Origin: Oceanimonas pelagia | GTDB taxonomy: Bacteria > Pseudomonadota > Gammaproteobacteria > Enterobacterales > Aeromonadaceae | DNA: 64,000 nucleotides | Assembly: GCF_030849025.1 (NCBI RefSeq) | Contig: NZ_CP118224.1 | Coordinates: 1,844,001-1,908,000, forward strand | Direction of reading: 5' to 3' | Part shown: in pieces, positions 1-64,000 of the stretch | Layout: every line of letters starts with the position of its first letter | Numbering within the stretch: the first letter of the stretch is position 1 | Notes under the pieces: generated by a model | Seen by the model: the letters and a program-made list of their open reading frames with translations, nothing else | What the model was told of the DNA's origin: nothing | Database searches by the model: none | Made by a program: the position numbers and the translations under genes

Positions 1-1
1 G

Positions 2-1795
2 GATCATGACATTCACTTTTTGCTGATATGCAACTCACTTCAGGATTGCCTGCTTGAAGAAGTGAATAAAGGAGCCCAAAGGCAGGAACTCGCAACCTGT
101 TATGAAAACTGGTGTAACTACCATCAGGCATTGCTGGCATTCTACCTGAAGCACCCTGAGCGCTGCCTGCTTGTGGATGCCAGCAATGCTTTGCTGCATC
201 CGGCCGAACTTTTGAATGTGATGGGTGAACGCTGGCAGTGGCAGCTTGGTGATACTGTTCTACCAGATCTATGCGAACATAATGACAGCCAGGATGCCAT
301 TGCCGGCTATATCGTCCACCAACTGCAACAGGAATATTTCCCACAGCCAGATTTCGCCGCGGAACTGAATGCAGCACAACACCCGCTATTGATCAAATCT
401 GGCAAAACCAGTTCAGACAAGACAATAGCCATTGAAGACGTGATTTCTGGCTACCAATATCAGCGCGAGCAGCAACAGAAACTCATTGAAGAAAATAAAG
501 CGTTATATCAGCAAAATCTCTCAATGCTGGAGAATAGCAAGGAACAGCAGGAGCTGCTTGCCAAACATATTGATGAATTGCAGACTGAAATAGTTCAGCT
601 CAACGGCCGCAATAACGCCCAACAACAGGCCACTGAACAGGCAAATGCCCGCTTGGCCCATGTTGAGAATGAAGCGGAAGCATTGCTACTGGAATTGCAT
701 AACACCCAGGTTGAGCTTGAACAGGCATTAACTGACTACGCCTCTGTTCAGCAGCAGAGAACAGAAGCCGAACAGCAAGTTTCCAGATTTAAACAGCACA
801 GCCAGCAACAGGCGCAACAACAGCAGACATTGCAAAACCAGATGTCTGAGCTGGAAGCTCATCGTAACCAGCTGGCGCGGTCTGAAGCAGAGCTTCACGA
901 CCGTGTCAGGCATGTAGAAAGCGAAGCCGAAAAGCTGCTGGTAGCGCTGCATAACACCCAGCAAGAGCTGGAGCAGGCACTATCTCTTAACGCTTCTGCC
1001 GAACAGCAAATTGCCAGGCTTGAACAGCGCAACCAGCAGCAGGCTCAGCAACAGCAAGCCTTGCAAGATAAAGTGTCTCAGCTTGAAATTCATTGTCACC
1101 AGCTGGCTCGGTCCGAAACACAACTTCACGACCGTGTCAGCCATGTAGAAAGCGAAGCCGAAAAGCTGCTGGTAGAGCTGTATAACACCCAGCAAGAGCT
1201 GGAGCAGGCACTGGGACGGCAAATTGAGCTGGAAAAACAGCTGCAACCTCAGCCTCAAGTCGAACAGCTTACCCCTCGTACCGGCTTGCCCAAACTGTGG
1301 AATGGTAAAAAAACCACCTTACCCAAGCTGGGTTTCAGCGAGCTGGAGCTGCGCCATGTTCAGGTAAATCCGGATTATGAACATCTCTGGTTCAGCCTGA
1401 AGAACCCCCAGTTTGGCAAGCGCCAGTTGCCGCACTGGCAATTCCGTTTGTCATGTGCTGCCATTCGGCCCGGGCAGTTTGGCAGCCAGCCCAAGCTCGA
1501 GTTTCCCAAACAGTCACAACAGCTGCTAGGCAACTGGTTTGCAGAAAGCCAGGATGACTTTGGTGAAAAACTGGAGCTGCGTTTCGCTCTGCCGGATGCC
1601 ATGGACAAGGGGCTGTGGAAAAAGCTGGGTAAAGAAGATCAGCGGCTGATCCAGGCACTGATTCTTCAGCTTCCAGCCATATTGCAACAGGCACAGCAGC
1701 GTCGCCCTGCCCTCACCCGTAAATGGCAAGACTGGCATAACCTGGCGCAAGATATAAATCGAATTTATACCCTTAAAACCCAAAAGGGAAAATAA
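2..1795 (+). CDS. Coiled-coil protein of polysaccharide locus (5' end cut by window)
   Basis: The frame is open to the first bases of the window, so the true start lies upstream. I do not recognise a named family. The visible protein has an N-terminal globular part (to about nt 440), a long Gln/Glu/Leu-rich coiled coil (about nt 440-1250) and a C-terminal globular domain rich in aromatic residues (about nt 1260-1790). The coil holds three copies of a unit with the core HVE.EAE.LL..L.NTQ.ELEQAL, at nt 659, 911 and 1142, spaced 84 and 77 codons apart; copies 2 and 3 are nearly identical at DNA level. The next gene starts 3 nt after the stop and also carries a coiled coil. A role in organising or measuring the polysaccharide machinery is an inference. 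Confidence 0.75.
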   Translation, partial: DHDIHFLLICNSLQDCLLEEVNKGAQRQELATCYENWCNYHQALLAFYLKHPERCLLVDASNALLHPAELLNVMGERWQWQLGDTVLPDLCEHNDSQDAIAGYIVHQLQQEYFPQPDFAAELNAAQHPLLIKSGKTSSDKTIAIEDVISGYQYQREQQQKLIEENKALYQQNLSMLENSKEQQELLAKHIDELQTEIVQLNGRNNAQQQATEQANARLAHVENEAEALLLELHNTQVELEQALTDYASVQQQRTEAEQQVSRFKQHSQQQAQQQQTLQNQMSELEAHRNQLARSEAELHDRVRHVESEAEKLLVALHNTQQELEQALSLNASAEQQIARLEQRNQQQAQQQQALQDKVSQLEIHCHQLARSETQLHDRVSHVESEAEKLLVELYNTQQELEQALGRQIELEKQLQPQPQVEQLTPRTGLPKLWNGKKTTLPKLGFSELELRHVQVNPDYEHLWFSLKNPQFGKRQLPHWQFRLSCAAIRPGQFGSQPKLEFPKQSQQLLGNWFAESQDDFGEKLELRFALPDAMDKGLWKKLGKEDQRLIQALILQLPAILQQAQQRRPALTRKWQDWHNLAQDINRIYTLKTQKGK

Positions 1796-1798
1796 GTC

Positions 1799-2755
1799 AT
1801 GGCGGTGCAATATCATACTCTCATTCACATAGGCTGTGGTTCGCAGCCTGATATAGAGCTTTACACACAACTGGCGGAAAGCATCATCCTGGTGGATGCA
1901 GCCGGCTCAGTAGCAAGCGTACTTAAAAAACTGGAAAAGAAGACATCCAAAACAGTGACCGTGCTGCAGAAGAGTGTCGCCGCATCAACAAGGCCCGTTT
2001 GCTTCCATGAATATAACGTTTCCTGGGCAAATGGGTTTACTCCTGCCTCAGAGCAGCTGAAACGGCTTTATCCGGGGCTTACGCTGTTATGCCAAAAAGA
2101 GGATACCGCCATCAGCCTGCCAGAGCTGCTGGAAACGCTGGATCTTGAGGACAATGCCAGTCACCTGCTGATCCTGGACTTGCAGGAAGAAGCCGAAGCC
2201 ATGTTGCAGCAACTGGCACAGACTGAATTGCTTTCCTGTTTTGCTGCCATTGTTCTGCCTTATCACCGGCAAGCCATCAGACTGGCAAAGCTGCCGCTGC
2301 AGCTTCATCCTGCAGCAGATCAGCTTGACGCCAGGCTCACCCAGGCACTGAACCAGCCCGATGTATATATTGTGCACCCCTGGCAGCAACAGCTACATGC
2401 TCAACAGAGTCAAATCATCCAGTTACAACAACAGCTGAAAAAACAAAGTTCAGAAAAGGCCCAGACAGAAAAAGCATTAAAAAACAACAAAAAGAACACT
2501 CAGCAGCTACAAAAACAAATAAAATCTTTGCAACAGAACTTGAACTCGGCCAGCACCAAGAATGCCGAACTGCAGAAAAAACTGGAGGATACTCAAAAAC
2601 AACTGGAGCAAGCCCAACCGCAGACGCATAATACCAGCCTGCCGCTGGTACAGGAACAATACTCACGTCAGCAACTGATTGAGCATGAAATGCTCAAGGC
2701 AGAGGCACAGCTTGAATTAATCAAGGATGTGCTGATCCGAAATCAGGAATTCTGA
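1799..2755 (+). CDS. FkbM-like Rossmann-type protein with C-terminal coiled coil
   Basis: The 318-residue protein opens with a strand-loop motif (HIGCGSQPD at residues 7-15) followed by an acidic strand end (LVDA). This resembles the SAM-binding start of FkbM-type methyltransferases, but I could not assign later methyltransferase motifs. Residues about 197-275 are a Lys/Gln-rich coiled coil. The gene sits 3 nt after the upstream coiled-coil gene and 1 nt before a methyltransferase gene, so all three are probably translated together. Catalytic activity is uncertain; it may be a structural partner that kept only the fold. Confidence 0.7.
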   Translation: MAVQYHTLIHIGCGSQPDIELYTQLAESIILVDAAGSVASVLKKLEKKTSKTVTVLQKSVAASTRPVCFHEYNVSWANGFTPASEQLKRLYPGLTLLCQKEDTAISLPELLETLDLEDNASHLLILDLQEEAEAMLQQLAQTELLSCFAAIVLPYHRQAIRLAKLPLQLHPAADQLDARLTQALNQPDVYIVHPWQQQLHAQQSQIIQLQQQLKKQSSEKAQTEKALKNNKKNTQQLQKQIKSLQQNLNSASTKNAELQKKLEDTQKQLEQAQPQTHNTSLPLVQEQYSRQQLIEHEMLKAEAQLELIKDVLIRNQEF

Positions 2756-2756
2756 G

Positions 2757-4037
2757 ATGGCACAGTCACAGAATAAAAGTTCCCCCCCATCACCCAGGCG
2801 CAAGAAAAAAAGAGCAAAAAAGTGCGAGCCGAACACAGCCATTACCCGGCCGGTACAAACGCTTTCGTCCTCTCAAAAAGAAGCCACCCGGTTAACCCAG
2901 GCTCGTACCCACTGGTTGTTTAACGAATGGGCACAACTTACCCAAATGCAGCTGAAGGATGTGGAACACCAGCCACAACGAGACCAGCTGGCGCTGCTGA
3001 TTGCCAGTGCTTACCAGCAACAACACAAGCTAGCCGAAGCGAAAACCTGGGCCTGCCAGGCTCTGGCCTGGGGGGCCAGCCGTGAGGCCGTGACCCGGGT
3101 GCTGGTGTCGGGCGTGCATAGTGCCCTGGGCCGGGTTGCGCTGTTGCAAAATAACGGTGAAGAAACCACACGCCACTTTGGCGAAGCGGTGCAAGTGATG
3201 CAAATGCAGGACACTCACACCCGGACTCTGGTAAAGGCCCGCATTGCCCACGAAACCCGCACCCTGCAGGGAAAACCGCCAAGCCAACCCTCATCTCTTA
3301 ATGAAGAGGACGGTTTTTACCGTGCCTTTGAAGACAAGTTCCGTGGCTCCCGGGAGTCGATCAAAGAGCGGGTGGCGGTCTATGTGCCCTTTGTGCAGCC
3401 CGTGGCCGAACGTTATCCGCATTTGTCTGCGCTGGATCTGGGTTGCGGACGGGGCGAATGGCTGGAGGTATTGCAACAGGCAGGAATCACGGCAGAGGGA
3501 GTAGACCAAAACAGTGGCATGCTGCAGGCCTGCAAGGAGCTTGGGTTAAGTGTTCAGCAAGGTGACCTGGTCACCTTTTTACAGCAACTGCCCGACCAAA
3601 GCCGCGTGTGCATCAGTCTGATCCATGTAGTAGAGCACCTGCCCTTCGACACCCTGAGAATGGTGGTCAAGGAAGCCAAACGGGTGCTGGTGCCGGAAGG
3701 CATCTTGATTATGGAAACGCCAAACCCGGAAAATATACTGGTGGGCAGCTGCAATTTTTATATGGATCCTACGCACCGTAATCCGCTGCCACCACCATTA
3801 TTGGCCTTTGTTACCGAGTATTACGGTTTCGAGCGAAGCAAAATACTCAGGCTACAGGAAGAGCCCGCACTGCATAACAAGCAAAACTACGAAATAAAAG
3901 ACTATCTTGGCGGCATCAGCCCTGACTATACTGTTTTAGCGCAAAAAAAAATTCCATTATCAAAGGACACCTTAGAGGAACAACACTGGGGCAGAGAGTA
4001 CGGCTTTGACATACAAGATATAATACTTAAGCTATGA
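2757..4037 (+). CDS. Class I SAM-dependent methyltransferase with N-terminal helical region
   Basis: The 426-residue protein starts with a basic stretch. A helical, TPR-like region follows at about residues 40-170 (alternating small and aromatic residues, A..W..QAL type). The C-terminal half is a class I methyltransferase: glycine-rich motif I LDLGCGRGEW near residue 225, an acidic residue ending the next strand (GVDQN), and the VVEHLP and ETPNPEN motifs typical of Methyltransf_11/UbiE-like enzymes. The substrate is unknown; context suggests a sugar or sugar phosphate of the surface glycan. The start is 1 nt after the previous stop, and the stop overlaps the next start by 4 nt, which implies translational coupling. 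Confidence 0.85.
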   Translation: MAQSQNKSSPPSPRRKKKRAKKCEPNTAITRPVQTLSSSQKEATRLTQARTHWLFNEWAQLTQMQLKDVEHQPQRDQLALLIASAYQQQHKLAEAKTWACQALAWGASREAVTRVLVSGVHSALGRVALLQNNGEETTRHFGEAVQVMQMQDTHTRTLVKARIAHETRTLQGKPPSQPSSLNEEDGFYRAFEDKFRGSRESIKERVAVYVPFVQPVAERYPHLSALDLGCGRGEWLEVLQQAGITAEGVDQNSGMLQACKELGLSVQQGDLVTFLQQLPDQSRVCISLIHVVEHLPFDTLRMVVKEAKRVLVPEGILIMETPNPENILVGSCNFYMDPTHRNPLPPPLLAFVTEYYGFERSKILRLQEEPALHNKQNYEIKDYLGGISPDYTVLAQKKIPLSKDTLEEQHWGREYGFDIQDIILKL

Positions 4038-4747
4038 ATAACCAAGAGAAAATTAAAGTGAACCTTCAGGAATTAAAAGTCAAAAACAGACAGCGCTTAG
4101 TAGAATATGCCTTTTCGGTTTTTCATATCTCAGATGATTTACCACAAGTAAAAAAAAACAAGGAGCAGTGGCTCCAACGTCTTCTCGAGGGACACGATGT
4201 GGAAGACTTTCTCCACAAGTTAAAATCGGGTCAACAAGTAACAGACAAAATAGACACACCTATAACAATAATATCCAAAGGCACTATAGGAAGTATACAT
4301 ATACAAGATACAGACCTTGATTTTCATAGCGGCTTAAAACGAAAGTTAACAATTAATATAGTTAACCACTCCGCGGAACCTTTCCAAACAACAACAGAAA
4401 ACCCACTGTATGCTGCTTACCATTGGTATGATATTAATGGTGAAGTATATGAGTACGATGGTATTCGCACAGCACTACCACAGGTTATTAGCCCAGGCTC
4501 TGAGCATAAATTAGCTATCGATGTAACAGCACCGACAGAACCCGGTAGATTTTCTTTAATGCCCACCTTGGTACTAGAGGGCCAAGCATGGCTGGAAAAC
4601 TGCGGCCTCGATGTACAAACATATATGATTGATGTAACCGAAGTAAATGGTCCTGGCATGACAAAACAAGCGCAACAAATTTACAACAAACTTAAAGTTC
4701 ACCTCACAACTCAAAACAATCGCGAGGTAACTACATGCGCATTGTAA
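4034..4747 (+). CDS. Beta-sandwich domain protein of polysaccharide locus
   Basis: The 237-residue protein has a charged helical N-terminus (about 75 residues) and a C-terminal domain of about 140 residues predicted to be all beta. That domain carries a YHWYD...DG.RT.LP...PG signature followed by V.AP.EPG....P.LV.EG. I recognise this as an Ig-like/beta-sandwich module that recurs in LPS and capsule loci, including next to or fused to glycosyltransferases and methyltransferases. A carbohydrate-binding role is an inference. It overlaps the methyltransferase gene by 4 nt and the glycosyltransferase gene by 13 nt. Codon use is more AT-rich than in genes on either side of the 4034-9211 block. Confidence 0.65.
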   Translation: MNNQEKIKVNLQELKVKNRQRLVEYAFSVFHISDDLPQVKKNKEQWLQRLLEGHDVEDFLHKLKSGQQVTDKIDTPITIISKGTIGSIHIQDTDLDFHSGLKRKLTINIVNHSAEPFQTTTENPLYAAYHWYDINGEVYEYDGIRTALPQVISPGSEHKLAIDVTAPTEPGRFSLMPTLVLEGQAWLENCGLDVQTYMIDVTEVNGPGMTKQAQQIYNKLKVHLTTQNNREVTTCAL

Positions 4748-7700
4748 TCGATATGCAGGGTGCTCAGGCAGAAAACAAAAACCGTGGAATTGGACGTTAT
4801 AGCTTGGCATTGGTCAAAGGAATCATTCGCCATGCCAATAAACATGAAGTTATACTAGCACTTAATGGTGACTTTGAAGATAGTATTATTCCTATTCGCG
4901 CTACCTTTCAGCAAGAATTACCACAAACAGCAATTCGGGTATGGCGTCCGGTTACACCTGCCACGCATATAGAACCCAAAAATAACTGGCATCGCAAGAC
5001 CTCTGAAAAACTATATGAAGCCTTTCTAAAATCTTTACAGCCTGATGCAATTATCATTACCAGTCTATTTGAAGGACTGACAACAAATGCTGTAACCAGT
5101 ATTGGTCAATACTCTGATCTACCTATTGCAGTAGTATTATATGATCTCATTCCTCTGATAAATAAAACACCTTATTTAGATAACCCAGCCGTTAAGAAGT
5201 GGTATGAAGAAAAGATAGGCTTTATTCGTAAGGCGAACCTGTTACTATCTATTTCAGACTCCTCTCGCAATGAAGCACTATCATATCTCAACTTCTCAAG
5301 CGACAAAGTAATCAACATTTCAACTGATGCTGACCCACAGTTCTCCATCAAAAAACTTAACACTGAAGAAAGAAAAAAAATAAAAGACACCTACGGCATC
5401 AAAAAGGACTTGGTTCTTTATACTGGCGGTATCGACCATAGAAAAAATATTGAAGGGTTAATTTCTGCTTATAGCCTCCTCTCAAAAAACATACGGTCGA
5501 AACATCAGCTAGCTATTGTTTGCTCAATCAGTGAAGCAGAAAAAGTACGATTAGAAAATTTGGCAAAAAAACAAGGACTGGATTCAAATGAGTTACTCCT
5601 GACCGGTTTTGTTCCCGAAGATGACTTAATTTCTCTATACAACTTATGCAAAGTTTTTGTCTTCCCCTCGTGGCATGAAGGCTTTGGCTTACCGGTTTTA
5701 GAAGCTATGCGTTGTGGCGCAGCAGTAATAGGTGCTAATACATCCAGTTTGCCAGAAGTAATTGGTTCGCAGGAAGCACTTTTTGATCCACACAATATTG
5801 ATAGCATTACTAGCAAACTTAACCAGGTTCTAAGCGACAATGAACTGAGAAATCATTTAAAGCAGCATGCCGTTAAACAGGCAAAGAGTTTTTCATGGGA
5901 GCGCACAGCAAAAATTACACTGATGGCTTTGGAAAAGCACTTCATGGTAGATAAGGGAAGTTCATATTGCAGCCGCTTGTTATCCATAGAAAAAAAACCC
6001 AGAATGGCCTATATATCACCTTTACCACCGGAGCGAAGTGGTATTAGCGACTACAGTGCAGAGCTTCTCCCTGAACTAAAGAAATACTATAACATTGACG
6101 TAGTAGTTGAGCAGAAAGATATTTCCGACAAATGGGTGGCGAACAATCTAAATGCACTCACACCAAGTGAGTTCCTTGAAAATCACCACAATTATGACAG
6201 AATCATATACCACTTCGGTAATTCTGAATTTCACGCTTACATGCTGAAACTAATAGAACATGCACCTGGCGTTATCGTTCTGCACGATTTTTTTCTTTCC
6301 GGTTTAATGGGTTACTATAGTGGTTATGCAGAAGAACCTTTATATTACATCCATAGCCTGTACAATAGCCATGGTTATCAGGCAGTGCACCGCTACTTCA
6401 ACAATGATGACACTGCGTGGATTTACCCTTGTAATATAAAACCTCTATCGACTTCAAAAGGTTTAATCGTCCACTCACCATTTTCTAAAAAACTAAATAA
6501 TGACTGGCATGGTAAAACACCCTCTGAAAGAATTAAAGTAATCCCTCTGTTGCGAACTCCAGCCAACATTAATGTTACAGAAAGGCGGATGATTAGAAAG
6601 GCTTTAGGTATAGACGAAGAAGCATTTTTGGTTTGTAGTTTCGGCATGATTGGAAAATCCAAATTTAACCACCGTTTATTGAAAGCCTGGCTAGCATCAA
6701 GTTTATCTAAAAATAAAAGAAGCTATTTAGTCTTCGTTGGGGAAAATGATCCAGGTGAATATGGTAAAAATCTTTTAAGTGAAATAGAAGACTGTGGATT
6801 AGGAAATAGAATAAAAATAACGGGGTGGGCAAGTGAAAAGCTATTCAAACAATATTTATCGGTAGCCGACATTGGCGTTCAATTACGTGGGCTGACTCGT
6901 GGTGAAACATCTGCGGCTGTACTCGATTGTATGAACTATGGCCTTCCTACTATTGTTAACGCAAATGGCAGCATGGCAGACTTACCCGATAATGCTGTAC
7001 TTAAGCTGCAGGATGTATTCGATGATGTAGAGTTAACAGAAGCCTTAGAACACCTATGGGAAAATCACCTAACACGAGAGAGGTTAGGTGACACCGCCTT
7101 AAATATAATTAAACGTTATCATTCCCCCAGCCACTGTGGAAATATGTATGCTGAAGCCATTGAGGATTTTTATAAAAATGGACCTGTCAATCATGTAGAT
7201 ATTATAAAGTCGATAACACCTCCAGAAGATCAACTTGACGTTAATAGCGCTTTAAAATCTTTGGCTAGCTCTATCGATTATGCTATTCCCCTTTCAATAG
7301 AAAAGCCGCAATTACTGGTTGACATCTCCGAATTAATTCAGCGTGACTCACGGAGTGGCATTCAACGAGTAGTAAAAAGTATATTAAAAGAATGGTTAAT
7401 CAATCCTCCTGACGGCTATCGTGTAGAAGCAGTTTATGCAACACCGGATCGCCTTGGTTACTATTACGCCAGAAGATTCACATTAGGCTTTTTGGGCTGT
7501 CCGGAACATATCCTCGATGATGAGCCAGTCCGCTACCGCAATGGTGATATATTTGTGGGTTTAGACTTGAACTTCTTTGTTGCAGAGGCACAGAAAGATT
7601 ACATATCTGATATGCAACGAACAGGCGTTCATGTTAGTTATGTGATTTATGACCTATTACCTATACAGTTTCCAGAATTTTGGGAAGAGCAGCATAACAT

Positions 7701-8457
7701 TAAAATGCTTCATAACAACTGGCTTAAAACTGTCACAAGTTATGATAGTGCTATTTGCATTTCAAAAGCAGTTGCTGATGAATTACACGACTGGCTTAAA
7801 AAATATGGCGAACCTCGTAAACAACCATTACATATTGGCTGGTTCCACTTAGGAGCGGATGTAGAAAACTCAAACCCAACCAAAGGAATACCACATGATG
7901 CCGAAAAAGCATTACATCAACTACAAACACAGCACAGCTTTTTGATGGTTGGTACTTTAGAGCCACGTAAAGGTCACCAGGAAGTACTGGCAGCATTTGA
8001 GACACTATGGCATCAAAATGAAAAAATAAATCTGGTGTTCGTAGGTAAAAAAGGCTGGCTGGTTGATGATCTAGTAACAAAATTAAAAAACCACCCTCAG
8101 CTAAACAAAAAGCTCTTTTGGCTTGAAGGCGTTAGTGATGAGCACCTGGAAAAAATTTATAATGTTTCTACCTGTCTAATTGCAGCTTCTTATGGAGAGG
8201 GATTTGGGCTACCCTTGATTGAAGCTGCACAACATCACCTCCCCATTATTGCTCGAGATATACCTGTATTCCGCGAAGTGGCAGGCAATCACGCCTACTA
8301 TTTTAACAGTCAAGAAAAATCAACAGCTCTTACCAGCACGATAAAAACATGGTTAGAAAAGTTTAAAAAAGATACACATCCGAAGCCAGAAAACATGCCT
8401 TGGCTAACATGGAAGCAAAGTGCAAATGAATTACTTCGCAACTACAACCTTAAATAA
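4735..8457 (+). CDS. Large glycosyltransferase with three GT4-like units
   Basis: At 1240 residues this is about three times the length of a single GT-B enzyme. Unit 1 (about 1-400) starts RIVIDMQGAQ and has the GT4 donor-site motif HEGFGLPVLEAM near residue 315. Unit 2 (about 420-800) starts AYISPLPPERSGISDYSAEL and has a divergent donor region (RGETSAAVLDCMNYGLP). Unit 3 (about 858-1240) starts LLVDISELIQRDSRSGIQRV and has YGEGFGLPLIEAA near residue 1155. This layout resembles WbdA-type polymerising mannosyl- or rhamnosyltransferases of ABC-transporter-dependent O-antigens. With the nearby gmd/rmd pair it could add D-rhamnose or mannose residues; linkage and donor cannot be read from sequence. 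Confidence 0.88.
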   Translation: MRIVIDMQGAQAENKNRGIGRYSLALVKGIIRHANKHEVILALNGDFEDSIIPIRATFQQELPQTAIRVWRPVTPATHIEPKNNWHRKTSEKLYEAFLKSLQPDAIIITSLFEGLTTNAVTSIGQYSDLPIAVVLYDLIPLINKTPYLDNPAVKKWYEEKIGFIRKANLLLSISDSSRNEALSYLNFSSDKVINISTDADPQFSIKKLNTEERKKIKDTYGIKKDLVLYTGGIDHRKNIEGLISAYSLLSKNIRSKHQLAIVCSISEAEKVRLENLAKKQGLDSNELLLTGFVPEDDLISLYNLCKVFVFPSWHEGFGLPVLEAMRCGAAVIGANTSSLPEVIGSQEALFDPHNIDSITSKLNQVLSDNELRNHLKQHAVKQAKSFSWERTAKITLMALEKHFMVDKGSSYCSRLLSIEKKPRMAYISPLPPERSGISDYSAELLPELKKYYNIDVVVEQKDISDKWVANNLNALTPSEFLENHHNYDRIIYHFGNSEFHAYMLKLIEHAPGVIVLHDFFLSGLMGYYSGYAEEPLYYIHSLYNSHGYQAVHRYFNNDDTAWIYPCNIKPLSTSKGLIVHSPFSKKLNNDWHGKTPSERIKVIPLLRTPANINVTERRMIRKALGIDEEAFLVCSFGMIGKSKFNHRLLKAWLASSLSKNKRSYLVFVGENDPGEYGKNLLSEIEDCGLGNRIKITGWASEKLFKQYLSVADIGVQLRGLTRGETSAAVLDCMNYGLPTIVNANGSMADLPDNAVLKLQDVFDDVELTEALEHLWENHLTRERLGDTALNIIKRYHSPSHCGNMYAEAIEDFYKNGPVNHVDIIKSITPPEDQLDVNSALKSLASSIDYAIPLSIEKPQLLVDISELIQRDSRSGIQRVVKSILKEWLINPPDGYRVEAVYATPDRLGYYYARRFTLGFLGCPEHILDDEPVRYRNGDIFVGLDLNFFVAEAQKDYISDMQRTGVHVSYVIYDLLPIQFPEFWEEQHNIKMLHNNWLKTVTSYDSAICISKAVADELHDWLKKYGEPRKQPLHIGWFHLGADVENSNPTKGIPHDAEKALHQLQTQHSFLMVGTLEPRKGHQEVLAAFETLWHQNEKINLVFVGKKGWLVDDLVTKLKNHPQLNKKLFWLEGVSDEHLEKIYNVSTCLIAASYGEGFGLPLIEAAQHHLPIIARDIPVFREVAGNHAYYFNSQEKSTALTSTIKTWLEKFKKDTHPKPENMPWLTWKQSANELLRNYNLK

Positions 8458-8479
8458 AACTTAACTACGGTGATTCAAA

Positions 8480-9211
8480 GTGGAAAAGATAGTTTTTTTA
8501 CATATACCAAAAACTGGTGGAACATCTGTACATGACTATTTAATTACAAAATTCTCAGGCAATGAAATTATCCCTGATAGATTTAACACACTCAGAAATC
8601 ATAGCCCTGAACACTTAAACCAGTTTCGTTACTTTTCAGGTCATTATGATATAGATGGCATTAACAGAATCCCTGGTAACAAGAAAGTTTTCACATTTTT
8701 TCGGGAGCCAAAGGAAACTATACTATCACTTTACTATTTTTGGCGCTCTCATAAAATTAGTTTTATTGAAAAGCATAATCTCAATGGACCTCGCATAGCG
8801 AAAAAGTTAAGTCTTTTAGAGTTCTTACGGTATAACAAAGAAGGAATACCCGCAAACATCAATAACTACACAACACGAGTCCTGATAGGGAAGATGCACT
8901 ACGGCCCTAACGGTGAATTTTTATACCCCGAGGATGAGCTAATAGATAGAGCAAAAGCCACTATTAATAGTTTAGCGACTTTTGGAGTAATGGATAACTA
9001 TAACAAATCTTACCGAAAAGTAATTGAAGATCTTGGGTTTAAAGCCCCTGAAATCATACCTCACTCACGAAACAGCAGTGAGCGAAAAGATCCAAACCTA
9101 GAACCCATAGAAAAGGAAAAAATCACCGATGATATCAGTGAAGAGTTAGAAAAACTTACTCAGTTCGATCAGGTAATATATAATTACGCAAAAAAAACAC
9201 TCAACACTTGA
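8480..9211 (+). CDS. Sulfotransferase family protein (PAPS-dependent)
   Basis: The 243-residue protein begins with a 5'-phosphosulfate binding loop, HIPKTGGTSVH (residues 8-18), diagnostic of Sulfotransfer_2-type carbohydrate sulfotransferases. A second motif, FFREP...ILSLYYFWR (about residues 75-95), matches the 3'-phosphate binding segment. It should move sulfate from PAPS to a hydroxyl of the glycan or a precursor. The start is GTG at 8480; there is no better ATG ahead of the loop. It is the last gene of the AT-rich block. The PAPS supply genes cysD, cysNC and cysQ lie about 14 kb downstream, which supports an active role. Confidence 0.87.
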   Translation: MEKIVFLHIPKTGGTSVHDYLITKFSGNEIIPDRFNTLRNHSPEHLNQFRYFSGHYDIDGINRIPGNKKVFTFFREPKETILSLYYFWRSHKISFIEKHNLNGPRIAKKLSLLEFLRYNKEGIPANINNYTTRVLIGKMHYGPNGEFLYPEDELIDRAKATINSLATFGVMDNYNKSYRKVIEDLGFKAPEIIPHSRNSSERKDPNLEPIEKEKITDDISEELEKLTQFDQVIYNYAKKTLNT

Positions 9212-9252
9212 AGTTGAATATTAATTTACCAACTTAACTTAGAGCAGGCTAA

Positions 9253-10287
<1,035 letters not shown>

Positions 10288-10331
10288 TCCGTTATATTAA
10301 TACACTCATCAACAATACTGTGGAGTAAAAC

Positions 10332-11240
10332 ATGCCAACAGCCTTGGTTACAGGGGCTTCCGGTTTTACCGGGCGCTATATGGTAGCCGCACTGCAACAA
10401 CGCAGCTTCAAAGTGATCGGCTTAGGTAGTAAACCCTCTCCAGCAGATGTGATGATTCCGTGTGATTTGACGGATCCGGCCGCCGTAAAGGCGGCCGTTT
10501 CACAAGCTGCCCCCGACTGGGTTATCCACCTTGCCGCTTTGTCTTTTGTCGAGCATGCCGACCAGCAGGCATTTTATCAGGTTAACGTATTCGGTACTCT
10601 TAACCTGTTACAGGCCCTCTCCGAGCTGGAAAAGCCACCATCTCGAGTACTTATAGCCAGCAGCGCCAATGTATATGGCATACCTGACATTAGTCGCATT
10701 ACAGAAAAGGAATGCCCGACACCCGTCAATCATTATGCCTGCAGCAAACTGGCCATGGAGCACATGGTAGCCAACTTTTTTGAATGTCTGCCTATTGTGA
10801 TAACTCGCCCCTTTAACTACACCGGTCCGGGCCAAGATAGCCGCTTTCTTATTCCCAAGATTGTGGAGCATTTTGCCCGCGGCGATCGCACTATTGAACT
10901 CGGTAATATTGATGTCAGCCGCGACTTTTCTGATGTACGGGATCTAATCTCTGCCTATCTTTCCTTGCTTGAGTCAGATGTGAGTGGTACCACAGTGAAT
11001 GTATGCTCGGGTAAAGATACCGCACTCAGAACAATTATCGAGCGGATGAACCACCTTGCTGGTTATAACATTGAAGTAAAGGTGAACCCAGCCTTTGTTC
11101 GTGCTAACGAAATACCCCGACTCTGTGGTGTTAATGACCGCCTAAAAAATCTCACCGGCTGGCAGCCCAATTATACTTTGGAGCAAACTTTACTTGATAC
11201 CTTTAAGTCTGCCAAAGCAAGAAATATAGGTACTCAATAA
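10332..11240 (+). CDS. rmd: GDP-6-deoxy-D-mannose reductase-like SDR
   Basis: This 302-residue extended SDR has the N-terminal motif TGASGFTGRYM and YxxxK (YACSK) near residue 135. Its length equals that of Rmd (about 300) and it lies directly after gmd. Rmd reduces the 4-keto intermediate to GDP-D-rhamnose. It lacks the length expected for GDP-L-fucose synthase (about 320). The assignment rests on length, fold and position; related NAD-dependent epimerases cannot be fully ruled out. Confidence 0.82.
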   Translation: MPTALVTGASGFTGRYMVAALQQRSFKVIGLGSKPSPADVMIPCDLTDPAAVKAAVSQAAPDWVIHLAALSFVEHADQQAFYQVNVFGTLNLLQALSELEKPPSRVLIASSANVYGIPDISRITEKECPTPVNHYACSKLAMEHMVANFFECLPIVITRPFNYTGPGQDSRFLIPKIVEHFARGDRTIELGNIDVSRDFSDVRDLISAYLSLLESDVSGTTVNVCSGKDTALRTIIERMNHLAGYNIEVKVNPAFVRANEIPRLCGVNDRLKNLTGWQPNYTLEQTLLDTFKSAKARNIGTQ

Positions 11241-11276
11241 AAACTTTCATATTAGGCGAACTCCTCAGGTACTTTT

Positions 11277-12677
11277 ATGATTACAGCAGTAAGAGCTCGT
11301 ACAATAATTGCACAAAGTAATATCGCCTTCGGCACCAGTGGTGCCCGTGGCCTGGTTGAGCAATTTACCGATGAAGTCTGCGCCGCCTTTGCGGTGGCGT
11401 TTTTATCGCAGTTGCAGCATTCTGCCACTGTTAAACGGGTGGCCATTGGCCTGGACCGGCGCCCGTCCAGCCCGGCCATGGCCGCTGCCTGCGCCGGTGC
11501 CGCCAGGGCCATGGGGCTGCAGGTAGACTATTACGGCATTCTGCCCACCCCGGCCCTGGCCTGGCAGGCCATGAAGGATGGTGTGCCGGCCATTATGATC
11601 ACCGGCAGCCATATTCCCTTTGATCGCAATGGCATCAAGTTCTACCGGCCGGACGGCGAAATTACCAAGGCCGACGAGCAGGCCATAGTGCAATCGGCGG
11701 CGAAGCTGCCCGCCTTTGAACCGGCGTTGCCGCCCGAAACCTCCCGTGCCCGCGAAAGCTATATTGCCCGCAATCTGTCGCTGTTTTCGGCCGGCTTGCT
11801 TTCAGGCTGGCGCATTGGGGTATATGAGCACTCTGCCGCTGGCCGCGATATTAATATTGAGGTGCTCTCTCACCTGGGTGCCGAGGTGGTGTCTTTGGGC
11901 CGCACCGACACTTTTGTGCCCATCGACACGGAAGCCGTAACGGAAGAAGACAAGGCCCGTGGCAGAGCCTGGTCGCGCGAGCACAAGCTGAATGCCATTT
12001 TCTCAACCGATGGCGACGGTGATCGCCCGCTGGTGGCGGATGAAAACGGCGAATGGCTGCGCGGCGATATACTCGGCTTGCTGTGCGCACGCTTTCTCGG
12101 CATTGAGGCACTGGCCGTGCCGGTAAGCTGCAACACCGCCATTGAGGCCTGTGGCCACTTTGCCAACGTGCTGCGTACCCGCATTGGCTCACCCTATGTG
12201 ATTGAAGGCATGCAGCAACTGGCCGGTCAGCATCGGCAGGTAGCCGGTTTCGAGGCCAATGGTGGCTTTTTAATGCACGATCTGCCCACGCGAGATGCCC
12301 TGTTGCCGGCCCTGGCGCTGTTTGCCGCCGCCCGGGAAGTGAACCAGCCCATTTCGGCCTTGCTGGCCAATTTGCCGTCGCGCTTTACTGCCAGTGATCG
12401 CATTAAAAACTTTCCTACCGAGCAAAGTCGGGCTTTGCTTGCCACCTGGCAGCAAAACACCGCCGAGCTTGAAGCCGCACTGAACTTGCCCGCCCCTATT
12501 GCTAACATCAATACCACAGACGGCCTGCGCGCCACTCTGGAAAACGGCAGCATTGTGCACCTGCGCCCTTCCGGCAACGCCCCCGAGCTGCGCTGTTATG
12601 TTGAGGCAAGCAGCACAGCACTGGCAGACAATCTGGTTGCCCACAGTCTTGCCCGGCTGGCTGGCCTGCCCGGCTGA
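11277..12677 (+). CDS. Phosphomannomutase-type alpha-D-phosphohexomutase
   Basis: This 466-residue enzyme shows the four phosphohexomutase landmarks. These are the phosphoserine loop TGSHIP near residue 111, the metal loop DGDGDRP near residue 244, the sugar loop EANGG near residue 325, and the phosphate-binding loop RPSGNAPELR near residue 430. It probably makes mannose-1-phosphate for GDP-mannose (ManB/CpsG role). The canonical serine loop has N after H (SHNP in many relatives); here it is SHIP, as in some divergent mutases. No mannose-1-phosphate guanylyltransferase gene is seen in the window, so manC must be elsewhere. Confidence 0.88.
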   Translation: MITAVRARTIIAQSNIAFGTSGARGLVEQFTDEVCAAFAVAFLSQLQHSATVKRVAIGLDRRPSSPAMAAACAGAARAMGLQVDYYGILPTPALAWQAMKDGVPAIMITGSHIPFDRNGIKFYRPDGEITKADEQAIVQSAAKLPAFEPALPPETSRARESYIARNLSLFSAGLLSGWRIGVYEHSAAGRDINIEVLSHLGAEVVSLGRTDTFVPIDTEAVTEEDKARGRAWSREHKLNAIFSTDGDGDRPLVADENGEWLRGDILGLLCARFLGIEALAVPVSCNTAIEACGHFANVLRTRIGSPYVIEGMQQLAGQHRQVAGFEANGGFLMHDLPTRDALLPALALFAAAREVNQPISALLANLPSRFTASDRIKNFPTEQSRALLATWQQNTAELEAALNLPAPIANINTTDGLRATLENGSIVHLRPSGNAPELRCYVEASSTALADNLVAHSLARLAGLPG

Positions 12678-12742
12678 TTACCCGGGTTATTATTCACCAT
12701 TAATGGCGTCTTCCGCCTCGGTGCAGAAGATGAGCACACCTC

Positions 12743-14245
12743 ATGCTGAACAAGTTAAAAAGCGTTATTCACCTTAAACGTAACCATACCCTGCCACAAA
12801 CTGAGGATTTTCCTCTGTTTGGCCGTTTGTTTATGTCGTCGGCCAACCCGCTGGGTTCACTCAATAAGCAGGAAAATCTTGCCAGCATCAAACAACTCCT
12901 GCAAAAGGTGCAGGCCCTGCAAAACGACTATCAACCTGCCTATGGCCTGCTGGAAGAATATCCATCTACGCGGCAGGAGCTGCTGGAAAGAAACTGTGAG
13001 CTGATCACTCAGGAGGTGCAGTTAAAAGGCGCTGAGCAGCAAATCAGAATTCTGGATGTGGGCTGCAACTGTGGCTATACCGCCATGAAACTGGCGGAAA
13101 TCTTTCCTAATGTAGTGGGGCTGGAAATTCAGCAGGATCTAACCGAGCTGGCAAACCGGCTGGCGGTGTGTGCCAACTCCGGTGCCCGCTTTTACGATGT
13201 TGATATTTTCGCTTTGTTGCTTGAAGACAGGTGTGATTTTGAAAACATCGATGTGTTACTGCTGCTTAACGTAATGCACCAGATTATTTTTCACTATGGC
13301 CTGGATCAGGCCAAAGCGATGCTGTTTAAAATTCTCGCCCAAGTGGATTACGTGTTCGTGGAGCTGGCCCACCAGAAAGACTACATTCGGCATGGTAAGG
13401 CTCATTTGCTGCCCAGTCGCCCGGAATATTTGCTGGATGGACTGGAAGAACTTGGCTTTACCATAAAAAAACTGGCCGACACCCCCAGACCCTTTTATCT
13501 GATTAAACGCAACCAGTGCACCTTGGGCAAGCTGCACATTCAATACAACAAGCTGGACTTCAGCCGCTCAAAAAACCCGCTGATCAGCCGCAAGTATTAT
13601 GGTGGCCAGCATCAGTTTCTTAAACTGTTCCGGTTTACTTATGGCCAGAGCAGCGAATGCTACGAGCGGGAGCTGAAGGCGTTGCTGGCCACTCAGCACC
13701 TTGCCGCCACTCCGCGGCTGCATAACTGGGCCATGGGGCATGGCTATGGTGCGATCATGATGAGCCGCCTGCCGGGCCAGCCACTTACCGGCCGGGTTTA
13801 TGGCAAGAATCAGCTCACCCAAACCGAACGCTTTCACATTAGCGCACAATATGTGGCAATCAATCGACAGTTACAGGAATGCATTGGTTTTCATAACGAT
13901 CTTCAGCCACACAACCTGTTTATTGACCAGCACAATGCACTGTTTGTGTTCGATTTTGAACAGGCTCACGAGCTACCGCAAAACGATCCTTACGGCATGC
14001 TGCTATGGACGCTGTTCGATATTTGGGGCGGGCGGGTACCCAACCGCCCACAGTGCATTGCCAGCTTAAGGCCGGTTCCCCAAGGCAAGGAGCGCGCCGC
14101 TGCGGCGGTTTATCCCGATTTCAGTACTCTTGATTTACCTGAGCAGATAAAAGCGCTGGTCAACGAGGCCCTAACGGCACCATCCTGGGCTGCATTTATC
14201 AGCAAGTGGGATGACAAGCTTGCCAGTGCAGCAAAGCCTTCATAA
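12743..14245 (+). CDS. Bifunctional methyltransferase-kinase, WbdD-like chain terminator
   Basis: The 500-residue protein combines a class I methyltransferase (motif I LDVGCNCGYTA near residue 105, followed by VVGLEI) with a protein-kinase-like domain. The kinase part has the N-lobe lysine in FLKLF near residue 294, catalytic loop HNDLQPHN near residue 383 and metal motif DFE near residue 402. The same two-domain order occurs in WbdD of E. coli O8/O9a, which phosphorylates and methylates the glycan end to stop polymerisation. Unlike WbdD there is no C-terminal coiled coil; the protein ends soon after the kinase. Coiled coils are instead encoded by the first two genes of the locus. The cap chemistry is inferred from the family. 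Confidence 0.82.
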   Translation: MLNKLKSVIHLKRNHTLPQTEDFPLFGRLFMSSANPLGSLNKQENLASIKQLLQKVQALQNDYQPAYGLLEEYPSTRQELLERNCELITQEVQLKGAEQQIRILDVGCNCGYTAMKLAEIFPNVVGLEIQQDLTELANRLAVCANSGARFYDVDIFALLLEDRCDFENIDVLLLLNVMHQIIFHYGLDQAKAMLFKILAQVDYVFVELAHQKDYIRHGKAHLLPSRPEYLLDGLEELGFTIKKLADTPRPFYLIKRNQCTLGKLHIQYNKLDFSRSKNPLISRKYYGGQHQFLKLFRFTYGQSSECYERELKALLATQHLAATPRLHNWAMGHGYGAIMMSRLPGQPLTGRVYGKNQLTQTERFHISAQYVAINRQLQECIGFHNDLQPHNLFIDQHNALFVFDFEQAHELPQNDPYGMLLWTLFDIWGGRVPNRPQCIASLRPVPQGKERAAAAVYPDFSTLDLPEQIKALVNEALTAPSWAAFISKWDDKLASAAKPS

Positions 14246-14247
14246 CC

Positions 14248-15675
14248 ATGCGGCCTTTTTCATTCAGCCGTTTATGGCCATTCTCGCCTGGCATTCGTCA
14301 GGTACTCGGCTCTGATTTAACTGCCGTGCACCTGCGCCATAGCAGCAACGACTGGGTGTTGCTACAAGGCAAGCGCACCCGGTTAACCCCATTGGGTATG
14401 GCTACCTTTAACCGCTATATTCGCCGGCATGCCAATGCAGTGCTGCTCTATTCAGACCATAAGGTCAGTGTGCCCGGGCACAGCCATACCCTGCTAAAGC
14501 CCGCCTGGAGCCTGGATTTGGTGCGTGCCAGTGGCTATCCCGGCGAAGTACTGGCCATTCGTGCCGACGCCCTTGCCCATGCTTTACATGGCCAGCCTGC
14601 GTCCGGCATTTACGAACTGATGCTGTATTTGGCCACCCGTTACCGGAATGAACAATTTGTGCACATTCCCCAAGTGCTGTGGCACACCAGCACTTCGTGC
14701 CGGGAGTTTAGGCAGCGGGAGCTGAATCCGCACATTCTTGAGCAGCATTTGCGCCACATGAGGGTTGAGGCGCAGCTAAGCTGTGATGACCACCATTATC
14801 TGCACGTTCACCCAACACTGCCGGCAAGCCCGCCTCGGGTAAGTATTATTATTCCTACCCGTAACATGCTGCATTACCTTGAGCCCTGCATTGACAGCAT
14901 TTTAGCCAACGCCACTTATCCGGACGTTGAGATAATAGTGGTAGACAATCAAAGTGATGATCCGGCCACCCTGCGTTATCTGGATAAAATTGCCTGCAAC
15001 AGCTATGTGAAAGTGCTTCGCTACCCCCACCCTTTCAATTATTCCGCCATTAACAATTTTGCTGCTGAACATGCCACAGGCAAAATATTGTGCCTGCTTA
15101 ACAACGATACGGCCGTTATTACAACGGACTGGCTGGAACGGCTGGTGGCCCAGTTGCTGCAACCCGGAGTGGGTGTAGTGGGTGCCAAACTACTCTACGC
15201 CAACCATACCGTGCAGCACGCAGGTGACGCAGTTGGTGTGGCCGGTTGTGCCGCCCACATGCATGTAGGACTGGAGGCGGATGCACCAGGCTATATGGGC
15301 CGGGCCATTCTCACTCAGGATGTGTCGGCCGTTACCGGCGCTTGCCTGCTAACGCATACGGCACTTTATCGGCAACTGGGCGGGCTGAATGCCAAGCATC
15401 TGGCGGTGGCCTTTAACGACGTGGACTATTGCCTGCGGGTACGTGAAGCGCAATACAAGGTAATGATGGTGCCCCATGCCAGGCTTTATCATTACGAGTC
15501 GGTATCGCGTGGTGGAGCTAAAACACCGGAAAAAAAGCAACGAATGAAGCAGGAGCTGAACTACATGCACCAGCGCTGGCAACACCAGCTTAAACAAGAC
15601 CCCTTTTATCACCCACACATGAACAAGCGCCTGGCCGATTTTACCCCGGCCAGTCGTTTCTGGCCCTGGAACTAA
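14248..15675 (+). CDS. GT2 family glycosyltransferase with degenerate second GT2 unit
   Basis: Residues about 190-430 are a GT-A glycosyltransferase: SIIIPTRNM at the start, VDNQSDD for the nucleotide site, and LNNDTAV as the DXD-like metal motif. C-terminal FNDVDYCLR matches GT2 rhamnosyltransferase-like enzymes. Residues about 60-155 resemble only the C-terminal part of another GT2 unit (LYSDHK..., LKPAWSLDLV, VHIPQVLWH), so the protein looks like a two-unit enzyme whose first unit has lost its nucleotide-binding half. It starts 2 nt after the methyltransferase-kinase stop and ends 4 nt before the next gene. Confidence 0.85.
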   Translation: MRPFSFSRLWPFSPGIRQVLGSDLTAVHLRHSSNDWVLLQGKRTRLTPLGMATFNRYIRRHANAVLLYSDHKVSVPGHSHTLLKPAWSLDLVRASGYPGEVLAIRADALAHALHGQPASGIYELMLYLATRYRNEQFVHIPQVLWHTSTSCREFRQRELNPHILEQHLRHMRVEAQLSCDDHHYLHVHPTLPASPPRVSIIIPTRNMLHYLEPCIDSILANATYPDVEIIVVDNQSDDPATLRYLDKIACNSYVKVLRYPHPFNYSAINNFAAEHATGKILCLLNNDTAVITTDWLERLVAQLLQPGVGVVGAKLLYANHTVQHAGDAVGVAGCAAHMHVGLEADAPGYMGRAILTQDVSAVTGACLLTHTALYRQLGGLNAKHLAVAFNDVDYCLRVREAQYKVMMVPHARLYHYESVSRGGAKTPEKKQRMKQELNYMHQRWQHQLKQDPFYHPHMNKRLADFTPASRFWPWN

Positions 15676-15679
15676 CGCC

Positions 15680-16603
15680 ATGCCACGCCATTGCTATTTG
15701 GTGGAAGAGCAAACCAACCCCAGTTCCGGCTTTTTTCTATGGCCCTGGTTACAGGCGAGCGGCCATGAGGTTAGCGTATGTAGGCTGAACGCTCCACCGC
15801 CAGTTATGGCACAAACTAACAGCAGCGTGATATTTGTTCGCTACCTTACCCCTGCCTGGCGAAAGTGGGTTGAAAATAACCGGGCCCAACTTGGCCGGCT
15901 GGCGTTTTTTATGGACGACGATCTGTTCGACCTTGGTGCCCATGCCGGTTTGCCGTTGCGCTATCGCTACAAGCTCTGGCTGCTGGCCTGTCGGCATAAA
16001 AACTGGCTGCAACGCATGGGGGTGGAACTGTGGGTATCCACCCCTTGGCTGGCGGAAAAATATGCCCGCTGGTCGCCACAGGTGCTGCAACCGCAGTCAC
16101 CCTATACGCACTCAAGGCCACAAAAAACGCTGTTTTATCATGGCTCGGCGTCTCACGGGCCCGAGTTTGAGTGGCTTTACCCTGTGTTTGAGCAAGTGCT
16201 GGCGCAGGATGCCAGCCTGAGTGTGGAGTTAATTGGCAGCCAGGCGGTTCGCAAACAGTTTGCCGGACTCCCCAAAGTGCATGTGTTGCACCCCATGAGC
16301 TGGCCGGCTTACCAGGCCTTGCTGGCCCGCCCGGGCCGCACTATTGGCCTAGCGCCGCTGCTGAACAGCCGCTTTAACGCCGCCCGGGCTCCCACTAAAT
16401 TTTTTGACATTACCCAGGCCGGCGCCGTGGGCCTTTATGCGGACCACCCGGTATACCGCGCTCTGGTGCGCCATGAGCATAATGGCCTGCTGCTGCCCAT
16501 GGTTCAGCAAGCCTGGGTAAATGCCATTTTGCGGTTAAGCGCGGATGATAAGGCAAGACAGATAATGATGGAAAAGGCCAAAGCGGCCATTACAAAAAAA
16601 TGA
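15680..16603 (+). CDS. GT-B type glycosyltransferase-like protein
   Basis: The 307-residue protein has a GT-B-like organisation: an N-terminal half with FVRYLTP and MDDDLFD, then a C-terminal donor domain with FYHGSASHGPEFEW, GLAPLLNSRFNAARAPTK and a terminal region typical of GT1/GT4 enzymes. The ArgAlaPro-ThrLys segment stands where GT4 enzymes have EX7E. It is compact compared with typical GT4 enzymes (about 370 residues). It is packed with the preceding GT2 gene and 12 nt before rfbB, so it is probably part of the same transcript. Donor sugar unknown; dTDP-L-rhamnose is possible because its synthesis genes follow. Confidence 0.72.
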   Translation: MPRHCYLVEEQTNPSSGFFLWPWLQASGHEVSVCRLNAPPPVMAQTNSSVIFVRYLTPAWRKWVENNRAQLGRLAFFMDDDLFDLGAHAGLPLRYRYKLWLLACRHKNWLQRMGVELWVSTPWLAEKYARWSPQVLQPQSPYTHSRPQKTLFYHGSASHGPEFEWLYPVFEQVLAQDASLSVELIGSQAVRKQFAGLPKVHVLHPMSWPAYQALLARPGRTIGLAPLLNSRFNAARAPTKFFDITQAGAVGLYADHPVYRALVRHEHNGLLLPMVQQAWVNAILRLSADDKARQIMMEKAKAAITKK

Positions 16604-16615
16604 GACATTAATTCC

Positions 16616-17683
16616 ATGCGCAAAATTCTGGTTACCGGCGGAGCCGGCTTTATTGGCTCGGCGGTGATCCGCCATATTATTCAGCACACGCCCGATGCGG
16701 TGATAAACGTAGACAAGCTCACCTATGCGGGCAATCTTGAGTCGTTGGTCGGGGTAGCCGACTCGCCCCGCTATCACTTTGCTCATCTCGACATTTGTGA
16801 TGGCGCCGGACTGGAAACGCTGTTTGCCGAGCATCAGCCCGATGCGGTGCTGCACCTGGCAGCAGAGAGCCATGTGGACAGATCCATTTCCGGCCCGGCC
16901 GAGTTCATTACTACCAATGTGGTCGGCACCTGCACCCTGCTGGAAGCGGCCCGCCACTACTGGAGCGGGCTGGATGACGAGCGCAAAACGGCCTTTCGCT
17001 TTCATCATGTGTCTACCGACGAGGTCTATGGCGACCTGCACGGCACGGACGATCTCTTTACCGAAACCACGCCCTATGCTCCCAGTAGCCCCTATTCCGC
17101 CAGCAAGGCCGGTTCGGATCACCTGGTGCGGGCCTGGCACCGTACTTATGGCCTGCCGGTGCTGATCACCAATTGCTCCAACAACTACGGCCCCTGCCAG
17201 TTTCCGGAAAAGCTCATTCCACTGGTGATATTAAACGCGCTGGAAGGCAAGCCACTGCCCGTGTATGGCAAGGGTGATCAAGTTCGCGACTGGCTCTATG
17301 TGGAAGATCATGCCAAGGCCCTGTATACCGTGCTCACTCAAGGCCAGATTGGTGACACCTGGAACATTGGCGGCCATAACGAAAAAACCAATCTGGAAGT
17401 GGTTAACAGCATTTGCAGCATTCTGGATGAACTCGTCCCCTCACCCCTTGCCCCTTACCGTTCACTGATCACTCATGTAATAGATCGTCCGGGCCATGAC
17501 AGGCGCTACGCCATAGATGCCGGCAAAATAGAACGAGAGCTGGGCTGGACACCGCAGGAAACGTTTGAAAGCGGCCTGCGCAAAACAGTGCAATGGTATC
17601 TGGCCAACCCAAGGTGGGTGAGCCATGTAAAAAGCGGCGAGTACCGGCAGTGGCTTGCGCAACACTATGGTGGGCAGGGCTGA
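16616..17683 (+). CDS. rfbB: dTDP-glucose 4,6-dehydratase
   Basis: This 355-residue extended SDR makes dTDP-4-keto-6-deoxy-D-glucose, the second step towards dTDP-L-rhamnose. It has GGAGFIGS at residues 8-15, [10 protein letters not shown] near residue 83, STDEVYGDL near residue 135 and [12 protein letters not shown] (YxxxK) near 160. The stop overlaps the rfbD start by one base (TGATG). It is the first gene of a complete rfbB-D-A-C block. Confidence 0.96.
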
Positions 17684-18588
17684 TGCATATTTTGCTGTTG
17701 GGTAGAAACGGCCAGCTGGGCTGGGAGTTGCAACGGGCTCTGGCTCCGCTTGGGCGGCTTACCGCGCTGGATCGCCACAGTTCCGATTATTGCGGCGATC
17801 TGGCAAGACCAGAGCAGTTGGTGCAAACGGTACGGACACTCAGGCCGAATGTGATTGTGAATGCCGCCGCCTACACAGCAGTGGACCGGGCCGAAACCGA
17901 GCAGGAGCAAGCCATGTTGGTTAACGCCACTGCGGTGGAGACACTGGCCCGGGAGGCGGAAGCTCTGGGGGCCTGGCTGGTGCATTATTCCACCGATTAT
18001 GTGTTCAGTGGTGAGGGCTTCTCCCCCTGGAGCGAAGCCGACGCCACCGCCCCTATCAATACCTATGGCGCCAGCAAACGGGCCGGAGAGCTGGCCATTA
18101 TTCGCAATTGCTCACGGCATTTGGTTTTTCGTACCAGCTGGGTGTATGCCACGCGCGGCAACAACTTTGCCCGCACCATGTTGCGATTGGGCCAGGAGCG
18201 ACAAACGCTGAACGTGGTGAGTGACCAGATTGGTGCGCCTACCAGCGCTGCCCTGATCGCAGATGTCACCGCCCATGCACTGCGCCTGGCTATGGTGCAG
18301 CCGGCACTGGCCGGTTTGTATCATCTGGCAGCAGCGGGAGAAACCAGCTGGCATGATTATGCCGCCTTTGTGTTTGAGCTGGCGCGCAATGCCGGCCTGC
18401 CTCTGGCGCTGCAAGCGTTGCACCCTATTGCCACTCAAGCCTGGCTCACGCCCGCCATTCGGCCACTTAACTCCCGGCTGGATTGCCGCAAACTGGAGGC
18501 CAGCTTTGATATCATGCTTCCCCCCTGGCAACAGGGGCTGACACACACGCTGAGCGAAATTCTGGAGTCTCTCATTGAACAGGCGTAA
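17683..18588 (+). CDS. rfbD: dTDP-4-dehydrorhamnose reductase
   Basis: The 301-residue enzyme does the final NAD(P)H-dependent reduction to dTDP-L-rhamnose. The start at 17683 gives [16 protein letters not shown], the usual RfbD N-terminus; the frame is open further upstream into rfbB but that part has no family similarity. [21 protein letters not shown] and YGASKRAGE are all present. The 3' end overlaps the start of rfbA by 14 nt. Confidence 0.95.
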
Positions 18589-19462
18589 AGGCATTATTCT
18601 GGCCGGGGGCTCAGGCACCCGGCTTTATCCGGTCACCATGGCGGTGAGCAAACAGCTGCTGCCGGTCTATGACAAGCCGATGATCTATTATCCGCTGTGC
18701 ACCCTGATGCTGGCGGGCATTAAAGACATTCTGGTGATCAGCACGCCGCAGGATACCCCTCGTTTTGAGCAGTTGCTGGGCGATGGCAGCCAATGGGGGA
18801 TTAACTTGAGTTATGCGGTGCAGCACAGCCCCGACGGGCTGGCTCAGGCCTTTCTTATTGGTGCAGATTTTATTGGCGAAGACCCCTGTGCCCTTGTGTT
18901 GGGCGACAATATCTTTTTTGGCCATAACCTGCAGCAGGAGCTGGTGCAAACCAACAACCAGGCTCAGGGTGCCACCGTGTTCGCCTATCATGTGCAAGAT
19001 CCGGAGCGCTATGGCGTGGTGGAGTTTAATGAGCACGGCCATGCTCTCTCATTGGAAGAAAAGCCCGCTCATCCCAAAAGTAACTATGCAGTTACTGGCC
19101 TGTATTTTTACGATAACCAGGTCATTGATATTGCCCGTAGTTTGCAGCCCTCTGCACGGGGAGAACTGGAGATTACCGATGTAAACCGGCAGTACCTGGC
19201 GCTGGGCGCATTGTCGGTATCTGTAATGGGCAGAGGTTATGCTTGGCTGGACACAGGCACCCACGACAGCCTGATGGAAGCCGGTAGTTTTATTCAGACC
19301 ATTGAGCACCGCCAGGGCCTGAAAGTGGCCTGCCCGGAAGAAATTGCCTACCGCAAGGGCTTTATTGATGCCAAGCAGGTTGCCCGCTTGGCCGAGCCAC
19401 TGGCCAAAACCGCCTATGGCCAGTATTTGCTGCGCCTGATCCAACCCGGATTTAAAGCCTGA
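18575..19462 (+). CDS. rfbA: Glucose-1-phosphate thymidylyltransferase
   Basis: The 295-residue enzyme makes dTDP-glucose from glucose-1-phosphate and dTTP, the first step of the rhamnose pathway. The nucleotidyltransferase signature [13 protein letters not shown] is at residues 9-21, with [16 protein letters not shown] after it and LGDNIFFGH near residue 110. The start is TTG at 18575 inside rfbD; no ATG is available before the essential glycine-rich loop. Stop and rfbC start overlap by one base (TGATG). Confidence 0.94.
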
Positions 19463-20049
19463 TGCATATGATTAATACCTCAATTCCCGACCTTTATATT
19501 ATTGAGCCCACCGTGTTTGGCGACGAGCGAGGCTTTTTTTTTGAAAGCTTTAACCAACAGCGGTTTGAGCAAGCCATTGGCCGCAGTGTGCCGTTTGTGC
19601 AGGATAACCACTCCCGTTCTGCCCGGGGCGTACTGCGTGGCCTGCATTATCAGGTGGCCCAGCAACAGGGCAAACTGGTGCGCTGCACCCTGGGAGAGGT
19701 ATTTGATGTGGCGGTTGACCTGCGCCCGGGCTCGAATACCTTCGGACAATGGGAGGGCATAGTGCTCTCGGCGGAAAACAAACGGCAGGTGTGGATTCCG
19801 GAAGGCTTTGCCCATGGCTTTGTGGTGTTATCAGAAGTGGCTGAATTTTTGTACAAGACCACCGATTATTACGCCCCCAAGCATGAGCGTGCCATTCGCT
19901 GGGACGATCCCACCCTGGCCATAGACTGGCCCTTGCCCTGCCCGCCCCTGCTTTCGGAAAAAGACAAACATGCGCCGCTGTTTGCTGATGCGGAACTGCC
20001 TCAAAACGGAAACACCACCGGCACCAGTGCAATGACCCCGGCGGAGTAA
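19462..20049 (+). CDS. rfbC: dTDP-4-dehydrorhamnose 3,5-epimerase
   Basis: The 195-residue cupin enzyme epimerises C3 and C5 of the keto sugar. Diagnostic segments are RGFFFESFN, RGVLRGLHYQ (catalytic His), DVAVDLRPGS and PEGFAHGFVVLS. The family is usually about 180 residues; here the last ~15 residues (after ADAELP) are read from sequence that also encodes the end of the convergent SLC13 gene. The genes overlap tail to tail by 49 bp, so the tail may be a by-product of the junction. Confidence 0.94.
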   Translation: MHMINTSIPDLYIIEPTVFGDERGFFFESFNQQRFEQAIGRSVPFVQDNHSRSARGVLRGLHYQVAQQQGKLVRCTLGEVFDVAVDLRPGSNTFGQWEGIVLSAENKRQVWIPEGFAHGFVVLSEVAEFLYKTTDYYAPKHERAIRWDDPTLAIDWPLPCPPLLSEKDKHAPLFADAELPQNGNTTGTSAMTPAE

Positions 20050-21725
20050 GCCAGGCTGACGGGCAGGCCGGTTTTGATGTAATCCACCATGCGGTAACGC
20101 CCGGGGGAATACACCATCAGGTGGGTCTGGTAGCCGAAAGGCACCATGAAACAGGCGCTGGCGCCAAAGGCCACCGCCATGATAAAGGGCATGGGGTCAA
20201 CGCCAAAGGCCTGCGCTGTGCTCAGCCCGATGGGGAACGCCAGGGCGGCGGCGGCGTTATTGGTCACGGTTTCGGTCAGCAGCAGGGTCATTAAATACAC
20301 TCCTGCAAAGGCGCCGAACACGCCGTGCCCGTTAAATAGCGCCCGCATGCCGTCGGCTACCAGTTGTGCCGCTCCCGAGCTGTCCATGGCCTTGGCCACG
20401 GTCAGCGCCGAGCCGATAATCACCACCAGCTCAAAGGGAAAGCGCCGGCGCAGTTCGGAAAGCGTTAACATGCGGCTTAGCAACAGGCCGGCCAGCAACA
20501 GCAGCAGGCCATTAAGCAGCGGCAGCAGGTTCAGGGCCGCCATGGCAATAACAGCGCCAAAGCCGGCAAAGGCCAGCACGCTCTGGCGATTGCTGAGTTT
20601 GGGCCGCTGCATTTTGCCCAGCAGATGAAAGTTGCGATCCAGGTTGCGGTGCTGGGTAAAGTCGGCGCCTACCGCCAGCAGCAGGCTGTCGCCCACCCTG
20701 AGCGGAATTTTACCCAGCTGGCCGGTCAGTCGTTTGTTGCCCCGCCTGATGCCCACCACACCGGCGTTGAACATGGTGCGAAAGTCCACTTCCTGCAGGG
20801 TGCGCTTGGCCAGCTCCGACTCGTTGGACACCACCACTTCCACCAGGTTGGAGGCCAGCAACCGATCCACGCCATTGCCAAACAGCTCCAGCCCGCTGAA
20901 GGGCTGCAATGCCTGCACCTTTTTCACCTCTCCGGTAAACACCAGTACGTCGTTGGCTTCCAGTATTTCATCGGGAGCCACCGGGCTGATGAGCCGGTCG
21001 TTGCGCACAATTTCCAGCAAGAACAACCCATCCAGGCTGCGCAGCCGGTTTTGCTCTATGCTGCGGCCAACCAGCGCCGCCCCGGGCTGCACCCTGGCTT
21101 CCAGAAAATAGGGCTGGGCACTTTCCTCGTCTTTCATGCCATTTTGCGGCAACAGCCGGGCACTGAACATCAGCACCATCAGGCACAACAAGGCAACCGG
21201 CACACCCACGGCGGCAAACTCAAACATGCCCAGCGCCGGCAGGCCAGCGTTCACCACAAAGGAGTTGACCACCAGGTTGGTAGAAGTGCCTATCAGGGTA
21301 GTCACGCCCCCCAGCACGGAGGCGAAAGAAAGCGGAATGAGCAGGCGCGACGCCGGAATATGGCGCTGACGCGAAATCACCCCCAGCAGTGATCCCACCA
21401 CGGCGGTGTTGTTAAGAAAGGCGGAAAGACCGGCCGTTACTCCCATCAGCCGCAGGCTGGCCAGGCTTTCATTGCCCTTTAGCAGAGCGCCGGAAAACCG
21501 CTCCAGCAAGGGGGAGCGCTCCAGTGCCAGCGACACCAGCATTAATACCAGCAGGGTGATCAGCGCCGGATTGGTAAAACTGCTCAGCCATTGCTGCTCG
21601 CTGACCACCCCCAGCACCAGATAACCGGTGGCCCAGCCACCAAACAGCACGGCCGGAGAAAAACGCCCCTGCACCAGCAGCCCCAGCAACACGCCCACCG
21701 ACGTTAACACCCACCAGGCGGTCAT
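20001..21725 (-). CDS. SLC13 family permease with two RCK_C (TrkA-C) domains, likely sulfate transporter
   Basis: The 574-residue membrane protein has the SLC13/DASS layout: N-terminal hydrophobic helices to about residue 195, two TrkA-C type regulatory domains at about 205-275 and 290-360, then a second hydrophobic half. The sequence SFASVLGGVTTLIGTSTNLVVNS is a split view of the conserved SNT sodium/substrate motif (GTSTN). Relatives with this architecture beside cysD/cysN genes are commonly annotated as sulfate permeases. Substrate is inferred from context: it is divergent from the cysD gene across about 57 bp. The 3' end overlaps rfbC by 49 bp. Confidence 0.85.
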   Translation of the reverse strand: MTAWWVLTSVGVLLGLLVQGRFSPAVLFGGWATGYLVLGVVSEQQWLSSFTNPALITLLVLMLVSLALERSPLLERFSGALLKGNESLASLRLMGVTAGLSAFLNNTAVVGSLLGVISRQRHIPASRLLIPLSFASVLGGVTTLIGTSTNLVVNSFVVNAGLPALGMFEFAAVGVPVALLCLMVLMFSARLLPQNGMKDEESAQPYFLEARVQPGAALVGRSIEQNRLRSLDGLFLLEIVRNDRLISPVAPDEILEANDVLVFTGEVKKVQALQPFSGLELFGNGVDRLLASNLVEVVVSNESELAKRTLQEVDFRTMFNAGVVGIRRGNKRLTGQLGKIPLRVGDSLLLAVGADFTQHRNLDRNFHLLGKMQRPKLSNRQSVLAFAGFGAVIAMAALNLLPLLNGLLLLLAGLLLSRMLTLSELRRRFPFELVVIIGSALTVAKAMDSSGAAQLVADGMRALFNGHGVFGAFAGVYLMTLLLTETVTNNAAAALAFPIGLSTAQAFGVDPMPFIMAVAFGASACFMVPFGYQTHLMVYSPGRYRMVDYIKTGLPVSLAYSAGVIALVPVVFPF

Positions 21726-21782
21726 TGTTTTTGTTCCTTTTCAAGCATGCTTTTATTCTACGTTGATGTTTAATACACTGTC

Positions 21783-22697
21783 ATGCAAAACACGGTCGGG
21801 CAACTGACAATAATTAAAAAAACCTTGTGGTGGCTTAACTTGAGCAAAGCAAAGGCTATTAAAGATTTATCGCCGGATAACATTAGCCACCGTCGCAGAA
21901 AGGCGGTGGAGCTGCGCCTTGCCGGCGCCACCCTGGCTCAGGTATCTGCCGCCACCGGGCTCAGCAACCCCACTATCATTGCGGCCTGCAAGGCCTTTGC
22001 CGCCGGCGGCTGGGAGGCCGTCAAGGTAAAGCCCAGAGGCAGAAAAAAGGGAGAAGGGCGAGCCCTTTCTGCCGAGCAGGAGCAGGTGTTGCTGCAGCGC
22101 CTGCAATCCCCCCCGCCGGGCAATGGCCTGTGGCATGCCCAGCCCATACTGCAATGGGTTGCCAGTGAACTGGGCGTGCCGTTAACCGAACGCTCGCTGC
22201 ATCGTTTTATGGAGCGCTGGCAGCTGCAGGCCGAGCCTGAGCAGCATGTCTTTTCACGCTCGGCTCACCCTGCCGCTCAGCAATGGCTCAAGCATGCCCT
22301 TCCCCTTATTGAACAGCGGGCCAGATACAGCGGTGGCCGGGTGCTGTGGGGCGGCCTTAAAACAACAGGCACGCATTCACTGCTCTATGCACACACGCCC
22401 AGAGGGCGACAGCTTTGGCTTGCGGTGCCCTACCCGGCCACGGCAGAGCATTTTATTGCGTTTTCTGAGCGCCTTCTTTTTGAAGAGCAGCCGCTTTGCC
22501 TGGTGCTTGCCGGCTGCGATATATCGCGCGTAACCAACATTCAGCGCTGGCTGAACGAACACACAAACATCGGTGTTTTTCACCCTGCCCCATATTCATC
22601 TTCGCCGGCTGTTACCACAGTGCCACGGGAGCCTGATCGGCACCCGCTACCTTCTGCCATTTCAGCCCAGGCAACCTTAGTAACCAAGAGGAACTCC
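21783..22697 (+). CDS. HTH/IS630-like domesticated transposase segment, open in frame into cysD
   Basis: These 305 codons run into cysD with no stop between. Residues about 35-80 form a helix-turn-helix ([27 protein letters not shown]). The following 50 residues match the second HTH of IS630-type transposases. Residues about 180-270 look like the DDE fold ([30 protein letters not shown]), but the aspartates and glutamate expected at those places are missing. So the fold survives while catalysis should be lost. It may be a DNA-binding regulator, translated alone, as a 604-residue fusion with CysD, or not at all. No insertion-sequence ends are visible around it. Confidence 0.6.
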
Positions 22698-23597
22698 ATG
22701 AATCTGACCCACCTGCAACGGCTGGAAGCCGAAAGTATCCACATCATGCGGGAAGTGGTGGCCGAGGCCGACAACCCCGTCATGCTCTACTCCATCGGCA
22801 AGGACAGCGCCGTGATGCTGCACCTGGCCATGAAGGCATTCTACCCCTCGGTGCCGCCCTTTCCGTTGCTGCACGTGGACACCCGCTGGAAGTTCCGCGA
22901 AATGTACGAGTTCCGCGATCGTATGGCCAAGGAGCTGGGCATGGAGCTGCTGGTGCACATCAACCCGGAAGCCATCGAGAAGGACATCAACCCCTTCACT
23001 CACGGCTCCGCCATTCATACCGACATCACCAAGACCGAAGGGCTCAAGCAGGCACTGGACAAGTACGGTTTCGACGCCGCCTTTGGGGGCGCCCGCCGCG
23101 ATGAGGAAAAGTCCCGGGCCAAGGAGCGCATTTTCTCCTTCCGTACCGCCCAGCACCGCTGGGATCCGAAAAACCAGCGCCCCGAGCTGTGGAAGCTGTA
23201 CAACGCCCGCAAGCACAAGGGCGAGTCCATTCGCGTGTTCCCGCTGTCCAACTGGACCGAGCTCGACATCTGGCAGTACATTCACCTGGAGAATATTCCC
23301 ATCGTGCCGCTGTATTACGCCGCCCAGCGCCCGGTGGTGGAGCGCGACGGCACCCTGATCATGGTGGACGACGAGCGCATGCCGCTGAAAGAGGGCGAAG
23401 TGCCGATGATGAAGAGCGTGCGTTTCCGTACCCTCGGCTGCTACCCGCTCACCGGCGCGGTGGAGTCCGAGGCCGACACCCTGCCCGCCATTATTCAGGA
23501 AATGCTGCTGACCAAGACCTCGGAGCGCCAGGGCCGCATGATCGACCACGACTCCGCTGCATCCATGGAAAAGAAAAAACAGGAAGGTTATTTCTGA
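22698..23597 (+). CDS. cysD: Sulfate adenylyltransferase small subunit
   Basis: From ATG 22698 the protein is 299 residues, close to the usual CysD length of about 302. It has the PP-loop [10 protein letters not shown] near residue 32, [30 protein letters not shown] and the C-terminal QGRMIDHD. CysD with CysN converts sulfate and ATP to adenylyl sulfate. An AGAGGA site about 8 nt before this ATG supports an internal start, even though the frame is open far upstream. The last codons form the left arm of a 17-bp hairpin. Confidence 0.95.
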
Positions 23598-23622
23598 GGC
23601 GCGCAGCGCCTCGGAAATAACC
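23586..23622 (+). repeat. 17-bp hairpin across cysD stop codon
   Basis: The arms GGTTATTTC-T-GAGGCGC and GCGCCTC-G-GAAATAACC flank a GCA loop; the only imperfection is one T-G pair. The left arm contains the last three sense codons and stop of cysD. There is no T-run after it, so it is not a standard terminator. It could stabilise the cysD message or lower expression of the downstream genes. Confidence 0.85.
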
Positions 23623-23652
23623 AGCTGTAAGCTATAAGCTTTATGCTGTAAG
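23623..23652 (+). repeat. Left imperfect inverted repeat flanking four-helix-bundle gene
   Basis: The stretch is made of AGCT/TAAGCT-rich units. Its right part (23634-23652) matches the reverse complement of 24073-24091 at 16 of 19 positions, so the small gene between is bracketed by inverted repeats. Confidence 0.7.
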
Positions 23653-23704
23653 ACAAATAAAGTCACAGCGCAGCTGATGGTTTATGGCTTCCAGAGAGGG
23701 CGTG

Positions 23705-24064
23705 ATGAATTTTGAGAAATTGCAGGTGTGGAAGAAGTCGGCGAGGTTATCGGCTGACTTGTATAAGGCGCTGAGAGAACTACGGGATTTTGGTTTTCGC
23801 GATCAAATTACCCGTTCGGGCCTGTCCATACCCAGCAATATTGCCGAAGGCATGTCACGCTTCTCCAACAAGGACAAACGCCACTTTTTGGTGATCGCCA
23901 GGGGCTCATGTGCCGAGCTGCGCACTCAGGTCTATATCGGCATCGAAATTGGCTATATCAACGAGCAACAGGGTCGGCATTGGTTGCAGGAAACCCGTGA
24001 TATTTCAGCCATGCTGCACGGGCTTATTACCACCCTGAATGACGAACAAAACGCCGCAAGCTGA
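23705..24064 (+). CDS. Four-helix-bundle protein (S23 / 23S rRNA intervening-sequence family)
   Basis: The 119-residue protein starts NFEKLQVWKKSARL and contains FRDQITRSGLSIPSNIAEG and FLVIARGSCAELRTQ, which are diagnostic of the S23/four-helix-bundle family. The family is found both inside 23S rRNA intervening sequences and as stand-alone genes; its function is not known. ATG 23705 is preferred over ATG 23684 because GAGAGGG lies just before it and the family starts at this point. It interrupts cysD and cysNC and is flanked by inverted repeats, which suggests it arrived as a cassette. Confidence 0.88.
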   Translation: MNFEKLQVWKKSARLSADLYKALRELRDFGFRDQITRSGLSIPSNIAEGMSRFSNKDKRHFLVIARGSCAELRTQVYIGIEIGYINEQQGRHWLQETRDISAMLHGLITTLNDEQNAAS

Positions 24065-24072
24065 CGCTTTGA

Positions 24073-24091
24073 CATACAGCATACAGCTTAC
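24073..24091 (-). repeat. Right imperfect inverted repeat flanking four-helix-bundle gene
   Basis: Reverse complement matches 23634-23652 at 16 of 19 positions. The unit continues with more AGCT-like sequence to about 24104, just before the cysNC ribosome-binding site (GAAGGA). Confidence 0.7.
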
Positions 24092-24118
24092 GGCATATAG
24101 CTCTGAAGGATACGCAAG

Positions 24119-26023
24119 ATGCACCAGTCATCTCTGATAGAAAGCAATATCAACGAATACCTCAAGCAGCACGAAAGCAAGAGTCTGCTGCGCTTTATCA
24201 CCTGCGGCAGCGTGGACGACGGCAAGAGTACCCTGATCGGGCGCTTGTTGTTCGAGTCCAAGATGCTGTTTGAAGATCAGCTCGCCGCCATGGAGGCCGA
24301 CTCGAAAAAGTACGGCACTCAGGGTGAGGACATCGACTTTGCGCTGCTGGCGGACGGCCTGGCCGCCGAGCGCGAGCAGGGCATTACCATCGACGTGGCC
24401 TACCGCTTCTTCTCCACCGACAAGCGCAAGTTCATTGTGGCCGACACTCCCGGACACGAGCAGTACACCCGCAACATGGTGACCGGCGCCTCCACCGCCG
24501 ACGCCGCCATTCTGATGGTGGATGCGCGCAAGGGCATTCTCACCCAGACCCGCCGCCACAGCTACCTGATGTCGCTGCTGGGCATTCGCCAGGTGGTGGT
24601 GGCCATCAACAAGATGGATCTGGTGAACTACTCGGAAGACACCTTCCGCAAGATCAAGGAAGACTACGCGCAATTTGCCGAGCAACTCAACCTCGACAAC
24701 ATCACCTATATTCCCATGTCGGCGTTCAAGGGCGACAACATCGTTGAGCCCAGCGCCAACATGCCCTGGTATCACGGCACCACCCTGATGGGCTACCTGG
24801 AAACCGTGGAAGTGGACGACACCCGCATGCAGCGCGCGCCCTTCCGCCTGCCGGTGCAGTGGGTCAACCGCCCCAACCTGGACTTCCGCGGCTTTGCCGG
24901 CACCATCGCCAGCGGCGTGGTCAAACCCGGCGATCGCATTCGCGTGCTGCCGTCGGGCAAGGAAAGCACCGTGGATCGCATTGTGGTGCACGGCGGCGAT
25001 CTGCCCGAGGCGGTAGCCGGTCAGTCGGTGACCCTGACCCTGAAAGATGAAATCGACATCTCCCGGGGGGATGTGATCTCCACCGCCGAGGCGCCGGTGG
25101 AAACCGCCGATCAGTTCGAGTCCACCCTGGTGTGGATGCACGAAGATCCACTGCTGCCGGGCCGCCCCTACCTGCTGAAGATCGGCACCAAGACGGTGAC
25201 CGCCTCGGTGACCGACATCAAGTATCAGGTGAACGTCAACACCCTGGAGCACGTGGCCGCCAAGAAGCTGGATCTGAACGGCATTGCGGTGTGTAACCTC
25301 AGCCTGGACCGGGCCATTGCCTTTGACGACTACCAGAGCAACAAGGACACCGGCGGCTTTATTCTGATCGACCGGCTGTCCAACAACACGGTGGCCGCCG
25401 GCATGCTGCACTTCTCCCTGCGCCGCAGCCAGAACATTCACATGCAGCACGTGGACGTGAACAAGGAAGCGCGGGCGCTCTCCAAGGGCCAGAAACCGGC
25501 GGTGCTGTGGTTTACCGGCCTGTCCGGTGCCGGCAAGTCCACCATCGCCAACCTGGTGGAGAAAAAGCTGCACGCGCAGGGCAACCACACCTACCTGCTG
25601 GACGGTGACAACGTGCGCCACGGCCTGAACAAGGATCTGGGCTTTACCGACGCCGACCGGGTGGAGAACATTCGCCGGGTGGCGGAAGTGTCGAAGCTGA
25701 TGGTGGATGCGGGCCTGATCGTGCTCACCGCCTTTATCTCGCCGTTCCGCGCCGAGCGCCGCCTGGCCCGGGAGCTGCTGGAAGACGGTGAATTCATCGA
25801 AGTGCACGTGGACACCCCGCTCAACGTGGCGGAAGAGCGCGACGTGAAGGGACTGTACAAGAAGGCCCGCCGCGGTGAGCTGAAGAACTTCACCGGCATC
25901 GACTCCGCCTACGAGCAGCCGGAGAACCCGGAAATCCGTCTCGACACCACGGCCATGAGTGCCGACGAAGCGGCGGATGCGGTGATTGCCGTGCTGAAAG
26001 AACGGGGAATTATTACAGGATAA
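24119..26023 (+). CDS. cysNC: Fused sulfate adenylyltransferase GTPase subunit / adenylylsulfate kinase
   Basis: The 634-residue protein is a CysN-CysC fusion of the NodQ type. The N-terminal GTPase has P-loop GSVDDGKST near residue 32, switch region [12 protein letters not shown] near 110 and NKMD near 168, then EF-Tu-like beta-barrel domains. From about residue 460 the APS kinase domain has P-loop [20 protein letters not shown] and the ISPFR loop. It activates sulfate to PAPS, the donor needed by the sulfotransferase encoded at 8480. The fusion explains why no separate cysC is present. CDS composition is GC-rich and regular. Confidence 0.97.
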
Positions 26024-26043
26024 AAAACAGCAGTCAGTTAAAG

Positions 26044-26080
26044 CGTAGGTTGGCGATGAACGAAGTGAATCCCAACATTT
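26044..26080. repeat. Short intergenic palindromic repeat between cysNC and cysQ
   Basis: The unit reads GTTGG...CCCAAC around an AACGAAGTGAAT centre. This form resembles a widespread intergenic hairpin family of gammaproteobacteria. It is directly followed by a second, unrelated palindrome. Confidence 0.55.
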
Positions 26081-26099
26081 ATGTCGCCAGCCGAATGGA

Positions 26100-26117
26100 C
26101 TCCGGCCTTCGCCGGAG
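26100..26117. repeat. REP-type palindrome (CTCCGGC-CTTC-GCCGGAG)
   Basis: A perfect 7-bp stem with a four-base loop, followed by TGACG. When read as protein it yields the WTPAFAGVT string that often contaminates gene starts. A related ATTCCCGC/GCGGGAAT element lies inside kpsC at 28089. Confidence 0.75.
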
Positions 26118-26137
26118 TGACGTTAAAAGGAAATAGA

Positions 26138-26935
<798 letters not shown>

Positions 26936-26940
26936 ACAAG

Positions 26941-26985
26941 AAAAAGGGGTCGGAGTCATTTTAAAAATGACTCCGACCCCTTTTT
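26941..26985. repeat. 45-nt palindrome, copy 1 (upstream of kpsC)
   Basis: Arms of 22 bp are perfectly complementary around a single central base; the arm reads AAAAAGGGGTCGGAGTCA then TTTT. It lies 5 nt after the cysQ stop and can serve as a bidirectional terminator because of its flanking A and T runs. A second copy lies at 29077 and a half copy at 29952. Confidence 0.93.
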
Positions 26986-26987
26986 TA

Positions 26988-29063
26988 ATGATTGAGCCTT
27001 TTATGCTTCTAACCACCTCTTTCGGCATCTGGCGCCAGCGCCGGGTGCTTAACGTTCTGCTGGCGCCCCACTCCCTTGGGCTGATGCCTGACAACAGCCC
27101 CGCCGCGGTGGTGGGCTGGGGCATGAAGCCCAACACCGAACGCGCCCGCCGGCTGGCAGAGCGGCGCGCCCTGCCCTTCTGGCAGCTGGAAGACGGCTTT
27201 ATCGGCTATATCGGCCACCCGGCCGGTGGCGGCCACCGGCTGTCGCTGATTGTTGATAAGGTTGGCGTGTATTACGACGCCACCCGCCCAAGCGCCCTTG
27301 AGCACATGCTGCAGAGCCTCGACTGGTGGAATGACGACTGGCAACAGCGGGCCGGGGCGCTGCGCCAGGCTCTGGTTGAGCATGGCATTACCAAATACAA
27401 CTGCTATGCCGGCAACACATTGCCGGCGGCAGTGGCGACCAGGCTGGATAATGCTCGCCCCAGGGTGCTGGTGATTGACCAGACCAGAGGGGATCAGTCG
27501 GTGCGGCTGGGGCTGGCCAGCGAGCAGTCATTTGCCAATATGCTGACCGCCGCCAAGGCCGAAAATCCGGGTGCCCAGATTATTGTGCGTACCCACCCGG
27601 ATGTGCTGCTGGGCAAAAAGCTGGGCTATTTAAACGATGTGGGTGACGATGTGCTGTTGCTGGCCGACAGTGTGAATCCCTTTGCACTGATGGCGCAGGT
27701 AGACAAGGTGTATACCGTTACCTCTCAGCTGGGCTTTGAAGCGCTGCTGGCCGGCAAGCCGGTGGTGTGCTTTGGCGCCCCCTTTTATGCCGGCTGGGGC
27801 GTGACCGACGACCGCATTGCAGTGCCGCGCCGGGGCGAGCCGCGCACCGTGCCGCAGCTGCTGGCGGCGGCCTATCTGCGTTATTGCCGTTATCTGGATC
27901 CGATCACCGGTGAGCGTTGTGAGCTGGAAGATGTGCTGGATTTGATTTTGGCGCAGCGTTCACCGGTGCCGCCGGTGGATGAGTTGTATGCAGTAGGGTT
28001 TTCGCTGTGGCGACGGCGCTTCGCGCCCCGTTTTTTAAGCCGTTACGCCAGGAAAGTGACCTTTGTTAACCGTATTCCCGACGCCATGGATTCCCGCTTT
28101 CGCGGGAATGACAATAAAGCCGTGCTGGTATGGGGCCGCCGGTTTGAATCGCAGCTGGCGAATTGCCCGCTGCCGGTATGGCGCATGGAAGACGGCTTTT
28201 TGCGCTCGGTGGGGCTGGGCTCGGATCTGCGTCGGCCGGGCTCACTGGTAATAGACCCTGTTGGCATCTATTACGATCCGCGCACACCCAGCGCCATTGA
28301 ACATTATCTGGGTCACCACGACTTCTCTTCCCTTGAGCTGAGCCTGGGCGAGCAGTTGTTAACCCATTTTCGCGAGCAGGCGCTCACCAAATACAATGTG
28401 GGCACGCGCAGCCGGCTTGACTGGCGGAAACAGGCCAATGGCCGACCGGTGCTGCTGGTGCCCGGCCAGGTGGACGACGATGCCTCGGTGCAGCTGGGCA
28501 GCCCGTTCGTGGCCGGCAATGCCGCCCTGCTGCAGGCGGTGCGGGCCGCTCATCCGAATGCCTTTATCATATTCAAACCGCACCCGGATGTGGTGAGCGG
28601 CAACCGCAAGGGGCAGGTGCCGGAAAAGGTACTGAAGACTTGTGTGGATCTGGTGGAAACGGACGCCGGCATTGTGGACTGTCTGGACGCCTGCGATACG
28701 GTGCATGTGCTTACCTCCCTTACCGGGCTGGAGGCGCTGATCCGGGGCAAGCCGGTCACGGTGTGGAGCCAGCCGTTTTATGCCGGCTGGGGACTGACTA
28801 CCGATGTGCACCCTGTAGCGCGCCGGGGCCGCGCCCTGCCCCTGCCGGCGCTGGTGTATGCCACCTATGCCTGGTATCCCACCTATGTGGATTATCAAAC
28901 CGGCCTGTGCAGCACGCCGCAACGCTTCGCGCGCCAGCTGGCCCGGGAGCGGGAGCAGTTCAAAGAGCCGGACAACCGGGTGCTGCGGCTGGTGCACCGC
29001 CGGCTGCGCAAGGCGCGGTTTTTGTGGGAAGCATTGGCCCCTTTGGGGAGCTTTAAGCGGTAA
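26988..29063 (+). CDS. kpsC: Capsular polysaccharide beta-Kdo transferase KpsC-like
   Basis: About 691 residues from ATG 26988 (27003 is also possible); KpsC is about 675. It has two GT99-type units. Unit 1 shows QLEDGFIGYIG, VYYDATRPSALE, DQTRGDQSV, VRTHPDVLLGKK and YAGWGVTDDR. Unit 2 shows RMEDGFLRSVGLGSD, IYYDPRTPSAIE, VPGQVDDDAS, FKPHPDVVSGNRKG and FYAGWGLTTD. KpsC builds the poly-beta-Kdo linker of ABC-transporter-dependent capsules on a lipid anchor. No kpsS, kpsM/T or kpsF/U gene is nearby, so it is an orphan here. A REP palindrome is inserted in frame between the units (28089-28112). The frame extends upstream through the 26941 palindrome but that part is not family-like. Confidence 0.92.
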   Translation: MIEPFMLLTTSFGIWRQRRVLNVLLAPHSLGLMPDNSPAAVVGWGMKPNTERARRLAERRALPFWQLEDGFIGYIGHPAGGGHRLSLIVDKVGVYYDATRPSALEHMLQSLDWWNDDWQQRAGALRQALVEHGITKYNCYAGNTLPAAVATRLDNARPRVLVIDQTRGDQSVRLGLASEQSFANMLTAAKAENPGAQIIVRTHPDVLLGKKLGYLNDVGDDVLLLADSVNPFALMAQVDKVYTVTSQLGFEALLAGKPVVCFGAPFYAGWGVTDDRIAVPRRGEPRTVPQLLAAAYLRYCRYLDPITGERCELEDVLDLILAQRSPVPPVDELYAVGFSLWRRRFAPRFLSRYARKVTFVNRIPDAMDSRFRGNDNKAVLVWGRRFESQLANCPLPVWRMEDGFLRSVGLGSDLRRPGSLVIDPVGIYYDPRTPSAIEHYLGHHDFSSLELSLGEQLLTHFREQALTKYNVGTRSRLDWRKQANGRPVLLVPGQVDDDASVQLGSPFVAGNAALLQAVRAAHPNAFIIFKPHPDVVSGNRKGQVPEKVLKTCVDLVETDAGIVDCLDACDTVHVLTSLTGLEALIRGKPVTVWSQPFYAGWGLTTDVHPVARRGRALPLPALVYATYAWYPTYVDYQTGLCSTPQRFARQLAREREQFKEPDNRVLRLVHRRLRKARFLWEALAPLGSFKR
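28089..28112. repeat. REP-type palindrome inserted in kpsC coding sequence
   Basis: ATTCCCGC-TTTC-GCGGGAAT followed by GAC, translated in frame as DSRFRGND. It falls in the linker between the two catalytic units, so the insertion keeps both intact. Confidence 0.85.
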
Positions 29064-29076
29064 ACTGTCAGCTAAG

Positions 29077-29123
29077 AAAAAGGGGTCGGAGTCATTTTTA
29101 AAAATTGACTCCGACCCCTTTTT
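29077..29123. repeat. 45-nt palindrome, copy 2 (downstream of kpsC)
   Basis: Same arm as copy 1 (AAAAAGGGGTCGGAGTCA), with a slightly longer AT centre. It starts 13 nt after the kpsC stop and can act as its terminator. Copies 1 and 2 bracket kpsC. Confidence 0.93.
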
Positions 29124-29142
29124 AAGAAGCACAGAAGTGAAC

Positions 29143-29541
29143 ATGGAGCAACTGGCAAACACTGTGAAGCTGGCGCGCCAGCGCTCTGATATTGCTGCGC
29201 TTTGGCTGTATGGCTCCCGGGCCAGAGGAGACCATCACGCCGGTAGCGACTACGATCTGGCAGTGGTATTTACCCACTGGGAGCCGGATGCTTTATCTCG
29301 CCGGCTCAGGCCGAAAGAAATAGCACTGGACTGGCAACACAAGCTTGCCATGCCGGAAGGCACCATCAGTGTGGTGGACTTGGCCATAGCTCCCGTTCCC
29401 CTTGGCTGGAGTGTGCTGAGCCAGGGCAAGCTGTTACTGGATCTGTCCCCTTCTCACCGCATGCAGGCAGAGCAGCGCATTTATTCCATGTGGGAGCTGG
29501 ATTACGTTCATGCCCACAACGCCGGAGAACAACATGATTAA
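29143..29541 (+). CDS. mntA: MntA-like antitoxin nucleotidyltransferase (type VII TA)
   Basis: The 132-residue minimal nucleotidyltransferase has the GSX10DXD motif (GSRARGD...DYD) at residues 24-38, as in MntA antitoxins, which AMPylate a partner HEPN toxin. ATG 29143 is the family-like start; the frame is open upstream into kpsC but unrelated. The gene appears intact and overlaps the start of the hepT-like gene by 8 nt, the usual layout of this pair. Confidence 0.85.
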   Translation: MEQLANTVKLARQRSDIAALWLYGSRARGDHHAGSDYDLAVVFTHWEPDALSRRLRPKEIALDWQHKLAMPEGTISVVDLAIAPVPLGWSVLSQGKLLLDLSPSHRMQAEQRIYSMWELDYVHAHNAGEQHD

Positions 29542-29948
29542 CACCGGTCAAAATTCCTACCTGAATGCGCAAAAAGAACATGTCGACTAGTGCGAATTGG
29601 ATCTGGCTGAGCTGAAGCTGCGGCTACAAAAAGAGCCCTGGAGCCGCTTTGAGCAAAGAGCTGTGGAGCGAACGCTTCAGGTGCTTATAGCGTCCTGTAT
29701 TGGTCTGGCCAAACACTGGGCAAAAAAAGAAACCGGTATGGCCAGTAACGAGGCGCTTACTGCGTTCAACCGGCTGGCTGAAAAGGGGGTGATCGACAAA
29801 AGCACGCCCTGGCGCAAGGTTATCGGGCTTCGAAATGCACTGGTGCATGACTATCTCGAAGTTGACCCGACCATTGTGCATGACGTGATTTTGTTATCAT
29901 CAAGCGCTTATCGACTTTGCTCGTTTGGGGATCAAGGCGCTAAGCTGA
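29534..29948 (+). pseudogene. hepT: HepT-like HEPN toxin, broken by amber codon and frameshift
   Basis: From ATG 29534 the frame codes for 18 residues, then has TAG at 29588, then continues with LDLAELKLRLQ... and the HEPN nuclease motif RNALVHDY (RX4HXY). A second lesion lies at about 29895-29903. The family-like C-terminus ALIDFARLGIKALS with its TGA stop at 29946 is in the +1 frame, which indicates a one-base insertion (or two-base deletion). Two separate lesions argue for true inactivation of the toxin. A short product starting at TTG 29597 would keep the catalytic motif but have a wrong C-terminus. Confidence 0.85.
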
Positions 29949-29951
29949 AAG

Positions 29952-29976
29952 AAAAAAGAGGTCGGAGTCATTTTTT
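29952..29976. repeat. Half copy of the kpsC-flanking palindrome (copy 3)
   Basis: The sequence AAAAAAGAGGTCGGAGTCAT followed by T's matches one arm of copies 1 and 2 with one change; the second arm is absent. It begins right after the hepT remnant. Confidence 0.8.
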
Positions 29977-30052
29977 ACAAGCGTCGTCATATCTGCAGCA
30001 TCGGCGTTGTCTGCTCCGGCGGCTGAAGCGCCGGCTACAAACACCTCGAAAC

Positions 30053-30081
30053 AAAAAACCCGGCGCATGGCCGGGTTTTTT
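30053..30081. terminator. Bidirectional rho-independent terminator after htpG
   Basis: A6 then CCCGGC, loop GCATG, GCCGGG then T6. On the minus strand it lies 20 nt after the htpG stop. Confidence 0.9.
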
Positions 30082-30101
30082 GTTTATTTGCTAAAGGGTT
30101 A

Positions 30102-32018
30102 TCAGCCCAGCAGCAGACGGTTGACCCGGGCCACGAAGGCGGCGGGATCTTTCAGGCCGCCCTGCTCGGCCAGCTGGGCCTGCTCCAGCAGCAGGTGGGA
30201 CCATTCGTTGAACTGCTCGCCTTCTTCCAGGCTTTCCAGCTTTTTCACCAGACTGTGCTCAGGGTTCAGCTCGAGAATGTATTTCTGCTCCGGCACCGGC
30301 TGGCCGGCGGCGCGCATCAGCTTGATCATCTGGGTGCTCATGTCGTGCTCACCGGCCACCACACAGGATGGGGTGCTGGTCAGGCGGTGGGTCAGGCGCA
30401 CTTCCTTCACCTCGTCACCCAGGGCGGTTTTCACCCGCTCCAGCAGCGGGGCCAGGGCTTCCCTGGCTTCTTCCTGGGCCTTTTTGGTTTCCTCGTCGTC
30501 CAGCTCGCCCAGATCCAGCTCGCCCTTGGTCACCGACACAAACTGCTTGTCTTTATAGTCGCTCAGGTGACTCATCAGCCACTCGTCCACGCGCTCCCAC
30601 ATCAGCAGCACTTCAATACCCTTCTTGCGGAAGATTTCCAGGTGCGGGCTGTGGCTGGCGGCGGCGTAGCTGTCGGCGGTGATGTAGTAGATCTTGTCCT
30701 GACCTTCCTTCATGCGCTCGATGTAGTCATCCAGCGACACGGTCTGGGCATCGGAGTCGGTGTGGGTGCTGGCAAAGCGCAGCAGGCCGGCAATCTGTTC
30801 GCGGTTGGCGTAGTCTTCCGCCGGGCCTTCCTTCAGCACGTTGCCGAATTCTTTCCAGAAGCCCTGATATTTTTCAGACTCGTTTTTGGCCATCTGCTCC
30901 AGCATGGACAGTACCCGCTTGGTGCAGGCCTTGCGCAGCTGAGCGGTGATCTTGTTGTCCTGCAGGATCTCGCGGGACACGTTCAGCGGCAGATCGTTGG
31001 AGTCGAGCACTCCCTTTACAAAGCGCAGGTAAGTGGGCATGAACTGCTCGGCGTCGTCCATGATGAACACCCGCTGCACGTACAGCTTGAGGCCGTGCTT
31101 CTGCTCACGGTTGTACAGGTCAAAGGGCGCCTTGGCAGGCACATACAACAGGCTGGTGTATTCCTGGTTGCCTTCCACCTTGTTGTGGCTCCAGGCCAGA
31201 GCGTCCTGCCAGTCGTGAGAGATGTGCTTGTAGAACTCCTGGTATTCCTCGTCGGTTACCTCGCCCTTGGCGCGGGTCCACAGCGCGGTGGCCTTGTTTA
31301 CCTGCTCCCACTCGCCCTCGGTGGCCGGTGAGGTGACCTTGCCGTCTTCGTCGGTCTGCTCGGGGCTGCCGTCCTTCCACATTTCCACGGCAATGCTGAT
31401 GTGATCGGAGTACTTGCCGATGATGCTGCGCAGGCGCCAGTCGTCGAGGAACTCCAGCTCACTGTCACGCAGGTGCAGGATCACGTCGGTGCCGCGGCCG
31501 GTTTTTTCAATGTCGGCCACGGTGAAGCTGCCGTCACCGTCCGACTCCCAACGCACGCCCCGATCGGCACTTTCACCGGCGGCCCGGCTCAGCACGGTAA
31601 CCTTGTCAGCCACGATAAAGGCGGAGTAGAAGCCCACGCCGAACTGGCCGATGAGCTGGGAGTCCTTGGCCTGATCGCCGGACAACTGGCTGAAGAAGGC
31701 CTTGGTGCCCGACTTGGCGATGGTGCCCAGGTGTTCGATCACCTCGTCCCGGGTCATGCCGATGCCGTTGTCGGAAATGGTCAGGGTCTTGTTGTCCTTG
31801 TCGATGACCAGGCGCACCCGCAGGTTGCCATCGTTCTCGAACAGGTCGCTGTTGGACAGGGCCTTGAAGCGCAGCTTGTCGGCAGCATCGGCAGCGTTCG
31901 ACACCAGCTCACGCAAAAAGACCTCTTTATTGGAATAGAGGCTGTGCGCCATCAGGCTGAGCAGCTGTTTGACTTCGGTTTGAAAACCATGGGTTTCGGT
32001 ATGCACGGCTTCGGTCAT
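30102..32018 (-). CDS. htpG: Chaperone HtpG (Hsp90)
   Basis: This 638-residue protein is the bacterial Hsp90, an ATP-dependent cytoplasmic chaperone. The N-terminal GHKL ATPase has the motifs [36 protein letters not shown] and [10 protein letters not shown]. The middle domain follows, and the C-terminal dimerisation domain completes the full family length. It is transcribed alone, with a sigma-32 type promoter at 32056-32083 and a terminator at 30053-30081. Confidence 0.98.
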
Positions 32019-32055
32019 CTTGATGTTCCTTGCTTGGTTTAACCTACAGTCGAAA

Positions 32056-32083
32056 AGATGGGGGTGGTGCGACGGTTTTCAAG
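32056..32083 (-). promoter_or_regulatory. Sigma-32 heat-shock promoter of htpG
   Basis: On the minus strand CTTGAAA (32083-32077), a 13-base spacer and CCCCATCT (32063-32056) match the RpoH consensus (CTTGAAA, spacer, CCCCATNT) at every defined base. It lies about 38 nt before the htpG start. Confidence 0.9.
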
Positions 32084-32157
32084 GGTGGAAAAGAGAAAAA
32101 CGTTAGCACGGGAGAAGGAAGAGGATTCAGCCGACGGAGTCCGTGCGGCAGGTTTTA

Positions 32158-32246
32158 AGCGCTCTTGCGAGCGCTAATGCAGGCAGGCCGCCTGCGCACC
32201 ATAAGAACAATACGCCGGAAGTTTGGAGCGCGGGCGGCTCGCCCGC
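32158..32246. repeat. Run of three distinct GC-rich hairpins between htpG and fadJ
   Basis: AGCGCTC-TTGC-GAGCGCT (32158-32175), GCAGGC-AGGCC-GCCTGC (about 32179-32195) and GCGGGCG-GCT-CGCCCGC (32230-32246). None is followed by a T-run. They may be REP-like elements or help to end fadJ transcription upstream of the convergently placed htpG promoter. Confidence 0.65.
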
Positions 32247-32272
32247 AGTTTGACGCAAAGCGGCAATGGGGT

Positions 32273-34377
<2,105 letters not shown>

Positions 34378-34381
<4 letters not shown>

Positions 34382-35691
34382 TCGGCTGCCTCCAGTACCA
34401 TGGCCACGCCCAGGCCGCCGGCGGCGCAGGCGGTGACCAGGGCCAGACCGCCGCCCCGGCGGTTCAGCTCGTTCAGGGCTTGGGTGATCATGCGCGCGCC
34501 GGTGGCGGCAAAGGGGTGCCCATAGGCCAGCGAGCCGCCCAGCACGTTGAATTTGCTCATGTCCACGCTGCCAATGGGCGCGCTTAGGCCCAGCTCGTGT
34601 TCGGCAAAGTGGCGGCTGTCAAAGCACTGCAGGTTGGCCAGGGTCTGGGCGGCAAAGGCCTCGTGCATGTCAATGAGATCCAGGTCGGACAGCGAGCAAC
34701 CGGCCCGGGCCAGGGCGGCGGGGGTGGCATAACTCGGCCCCAGCAGCATGTTGTGGCGCACGCCAATGGCGGCGTAGGCGTGGCTGCGCAAATAGCCCAG
34801 CGGCCTGAGCCCCAGGGCCCTGGCCCGGCTTTCGGTCATCATCAGCATGGCGGCGGCACCGTCGGTCAGGGCCGTGCTGTTGCCGGCGGTGACGGTGCCG
34901 TGGCGTTTGTCAAAGGCGGGCCTGAGCCGGGCGTAGTCGTCCGGGCCGGCGTCGGGGCGCAGGGTGTTGTCCTGCTCCACCGCCGCTTCAAAGGGCGGCA
35001 CATGGGCGACCATCACCTCGTCATGCAGCCAGCCCTGCTGCCAGGCTTCGGCGGCAAGCCGGTGGGAGCGACGAGCGAACTCATCCTGCGCCTGGCGGGA
35101 AATGCCGTGGCTCTTGGCCATCTGCTCGGCGGTCTGCCCCATGGTCAGGCCGGTGGAATACTCGGCAATGGCCGGCGGCACCGGCGCCAGATCCTTGAGT
35201 CTCAGCCGGCGCACTATGGCCCACTTCTGCTTCAGGGTCCTGGCCTTGCTGAGCGCCAGCAGCGCATCGGCAAGCCGGCGCGACACGCCAATGGGCAGCA
35301 CCGACGACGAGTCGGCGCCCCCGGCAATGCCCACCTCCACCCGTCCCGCCAGCATCGACTCGGCCAGGCTGGACATCGCCTGAAAGCTGGTGGCGCAGGC
35401 GCGGGTAACGCTGTAGGCGTCGGTGCTCACCGGCAGCTCGGTACCGAGCACAATTTCCCGGGCGATGTTGGGGGCACTGGGCATCTGAATAACCTGGCCG
35501 AACACCAGTTGCTCAATCTCGCTGGCCGGCACCGGGGCCCGGGCCAGCAGCTCGGCCACCAGCATGCAGCCCAGATCGAGCGCCGCCATGCCGTTGAACA
35601 CGGTGGCCTGACGGGCAAAGGGCGTGCGCAGTCCGGTGACGATGGCAATGCGATCCCCGTGGCGGGTGGTAAGGGGAAAAGTCGACGACAT
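34378..35691 (-). CDS. fadI: 3-ketoacyl-CoA thiolase FadI
   Basis: The 437-codon gene (436 residues plus stop plus coupling overlap) equals E. coli FadI in length. Thiolase signatures include GLRTPF, the active-site cysteine in [13 protein letters not shown] near residue 95, NGSALTD-like NSTALTDGA, and the C-terminal [11 protein letters not shown] and [10 protein letters not shown]. It releases acetyl-CoA in beta-oxidation. The start at 35691 is supported by AAGGAG 8 nt upstream; the frame runs 14 codons further but without a ribosome site. Confidence 0.96.
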
Positions 35692-35767
35692 GGGCGCTCC
35701 TTGTCCTTGGGGTAGCTGGAAGTTCGACCTCACTGCATAGTAGCAACGGTAAAAGCGGTTTCAAACA

Positions 35768-35780
35768 GGTGTCTGACACC
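35768..35780. repeat. Inverted repeat GGTGTC-T-GACACC in fadI/sigma intergenic region
   Basis: A perfect 6-bp inverted repeat with a single central base, between the divergent fadI and sigma-factor genes. It could be an operator for either gene. It does not match the FadR consensus well enough to name it. Confidence 0.45.
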
Positions 35781-35868
35781 CGGCCATTCCGGCAGACCGG
35801 CACACGGCGGTCGCACCAGGCGGGAACAGTGGTTAGACTGAACATCAGGCTCCCACACGGGGTAAGTG

Positions 35869-36438
35869 ATGATTTCCATATTCAAACGAAAGCAACAGGG
35901 GCAAAACGCGGTCTCCAAAAGCATGATGATAAAACAAAAGCGTTACGAGGCTCTGGTGTATGCCCTGCATGGCGATCTGTTCCGCTATGCCTTCTGGCTG
36001 TGCCACGACCGGCAGGTGGCTGAAGACCTGGTGCAGGAGACCTTTTTGCGGGCCTGGAAGGCGCTCGACAGCCTGAAGGAAGAAAAAGCCGCCAAGGCCT
36101 GGCTGATCACCATATTGCGCCGGGAAAATGCCCGCCGCTTTGAGCGCAAACAGTTCGATCTGGTCGACATCGAGACCACGGCGGTGCCCGATCGCAAATC
36201 GCCGGGGCTGGAGCAGGACATGGAAAACGAATGGCTGCGCCGGCATATTGCCGGGCTGGCCCCCGAATATCGTGAACCGCTGTTGCTGCAGGTGATCGGC
36301 GGTTTTAGTGGAGAAGAAATTGCCGGAATACTGGATTTGAACAAGAACACCGTAATGACCCGCCTCTTTCGCGCCCGCAACCAGTTGAGAGAGGCCCTGG
36401 AGCAAGACAAACAAGCAAGAGGTCTCAGCAATGGATGA
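35869..36438 (+). CDS. ECF-type RNA polymerase sigma factor
   Basis: About 189 residues with sigma region 2 (LFRYAFWLCHDRQVAEDLVQETFLRAWKAL split here as two motifs: DLFRYAFWLC and AEDLVQETFLRAW). Region 4 reads YREPLLLQVIGGFSGEEIA with the HTH NTVMTRLFRARNQL. The partner DUF3379 gene overlaps its 3' end by 8 nt, the usual pairing for a sigma factor and its regulator. The start is uncertain: ATG 35869 has a GGGGTAAG stretch upstream, but most relatives would begin near ATG 35926. The signal it answers to is unknown. Confidence 0.88.
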   Translation: MISIFKRKQQGQNAVSKSMMIKQKRYEALVYALHGDLFRYAFWLCHDRQVAEDLVQETFLRAWKALDSLKEEKAAKAWLITILRRENARRFERKQFDLVDIETTAVPDRKSPGLEQDMENEWLRRHIAGLAPEYREPLLLQVIGGFSGEEIAGILDLNKNTVMTRLFRARNQLREALEQDKQARGLSNG

Positions 36439-37156
36439 TCTGGAATTCCGCCGCCGGGCCTATGCGGATCCCGATGACAAAAGCCCCGAATTTTTATCCG
36501 CCTGTGCCGCCAATGCCGGCAACCGCCAGTTTCTGGACGAGATGAAGGCGTTCAACCGCAAGCTGTCCCACGCGCTGGCAGAGCCGGTGCCGGCGGCCCT
36601 GCCCGACAAGCTCATGTTGTCGCACCTGCTGCGCCAGCCCGATCGTCATGTTCCCGGCTGGCGCCACCTGGCCGTGGCCGCCTCGGTGGCCTTTGCCCTT
36701 GGCTTTACCACCCGCTTTGTGACCTTTTCCCCCCAGGCGGCGGCCGAGCCGCCCTCGGTGTCGCAGGTGGCCATGCAGCACGTATTGCGGGAAATGCCCT
36801 TCACCCATTACATCGACGAGGAAGTGACCCTCACCACGGTCAACGCCAAGCTGCGCCCCTATGGCACTCAGCTGCACGACATGGCGGAAATCGGCAAGGT
36901 GTATTATGCCAACCATTGCATGTTTGCCGGCGGCCCGGCGGCTCACCTGGTGATTCAGGGCGAGCACGACAGGGTGCATGTGTTTCTGGTCCCCATGGAG
37001 CGCGTGATGCAACTTGAGCCGCGCTTCAGCGAAAACAACCTGCACGGCGAAGTGATGCCCATGAGTTACAACCGGCTGGTGGTGGTGAGCGATCGCCGCG
37101 AGGATGTTCACCGCATGGCCCAGAAGGTCAAGGCATCGCTGGAAAAGGCCATTTAA
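36431..37156 (+). CDS. DUF3379 protein, likely anti-sigma factor
   Basis: The 241-residue protein starts MDDLEFRRRAYADPDDKSPEF, typical of DUF3379 proteins that follow an ECF sigma gene. One membrane segment is predicted at about residues 77-95 (HLAVAASVAFALGF), leaving a cytoplasmic N-terminal part for sigma binding and a periplasmic C-terminal part of about 145 residues. The anti-sigma role is an inference from the pairing and topology; the 8-nt overlap indicates coupled translation. Confidence 0.82.
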   Translation: MDDLEFRRRAYADPDDKSPEFLSACAANAGNRQFLDEMKAFNRKLSHALAEPVPAALPDKLMLSHLLRQPDRHVPGWRHLAVAASVAFALGFTTRFVTFSPQAAAEPPSVSQVAMQHVLREMPFTHYIDEEVTLTTVNAKLRPYGTQLHDMAEIGKVYYANHCMFAGGPAAHLVIQGEHDRVHVFLVPMERVMQLEPRFSENNLHGEVMPMSYNRLVVVSDRREDVHRMAQKVKASLEKAI

Positions 37157-37167
37157 TCCCGGCTCCC

Positions 37168-37190
37168 GGGGAGCTGTCGCTCCCCTTCAC
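37168..37190 (+). terminator. Weak hairpin terminator after DUF3379 gene
   Basis: GGGGAGC-TGTC-GCTCCCC followed by TTCACACTTTT; the T-tract is poor, so termination may be partial. Confidence 0.5.
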
Positions 37191-37315
37191 ACTTTTCCAT
37201 GCTCGTTCCGTTCGGCGCCATACTACTATAAGAGTTGCACCCGCTTTTGGTGTAACATTCGGGCCCTCGCTCACACGGACGCCATTAATGCTGTTTGCAA
37301 CAACAGGAACGCGCT

Positions 37316-38779
37316 ATGACCATTGAACTCCCTATTCTCATTACCTTTGTCGGCTACCTGGTGCTGACCATGCTGATTGGCGTGGTCGCCTACAAGGCCA
37401 CCAGCTCGCTGAGCGATTATATTCTGGGCGGTCGCCGCCTGGGGCCGGGCGTGGCCGCCCTCAGCGTGGGCGCCTCGGACATGAGCGGCTGGCTGCTGCT
37501 GGGCCTGCCCGGTGCCGTGTATCTGCACGGCATCAATCAGGCCTGGATTGGCATTGGCCTGGTGATCGGGGCCTGGCTCAACTGGCTCTTCGTGGCCAAG
37601 CGGCTGCGGGTGTATACCGAGCAGGCCAACGACTCCCTGACCCTGCCCGACTTTCTGGAAAACCGGCTGGACGATAAAAGCGGCCTGATCCGCGTGATCT
37701 CGGCCCTGACCATACTGGTGTTTTTCGTGTTTTACACCTCCTCCGGTCTGGTGGGCGGCGCCATTCTGTTTGAAAAGGTGTTTGGCCTGTCTTACCTCAC
37801 CGCCCTGTTTGTGGGCGGCGCGGTGATCGTGAGTTACACCTTTATGGGCGGTTTTCTGGCGGTGTCCTGGACCGACTTTTTCCAGGGCATTCTGATGCTG
37901 CTGGCGCTGGTGATCATGCCCTGGGCGGTCATGAACGAGCTGGGCGGCATGGAACAGACCATGGCCACCCTGGATGGCATGGGTGAGCACAAGCTTGACC
38001 TGTTCCATGAATTTTCGCTGCTGAGCGGCCTCAGCCTGATGGCCTGGGGCCTGGGTTATTTTGGCCAGCCTCATATTCTGGCGCGCTTCATGGCCATTGA
38101 CTCGCCCCGCTCGGTACCGCTGTCGCGCCGCATTGCCATGAGCTGGATGATTCTGTCGCTGCTTGGTGCCCTGGGTGTGGGCCTGGCCGGTGCCGTGTAT
38201 TTCAGCGGTGCGCCGCTGGAGAACCCGGAAACCGTGTTCCTGGCCCTGGCCAACGCCGTGTTCAACCCCTGGGTGGCCGGCTTCCTGATTGCCGCCATCA
38301 TGTCGGCCATCATGAGTACCATCGACTCCCAGCTGCTGGTGTGCTCTTCCGCCCTGACCGAAGACTTTTACAAACGCTGGCTGCGCCCCCAGGCGAGTGA
38401 TTACGAGCTGGTATGGGTCGGCCGCCTGGCGGTGCTGGCAGTGGCCATTCTGGCGCTGGTGATCGCCATGGATCCGCAAACCACAGTACTGGGCCTGGTC
38501 AGTTATGCCTGGGCCGGTTTCGGCGCCGCCTTTGGCCCGGTGATCATTCTGTCGGTATTCTGGCCGCGCCTCACCCGCAACGGCGCCCTGGCCGGCATTA
38601 TTCTGGGAGCGCTGACGGTGATCGGCTGGAAGCAGCTGGAAGGCGGCCTGTTCGACCTCTACGAAATCGTGCCCGGCTTTGTGGTCTGTGCCCTGGCCTG
38701 CATTCTGGTCAGCCGCGCCGACAAGGAGCCCTCCAAAGCCGTTGTGCTGAGTTTCCGGCGCATGGAATCCGACCTTTAA
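37316..38779 (+). CDS. putP: Sodium/proline symporter PutP
   Basis: This 487-residue SSS family carrier has about 13 membrane helices. Family motifs include DYILGGRRLGPG, SVGASDMSGWLLLGLPGA (Na+ site region), FFVFYTSSGLVGGA and YFGQPHILARFMAI. ATG 37316 has an AGGAAC site 8 nt upstream; the open frame begins 7 codons earlier. It imports proline with sodium. There is no putA beside it in this window. Confidence 0.95.
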   Translation: MTIELPILITFVGYLVLTMLIGVVAYKATSSLSDYILGGRRLGPGVAALSVGASDMSGWLLLGLPGAVYLHGINQAWIGIGLVIGAWLNWLFVAKRLRVYTEQANDSLTLPDFLENRLDDKSGLIRVISALTILVFFVFYTSSGLVGGAILFEKVFGLSYLTALFVGGAVIVSYTFMGGFLAVSWTDFFQGILMLLALVIMPWAVMNELGGMEQTMATLDGMGEHKLDLFHEFSLLSGLSLMAWGLGYFGQPHILARFMAIDSPRSVPLSRRIAMSWMILSLLGALGVGLAGAVYFSGAPLENPETVFLALANAVFNPWVAGFLIAAIMSAIMSTIDSQLLVCSSALTEDFYKRWLRPQASDYELVWVGRLAVLAVAILALVIAMDPQTTVLGLVSYAWAGFGAAFGPVIILSVFWPRLTRNGALAGIILGALTVIGWKQLEGGLFDLYEIVPGFVVCALACILVSRADKEPSKAVVLSFRRMESDL

Positions 38780-38796
38780 GGGTTGATTTTTCTCAC

Positions 38797-38822
38797 AAAA
38801 GAGGCCTCCAGGCCTCTTTTTT
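38797..38822 (+). terminator. Rho-independent terminator of putP
   Basis: GAGGCCT-CC-AGGCCTC followed by six T's, about 20 nt after the putP stop. Confidence 0.92.
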
Positions 38823-38949
38823 ATAAACACCTGTTTTACTTTCCTGTAACTTCTTTCTAATCTGGCCTCTGGCAGGAACTGTTTGCTTCTGCCGGCCGCG
38901 TTTAAGCTGTCGCGCCCTTTGTTCCCCCCCCACACAGCGAGAGTGCATT

Positions 38950-40257
38950 ATGAGCAAAAAGACGTTGACACTGTCGGTGCTGACCGCCTCGATCGCCCTG
39001 GCCACCGGCCAGGTTCAGTCGGCGGCATTTCAGCTGGCGGAGCAGAGCACCAGCGGCCTGGGCCGGGCCTATGCCGGCGAGGGGGCCGCCGCCGACAACG
39101 CCGCCGTGCTGGGCCGCAACCCGGCCGCCATGACCCTGTTTGACCGTCCGGCGCTGTCGGCAGGCGCCGTGTATGTGAATCCGGAAATTGATGTGGAAGG
39201 CAAACCCACACAGCAACAGGCCGCGGGTGCCAGTCAGGCAGGCCTGCCTACCCAGTCCAGCGATATTGCCGACGATGCGCTCGTGCCCTTTTTCTATTAT
39301 GTGCAGCCCATTAATGGGCAATGGGCCGCCGGCATTGGTGCCTTTACCAACTACGGCCTGTCCACCAGCTATCAGGACAATCACTATGCCGGCCCGGTGG
39401 CGGGCAAAACCGCCCTGACCACCCTTAACCTGAATCCCAGCCTGGCTTATCGGGTGAATGATCATCTGTCGCTGGGCGCCGGTTTTAATGCGGTTTATGC
39501 GGATGCGGAGCTGATAAGACATAAAGGGATTGCCAGCCTGCAACCACTGCCCGCTGGCTTTGGTGGTAATGCCACCGATGAGCTGGTTCGACTTGCCGGC
39601 GACGACTGGGGCTATGGCTGGAATATCGGTTTGCTGCTGGAAGCGGATAGCGATAACCGCTGGGCACTGAGCTACCGCTCGGAAATTGACTTAACGCTGG
39701 AAGGCCAATACAGCAGTGCTCTGCCCAACGGGGTACCCTGGGGCCCAAATAATCCGGCCGGTACCGGGGGGAATGCCATTCCCGGCAAGCTGGATTTAAC
39801 CCTGCCCGCCATTGCGGAATTATCGGGTTTCCATCAGGTTAATTCCCAATGGGCCCTGCATTACGGCCTGATGTGGACCGAATGGAGCAGTTTTGAAGAG
39901 CTGCGCGCACTGGGCAGCGACGGCAATACCTTGTTTCAGAAGGATGAAAAATTCAGAAACAGCTGGCGCGTCAGCGCCGGGGTCACCCATTTCATGAACG
40001 ATCAATGGACCCTGCGCGGCGGCCTGGCCTACGATCAATCGCCGGTGCCGGCAGCCACCCGCAGCATTTCCATTCCGGATGTGGACCGCACCTGGTATAC
40101 CCTGGGCGCCGGCTATGCACTCAATGCACGCCTGAGTCTGGATGCCGCCCTGGCTTTTCTGAAAGGCGGCCAGGTAGAGGTAAATGAAATGCCTTACCGG
40201 TTTACCTCCGGTGGTGATGCCTGGCTGATGGGCCTGCAGCTGAATTATCGGTTCTGA
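38950..40257 (+). CDS. fadL: FadL-family outer-membrane transport protein
   Basis: The 435-residue precursor has a signal peptide (cleavage likely after VQSA near residue 25), then AAFQLAEQSTSGLGRAYAGEGA and GRNPAAM. These mark the N-terminal plug and NPA motif of the FadL/TodX family of long-chain fatty acid or hydrocarbon channels. The C-terminus alternates polar and hydrophobic residues and ends in Phe (LNYRF), as outer-membrane barrels do. Named fadL by family; the substrate cannot be fixed. Its presence near fadIJ fits fatty acid use. Confidence 0.9.
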   Translation: MSKKTLTLSVLTASIALATGQVQSAAFQLAEQSTSGLGRAYAGEGAAADNAAVLGRNPAAMTLFDRPALSAGAVYVNPEIDVEGKPTQQQAAGASQAGLPTQSSDIADDALVPFFYYVQPINGQWAAGIGAFTNYGLSTSYQDNHYAGPVAGKTALTTLNLNPSLAYRVNDHLSLGAGFNAVYADAELIRHKGIASLQPLPAGFGGNATDELVRLAGDDWGYGWNIGLLLEADSDNRWALSYRSEIDLTLEGQYSSALPNGVPWGPNNPAGTGGNAIPGKLDLTLPAIAELSGFHQVNSQWALHYGLMWTEWSSFEELRALGSDGNTLFQKDEKFRNSWRVSAGVTHFMNDQWTLRGGLAYDQSPVPAATRSISIPDVDRTWYTLGAGYALNARLSLDAALAFLKGGQVEVNEMPYRFTSGGDAWLMGLQLNYRF

Positions 40258-40283
40258 GCCCCCTCGCAAACGCCCTTGTCCAT

Positions 40284-40310
40284 AAAAACGCCAACCGGCG
40301 TTTTTATTTT
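40284..40310 (+). terminator. Terminator after fadL-family gene
   Basis: AAAAACGCC-AACC-GGCGTTTTT plus a further T-rich run. Confidence 0.9.
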
Positions 40311-40382
40311 TTCTCTAGCCAACTTGGTCTGACCCAATTGCTTCCTGTATATTACGGCGTTCGGTTTTATTGTGGTGTTTTC

Positions 40383-41609
40383 ATGGACAATTACAGTTTC
40401 GTCGCGCGCCAGGCCATCCTCGATGTGAATGGCAACCCGCTGGGTTATGAACTGCTGTTTCGGCTTGGCCTTGAAAATCGTTTTCCCGACATTTGTGCCG
40501 AGCAGGCCACCCGCCGACTGATTGCCGAGCAATTTCTCAGTGAAAAAATCGACGATCTGGTCGGCTCCGCCATGTGCTTTGTCAACTTTCCCGAAACCTT
40601 GCTGGAAGAAGGGCTGGTGGACGGACTGAAACAGCACAACATGGTGGTTGAAATCCTTGAAAGCGCCAAACCCACCGCCCGCCTGCTGAAGCGGGTAAAA
40701 CAGCTGAGCGCCATGGGCATGAAGGTGGCGCTGGACGACCACGTGCCGGGCGAAGGCTGGCACGAATTTCTGCCCTACCTCGACTTTATCAAACTGGATC
40801 TGCGCCAGTTGTCACTGGAGCAGTGCCGTCACCTTATTGAACAATATTCCTGTTTCGGCTCGTTGCGCTTTATCGCGGAAAAGGTGGAAACCCGGGAAGA
40901 ATTCGATGCGGCACGGCAAGCGGGATTTCATTATTTTCAGGGGTATTACTTTCAGCAACCCCAGGTCATTAAACGCCGCCTGCTGACCACGGATGAAGCC
41001 ACCGCCTTTGAACTGCTGGCCGCGGTCAGCGAGCAGCACATCGACTACGATCGCCTGACCGCGCTGTTCAGCCGGGATCTGCCCCTCACCTACAACCTGC
41101 TGCGTTATGTCAACAGCCTGCACCTGGGCTACAAACGCCGCAGCATTGAAAATCTGCGCAATGCCATCGTCTACCTGGGTCAAGAGCAACTCAAGCGCTT
41201 TACCGCCATGGTGATGACTGCCTACATCAGCAAGAAGAAAAACCGCGAGCTGTATCGCCTGTCCATTGTCCGCGCGCGCTGGTGCGAGCTGCTGGCCGGG
41301 CACCTGAACAGGGACATGGCCGACGATGCCTTTATGTGCGGCCTGTTTTCACTGCTGGATGTGCTGCTGGAACGCCCGCTGGCGGACATTCTGCCCCAGT
41401 TGCCGGTGTCCGATGCCGTGCGCCAGGCCCTTGAAAGCGGCAAGGGACAGCTGGGCTTTTTGCTCGCCACCATACGCGAGCATGAGCGTGCGGACTGGAC
41501 CAGGCTGCAGCAGCGGCTCGATTTCATGGGCATGAAACCCGACATCAACGCCCAGTGCTACGAAGAGGCCGTGCGCTGGAGCAACCGCATTGCCGCTCAC
41601 CAGGAGTAG
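40383..41609 (+). CDS. EAL-HDOD signalling protein (likely enzymatically inactive EAL)
   Basis: The 408-residue protein has an N-terminal EAL-type domain (about 1-200) and a C-terminal HDOD domain (about 205-400), the YuxH/CdgJ layout. The EAL signature is replaced by YELLF and the metal-binding acidic pair appears only as ALDDH, so c-di-GMP hydrolysis is doubtful. HDOD is seen in LTALFSRDLPLTYNLLRYVNS and IVYLGQEQLKRF. Members of this group affect motility or biofilm in vibrios; the role here is unknown. ATG 40383 chosen because MDNYSFVARQAI is the family start; no strong ribosome site is seen. Confidence 0.9.
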   Translation: MDNYSFVARQAILDVNGNPLGYELLFRLGLENRFPDICAEQATRRLIAEQFLSEKIDDLVGSAMCFVNFPETLLEEGLVDGLKQHNMVVEILESAKPTARLLKRVKQLSAMGMKVALDDHVPGEGWHEFLPYLDFIKLDLRQLSLEQCRHLIEQYSCFGSLRFIAEKVETREEFDAARQAGFHYFQGYYFQQPQVIKRRLLTTDEATAFELLAAVSEQHIDYDRLTALFSRDLPLTYNLLRYVNSLHLGYKRRSIENLRNAIVYLGQEQLKRFTAMVMTAYISKKKNRELYRLSIVRARWCELLAGHLNRDMADDAFMCGLFSLLDVLLERPLADILPQLPVSDAVRQALESGKGQLGFLLATIREHERADWTRLQQRLDFMGMKPDINAQCYEEAVRWSNRIAAHQE

Positions 41610-41651
41610 CCTCCCCCCTTTCTGTCTGTTTTCAGGCTGGCGGCTCCCGAT

Positions 41652-41683
41652 GGCCCACGGCCACTCCGCGGTGACCGTGGGCC
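41652..41683. terminator. Long GC hairpin between convergent genes
   Basis: GGCCCACGG and CCGTGGGCC form a perfect 9-bp stem with further inner pairing (CAC/GTG). It sits between the convergent EAL-HDOD and nhaC genes. There is no T-run on either side, so it is only a possible terminator or RNA barrier. Confidence 0.55.
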
Positions 41684-41696
41684 GGCACCGAGGCCC

Positions 41697-43247
41697 TCAG
41701 CGCCGTCGCAGGCCCCAGAACCCCAATACCAGTGCAAAGACCAGGGCCGAAGCCGCAAAGCCCGCCAGCAGGCTGCCGGTCGCGCCCAGGGCAAGAAAAC
41801 CGGCAATGCTGACCAGCGCCATCGACAGGGCATAGGGCAGCTGGGTCATCACATGGTCAATGTGATGGCAGGAAGCGCCGGTGGACGAGAGAATGGTGGT
41901 ATCGGAAATGGGCGAGCAATGATCGCCAAACACGGCACCGGCCATGACCGCCGCCATGCCGGGCAGCAACATCTGGGCGTCGATGGCCATGGTCATGTCG
42001 GCGGCAATGGGCAACATCACGCCAAAAGTGCCCCAGCTGGTGCCGGTGGCAAAGGCCATGATGCCCGCCAGCACGAACAGAATGGCCGGCAGCACATAGA
42101 GCGGCAGATTTTGCTGCACCAGTGACGCCAGGTATTTACCGGTTTCCAGCTCCCCGATAAGCCCGGCAATAGCCCAGGCAAACAGCAGAATGTAAATGGC
42201 CGGCAGCATGCCCTTGAGCCCCACCATCAGGGTGTGCCACCAGTCACGTCCCGTGGTCCGCTCGCGCACCAGGGCCATGGCGCAGATCACCAGACCGGCC
42301 AGGCCACCGGCCACCAGGGAACGGCCCACATTGGTATTTTCCAGCGCCCCCAGCAGGCTGAACGCCTGCCCCGCCTCGCGCAGCACCAGCGCACCGGTCC
42401 ACAGCAGACCGGCCACGGTCACCAGCGTCAGGCCGCCAATGGCCAGCAGCAGATCCGATACCCGTCCGCCGGATACCTGATGATCGTGCACACCGGGCGG
42501 TGTGCCCTTGGCTTGATCAAACAGCTCGCCGTTCAACGCCCGGCTTTCATGGATTTGCATGGGCCCCAGATCCCACTTTCCGCGAATCACCAGGATCACC
42601 ATCAGCAGGGTGAAAATGGCGTAAAAGTTCATGGCGCCCATGGTCATAAAGGCCGCCAGCGGACTCTGACCGGTCAGGCCATAACCGGCCAGAATGCCGC
42701 CGATAAGCGCTATAATATAGGCTCCCCAGGAAGACACCGGCATTAATACGCAGATGGGCGCGGCGGTGGAGTCCAGCAAATAGGCCAGCTTGGCGCGGGA
42801 AATGCCAAAACGATCGGTAACCGGGCGACAAATGGTGCCTACCGACAGACTGTGAAAATAATCATCGATAAAAAATACAAACACCAGCAATCCGGTCATG
42901 GCCTTGGCCTGGCGCCGGCTCTTGATGTGTGCCTGGGCCCATTCAGCAAAGGCATGGGTGGCACCGGCCCGGCTCAGCATGCTGATAATGCAGCCCAGCA
43001 ACAACAAAAACAGCAATATATTGACGTTCCACTCATTGAGTGCGCCATCATTCCAGAACAACGAGAAGACCTTGCTCGCCACATGGGAAAAGGCGGCCAG
43101 CGGATTGAATTGCTGCAACAGCAACGCCGCCAGCACAATACCCAGCCCCAGGGAGAAGAGCACCCGGCGGGTAACAATGGCCAGCAGAATCGCCAGCAAG
43201 GGAGGTAACAAGGACCAGACACTTTGAATAAACGGATGAGCTTCCAC
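41697..43247 (-). CDS. nhaC: NhaC-family Na+/H+ antiporter
   Basis: The 516-residue protein has at least 11 hydrophobic segments and NhaC family features: FIDDYFHSLSVGTICRPVTDR, PVSSWGAYI, FATGTSWGTFGVMLPIA, VFGDHCSPISDTTILSSTGA and a following HHIDHVMTQLPYA. Related carriers may exchange organic acids or amines instead, and substrate is not certain. The start is GTG 43247, with AGGTG 6 nt upstream. Confidence 0.88.
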   Translation of the reverse strand: MEAHPFIQSVWSLLPPLLAILLAIVTRRVLFSLGLGIVLAALLLQQFNPLAAFSHVASKVFSLFWNDGALNEWNVNILLFLLLLGCIISMLSRAGATHAFAEWAQAHIKSRRQAKAMTGLLVFVFFIDDYFHSLSVGTICRPVTDRFGISRAKLAYLLDSTAAPICVLMPVSSWGAYIIALIGGILAGYGLTGQSPLAAFMTMGAMNFYAIFTLLMVILVIRGKWDLGPMQIHESRALNGELFDQAKGTPPGVHDHQVSGGRVSDLLLAIGGLTLVTVAGLLWTGALVLREAGQAFSLLGALENTNVGRSLVAGGLAGLVICAMALVRERTTGRDWWHTLMVGLKGMLPAIYILLFAWAIAGLIGELETGKYLASLVQQNLPLYVLPAILFVLAGIMAFATGTSWGTFGVMLPIAADMTMAIDAQMLLPGMAAVMAGAVFGDHCSPISDTTILSSTGASCHHIDHVMTQLPYALSMALVSIAGFLALGATGSLLAGFAASALVFALVLGFWGLRRR

Positions 43248-43852
43248 AGCGGCACCTGAATGTTGAGTTACAAAAAAACCACCAGGAGCAGGAAACCGAG
43301 CCGTCTCGTCCTATCTTTCCCAGCAGTAGCGCATCACGACCACTCGTCATGACAGTATCAGCCCTTTCGGCACTGATCCCAGCAGGGGCTTGTTGATAAA
43401 AGCCACCACTTCGGCAACGCATCCTTTCAACCGGGGTAAACGGCATCACCCTGTTCCGGCCTACTGATAAGCGCTGCACCTCTACGCAGGTAAGTTGGCG
43501 GATTTTACTGCCTTAGCAGGAAAGATCAACATAACAAACTACTTTGTTAGCATATTGTTAGCACAGATGGCGAAAATTTCTCATTTTGTGAGAAACCAGC
43601 GTTTCAGTCCGACATGGCGCCAACATTATCTGCTGACAGGGCTTACGCCAGTCATCAACGGTAATATATTTAATATGATTCTCAGCCAGGGAATATCCTT
43701 GCATTTTGCAATGAATATAAAACTCATTTTGACATAATCAAAGTCCACTTTGGTTTAAAGGGGAATGAAGAAATCAATTTACTTGCAACCATGCAACTCT
43801 GACTGTAAATTTAAACCATTAAAACGATTACAAAGATACCAAGGTGAACAAG
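43248..43852. other. 605-bp intergenic region upstream of hns-like gene
   Basis: Between the divergent nhaC and hns genes. The hns-proximal half is AT-rich. It contains the inverted repeat TTTCTCA-TTTTG-TGAGAAA (43577-43595) and a possible -35 box TTGACA at 43729. CAAAG-TCCA-CTTTG follows near 43738. I see no credible coding region; an 80-codon frame at 43495-43737 has no ribosome site or family likeness. Confidence 0.6.
43577..43595. repeat. Inverted repeat TTTCTCA-N5-TGAGAAA upstream of hns
   Basis: Perfect 7-bp arms in the AT-rich hns upstream region; a possible operator or curved-DNA site. Confidence 0.5.
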
Positions 43853-44260
43853 ATGACCGATTTTCTGAAAACCCTGCTCAATATTCGCAGCCTGCGCGCC
43901 GCTGCCCGCGAACTGACCATGGAACAACTGGAAGAAGCCCTGAGCAAACTGACCATGGTGGTAGAAGAACGCCGCGAATCCGAAGCCGAAGAGCGCGCCA
44001 AGGCGGAAGAAAAAGAACGCAAGCTGAAAGAATACGCCAATATGCTGGCCGCCGATGGCATTGATATCAGCGAACTGGCCGAAGTGGTTGAGCCCAGCAA
44101 GAAAGCCTCGGCACCGCGCAGCAAGCGCCCGCCCAAATACGCCTACACCGACGAAAACGGCGAATATAAAACCTGGACCGGCCAGGGCCGTCAGCCTGCA
44201 GTGATCAAAAAAGCCATTGAAAATGGCGGCTCACTCGAGCAATTCCTGATCAACAAGTAA
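43853..44260 (+). CDS. hns: H-NS family nucleoid protein
   Basis: The 135-residue protein has the H-NS plan: N-terminal helical oligomerisation region (about 1-65, rich in Glu/Lys/Arg), a linker, and a C-terminal DNA-binding domain with TWTGQGRQPAVIKKAI near residue 105. ATG 43853 is preceded by AAGGTG with 6 nt spacing; the frame starts three codons earlier at GTG. It silences AT-rich DNA and could act on the AT-rich polysaccharide block at 4034-9211, which is an inference. Confidence 0.95.
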   Translation: MTDFLKTLLNIRSLRAAARELTMEQLEEALSKLTMVVEERRESEAEERAKAEEKERKLKEYANMLAADGIDISELAEVVEPSKKASAPRSKRPPKYAYTDENGEYKTWTGQGRQPAVIKKAIENGGSLEQFLINK

Positions 44261-44276
44261 CCGTCAGCGGTTATCA

Positions 44277-44307
44277 AAACGGGGCCCCTGAGGCCCCGTT
44301 TTTTTAT
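44277..44307 (+). terminator. Terminator of hns
   Basis: CGGGGCC-CCTGA-GGCCCCG followed by seven T's. Confidence 0.94.
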
Positions 44308-44413
44308 TGCTTTTAACGCCTTGTACTTCTATTGCGGCAATAGATGACGTACAGGCATTTACCATACCATGCCGGTCAACCCTGGTTTCCGTGCCCATCG
44401 GTCCCTGCGCTTC

Positions 44414-44650
44414 TCAGGAGGTCAACAGCCCGTAAAGCGCCAGATCCAGGCCATTGTGCTTCAGCTCATACACCAGCGCCAGCTCGGCGCCCAGCGCGCC
44501 CTCGGGCCAGCCCCGGCGCTCCATCCAGCACAGATAGGCCAGGGGCAGCCGCAACAGCGGCTGGCCCCGGTATTTGCCGTAAGGCATGGGTCTGCGAATA
44601 ATGCGCAGCAGCCCGGCCCTGTCCAGGCCGGGCGGCAGAGGCTCAGCCAT
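44414..44650 (-). CDS. DUF3820 family protein
   Basis: The 78-residue protein has [19 protein letters not shown] and the C-terminal [14 protein letters not shown], the signature of DUF3820 (annotated in places as a putative quorum-sensing-regulated factor; function not established). Start ATG 44650 overlaps the pyrF stop by 8 nt, so it is read from the pyrF transcript. The frame is open further upstream inside pyrF but without likeness. Confidence 0.85.
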
Positions 44651-45356
44651 GCAGGCCGGCATTGATGGCCGCCAGCGCGGCGGCGGGATCGGCGGCCTGA
44701 GTGATGGGACGGCCAATAACCAGGTAGTCGCTGCCGGCCTTGAGAGCCAGCTCGGGCGTCATGATACGACGCTGATCACCGGCATCGCTGCCCGCCGGCC
44801 GAATGCCCGGGGTGACCAGTTTAAAGTCCGGGCCCAGCTCGCTTTTCAGCAGGCTGGCTTCCTGGGCGGAACATACCACGCCGTCGAGGCCGGCAGCTTG
44901 AGTGAGCCGGGCCAGCGCCAGCACCTGCTCGGCCGGGGAGCGCAGCACGCCGGTCTGGTTCAGTTCGTCGGCGGTCATGCTGGTCAGCACGGTCACCGCA
45001 ATCAGCAGCGGCGCCTTGTCGCCATAGGGCGCCAGCGCGGCTTTGGCCGCTTCCATCATGCGGCTGCCACCGGAGGCATGCACGTTCACCATCCATACCC
45101 CCAGCTCGGCGGCGGCGGCCACGGCCTTGGCAACCGTGTTGGGAATGTCGTGAAACTTGAGATCCAGAAAGACATCAAAGCCGCGAGCTACCAAGTCCCG
45201 TACAAAGTCGGGGCCAAACAGGGTAAACATTTCCTTGCCTACCTTGAGCCGGCACTGGGCCGGATCCAGCCGGGCTACCAGGGCCTTGGCCTGCTGCTCA
45301 TCGGCAAAGTCAAGGGCGATCAGTACCTTGGGATCGCTGTGGTGTGATGTTTGCAT
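44643..45356 (-). CDS. pyrF: Orotidine 5'-phosphate decarboxylase
   Basis: The 237-residue TIM-barrel enzyme makes UMP from OMP in pyrimidine synthesis. It has [10 protein letters not shown] at the N-terminus, the catalytic [11 protein letters not shown] (Lys and Asp) near residue 67, NVHASGG and the phosphate loop TPGIRPAG plus VIGRPITQA. Length and order after lapB match other Gammaproteobacteria. Confidence 0.97.
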
Positions 45357-45375
45357 GAGTTACCTTTTCTTTTTT

Positions 45376-45447
45376 GTGAGGGGTGAGGAGTCAGTGGTGA
45401 GGAGAAAAAACCGGTGTTTCTCTCCCCTCACTCCTCACGCTTCACCC
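45376..45447. repeat. Imperfect inverted repeat between lapB and pyrF
   Basis: A GAGGGGTGAGGAGT-type left arm faces an ACTCCTCACGCTTCACCCC-type right arm across about 38 nt. It fills most of the 100-nt gap between the two genes and could fold into a large imperfect hairpin that reduces read-through into pyrF. Confidence 0.6.
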
Positions 45448-45457
45448 CTGTCGTAAT

Positions 45458-46627
45458 TTATTCGCCGTCGAGGCCGCGCACCGGCTTGATGGTGCCCCAC
45501 TGCTTGCAGGACGGACACTGCCAGAACAGGCTGCGGGCCGAAAACCCGCACTGACCACAGCGATGACTGGGCTTGGCCTTGATCTGCTCGGCCACCAGGG
45601 CTTTCAGCATCTCCAGGCTGGCCCGGGCCCTGCCCTGCTCGGCATTGGCGGCATGGTAGGACATCAGCCGGTAAAAGCCCTTCATGGTGGGGTAGCGCTG
45701 CAACTGCGCCAGCACCAGTTGCTCGGCACTGACCTGACCTTCCCGCTCGGCCACCCGGTCTGCCAGCATCAGCACGGCGCTGGCGCCGCAGTCTGCCGCT
45801 ACCCACTGCTCCAGCAGGACGGTAAAAGCCTCGTCCTGACCCAACTGATGATAACAGTGCTGCAGACTGGCCAGCACCTCACTGGCAAAGCCCGCGTCCT
45901 GCTCCATGACCTGCTGCAGGCAGGCTGCGGCCTGGCTCCACTGCCCCGCCGCCATGTAAATGGCTCCCAGCCGCATATTGGCGCGCACGCAGCCGGGATC
46001 GGCCCTGAGTGCCTTTTTCAGATCACTGATGGCGCCCCTGCTGTCCTGACGCTGCCATTTCTGCTCGGCCAGCTCACAGTAGAAGTGGCCCATGGGCACC
46101 AGCGCCTTGCTGCCCAGGCGCTTCTTCAGCCGCGCGGCCACGGCAATGGCCTGCTCCCAGTCACGCAGTTGCTGATAAAGGGTCATCAGCAGTTCCAGGG
46201 CATCCTGCTCGTAATCGGGATCGTCTTTCAGCTCATTCAGGATCTGCTCGGCCCGATCCAACAGGCCGGCGGCAAAAAAGTCCCGGGCCAGCTCCAGCAT
46301 GGCCAGATGACGTTGCTCCAGCGAGAGGCTGGGCCGGGCGATGAGGTTCTGGTGAATGCGAATGGCCCTGTCTACCTCGCCACGGGTGCGGAACAGGTTG
46401 CCCAGGGCCAGGTGGGTTTCTATGGTTTCGCTGTCGACCTGCAATAACTCAATAAACAGGTCGACCGCCTTGTCGGGCTCATCGGAAAGCAAAAAATTCA
46501 ACCCGGCAACATATTGCCGGGAGAATTGACTGGATTGTTTCTGCGCGTCCTGACGAACTCCCCTGCGACCCATATACCAGCCATAGGCCGCCGCCACCGG
46601 AAGCAGCAGAAACAGCAATTCCAGCAT
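45458..46627 (-). CDS. lapB: LPS assembly protein LapB (YciM)
   Basis: This 389-residue inner-membrane-anchored protein has an N-terminal membrane helix (about 1-19), TPR repeats from about residue 40 to 330, and a C-terminal rubredoxin-like metal site with two CXXC pairs (CGQCGF and CPSCKQW). LapB controls LpxC turnover and so LPS synthesis. It is 8 nt after lapA. Confidence 0.96.
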   Translation of the reverse strand: MLELLFLLLPVAAAYGWYMGRRGVRQDAQKQSSQFSRQYVAGLNFLLSDEPDKAVDLFIELLQVDSETIETHLALGNLFRTRGEVDRAIRIHQNLIARPSLSLEQRHLAMLELARDFFAAGLLDRAEQILNELKDDPDYEQDALELLMTLYQQLRDWEQAIAVAARLKKRLGSKALVPMGHFYCELAEQKWQRQDSRGAISDLKKALRADPGCVRANMRLGAIYMAAGQWSQAAACLQQVMEQDAGFASEVLASLQHCYHQLGQDEAFTVLLEQWVAADCGASAVLMLADRVAEREGQVSAEQLVLAQLQRYPTMKGFYRLMSYHAANAEQGRARASLEMLKALVAEQIKAKPSHRCGQCGFSARSLFWQCPSCKQWGTIKPVRGLDGE

Positions 46628-46635
46628 GAAGTTCG

Positions 46636-46923
46636 TCAGTCCTTAACCGGCAGCGCCCTGAGCTCTTCCAGTTCTTTTTGCTGACGCTCCACCTTTTTAT
46701 TCAGTCCCTTGTTGGTCATTTTAAGGCGCAGCATCACCAGGCCGAACACCAGCCAGCCAATCAGAAAACCGGCCACAAATACCACCGCCAGCAGGGAAGA
46801 AAGGCGATAGTCGCCCTGGGCCAGCAAATAGTTAACGTGCACCAGCTGGTCGTTCTGGGAGCCCAGCGTCAGGCCCACCGCAAAAAGGATCGCCAGAATT
46901 ATCAGGCCAAAAATTATTTTCAC
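46636..46923 (-). CDS. lapA: LPS assembly protein LapA
   Basis: The 95-residue protein has two membrane helices (about 1-20 and 42-65) with a short loop (SQNDQLVHVNYLLAQGDY), then a charged coiled tail, matching LapA (YciS). It partners with LapB, which follows it. Confidence 0.93.
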   Translation of the reverse strand: MKIIFGLIILAILFAVGLTLGSQNDQLVHVNYLLAQGDYRLSSLLAVVFVAGFLIGWLVFGLVMLRLKMTNKGLNKKVERQQKELEELRALPVKD

Positions 46924-47013
46924 CTTACCCTCTCAACATCCTGATTTTAGAGTGATTGGCATTATCCCGAAAAAGCCCGGGCGGCGCCAGCGCAGCCACC
47001 GGGAAAAGTGAGC

Positions 47014-47295
47014 TCAAGCCGGGTTTACCCGCTCGCGCAATTCCTTGCCCGGTTTGAAGTGGGGCACGTATTTGCCGTTAAGCTCCACCTTTTCGCCGGT
47101 CTTGGGATTGCGACCCAGGCGGGGAGCGCGGTAATGCAGCGAGAAACTGCCAAAACCGCGAATTTCAATGCGATCCCCCGATTGCAGGGTGGATGCCATT
47201 TGCTCCAGAATTTCCTTGATGGCGTTTTCCACTTCCTTGGCGGAAAGGTGAGCATACTGCTCGGCCAGTCGTTCAATCAGGTCGGATTTTGTCAT
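47014..47295 (-). CDS. ihfB: Integration host factor beta subunit
   Basis: This 93-residue HU/IHF family protein starts [13 protein letters not shown], with the DNA-bending arm [22 protein letters not shown] and the [14 protein letters not shown] tail. It pairs with IhfA to bend DNA. Order rpsA-ihfB-lapA-lapB is the conserved one. Confidence 0.97.
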
Positions 47296-47312
47296 GATTC
47301 AGTCTCCGGAAC

Positions 47313-47342
47313 ACAAAACAAAAAGGGGCCATGAAGGCCCCT
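47313..47342 (-). terminator. Terminator between rpsA and ihfB
   Basis: On the minus strand GGGGCC-TTCAT-GGCCCC then TTTTTGTTTTG, 20 nt after the rpsA stop. Confidence 0.9.
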
Positions 47343-47361
47343 TGTTTCAATACGGTCAGGC

Positions 47362-49032
47362 TTATTCGCCTTTCGCCGCCTTGAATGCTTCTGCCATGGC
47401 ACTCAGACCAACTTCATCTTGCTGCTGGTTCAGGGTGTCGATGGCGGCCTTCTCTTCAGCTTCGTCCTTCGCACGGATGGACAGGCTGACGGTGCGGTTC
47501 TTGCGATCGATGCCCATGAAGCGAGCTTCCACTTCTTCACCGGCGCTCAGCACGGTGGAGGCGTCTTCGATGCGGTCGCGGGAGATGTCGGCAACGCGGA
47601 TGTAACCTTCCACGCCTTCTTCCAGCTCAACCACGGCACCCTTGGCGTCAACAGCGGTGATGGTACCCTTAACGATAGCACCTTTCTTGTTGTCAGACAG
47701 GTACTTATTGAAAGGATCTTCATCGATCTGCTTCACGCCCAGGCTGATGCGCTCGCGCTCCGGATCGACCTGCAGCACCACGGCTTCGATTTCGTCGCCC
47801 TTCTTGAAATCACGAACGGCTTCGTCACCGTTGGCGTTCCAGGAGATGTCGGACAGGTGTACCAGACCGTCGATGCCGCCTTCCAGACCGATGAAGATAC
47901 CGAAGTCGGTGATGGACTTGATCTTGCCGGATACGCGGTCACCCTTGTTGTGGGTTTCGGCGAACAGCTGCCACGGGTTGGATTTGCACTGCTTCAGACC
48001 CAGGGAGATACGACGACGCTCTTCGTCGATGTCCAGCACCATCACATCCACGTTGTCGCCCACGGAAACAACCTTGGACGGGTGAATGTTCTTGTTGGTC
48101 CAGTCCATTTCGGACACGTGTACCAGGCCTTCAACGCCTTCTTCGATTTCAACGAAGCAGCCGTAGTCGGTCAGGTTGGTTACACGGCCGGCCAGACGGG
48201 TGCCTTCCGGGTAACGGTTGGCGATATCTACCCACGGATCTTCGCCCAGCTGCTTCAGACCCAGAGACACACGGGTGCGCTCGCGGTCGAACTTCAGCAC
48301 TTTCACGTTGATTTCGTCGCCAACGTTCACGATCTCGGACGGATGCTTGACGCGCTTCCAGGCCATGTCGGTGATGTGCAGCAGGCCGTCTACGCCACCC
48401 AGATCCACGAAGGCACCGTAGTCGGTCAGGTTCTTGACGATACCCTTGACTTCCTGGCCTTCCTGCAGGTTTTCCAGCAGCTGCTCGCGCTCGGCGCTGT
48501 TTTCGGTTTCGATCACGGCACGACGGGAAACCACAACGTTGTTGCGCTTCTGGTCCAGCTTGATGACCTTGAACTCAAGCTCTTTGCCTTCCAGGTGAGT
48601 GGTGTCGCGAACCGGACGCACGTCTACCAGGGAGCCCGGCAGGAAGGCGCGGATGCTGTTCACTTCCACGGTGAAGCCACCCTTGACCTTGCCGTTGATC
48701 ACGCCGGTCACGGTTTCTTGATCTTCGTAGGCTTTTTCCAGCTGCAGCCAGGCTTCGTGGCGCTTGGCTTTCTCACGGGACAGCTGAGTCTCGCCGAAAC
48801 CGTCTTCCACGGCATCCAGCGCTACGTCTACTTCGTCGCCAACGCTGATTTCCAGCTCGCCCTGGGCGTTCTTGAACTGCTCGGCGGGAATGGCAGACTC
48901 GGACTTCAGGCCGGCGTCAACCAGCACGATGCCGTTTTCAATGGCAACAACGGTGCCCTTGACGATGGAGCCCGGACGGGTTTCGAGTTCTTTCAGAGAC
49001 TCTTCAAAGAGTTGAGCAAAAGATTCAGTCAT
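47362..49032 (-). CDS. rpsA: 30S ribosomal protein S1
   Basis: The 556-residue protein has six S1 RNA-binding repeats, visible as recurring G.V..I...G.FV.L....GL.H.SD units, and starts [14 protein letters not shown]. It helps mRNA docking on the ribosome. Length equals E. coli S1 (557). An open frame extends 14 codons upstream without likeness. Confidence 0.98.
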
Positions 49033-49140
49033 GTTTAATGAATACACTGTTAAAGTTGAACATCCACGGGGCATTCCGGCGCGCGTGGGGTGACTAACAC
49101 ATTCCGCCCTTCTTCCCTGAGGGCGGCATTGCCAAATGGC

Positions 49141-49821
49141 TTAACGGCCAAGTTTAACCTTAGTATGACTCAGCACCCTGTCCAGCACCTGGGTGATGGT
49201 CAGTTCGGTGGAGTCGATCACCAGAGCGTCGTCGGCTGCCTTGAGCGGCGCCACGGCCCGGTTACGGTCGCGGTCGTCGCGTTCCTGTATTTCGCTTAAA
49301 AGGCGGTCAAAGCTAACATCAAAGCCCTTGTCTTGCAACTGCTTGAGGCGCCGGCGGGCCCGCTCCTCGGCACTGGCGTCGAGAAAGATTTTGACCTCGG
49401 CGTCGGGGAATACCACTGTGCCCATGTCGCGGCCGTCGGCAATCAGCCCCGGCCTGGCCCGAAAGGCGCGCTGGCGGCGCAGCAGTGCCTCACGCACACG
49501 GGGAAACGCCGCAACCTTGCTGGCGGCATCGGCCACTTGCTGAGTACGAATGTCGCGGGAGACGTCTTCGCCTTCCAGGATCACACGGATTTCTCCGCTT
49601 GCTGTCGGAAACTGCACGTCCAGGTGCGCTGCCAGAGGCATCAGCCCCGCTTCGTCATTGAGATCCACGTTGTGGTGCAGGGCGGCCAGCGCCAGCACCC
49701 GGTAGATGGCGCCGGAGTCGAGCAGGTGCCACTCCAGTTGCTCTGCCAGCAGCTGGCAGAGGGTGCCCTTGCCGGCACCGCCCGGGCCATCCACGGTAAT
49801 GACGGGAGCTTGTTCAGACAT
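49141..49821 (-). CDS. cmk: Cytidylate kinase
   Basis: The 226-residue P-loop kinase (GPGGAGKGT at residues 12-20) phosphorylates CMP and dCMP. Other motifs are [24 protein letters not shown] and [13 protein letters not shown]. It lies 108 nt upstream of rpsA, as usual in the group; a CCGCCCT/AGGGCGG hairpin lies between them at 49104-49126. Confidence 0.97.
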
Positions 49822-49927
49822 ACATCCTCCAGTTGGTCATGAGTTCGGGCACCGCCCGAGAGCGGGTGCCGCGCGGGCGGCATTATAACCAAGTTGCTTG
49901 ACAAAGACAGGCATTACAAACAATTAA

Positions 49928-49947
49928 CAATCGCCACAGGGCGATTG
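49928..49947. repeat. Hairpin CAATCGCC-ACAG-GGCGATTG upstream of ribA
   Basis: Perfect 8-bp stem between divergent cmk and ribA, about 80 nt before the ribA start. It has no T-run; a regulatory or leader role is possible. No FMN riboswitch pattern was recognised here. Confidence 0.5.
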
Positions 49948-50023
49948 AGCCTATACCTGCCGGCCCATCCGCTTTACAATAACCGCCATTTTTTATCGAT
50001 GAATTGACTCTAAGAGGAACGCC

Positions 50024-50623
50024 ATGAGCAGTGTTACCCGAATGGCAAACTCCAAACTGCCCACTCCCTGGGGCACCTTTACCCTGGTCGGGTTTGAAGA
50101 AAAGGGCACCGGCAAGGATCATGCCGCCCTGGTGATGGGGAATGTCGACAGCGGCGAACCGGTGCTGGCGCGCATTCATTCCGAGTGCCTGACCGGTGAT
50201 GCCCTGTTCAGCCTGCGCTGCGATTGTGGCTTTCAGTTACAGGCGGCGCTGGAGCGCATCGCCAGGGAAGGCCGGGGCGTGCTGCTGTATGTGCGTCAGG
50301 AAGGCCGCGGCATCGGTCTGCTGAACAAGATCCACGCCTATCACCTGCAGGATCAGGGCAAGGACACGGTAGAAGCCAACGTCGAGCTGGGCTTTGCCGC
50401 CGACATGCGCGACTACACCATCTGTGCCGACATGCTGCACAGCCTGGGCGTAAGCGCGCTCAGGCTGATGACCAACAATCCGCGCAAGGTCAAGGCGATG
50501 GAAAACTTTGGCATCAGGGTGAGCGAACGCCTGCCGCTGCAGGAAGGGCGCAACCCCTTCAACGAGCATTACCTCGACACCAAGGCCGGCAAGCTGGGCC
50601 ATATGCTGAAAGAGCAGGACTGA
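50024..50623 (+). CDS. ribA: GTP cyclohydrolase II
   Basis: The 199-residue enzyme opens the GTP ring for riboflavin synthesis. The zinc site cysteines are in [18 protein letters not shown] (near residues 53-70), and [17 protein letters not shown] and LMTNNPRK follow. AAGAGGAA lies 7 nt before the ATG. Confidence 0.97.
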
Positions 50624-50645
50624 CTTCCCGCCCTCAATAAACAAT

Positions 50646-50676
50646 AAAAAAATACCGGCCAGGAGCCGGTATTTTT
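50646..50676. terminator. Bidirectional terminator between ribA and gltP-like gene
   Basis: ATACCGGC-CAGGA-GCCGGTAT with A-run before and T-run after; serves both convergent genes. Confidence 0.92.
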
Positions 50677-50694
50677 GTGCCGGTGCAGCAGGCG

Positions 50695-51996
50695 TCAGGC
50701 CTTGCCAAAGTGCACGTCTTCTTCCTTTTCGCCGGCATGGGGGTCGTGAAAGCGGCTCAGGTTCATGGCGCCTTCGCTCTTGCCCACAACGCAGGTGACC
50801 ACGGCGTCGCCGGTAATGTTGACGGCGGTACGGATCATGTCGAGCAGGCGATCCACACCGATGATCAGCGCAATGCCTTCCACCGGCAGCCCCACCTGGT
50901 TCAGCACCATGGCCAGCATCACCATGCCCACCCCGGGCACGCCGGCGGTACCAATGGAGGCCAGGGTCGCGGTCAGGATCACCATCAGGTAGTCGCTGAA
51001 CGACAGATCGATATTGAACGCCTGGGCGATAAAGGCGGTGGCCACCCCCTGCATGATGGCGGTGCCGTCCATATTGATGGTGGCGCCCAAGGGTACGGTA
51101 AAGGAAGCCACCCGGTTTTCCACCCCCATGCGGCGGGTGGTGGTCTCCAGGGTCACCGGAATGGTGGCATTGGAAGAAGCGGTGGAAAAGGCAAACATCA
51201 CCGCATCTTCCATCTTTTTGAAAAACACCAGCGGATTGAGCCCGGTCAGTACCCGGAACAGGCTGGCGTAAGTCACCAGGGCATGCAGCAGCAGGGTACC
51301 CGCCAGCACCAGGAAGTACTCAATCAGGTTGACGATGGCGTCCAGCCCCAGACTGGTGAACAGCTGGGCCATCAGGCAGAACACGCCGTAGGGGGCCAGG
51401 TTCATCAGCAGCGCCACCAGCTTCATGATCACTTCGTTCAGATCCACAAACAGCGCCGCAATCCGCTCTCCGGGCTTGCCCGCCAGGCTGATGGCAATGC
51501 CGAACAGCACCGCAAACACGATGATCTGCAGGGTGTTGCCCTGGGCCATGGCGTTAATGGGGTTGGTGGGGAACATGTTGATGATCACCTCGGCCAGCGA
51601 CGGCGCCTCGCGGGCGGCAAAGGTGCTCGACGAGACCAGATCGGCCCCTTCGCCGGGGCGGAACAGCTCGCCCATCAGCAGTGCCAGGCTGATGGCCACG
51701 GCAGTGGTGCACAGGTACAGGGCCAGGGTCTTGCCCCCCAGCCGCCCCAGGGTGGAAATGTCTTTCAGGGAGCTGGTGCCGCACACCAGCGACACAAAAA
51801 TCAGCGGCACCACCAGCATGTTGAGGCTGGCGATAAAGATTTTGCCACCAACCAGAAACAGGCCGTTGACCAGATACTCCTGCACCGCGGCCACATCGGC
51901 AAACAGAGTGCGGATAACAAAACCGGCCAGCACACCCAAGCCCATGCCCAGCAGAACACGGGTGGTGAGTGACCACTTTTTCTCGCTCGCATTCAT
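50695..51996 (-). CDS. gltP: Dicarboxylate/amino acid:cation symporter (DAACS family)
   Basis: The 433-residue carrier has 8 membrane helices and two re-entrant loops typical of glutamate/aspartate or C4-dicarboxylate symporters: serine-rich STASSNATIPVT, NMDGTAIMQGVA, GTAGVPGVG and DRLLDMIRTAVNITGD. ATG 51996 has AAGGAG 9 nt upstream; the frame extends 18 codons further. Glutamate, aspartate or succinate are likely substrates; the symbol is tentative. Confidence 0.88.
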   Translation of the reverse strand: MNASEKKWSLTTRVLLGMGLGVLAGFVIRTLFADVAAVQEYLVNGLFLVGGKIFIASLNMLVVPLIFVSLVCGTSSLKDISTLGRLGGKTLALYLCTTAVAISLALLMGELFRPGEGADLVSSSTFAAREAPSLAEVIINMFPTNPINAMAQGNTLQIIVFAVLFGIAISLAGKPGERIAALFVDLNEVIMKLVALLMNLAPYGVFCLMAQLFTSLGLDAIVNLIEYFLVLAGTLLLHALVTYASLFRVLTGLNPLVFFKKMEDAVMFAFSTASSNATIPVTLETTTRRMGVENRVASFTVPLGATINMDGTAIMQGVATAFIAQAFNIDLSFSDYLMVILTATLASIGTAGVPGVGMVMLAMVLNQVGLPVEGIALIIGVDRLLDMIRTAVNITGDAVVTCVVGKSEGAMNLSRFHDPHAGEKEEDVHFGKA

Positions 51997-52171
51997 GGCT
52001 GAATACTCCTTATTCGAAATCCCTTGCGGGGTTGCAATGAAGGGGCGCAAGAGTAACAGCCCGGGGCGAAAAACGCCTCATGAAAACCTTAAAAAAACAA
52101 AATATCTGACTACCAAATAGACTAAAATTGAACATTAAAACTAATTTTAGTGATTTTTATCACATTTTAAT

Positions 52172-53920
52172 TCATCGAGCCGCCATGTCCGTGCCGGCCG
52201 CCAGCATTTGGGCATCGCTGCGTTTGAGTACCGAGTAAACCACGCCGGTGAGTAAGGCGCCGGCGGCAATCGCCAGCACGTACCAGCCCAGTTGCTCAAT
52301 GGCATTGGGAATAAACAGCACAAACACGCCGCCGTGAGGCGCCAGCAACTTGGCGCCAAACAACATCGACAGGACACCGGTCAGCGCGCCGCCGGCCATG
52401 CAACAGGGGATCACCCTGAGCGGATCCCGCGCCGCAAAGGGAATGGCCCCCTCGGAAATAAAGCACAGCCCCAGCACAAAAGACGCCTTGCCCGCTTCCT
52501 GCTCATTGGGGTTGAACTTGCGCCGCGCCAGAAAGGTGGCAATGCCCATGCCCAGCGCCGGTACCATGCCTGCCGCCATGGCCGCCGCCATGGGGCCGTA
52601 GGTTTGCGAAGCCAGCAGCCCGACGGAAAAGGCATAGGCGGCCTTGTTGACCGGCCCGCCCATGTCAAAGCACATCATGGCCCCGATAATGATGCCCAGC
52701 AGCACGGCGTTGGCCGAGCCCATGTTGTTGAGAAAGTCGGTCATCACCGCCATCACGGCGGCCACCGGAGCGCCCACCACGTAGATCATTACCAGCCCGG
52801 TGAACAGGCTGGCACACAACGGAATGATCAATATCGGCTTGAGCGACTCCAGGCTCCTGGGCATGGGTACCCGCCGGGCCAGCAGGCGGGCGCTGTAACC
52901 GGCGAGAAAGCCAGAGATGATACCGCCGATAAAACCGGCGCCCAGGGAGCTTGCCAGCATACCGCCAATCATGCCCGGGGCAATGCCCGGCCGGTCGGCA
53001 ATGGAATAGGCGATATACCCCGACAGCACCGGGATCATCAGGGCAAAGGCGGAGCCGCCGCCAATCTGCATCAGCGCCGCCGCCAGGGTGCCCTCCTGCT
53101 TGAACGCCTCAATGCCAAAGACAAACGACAACGCGATAATAAGCCCCCCGGCCACCACCATGGGCAGCATGAAGGACACTCCGGTGAGCAGATGCTGGTA
53201 AGAGCCGGGCGCCTTTTTGCCGGCGTCGTTACCGGCGTCGGCACCCTTGGCACCCGCGCCGTTTTGCGGATGCCAAATTTTAGCCTCGCGCAGGGCCGTT
53301 TCAATGGTTTGCCGCGGTTGTTTCAGCGCCGGGCCGGTGCCGGTGCGGAACAGCCGCTTGCCATTGAAACGGCTCAGGTTAACCTCAATGTCGGCGGCCA
53401 CGATCACGCAGTCGGCCTCACGAATGTCGTCGGCGCTCAGGGCATTCTGGGCGCCCACCGAGCCCTGGGTTTCCACCTTGATCTCGTAGCCCAGCGATTT
53501 GGCGGTATCGGTCAGGGCCTCGGCCGACATAAAGGTGTGGGCCACTCCGGTGGGACAGGCGGTGACCGCCACCAGCCGCGGTGTTTTCGGTGCCGTTTGG
53601 ACCGCCGGCAGCGGCCTGGCCTGCTCCGCCGCCCGTTGCAGCCAGCCGGCGGGGTCGTTCAGCGCCGGCTGAATGTCGTCCACAAACGCCGGCTTGCCGG
53701 CAAAACGGGACAGCTCCAGGGCCGGCCCGCTGGCCGCCACCAGCACCAGTCCGGCACCGGCGATCTGTGCCGGAGTGAAGGGAATGACCGGCTCAAGCCG
53801 GCTGTGACATTCCACCGCCACCTGCCAGCCCCGTTGTTGCGCGGCCCGCTCCAGCAGGCGGGCGGCCAGGAAACTGCCGGCCATGCCGCTGGGGCAGGCG
53901 GTGATGATCAGTATATTCAT
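52172..53920 (-). CDS. fruA: Fructose-specific PTS EIIBC component
   Basis: The 582-residue protein has a degenerate first IIB unit (about 1-100, TACPSGMAGS), an active second IIB unit (about 112-210, TACPTGVAHTFMSAEAL with the phosphorylated Cys) and a membrane IIC part (about 240-580; GGLIIALSFVFGIEA, FISEGAIPFAARDPLRVIP). It imports and phosphorylates fructose. The start overlaps the fruK stop (ATGA). Confidence 0.95.
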   Translation of the reverse strand: MNILIITACPSGMAGSFLAARLLERAAQQRGWQVAVECHSRLEPVIPFTPAQIAGAGLVLVAASGPALELSRFAGKPAFVDDIQPALNDPAGWLQRAAEQARPLPAVQTAPKTPRLVAVTACPTGVAHTFMSAEALTDTAKSLGYEIKVETQGSVGAQNALSADDIREADCVIVAADIEVNLSRFNGKRLFRTGTGPALKQPRQTIETALREAKIWHPQNGAGAKGADAGNDAGKKAPGSYQHLLTGVSFMLPMVVAGGLIIALSFVFGIEAFKQEGTLAAALMQIGGGSAFALMIPVLSGYIAYSIADRPGIAPGMIGGMLASSLGAGFIGGIISGFLAGYSARLLARRVPMPRSLESLKPILIIPLCASLFTGLVMIYVVGAPVAAVMAVMTDFLNNMGSANAVLLGIIIGAMMCFDMGGPVNKAAYAFSVGLLASQTYGPMAAAMAAGMVPALGMGIATFLARRKFNPNEQEAGKASFVLGLCFISEGAIPFAARDPLRVIPCCMAGGALTGVLSMLFGAKLLAPHGGVFVLFIPNAIEQLGWYVLAIAAGALLTGVVYSVLKRSDAQMLAAGTDMAAR

Positions 53921-54867
53921 GGGTTCACTCCCCGCTCGTCAAAGGGTTCCACCTGTATCTCGCGCTGAAAGGCGGCAAAGGTGGCCTGATCGTAAATGCC
54001 CACGCCGATCTGCGTGACCGCCATCAATGACAGGGCCACTGCCCGGCGCAGGGTATCGGGCTCGTTCAGCCCGTCCAGCAGGCCGGCGCACAGGCCCGCC
54101 ACCAGGGAGTCGCCGGCGCCCACCGTGCTCACCAACTGCACCCGGGGCACACGGGCCCGCCAGTGCCCCTTTGCCCCAAACCAGACCACGCCATCGGCAC
54201 CGGCCGACACCACCACCTGCCCCACCCCGCCGGCCATCAGCCGGCGGGCGCACTCGGCCAGGGCGTGATCGTCGTGAACGGGCCGGCCCGCCAGATCTTC
54301 CAGCTCCTGCAGGTTGGGCTTGATAAGCTGGGGCAAGCCGCGAATGCCAGCCTTGAGCGCCGCCCCGCTGGCATCCAGCCACACCGTCTTGCCCCGCCTG
54401 CGCCAGTACTCTATCAGCCCTTTCAGCCGGGTCGGGCTGACTCCGGGAGGCAGGCTGCCCGCCACTACCAGGCAGCCGAAATCATCGGCCAGGGCGTCCA
54501 GCCGGACCAGCAGCCGGCGCCAGTCGTCCTCACTCACCCGCAGGCCGGGCAGGTTGATGTCGGTCACCCGGCCATCGGCCTCAGCCACCTTGACATTGAC
54601 CCGGGTATCACCGGGCAGGTACAGAAAATCATCATGGATGCCGTGGCGCTCAAACAGGGTGCGGTACGGCGCCGCGTTGTTGGCGCCAAGAAAGCCGCAG
54701 GCGCGGGGGTGATGACCCAGCTCCGCCAGTACCCGGGCCACGTTGATGCCCTTGCCGGCGGCACCCAGGTGACCGGCGCTGGCCAGGTTGACCCGGCCGG
54801 GGCTGAGGGTGGCCAGCGACACCGTCAGATCCAGCGCCGGATTCAGGGTCAGGGTCAGCACATTCAT
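53917..54867 (-). CDS. fruK: 1-phosphofructokinase
   Basis: The 316-residue PfkB-family kinase starts LTLTLNPALDLTV, has GAAGKGINVARVL and the catalytic STVGAGDSLVAG near residue 250. It makes fructose-1,6-bisphosphate from fructose-1-phosphate. ATG 54867 is used because it is the family start; the open frame upstream lies in antisense-like fruB sequence. Overlaps fruB stop by 4 nt and fruA start by 4 nt. Confidence 0.96.
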   Translation of the reverse strand: MNVLTLTLNPALDLTVSLATLSPGRVNLASAGHLGAAGKGINVARVLAELGHHPRACGFLGANNAAPYRTLFERHGIHDDFLYLPGDTRVNVKVAEADGRVTDINLPGLRVSEDDWRRLLVRLDALADDFGCLVVAGSLPPGVSPTRLKGLIEYWRRRGKTVWLDASGAALKAGIRGLPQLIKPNLQELEDLAGRPVHDDHALAECARRLMAGGVGQVVVSAGADGVVWFGAKGHWRARVPRVQLVSTVGAGDSLVAGLCAGLLDGLNEPDTLRRAVALSLMAVTQIGVGIYDQATFAAFQREIQVEPFDERGVNP

Positions 54868-57716
54868 GACGATGTCTCTACCAGGGCCCGCACGGCCCTG
54901 GCGTCCCGCGCGGCCAGGGCGCGCCCGGCCAGCGCCCGGCACCGGGCCAGGTTGCATTCCCGCACCCGCGCCTTGACCATGGGGATTCGCCCGGGGCTGA
55001 CCGACACTTCGTCCACCCCCAGCCCCAGCAACAGCGGCAGGGCCTGAAGGTCCGAGCCCAGCTCGCCACAGATCCCCACCCACTTGCCCTCGGCGTGAGC
55101 GGCATCAACCGTCATGGCAATCAGCTTCAGCACCGCCGGATGCAGTCCGTCCGAGAGCGCCGCCAGCGCGCCGTTGCCCCGGTCGGCGGCCAGGGTGTAC
55201 TGGGTCAGATCATTGGTACCGATGCTGAAAAAGTCCGCCTCTTTGGCAAACTGGGGGGCATGCAGGGCGGCGGAAGGCACTTCCACCATCATGCCCACCT
55301 GCACATTGGGAGCATGGATGTCGGCCTGCACCCGTTCAAACAACTCCCGGGCAAAGCGCCACTCGGCCCAGTCCGCCACCATGGGAAACATGATGCGCAC
55401 AGGCTGGTCGCCGGCGGCGGTGAGCAGGGCCCGCAATTGGGTTTCCAGCAGTTCGGGTTGTTGCCGGCACAGGCGAATGCCGCGCACCCCGAGAAAGGGG
55501 TTGTCTTCCCTGGGCGCCGGCCACCAAGACAACGGTTTGTCGCCGCCCACGTCCAGGGTACGGGCCACCAGGGGCCGGCCCTTAAGGGCCGCAAACGCCG
55601 CCTGGTACTCGGCCAGCTGCTGTGACACATCGGGCGCCCGGCTGCGGCCCATGAACACACACTCGGTGCGCAGCAGCCCCACGCCTTCCGCTCCCGCTTC
55701 CACGGCGGCGGCAGTGGCGGCGGTATCGCCCAGGTTGGCCCCCACTTCCAGCCGGTGGCCGTCGCGGGTGACGGCAGGCTGGTGGCGCTGCGCCCAGGCC
55801 TGTTCGGCCAGTTGCCGCTCCCGCGCCTGTTGCGCCCGAGCCCGCGCCAGCACCTCGGGCGCGGGGGCCACATGCAGGGTGCCGGCCTCGCCGTCGAGGA
55901 TCACCGGGGTGCCGGTTTTAAGCCCCATCACGGCGCCGCCCATGGCCACCAGGGCGGGAATACCCAGGGTGCGGGCCAGAATGGCGCTGTGAGACGAAGG
56001 TCCGCCGCCGGCGGTCACCAGCCCCAGTACCCGCTCGGCATTCATGTTCACCACCTCCGACGGCCCCGTGTCTTCCGCCACCCACACATAAGGGGTATCG
56101 GGAGGGCTCGGCAGCGGTGTATTGCACAGAATGGCCATGACCCGGCGGCCGATATCGCGAATGTCGGCCGCCCGCTCCGCCAGCAGGGCATTGGCGCTGG
56201 CCGCCTGCTCGGTGGCGGCGGCGTCGATTTCTGCCCACCAGGCGGCGGGCGCCGAGGCGCCCCGGCGCAGCCGTGCTCCGGCCCCTTCCAGCAATGCCGG
56301 ATCACTCAGCAGCTCCCGGTGCATGGCAAGAATGTCCCGCGCCTGGGGCGCGGCTGCCTCTGCTGCGGCCTCGGCCAGCTCTCTGTCTGCCTGCTCCAGC
56401 GCGCTGTTCAGCCGTTCACGCTCGGCCTCGGCGTTGCAGGCCATGTCGGCATAGTCAAACGTCACCGGTGTTTCCACATACACCGGGCCGATGGCGATGC
56501 CCGGGGAAGCGCCCACGCCATGCACTTGCGTGTTGGCGGCAATGTCCTGCACGCGATGCACTGTGCCGGTTTCGGCGGTCACCGGCACCAGCTCTTCCCC
56601 CAGGCCCTCGTGAATGGCGGCCTGTAATTGAGTGAGGGCCTCATCGGCATCGGCACCATTGGCGGTAAACAGCAACTGGTGGCCGGGCCGTACCCCCAGG
56701 CCAATGAGTTTCATCAGGCTCTTGGCGTTCACCTCATGGCCATCGCCGTCCAGGTTGCGTACACGAATCTCGGCCTCGAACTGCCGAGCAAGCTGCACCA
56801 GCATGGCGCCGGGCCGGGCGTGCAGGCCCTGGTGGTTGCGCACCGTCACCACCCGCTGGTTGGCGGTCAGGGCCTGTTCGCCCGGCGCAACCGGCCCCCG
56901 AGTCAGCGCCCGCTGCAGCGCTTCGCCGGCCAGCGCAGCCAGCTCTGCTCCCTTGCCGGCCACCAGCCAGTCGGCCAGTTGCACCAGCAGGCGTTTATGG
57001 CCGTTGCCGCTCACCGCCAGCGCCAGCAGGGCGCGCACCGGCTGGCCGTGGTGCTCACCTTCCGCCATGGTGGTCACCAGTGCCATGCGAGGCTTACCCT
57101 CGGTGACCGTCTGGCTCAGCCACCAGCCCTGCCCCAGATGCAAGGGGGACTGCAAGGCCGCCAGCTCCTGCTCATTAGTGCGCAGCAGATCGGCGGCGGC
57201 GCGTTGCAGCTCGTCCAGGGCGGTGGCCTTCAGCCCAGTGCGTATGGTCTCGGCGCGCCATTCCAGCAACGGCGCCTCTTCCCCTTCATCGACGCGTAAC
57301 AGGCGCAGAATGTCGTCGCTGTGCCGGGCTTGGCGCACCCGTTCGGCCAGATCGTCCCGGCCCAGGGCCCTGGCCAGCCGGCGCAGTAGCTCCAAATGCT
57401 CGTCGGAGCCGGCGGCAATGCCCAGCACCAGATAGGCCTTTTCCCCCTCGCCCCAGTCCACCCCCTCGGGCAGGTGCAATGCCTTGATGCCGGTCTTTTT
57501 CACCAGATGACGGCAGGCCTGAATGCCGTGGGGAATGGCGATGCCCTGGCCCAGGTAGGTGGAGGTCTGGGCTTCCCGCGCCAGCATGCCGGCGCCATAA
57601 CCGGGGGCCACATTGCCGTCCTGCTCCAGCCAGTCGGCCAGGGCCGAGATCACCGCCTCCTTGCTGGCCAGGACCTGGCCCATCCGCACATCCTGGGGGG
57701 TAAGAGAAAGCATCAC
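54864..57716 (-). CDS. fruB: Fructose PTS multiphosphoryl transfer protein (EIIA-HPr-EI)
   Basis: The 950-residue fusion combines three phosphocarriers. EIIA-Fru is at about 1-145 (IAIPHGI with the phospho-His). HPr is at about 285-370 (NHQGLHARPGAML). Enzyme I is from about 390 to the end (GGGPSSHSAILAR with the active His, RTECVFMGR and SIGTNDLTQY). The operon fruB-fruK-fruA thus makes a self-contained PTS, as in Pseudomonas and Xanthomonas. No clear FruR/Cra operator was found upstream. Confidence 0.95.
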   Translation of the reverse strand: MMLSLTPQDVRMGQVLASKEAVISALADWLEQDGNVAPGYGAGMLAREAQTSTYLGQGIAIPHGIQACRHLVKKTGIKALHLPEGVDWGEGEKAYLVLGIAAGSDEHLELLRRLARALGRDDLAERVRQARHSDDILRLLRVDEGEEAPLLEWRAETIRTGLKATALDELQRAAADLLRTNEQELAALQSPLHLGQGWWLSQTVTEGKPRMALVTTMAEGEHHGQPVRALLALAVSGNGHKRLLVQLADWLVAGKGAELAALAGEALQRALTRGPVAPGEQALTANQRVVTVRNHQGLHARPGAMLVQLARQFEAEIRVRNLDGDGHEVNAKSLMKLIGLGVRPGHQLLFTANGADADEALTQLQAAIHEGLGEELVPVTAETGTVHRVQDIAANTQVHGVGASPGIAIGPVYVETPVTFDYADMACNAEAERERLNSALEQADRELAEAAAEAAAPQARDILAMHRELLSDPALLEGAGARLRRGASAPAAWWAEIDAAATEQAASANALLAERAADIRDIGRRVMAILCNTPLPSPPDTPYVWVAEDTGPSEVVNMNAERVLGLVTAGGGPSSHSAILARTLGIPALVAMGGAVMGLKTGTPVILDGEAGTLHVAPAPEVLARARAQQARERQLAEQAWAQRHQPAVTRDGHRLEVGANLGDTAATAAAVEAGAEGVGLLRTECVFMGRSRAPDVSQQLAEYQAAFAALKGRPLVARTLDVGGDKPLSWWPAPREDNPFLGVRGIRLCRQQPELLETQLRALLTAAGDQPVRIMFPMVADWAEWRFARELFERVQADIHAPNVQVGMMVEVPSAALHAPQFAKEADFFSIGTNDLTQYTLAADRGNGALAALSDGLHPAVLKLIAMTVDAAHAEGKWVGICGELGSDLQALPLLLGLGVDEVSVSPGRIPMVKARVRECNLARCRALAGRALAARDARAVRALVETSS

Positions 57717-57878
57717 ATCTCCTGTTTGAAAGCCGGAATACTGTCAGCCTAGGGGAAACAACGGAATTTGCCTGCCCGGTATGCTGTCTCCTTTTCATCA
57801 CGGGAGCAAGAATGGCGGCGCGGCAGAATGACCTGTATCCCCGGCCACACAGGAGCAAGGCATGACGAGGGGGCCGCC

Positions 57879-58568
57879 TCAGGGATGGATTTCCTGACCG
57901 TTCCAGGCGAACAGCCGGCCCGACTGCGCGGGTGTAAGGCCGTCGAGTACCGCCAGCAGGTGCCGGGCCGCTTGCTGCGGCGTCTGCAACTGCCCCGCAG
58001 GCAGGCCGGCACAAAAGGGCGCCGAGAGATTGGTGGCCACCGTGCCCGGATGCAGGCCCACCACACAAGCGGCGGGAAAGCGCCGGGCCCATTCCACCCC
58101 CAGGTTTTTAATGGCCATGTTCAGCGCCGCCTTGCTGATACGGTAGCTGTACCAGCCGCCGCCACGGTTGTCGCTGATACTGCCCACCCGGGCTGAAAGC
58201 GCCGCCAGTCGCAGGGGCTGACGCCGCTCCATGCGCGCCGACAACAATTTTGCCAGTGCCAGGGTGGGCCAGGTGTTGACCCGCAGATGATCGAGCAGGG
58301 CGGCGTCGGTCAGCTGCTCGATGCGCTTTTCCGGCTGCCACCGCTCGCTGTGCAGCATGCCCACGGTATTGATCACCCGCTCCGGCAACGGCAGTTGGGC
58401 GCAAACGGTGTTCATGGCGGCTTCGTCGGTGACGTCGAGCGCATGCCAGTGCACGCCCGCCAGCTCGGGAGAAGTTCGGCTGAACAGCCTGATCTCGTCG
58501 CCTCGTTCGGCACAGGCCGCCGCCAGCGCCCGGCCGATGCCACCGCCGCCCATGATCCAGTAACGCAT
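57879..58568 (-). CDS. SDR family NAD(P)-dependent oxidoreductase
   Basis: The 229-residue protein has a GGGGIGRAL cofactor loop, NTVGMLH in place of NNAG, catalytic Ser in AALSARVGSIS and YSYRISKAALN (YxxxK). It resembles the CsgA/C-factor type SDRs. Substrate unknown. ATG 58568 is chosen over an upstream frame because MRYWIMGGGGIG is the normal fold start and GGAGA lies just before it. Confidence 0.88.
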   Translation of the reverse strand: MRYWIMGGGGIGRALAAACAERGDEIRLFSRTSPELAGVHWHALDVTDEAAMNTVCAQLPLPERVINTVGMLHSERWQPEKRIEQLTDAALLDHLRVNTWPTLALAKLLSARMERRQPLRLAALSARVGSISDNRGGGWYSYRISKAALNMAIKNLGVEWARRFPAACVVGLHPGTVATNLSAPFCAGLPAGQLQTPQQAARHLLAVLDGLTPAQSGRLFAWNGQEIHP

Positions 58569-58630
58569 CAGAAAGTCTCCGGTTAATAACTGTCGCCATG
58601 GAGACCGAACGGGATTGCGTTTGCTTGCAG

Positions 58631-59278
58631 TCAGTTCGCCCGGGCGGCCGCCCACTCGGCCAAAACCGCATACCACTGAGTAAACCGCTCGCCCTCGATG
58701 GCGGGAGCCGTGACCTCGATGCGCTCGCCCCGCCAGTCAAAGGCCAGCTGCCAGGCATGCAGGTAGCCCCGGTCGGCCGGCGTGCCACCATAACGGGTAT
58801 CGCCGAGAATGGGGCAACCGATGCTTTTCAGCGCCACCCGCAGCTGGTGGGTGCGCCCGGTGTAGGGCTGCAGCACAAAGCCCCGCACTGCCGGCGCCAG
58901 CGAGGTGCTGAAAAACCGGGTTATGGCCAGATTATTGTCATTGCGGGTCAGCTTCCAACTGCCATTGCGAGCCTTTTCCATGCCACCCTTGACCCAGCCC
59001 TGCTTTTTGGCCGGTTTGCGATCGCTGAGCGCCAGATAGCACTTGGTGGTGGTGCGCTCGGCAAACTGGCCGCTGAGGATCCGGTTGGCCTCGGAATGGC
59101 GTGCCAGCAGCAGGGCGCCCGTGGTCATTTTGTCGAGCCGGTGCACCGGATAAAGCGGCTGCTCCAGTTGCTCACTGAGCAGGCGCACCAGACCGGGCTC
59201 CTGCCCCTGCTGGTGCATGCCGATGCCGGCGGGCTTGTTGATGATTAAAAAGTCGGGGTGGTCGAGCACTATGTTCAT
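58631..59278 (-). CDS. RluA-family pseudouridine synthase
   Basis: The 215-residue enzyme lacks an S4 domain. It has the catalytic HRLDKMTTGALLLA (Asp) near residue 45, LQPYTGRTHQLRVAL and GDTRYGG. It matches the TIGR01621 group of RluA-like proteins. The RNA target is not known. It is 62 nt from the SDR gene start. Confidence 0.92.
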   Translation of the reverse strand: MNIVLDHPDFLIINKPAGIGMHQQGQEPGLVRLLSEQLEQPLYPVHRLDKMTTGALLLARHSEANRILSGQFAERTTTKCYLALSDRKPAKKQGWVKGGMEKARNGSWKLTRNDNNLAITRFFSTSLAPAVRGFVLQPYTGRTHQLRVALKSIGCPILGDTRYGGTPADRGYLHAWQLAFDWRGERIEVTAPAIEGERFTQWYAVLAEWAAARAN

Positions 59279-59317
59279 GACTAACTCCGGCGTGAGCCTG
59301 GGCACAGCGCCCAATGC

Positions 59318-59350
59318 AAAAAGCCCGCTGCAAACGCAGCGGGCTTTTTT
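59318..59350. terminator. Terminator after tRNA-Ser
   Basis: GCCCGCTGC-AAAC-GCAGCGGGC bounded by A5 and T6, directly 3' of the tRNA on the minus strand. Confidence 0.92.
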
Positions 59351-59353
59351 GTC

Positions 59354-59444
59354 TGGCGGAGGAGGTGGGATTTGAACCCACGGTAGGCTATTAACCTACG
59401 CCGGTTTTCAAGACCGGTGCATTCAACCACTCTGCCACCCCTCC
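59354..59444 (-). tRNA. tRNA-Ser(UGA)
   Basis: The 91-nt gene begins GGAGGGGTGGCAGAGTGG, folds with a 7-bp acceptor stem, has anticodon TGA in CTTGAAA, a long variable arm typical of serine tRNAs, GGTTCAAATCC as T-loop and an encoded CCA end. It lies beside yccA, as serT does in E. coli. Confidence 0.97.
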
Positions 59445-59639
59445 TGACGGGCGCCAATACTACTGAGCCCGCCGCACCTTGTAAACCGTTAAATGGCGTT
59501 TATGATTCAAATGAACAAGAAAGCGCCAGCCCGGTTCACGGCCGCGCAACACAATGCTCGACAACCGGGTCATATTATGTCCAGAATAGAGTAAATTCAT
59601 TCGAGTCATTTTGAGTCAGATACCCAAGGAGTCTGGATC

Positions 59640-60299
59640 ATGCGTTACAACAATACCCTTTCACGCACTCACGGCGGTGCGCTGGAAACCAACAAGGTCC
59701 TGCGCAATACCTATATGCTGCTGGGCATGACCCTGGTGGTGGCCGCCCTGTCCGCCGGGGTGAGCGCCATGCTGAACCTGCCCCATCCGGGCCTGATCAT
59801 CACCCTGGTGGGCTTTTACGGTCTGATGTTCCTGACCGAGCGCAACCGCAATAGCGGCCTGGGCCTGCTGTTCATCTTCGCCTTTACCGCCTTTACCGGC
59901 TACACCATAGGCCCCATTCTCAACTACTACCTGAGCACCAGCTCCGGCACCGAAACCGTGATGCTGGCCCTGGGGGGAACCGCCCTCACCTTTTTGGCGC
60001 TGTCGGCCTATGTGCTGACCACCAAAAAGGACATGTCGTTCCTCGGCGGCATGATGATGGCCGGCTTTGTGGTGATCCTGGTGGGCTTTGTGGCCAACAT
60101 CTTCCTGGCCCTGCCGGCCCTGAGCCTGGCCCTGAGCGCCCTGTTCATTCTGTTCTCGTCCGGCGCCATTCTGATGCAGACCAGCGCCATCATTCACGGC
60201 GGCGAGCAGAATTACATCTCCGCCACCGTGACCCTGTACGTGTCCATCTTCAACATCTTCCTGAGCCTGCTGCAACTGCTGGGCATGAGCCGCGACTAA
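59640..60299 (+). CDS. yccA: Bax inhibitor-1 / YccA family membrane protein
   Basis: The 219-residue protein has seven hydrophobic segments and starts with a short polar arm. HGGEQNYISATVTLYVSIFN near the C-terminus and NKVLRNTYMLLG near residue 18 are BI-1/YccA features. YccA modulates the membrane protease FtsH in E. coli. ATG 59640 has AAGGAG 8 nt upstream. Confidence 0.95.
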   Translation: MRYNNTLSRTHGGALETNKVLRNTYMLLGMTLVVAALSAGVSAMLNLPHPGLIITLVGFYGLMFLTERNRNSGLGLLFIFAFTAFTGYTIGPILNYYLSTSSGTETVMLALGGTALTFLALSAYVLTTKKDMSFLGGMMMAGFVVILVGFVANIFLALPALSLALSALFILFSSGAILMQTSAIIHGGEQNYISATVTLYVSIFNIFLSLLQLLGMSRD

Positions 60300-60317
60300 G
60301 CCGGCAAATAAACAACC

Positions 60318-60344
60318 AGGGCGGCCATGATGCCGCCCTTTTTT
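60318..60344 (+). terminator. Terminator after yccA
   Basis: AGGGCGGC-CATGAT-GCCGCCCT followed by T's, 18 nt after the stop. Confidence 0.9.
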
Positions 60345-60410
60345 ATGCCCGCTGCGTTCCCCCCCGGGTTTCGGTATGATGACAACACGCCCCCTGTTAC
60401 GAGATACCCC

Positions 60411-62543
60411 ATGCCCCCTGCCAGCCAGTGGCTGAGACGCATTTTTACCGACAGTCATTTCTTCTTCGCCCTCAAGGTGTTGCTGGCCATGGCCAGCCTG
60501 CTGCTGGCCGGCTGGTGGCTGGATCAGGTGCCGGCGGCGGTGACCCTGTCCCTCGGCGCCATGGCCGGCGCCCTGAGCGAGACCGATCAGCCGCCGGCCC
60601 GCCGGCTGGGCCAGCTGCTGCTGGGGCTGGTGTGCTTTTTTGTGGCCATCACCGGTGTCACCGCGCTGATCGACATCCCCTGGCTGTTCGGCCCCCTGCT
60701 GGTGCTGGTCACCTTTGGGCTGATCCTGGCCGGGGCCTGGGGTCAGGCCGCGGGCAAGCTCGGCTTTGGCACCCTGCTGGTGTCCATCTACGCCATGCAG
60801 GGCCATGTGGACAGCCCGGGGTTCTGGTATCAGCCGCTGCTGCTCACCGCCGGCGCTGCCTGGTACGGCCTGTTGTCGTGGCTGATATTGCTGGCCTGGC
60901 CCTACAAGCCGGTGCACGAACAACTGGCCCAGTGTTATTTCGCCCTGTCCCGCTACCTGCTGGCCAAGTCGCGCTTTTTCGACAGCCCCGGCGAACTGCA
61001 CCGGGGCTTGCGCCACCAGTTGGCTCAGCTCAATATTCAGCTGGTCAACAGCCTGGAGCTGAGCAAGCAGATGCTCAACCGCCGCCTGCGGGGCCACTCC
61101 CGGGATGGCGAGCTGGCCCGGTTGCTGGAGCTGCATTTGCTGATACAGCACATGCATGAACGGGCCGCCTCCAGCCACTATTCCTATCAGCAACTCAACC
61201 GGGCACTGGATCAGGCCGAGGTGCTGGCCGGCTATCAGGTACTGCTGGCGGAGCTGGGTGAGGCCTGTTACCGGCTGGGGCTGGCCATTCTGACACACCG
61301 CCCCTTTCAGCCCGGCAAGCGCATTGCCTGGGAACTGTCGGCGCTCAAGGATCAGCTCGACTACAGCCACCTGCGCCGCCATTATTCGCCCGAACTGATG
61401 AGCCCGCTGAAATTCCTTACCCGCAATATGGAGCATGTGCACCAGGCGCTGCTGCAGGCCGAACAACTCACCGCACACCGGGGCCAGGAGCGGCCGGCAT
61501 CCCGGGCCGAGCTGGCCCGCCCGGCGCCCCAGACCTTTGGCGAGCGGTTGCGCGCCCTGTTCACCCCCAACGCCATTCTGTTTCGCCACGGGGTGCGGCT
61601 GAGCGCCTGCTTTGCCCTGGGCTACGGGCTGATCACGGCGCTGGAGCTGGAGCGGGGCTACTGGATCCTGCTGACCATACTGTTTGTGTGCCAGCCCAGT
61701 TTCAGCGCCACCCGCCAGCGCCTGACCGAACGAACCATCGGTACCCTGGCCGGCATCGCCGCCGGCGGGCCACTGCTGTGGCTGTTTCCGTCGGTGGAAA
61801 GCCAGCTGGTGATCCTGCTGATCTGTGCCTTTGTGTTCTTTACCCAGGTGCGGGTACATTACAGCTGGGCGGTATGCTTTATCACCCTGTTTGTGCTGCT
61901 GGCCTTTAACCTGCACGGCACAGCCCAAGGCCCCATCCTGCTGCCCCGCCTGTTCGACACCCTGGCCGGTTGCGTGCTGGCCTTTGTGGCGGTAAGGGTG
62001 ATCTGGCCCGACTGGCAGCGCCGCCACCTGCCCCGGCTGCTGGCCGAGGCCATGGAAGCCAACGCTGCCTATCTCACCGCCATCGGCCGGCAAAGCGCCG
62101 GACTGGAGCATGAAAACCTGCCCTACCGCATTGCCCGCAAGCAGGCCCACCTGGCCGACAACCAGCTGGCCCAGGCCTGGCAAAATATTCGGGTTGAGCC
62201 GGTGTCAAAACACTGGCTTAACCTGTGTTTTGAAATTGCCTATCGCAACCATACCCTGCTCTCTTACCTGTCGGCCCTGGGCGCACACTGCCGGGCGGAT
62301 CAGGCGCTGCCGCAACCGTTTGTTGACGGCCTGAATGAGCGGCTGCGCCTCGCCGCCGATGCCCTGCGCCGGGGCAGCCCCCTGCCCGACCAGCCGCCGT
62401 TGCCGGCCATGACCGGTGCACACGAAGATGACTGGCATATTCTGGTACGTCAGCTGCTCAACAACATGGCGCTGCTGGTCAACGATCTGCATCAGCTCGC
62501 CGGCGGCGTGCGCCAGGATGCACAAGCCGCCGCGCTTGGGTAA
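60411..62543 (+). CDS. yccS: YccS-family putative membrane transporter (FUSC)
   Basis: The 710-residue protein has two blocks of membrane helices (about 24-150 and 390-525) each followed by a long soluble part, the YccS/YhfK (FUSC) layout. GYWILLTILFVCQPSFSATRQRL and ERTIGTLAG are family features. Function is unproven; efflux of aromatic compounds is suggested for relatives. ATG 60411 is preferred (MPPASQWLRRIFTD) over 28 upstream codons. It is close to yccA and tusE. Confidence 0.92.
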   Translation: MPPASQWLRRIFTDSHFFFALKVLLAMASLLLAGWWLDQVPAAVTLSLGAMAGALSETDQPPARRLGQLLLGLVCFFVAITGVTALIDIPWLFGPLLVLVTFGLILAGAWGQAAGKLGFGTLLVSIYAMQGHVDSPGFWYQPLLLTAGAAWYGLLSWLILLAWPYKPVHEQLAQCYFALSRYLLAKSRFFDSPGELHRGLRHQLAQLNIQLVNSLELSKQMLNRRLRGHSRDGELARLLELHLLIQHMHERAASSHYSYQQLNRALDQAEVLAGYQVLLAELGEACYRLGLAILTHRPFQPGKRIAWELSALKDQLDYSHLRRHYSPELMSPLKFLTRNMEHVHQALLQAEQLTAHRGQERPASRAELARPAPQTFGERLRALFTPNAILFRHGVRLSACFALGYGLITALELERGYWILLTILFVCQPSFSATRQRLTERTIGTLAGIAAGGPLLWLFPSVESQLVILLICAFVFFTQVRVHYSWAVCFITLFVLLAFNLHGTAQGPILLPRLFDTLAGCVLAFVAVRVIWPDWQRRHLPRLLAEAMEANAAYLTAIGRQSAGLEHENLPYRIARKQAHLADNQLAQAWQNIRVEPVSKHWLNLCFEIAYRNHTLLSYLSALGAHCRADQALPQPFVDGLNERLRLAADALRRGSPLPDQPPLPAMTGAHEDDWHILVRQLLNNMALLVNDLHQLAGGVRQDAQAAALG

Positions 62544-62569
62544 GATAGCCGGCCAACCGAGGAGACCCC

Positions 62570-62899
62570 ATGTTTGAATTTGAAGGCCGCCCCATCGAGA
62601 CCGATGCCCAGGGCTATTTGAAACATCACCAGGACTGGCAGCCGGCCATGGCCGAGCTGCTGGCAAAGGAAGAAGGCATTGCGCTGACCGCCGAGCACTG
62701 GGAAGTGATCCACTTTGTGCGCAACTTTTATCTCAAATACAACACCTCGCCGGCCATTCGGGCACTGGTGAAGGCCATGGCCAGGGAGCTGGGGGAAGAC
62801 AAGGGCAACAGCCGCTACCTGTACCGGCTGTTTCCCAAGGGGCCGGCCAAGCAGGCCACCAAACTGGCGGGCCTGCCCAAACCGGTGAAGTGCATTTAA
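62570..62899 (+). CDS. tusE: Sulfur relay protein TusE (DsrC family)
   Basis: The 109-residue protein ends KPVKCI, with the conserved penultimate cysteine of TusE/DsrC, and has [18 protein letters not shown] and [13 protein letters not shown]. It passes persulfide sulfur to MnmA for 2-thiouridine in tRNA. It lies 26 nt after yccS. Confidence 0.96.
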
Positions 62900-62930
62900 A
62901 AAAATTCCGGCGCGAGGCCGGAATTTTTTA
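62897..62930. terminator. Bidirectional terminator between tusE and dedD
   Basis: AATTCCGGC-GCGAG-GCCGGAATT with A-run and T-run; overlaps the ends of both genes by a few bases. Confidence 0.9.
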
Positions 62931-63620
62931 TTTGGCCATCACCCGGCCCTTCAGCCCGGTCAGGCGCTCCAGCGCCGGCAATTGCTGCTCCAGCCGGGCC
63001 CGGGCATCCGGCCCGACCCACACCCGGTTCAATTCACCCTGTCGCGGCACCGAGGGAGTGGTCTGCACACGATAACCCGCCGCCTGCAGCTTTCTCACCA
63101 GTGCATTGACGTTATCGGCACTGCGGAATGCGCCCAGCTGCACCACAAACTCACCGCCGGCGGGAGTCGCCGAAGTGGTCCGGGAAGCCTGCGGAGCGGG
63201 CGCCACCGGCTTAATGACCCCCGCCTGCGGCGCCGGCGGTGCTACGGGCTTGACCACCGGTGCCGGTTGCGGCCTGGCCACGACCGGCTTAGCCTCGGGA
63301 GCCGGACGCACCGGCTCGGCGGCAGGCTCAGGTTTCGGCGCGGGCGCAGCAGCCACCTGTGACTGGGGTTTCGGTGGCTCGGGCGGTGCTTCCTTCACTT
63401 CTTCCAGAGTCCAGTTGTCTGCCGTGGCGGCAGGCGCCGGCGTCGCCTCGGACACAACCCGGGCCGGCCTGGGTGGCTCCAGCTCGGGCCGCAACGGAAT
63501 GCTTACCGCTTCCTCCGGGGCAGGCGCCTGCTTGCCGTCCAGCAGATCGGGCAGAAAAATCACGCCCAGCGCCACCAGCAATACGGTGCCCACCAGCCGG
63601 TGCTGAAACTGGGTTGCCAT
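62928..63620 (-). CDS. dedD: SPOR-domain cell division protein DedD
   Basis: The 230-residue protein has a short cytoplasmic tail, one membrane helix (about 10-28, LVGTVLLVALGVIFLP), a long Pro/Ala-rich linker (about 35-150) and a C-terminal SPOR domain (about 155-230; FVVQLGAFRSADNVNALV). It binds septal peptidoglycan. ATG 63620 chosen because MATQFQHRLVGT is the family start; 1 nt after the folC stop. Confidence 0.95.
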   Translation of the reverse strand: MATQFQHRLVGTVLLVALGVIFLPDLLDGKQAPAPEEAVSIPLRPELEPPRPARVVSEATPAPAATADNWTLEEVKEAPPEPPKPQSQVAAAPAPKPEPAAEPVRPAPEAKPVVARPQPAPVVKPVAPPAPQAGVIKPVAPAPQASRTTSATPAGGEFVVQLGAFRSADNVNALVRKLQAAGYRVQTTPSVPRQGELNRVWVGPDARARLEQQLPALERLTGLKGRVMAK

Positions 63621-63621
63621 C

Positions 63622-64000
63622 TCAGTGTTCCTCTTGTTGCGCGCCGTGCCAGGCCAGCGCCTCGGCCACAGTAAAGAAGGAGCCAAACACGATCACCCGC
63701 TCATGCTCGGCGCAGGCGGCCTGTGCCGCCAGCAGCGCCTCAGTGACCGAGCCATAGCCCTGCTCACACCCCAGCACCCGGGCCAGTGCACCGGCCTCCG
63801 CACCCCGGGGGCCACTCAGGGTTGCCGGATACCAGTGGCGGACCAGCGGCTGCATGGGCGCCAGGGTGGCGACAATGTCCTTGTCCTTGAGCATGCCCAC
63901 CACGGCGTGAATGGCCCCCCCTTCATCCGCCTGCAGGCGGGATGCCAGATAGGCCGCCGACTCGGGATTGTGAGCCACATCCACCCACAGGTTGGGTGCC
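63622..64000 (-). CDS. folC: Folylpolyglutamate/dihydrofolate synthase, C-terminal part
   Basis: The frame is open to the window edge, so only the last ~126 residues are seen. WVDVAHNPESA, VVGMLKDKDI and the final VIVFGSFFTVAEAL match the Mur-ligase-like C-terminal domain of FolC. The order folC-dedD is standard. Confidence 0.95.
   Translation of the reverse strand, partial: APNLWVDVAHNPESAAYLASRLQADEGGAIHAVVGMLKDKDIVATLAPMQPLVRHWYPATLSGPRGAEAGALARVLGCEQGYGSVTEALLAAQAACAEHERVIVFGSFFTVAEALAWHGAQQEEH

Follow-up and report, generated by a model that had tools for sequence, protein, structure and literature searches.

Trigger enzymes such as PutA, BirA and NadR join an enzyme to a DNA-binding domain. 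PutA is reported to bind no site other than the spacer that separates putA from putP, a symporter gene divergent from it (PMC8249747), and PutA and BirA are named as moonlighting repressors (PMC6978683). The locus studied here would share the domain layout of these proteins, and it resembles putA and putP in gene order, with a fused cysD gene lying divergent from a transporter gene. It is unlike PutA, BirA and NadR in its enzyme, which is CysD, and in the IS630 derivation of its putative DNA-binding part, the likeness being one of layout and gene order. We are aware of no ATP sulfurylase that is fused to a DNA-binding domain, and among the titles and abstract openings listed in a search of the open-access literature, outside which most subscription papers lie, none described such a fusion.

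In the window (the whole stretch of 64,000 nucleotides of Oceanimonas pelagia DNA that was analysed), reading of the open frames showed a frame of 604 codons (21783-23597) that continues without a stop into cysD, and whose last 299 codons correspond to CysD according to curated models. The upstream segment occurs once in the window genome. A prior sequence-only reading had described this segment as open in frame into cysD, and the same frame was found in all six same-genus copies. The fusion proposed in that reading thus stood with the conserved frame, whereas its length of 604 residues did not: the start is probably the TTG at 21840, giving 585 residues, since this codon is common to all six same-genus fused copies and an in-frame TAA or TAG precedes it by three codons in 5/5 same-genus relatives. 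The ATG at 21783, which overlaps a conserved block of the spacer, was rejected as the probable start on account of these in-frame stops. If annotators were to choose the CysD ATG as the start, half of the fused protein would be concealed.

Table 1. Features of the fused cysD locus, in window coordinates.
Feature	Position	Strand	Basis or remark
Divergent CitMHS/SLC13-like transporter (predicted), with TrkA_C domains	20001..21725	-	PF03600 and PF02080 above cut-off
Spacer between fused gene and divergent transporter; proposed (inferred) target	21726..21839	.	114 bp
Promoter-like site for transporter, ATGACA-18-TAGAAT	21755..21784	-	Coincides with conserved spacer block
Fused gene, 585 aa plus stop	21840..23597	+	Probable TTG start; single frame to CysD stop
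First helix-turn-helix (HTH) unit	21873..22007	+	Most conserved part
Second helical HTH-like unit	22071..22217	+	AlphaFold2 model helices; HTH_32 and HTH_33 matches
RNase H-like fold without DDE residues	22338..22580	+	Model, structure search, residue comparison
Linker	22593..22697	+	Low confidence in model; no stop in any of the six same-genus copies
AGAGGA, possible ribosome site for internal CysD start	22687..22692	+	AGGA shared by 6/6 same-genus copies
CysD, ATP sulfurylase small subunit	22698..23597	+	NF009214 and TIGR02039 above cut-off
CysNC, CysN joined to APS kinase	24119..26023	+	NF004035 above cut-off
CysQ	26081..26935	+	TIGR01331 above cut-off

The upstream segment matched the NCBIfam IS630 transposase model NF033545 (E = 1.8e-21) over profile positions 1-148 of 299 only and with a score below the model cut-off (76.9 vs 100 bits); the same model was matched at E 0.001 or better by 11/11 compared rows. 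Among Pfam models, HTH_32, HTH_29 and HTH_28 were found, with HTH_28 alone passing its cut-off, and 23 of the 29 invariant columns of the 11-row alignment (A3) fall in residues 19-68, which marks the first HTH as the most conserved part. An AlphaFold2 model of the upstream domain (pLDDT 81.3, pTM 0.62) placed two helical units of HTH type before an RNase H-like fold, with low confidence in the linker; the model of the full-length fusion was poor (pLDDT 62.5). When the domain model was submitted to Foldseek, TnsB came first (E = 9.6e-4), and most of the later matches, at E = 0.003 or higher, were to structures of RNase H and retroviral integrases; these matches are weak, yet the modelled fold is as expected for an IS630 relative. 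A profile search against solved structures returned three weak matches (best E = 0.016), none of them meaningful.

Compared with 18 IS630 transposase frames, the first catalytic D was G or A in 11/11 fused rows, the second catalytic residue was replaced in 10 and gapped in one, and the catalytic E was absent from 11/11. These transposase frames came from 21 loci tried and were selected with a pattern that included the first acid, and only the second and third columns are independent of that selection. Judged by its missing IS630 residues, the segment is catalytically dead. The HTH and DDE-fold likeness without catalytic acids that the sequence-only reading had put forward was upheld, with two HTH units, an RNase H-like model and the acids missing from all 11 rows. 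Its term "decayed" has to be given up, because the loss in every row indicates old domestication rather than fresh decay. IS630 family transposases, for instance the IS1471-like plasmid elements (28% identical), share the HTH units and the RNase H-like fold with the segment; unlike them, the segment lacks the catalytic residues and the C-terminal part, and forms its own clade, joined to or adjoining CysD.

In the same-genus genomes that carry it, the segment was stop-free and in frame into cysD in 6/6, with TTG-to-ATG lengths of 855-891 bp, all multiples of three, and with no stop in frame vs 4-25 in each other frame. Pairwise dN/dS among these copies was 0.09-0.32 for the HTH part (15/15 pairs), 0.12-0.43 for the middle part (computable in 8/15 pairs), 0.29-1.18 for the linker (computable in 10/15 pairs) and 0.02-0.05 for the CysD part (15/15 pairs). 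By these ratios, the upstream segment is under purifying selection; the linker appears close to free in sequence, given its dN/dS of 0.29-1.18, yet it is kept open and in frame. When CysD was surveyed across 303 genomes of the class, 55 matches from 50 genomes were obtained (E 1e-100), and 11 of these lay in frames of more than 390 aa: three belong to the segment family (G000, the window genome, G569 and G668), two carry a shortened relative (G414 and G472) and six have a random-looking upstream part. Since chance frames upstream of CysD thus make up 6/11 of these long frames, the open frame by itself proves little and is not beyond chance; it is conservation that raises the fusion above it. 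An accidental open frame, or a decaying insertion sequence running into cysD, is contradicted by the 28-81% identity of the segment to 10 other copies, by the lengths in threes, by dN/dS values well below 1 in the HTH and middle parts and by the single clade that the copies form; conservation and selection together rule it out for practical purposes, and we consider it extremely improbable. The fused frame of segment and CysD is accordingly confirmed as a real observation.

With regard to distribution, 61 relatives were searched and 8 matched. The segment stands before cysD in six genomes (G000, G001, G002, G009, G013 and G014), that is, in 6 of the 23 genomes of the window's genus; G018 and G033 have IS630-like frames only, and G001 has one such frame besides its segment. 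A scan of named genomes found eight loci, three of them in Oceanimonas smirnovii, Oceanimonas sp. CHS3-5 and Zobellella endophytica, and five in distant metagenome-assembled genomes (Rhodocyclaceae, Granulosicoccaceae, Oceanospirillaceae, Burkholderiaceae and Burkholderiales). The distant loci were fused in frame in 5/5, two of them ending inside CysD at a contig end, and one distant genome (G1109) has a second fused copy (L111). Searches at the level of the order (394 genomes; 5 matched, all of the same genus), the class (369 genomes; 24 matched) and the phylum (398 genomes; 13 matched) used overlapping draws. The class matches comprised five fused copies (G000, G763, G569, G772 and G668), one separate gene before cysD (G774) and 18 transposase-like sequences, and the phylum matches one fused copy (G000), three separate genes (G774, G849 and G1102) and nine transposase-like sequences; six further matches, in G534 and G643, came without a locus and were left out of scoring. 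Of the 43 class and phylum loci, seven scored as members of the segment family, all seven directly before cysD, and the others scored better as transposases, except for L095, a fragment of a broken copy. In total, 16 fused copies were read, each as one open frame with a DNA-binding domain assigned by likeness and model, and the separate-gene form was found in three genomes of one family, between the divergent transporter gene and cysD. All members found thus lie beside cysD, and the family appears scattered and uncommon.

In a tree of 37 rows, the 16 fused and three separate copies formed one clade (100/100) vs the 18 transposases, and the three separate copies grouped together within it (99/97); G1107 has a long branch and G668 is represented by few columns. 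The deep order within the clade was not settled by this tree, which gives no answer on the order of fusion and splitting. The true fusion of the segment with a sulfate activation enzyme, as initially suggested, found support in its conservation within the genus (6/6) and in five distant loci when relatives were searched for the same upstream frame beside cysD. The other suggestion, of a domesticated regulator that had lost its stop, held with respect to a domesticated IS630 relative, on residues and clade; for the loss of the stop, the separate-gene form exists in three genomes.

Variants of the fusion were also found. In G668, the first HTH is joined to CysD and the RNase H-like part is absent. 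In G414 (L134 3958-4608, minus strand) and G472 (L136 3870-4484), a shortened relative without the first HTH is in frame with CysD; the two matched the family profile at E = 2.2e-7 and 6.5e-6 over positions 93-236 and 115-240, respectively, which cover the part from the second HTH to the RNase H-like fold, and are 37% identical to each other over 171 columns. These shortened relatives speak against a general need for the first HTH among the relatives. Viral contigs contained no relative of the segment, and all 39 plasmid records that matched were below 60% identity (among the 20 listed, 12 were annotated as IS630-type transposases, six had no feature under the match and two had no annotation); a viral or plasmid source of the segment was rejected on these grounds.

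The CysD domain is whole and also exceeds the curated cut-off of NF003587. An internal start at the ATG at 22698, which the sequence-only reading had inferred from a ribosome site, is plausible in the window by the AGGA preceding this ATG in 6/6 same-genus copies, a motif also present in 3/5 distant named loci (L051, L053 and L054). It does not hold generally. L055 has a weaker ribosome site, L052 has no ATG at the position of the CysD start and an ATG with a possible ribosome site 43 codons 5' of the CysD core, and neither G668 nor G763 showed an ATG with a clear ribosome site near the CysD start. These last two genomes have a single CysD each, which is fused, and in them the enzyme most likely consists of the fusion, because there is one CysD and no clear internal ribosome site. 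G001, G1105, G1106 and G1108 likewise have one, fused CysD each (the latter three are metagenome-assembled and maybe incomplete), and the remaining bearers of the segment have two.

In the window genome, the stand-alone cysD (copy A; L034 6256-7152) resembles the fused one (copy B) in cysD itself, in its divergent transporter and in the CysNC that follows; unlike copy B, it has no upstream domain, and its spacer carries a palindrome and lacks the near-consensus transporter promoter. DNA identity between cysD copies A and B was 98.9% in G000, 98.8% in G002, 91.5% in G009, 97.2% in G013 and 85.2% in G014, and in G000 the likeness between window positions 22698-23597 and copy A begins at the ATG, with unrelated sequence upstream. 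Recent gene conversion between the cysD copies of the window genome is likely, and would be the simplest cause of the likeness in G000, G002 and G013; it would keep both forms of CysD interchangeable.

We also examined the spacer between the fused gene and the transporter. Among the copy B spacers of the genus, which represent five distinct sequences (G009 and G013 being the same), 22 of the 30 columns of the conserved block are invariant vs 16 of 87 outside it. When searched with up to three mismatches, the block had a single occurrence in each of the six bearers, and the other 17 genomes of the genus had none; the pattern was built from the six bearers, and zero-mismatch matches there follow by construction. 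The promoter-like site rests on conservation, since the one site found in this region compares with a mean of 1.4 in shuffles, and the promoter alone would explain the conserved block. A transporter-strand site with 9-10 of 12 matches was present in 9/9 spacers beside the segment (six fused, three separate). The genus has 18 stand-alone cysD copies, and in 16 of them a divergent transporter start lies 119-121 bp away; the site was found in 2/16 of these spacers (9 of 12 matches, elsewhere in the spacer). Conversely, an ATAAC-N5-GTTAT palindrome, presumably resembling a LysR or CysB-type site, was present in 14/16 stand-alone spacers vs 0/9 beside the segment. The copy A spacer (e.g., L034 7153-7272) is near-unchanged in eight aligned genomes and contains this palindrome in perfect form. 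A strong basal transporter promoter would suit a repressor. The spacers are related to one another, and the promoter contrast is not one of independent cases; it amounts to a correlation among related sequences, and any change of regulator could give the same. An operator common to the families was sought by Gibbs motif search in 15 spacers, which beat six shuffles per width with the distant spacers aligning poorly, and this did not establish a motif shared by every spacer.

With a probability of about 0.5 and by analogy with PutA, we favour the reading of the fusion as a trigger enzyme, a DNA binder and an ATP sulfurylase in one, that acts on the spacer separating its gene from the divergent transporter. 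A single polypeptide would consist of a domesticated, dead IS630 transposase (two HTH units and an inert RNase H-like fold), a flexible linker and CysD, the latter serving as ATP sulfurylase subunit together with CysN. The fusion would bind the spacer between its own start and the transporter gene and repress transcription on one side or on both. Its affinity for DNA would shift with the state of CysD, e.g., between an empty form and one engaged with CysNC together with a substrate or product. The internal start would, in Oceanimonas-type genomes, probably provide free CysD too. We infer DNA binding, target and regulation from the comparisons above; the direction of regulation and its signal are guesses. 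The analogy with PutA is what leads us to propose that the sulfate-activation and transporter genes would be transcribed according to the state of CysD. If true, the enzyme that commits sulfate to activation would also report its own state to the uptake and activation genes, and a transposase would have been the source of its DNA-binding half. A wider proposal, in which one ancient IS630 domestication gave rise to sulfate-activation regulators which, joined to ATP sulfurylase, sense the condition of the enzyme and have displaced another regulator from the promoter of an operon for PAPS synthesis, is tentative and stands somewhat below even odds.

The trigger-enzyme reading draws on the conserved open frame, on purifying selection, on the seven family loci that directly precede cysD, on the palindrome (0/9 vs 14/16) and on the PutA precedent. 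It also draws on the first HTH, where conservation across the rows of A3 is highest, on its retention as the only segment part on CysD in G668, on the separate form lying between the divergent transporter and cysD, and on the promoter contrast of 9/9 vs 2/16. These last four also speak against a real fusion whose transposase part is a structural add-on, serving CysD assembly, the finding of CysNC or placement in the cell, perhaps on DNA, without control of transcription, and a separate gene cannot be a built-in part of CysD. That explanation fits better the shortened relatives in G414 and G472, which keep the part from the second HTH to the RNase H-like fold and not the first HTH; selection on the RNase H-like part also agrees with it. 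These relatives, along with the variation of the linked region (G668 being without the RNase H-like part), count against a trigger enzyme. On balance, we regard the structural explanation as unlikely. The segment might instead be a transcription factor with no cross-talk to CysD, the fusion serving to fix dosage, so that each enzyme comes with one regulator, and free CysD arising from the internal start. The separate-gene form in three genomes and the AGGA before the CysD ATG in 6/6 same-genus copies would suit this. Against it, the one CysD found in each of G668 and G763 is fused, and neither genome showed an ATG preceded by a clear ribosome site; we find this explanation quite unlikely.

The neighbourhood of the fused gene was compared among loci. 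The window transporter matched TIGR00785 (sodium-coupled anion symporter) below its cut-off, and copy A transporters are 75-81% identical to it in protein sequence. At the copy A locus, the transporter gene is divergent from cysD-cysNC, and at copy B the order is divergent transporter, fused cysD, cysNC, cysQ and a KpsC-like capsule gene. In L051, L053, L054, L055 and L111, CysQ takes the divergent position, a KpsC-like gene precedes the fused cysD in G569 and G772, and CysNC follows the fused cysD wherever the sequence extends, except in these two genomes. The cluster before copy B contains sugar-nucleotide and glycosyltransferase genes and a sulfotransferase-like gene, and copy B may for this reason make PAPS for polysaccharide sulfation. 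The sulfotransferase-like gene (8480-9208) matched PF03567 at 25.4 bits vs a cut-off of 22 and is a possible PAPS user.

Two other genes were observed at the locus. Between cysD and cysNC (23684-24064), a four-helix protein of the 23S rRNA intervening-sequence type (PF05635) is encoded; its copy in G002 shows 100% protein identity over 118 aa, and relatives adjoin cysD in some loci of both copy types. Finally, a match to an MntA-type nucleotidyltransferase antitoxin (NF047752, 65 bits vs a cut-off of 60) at 28858-29541 overlaps the end of the KpsC-like gene.
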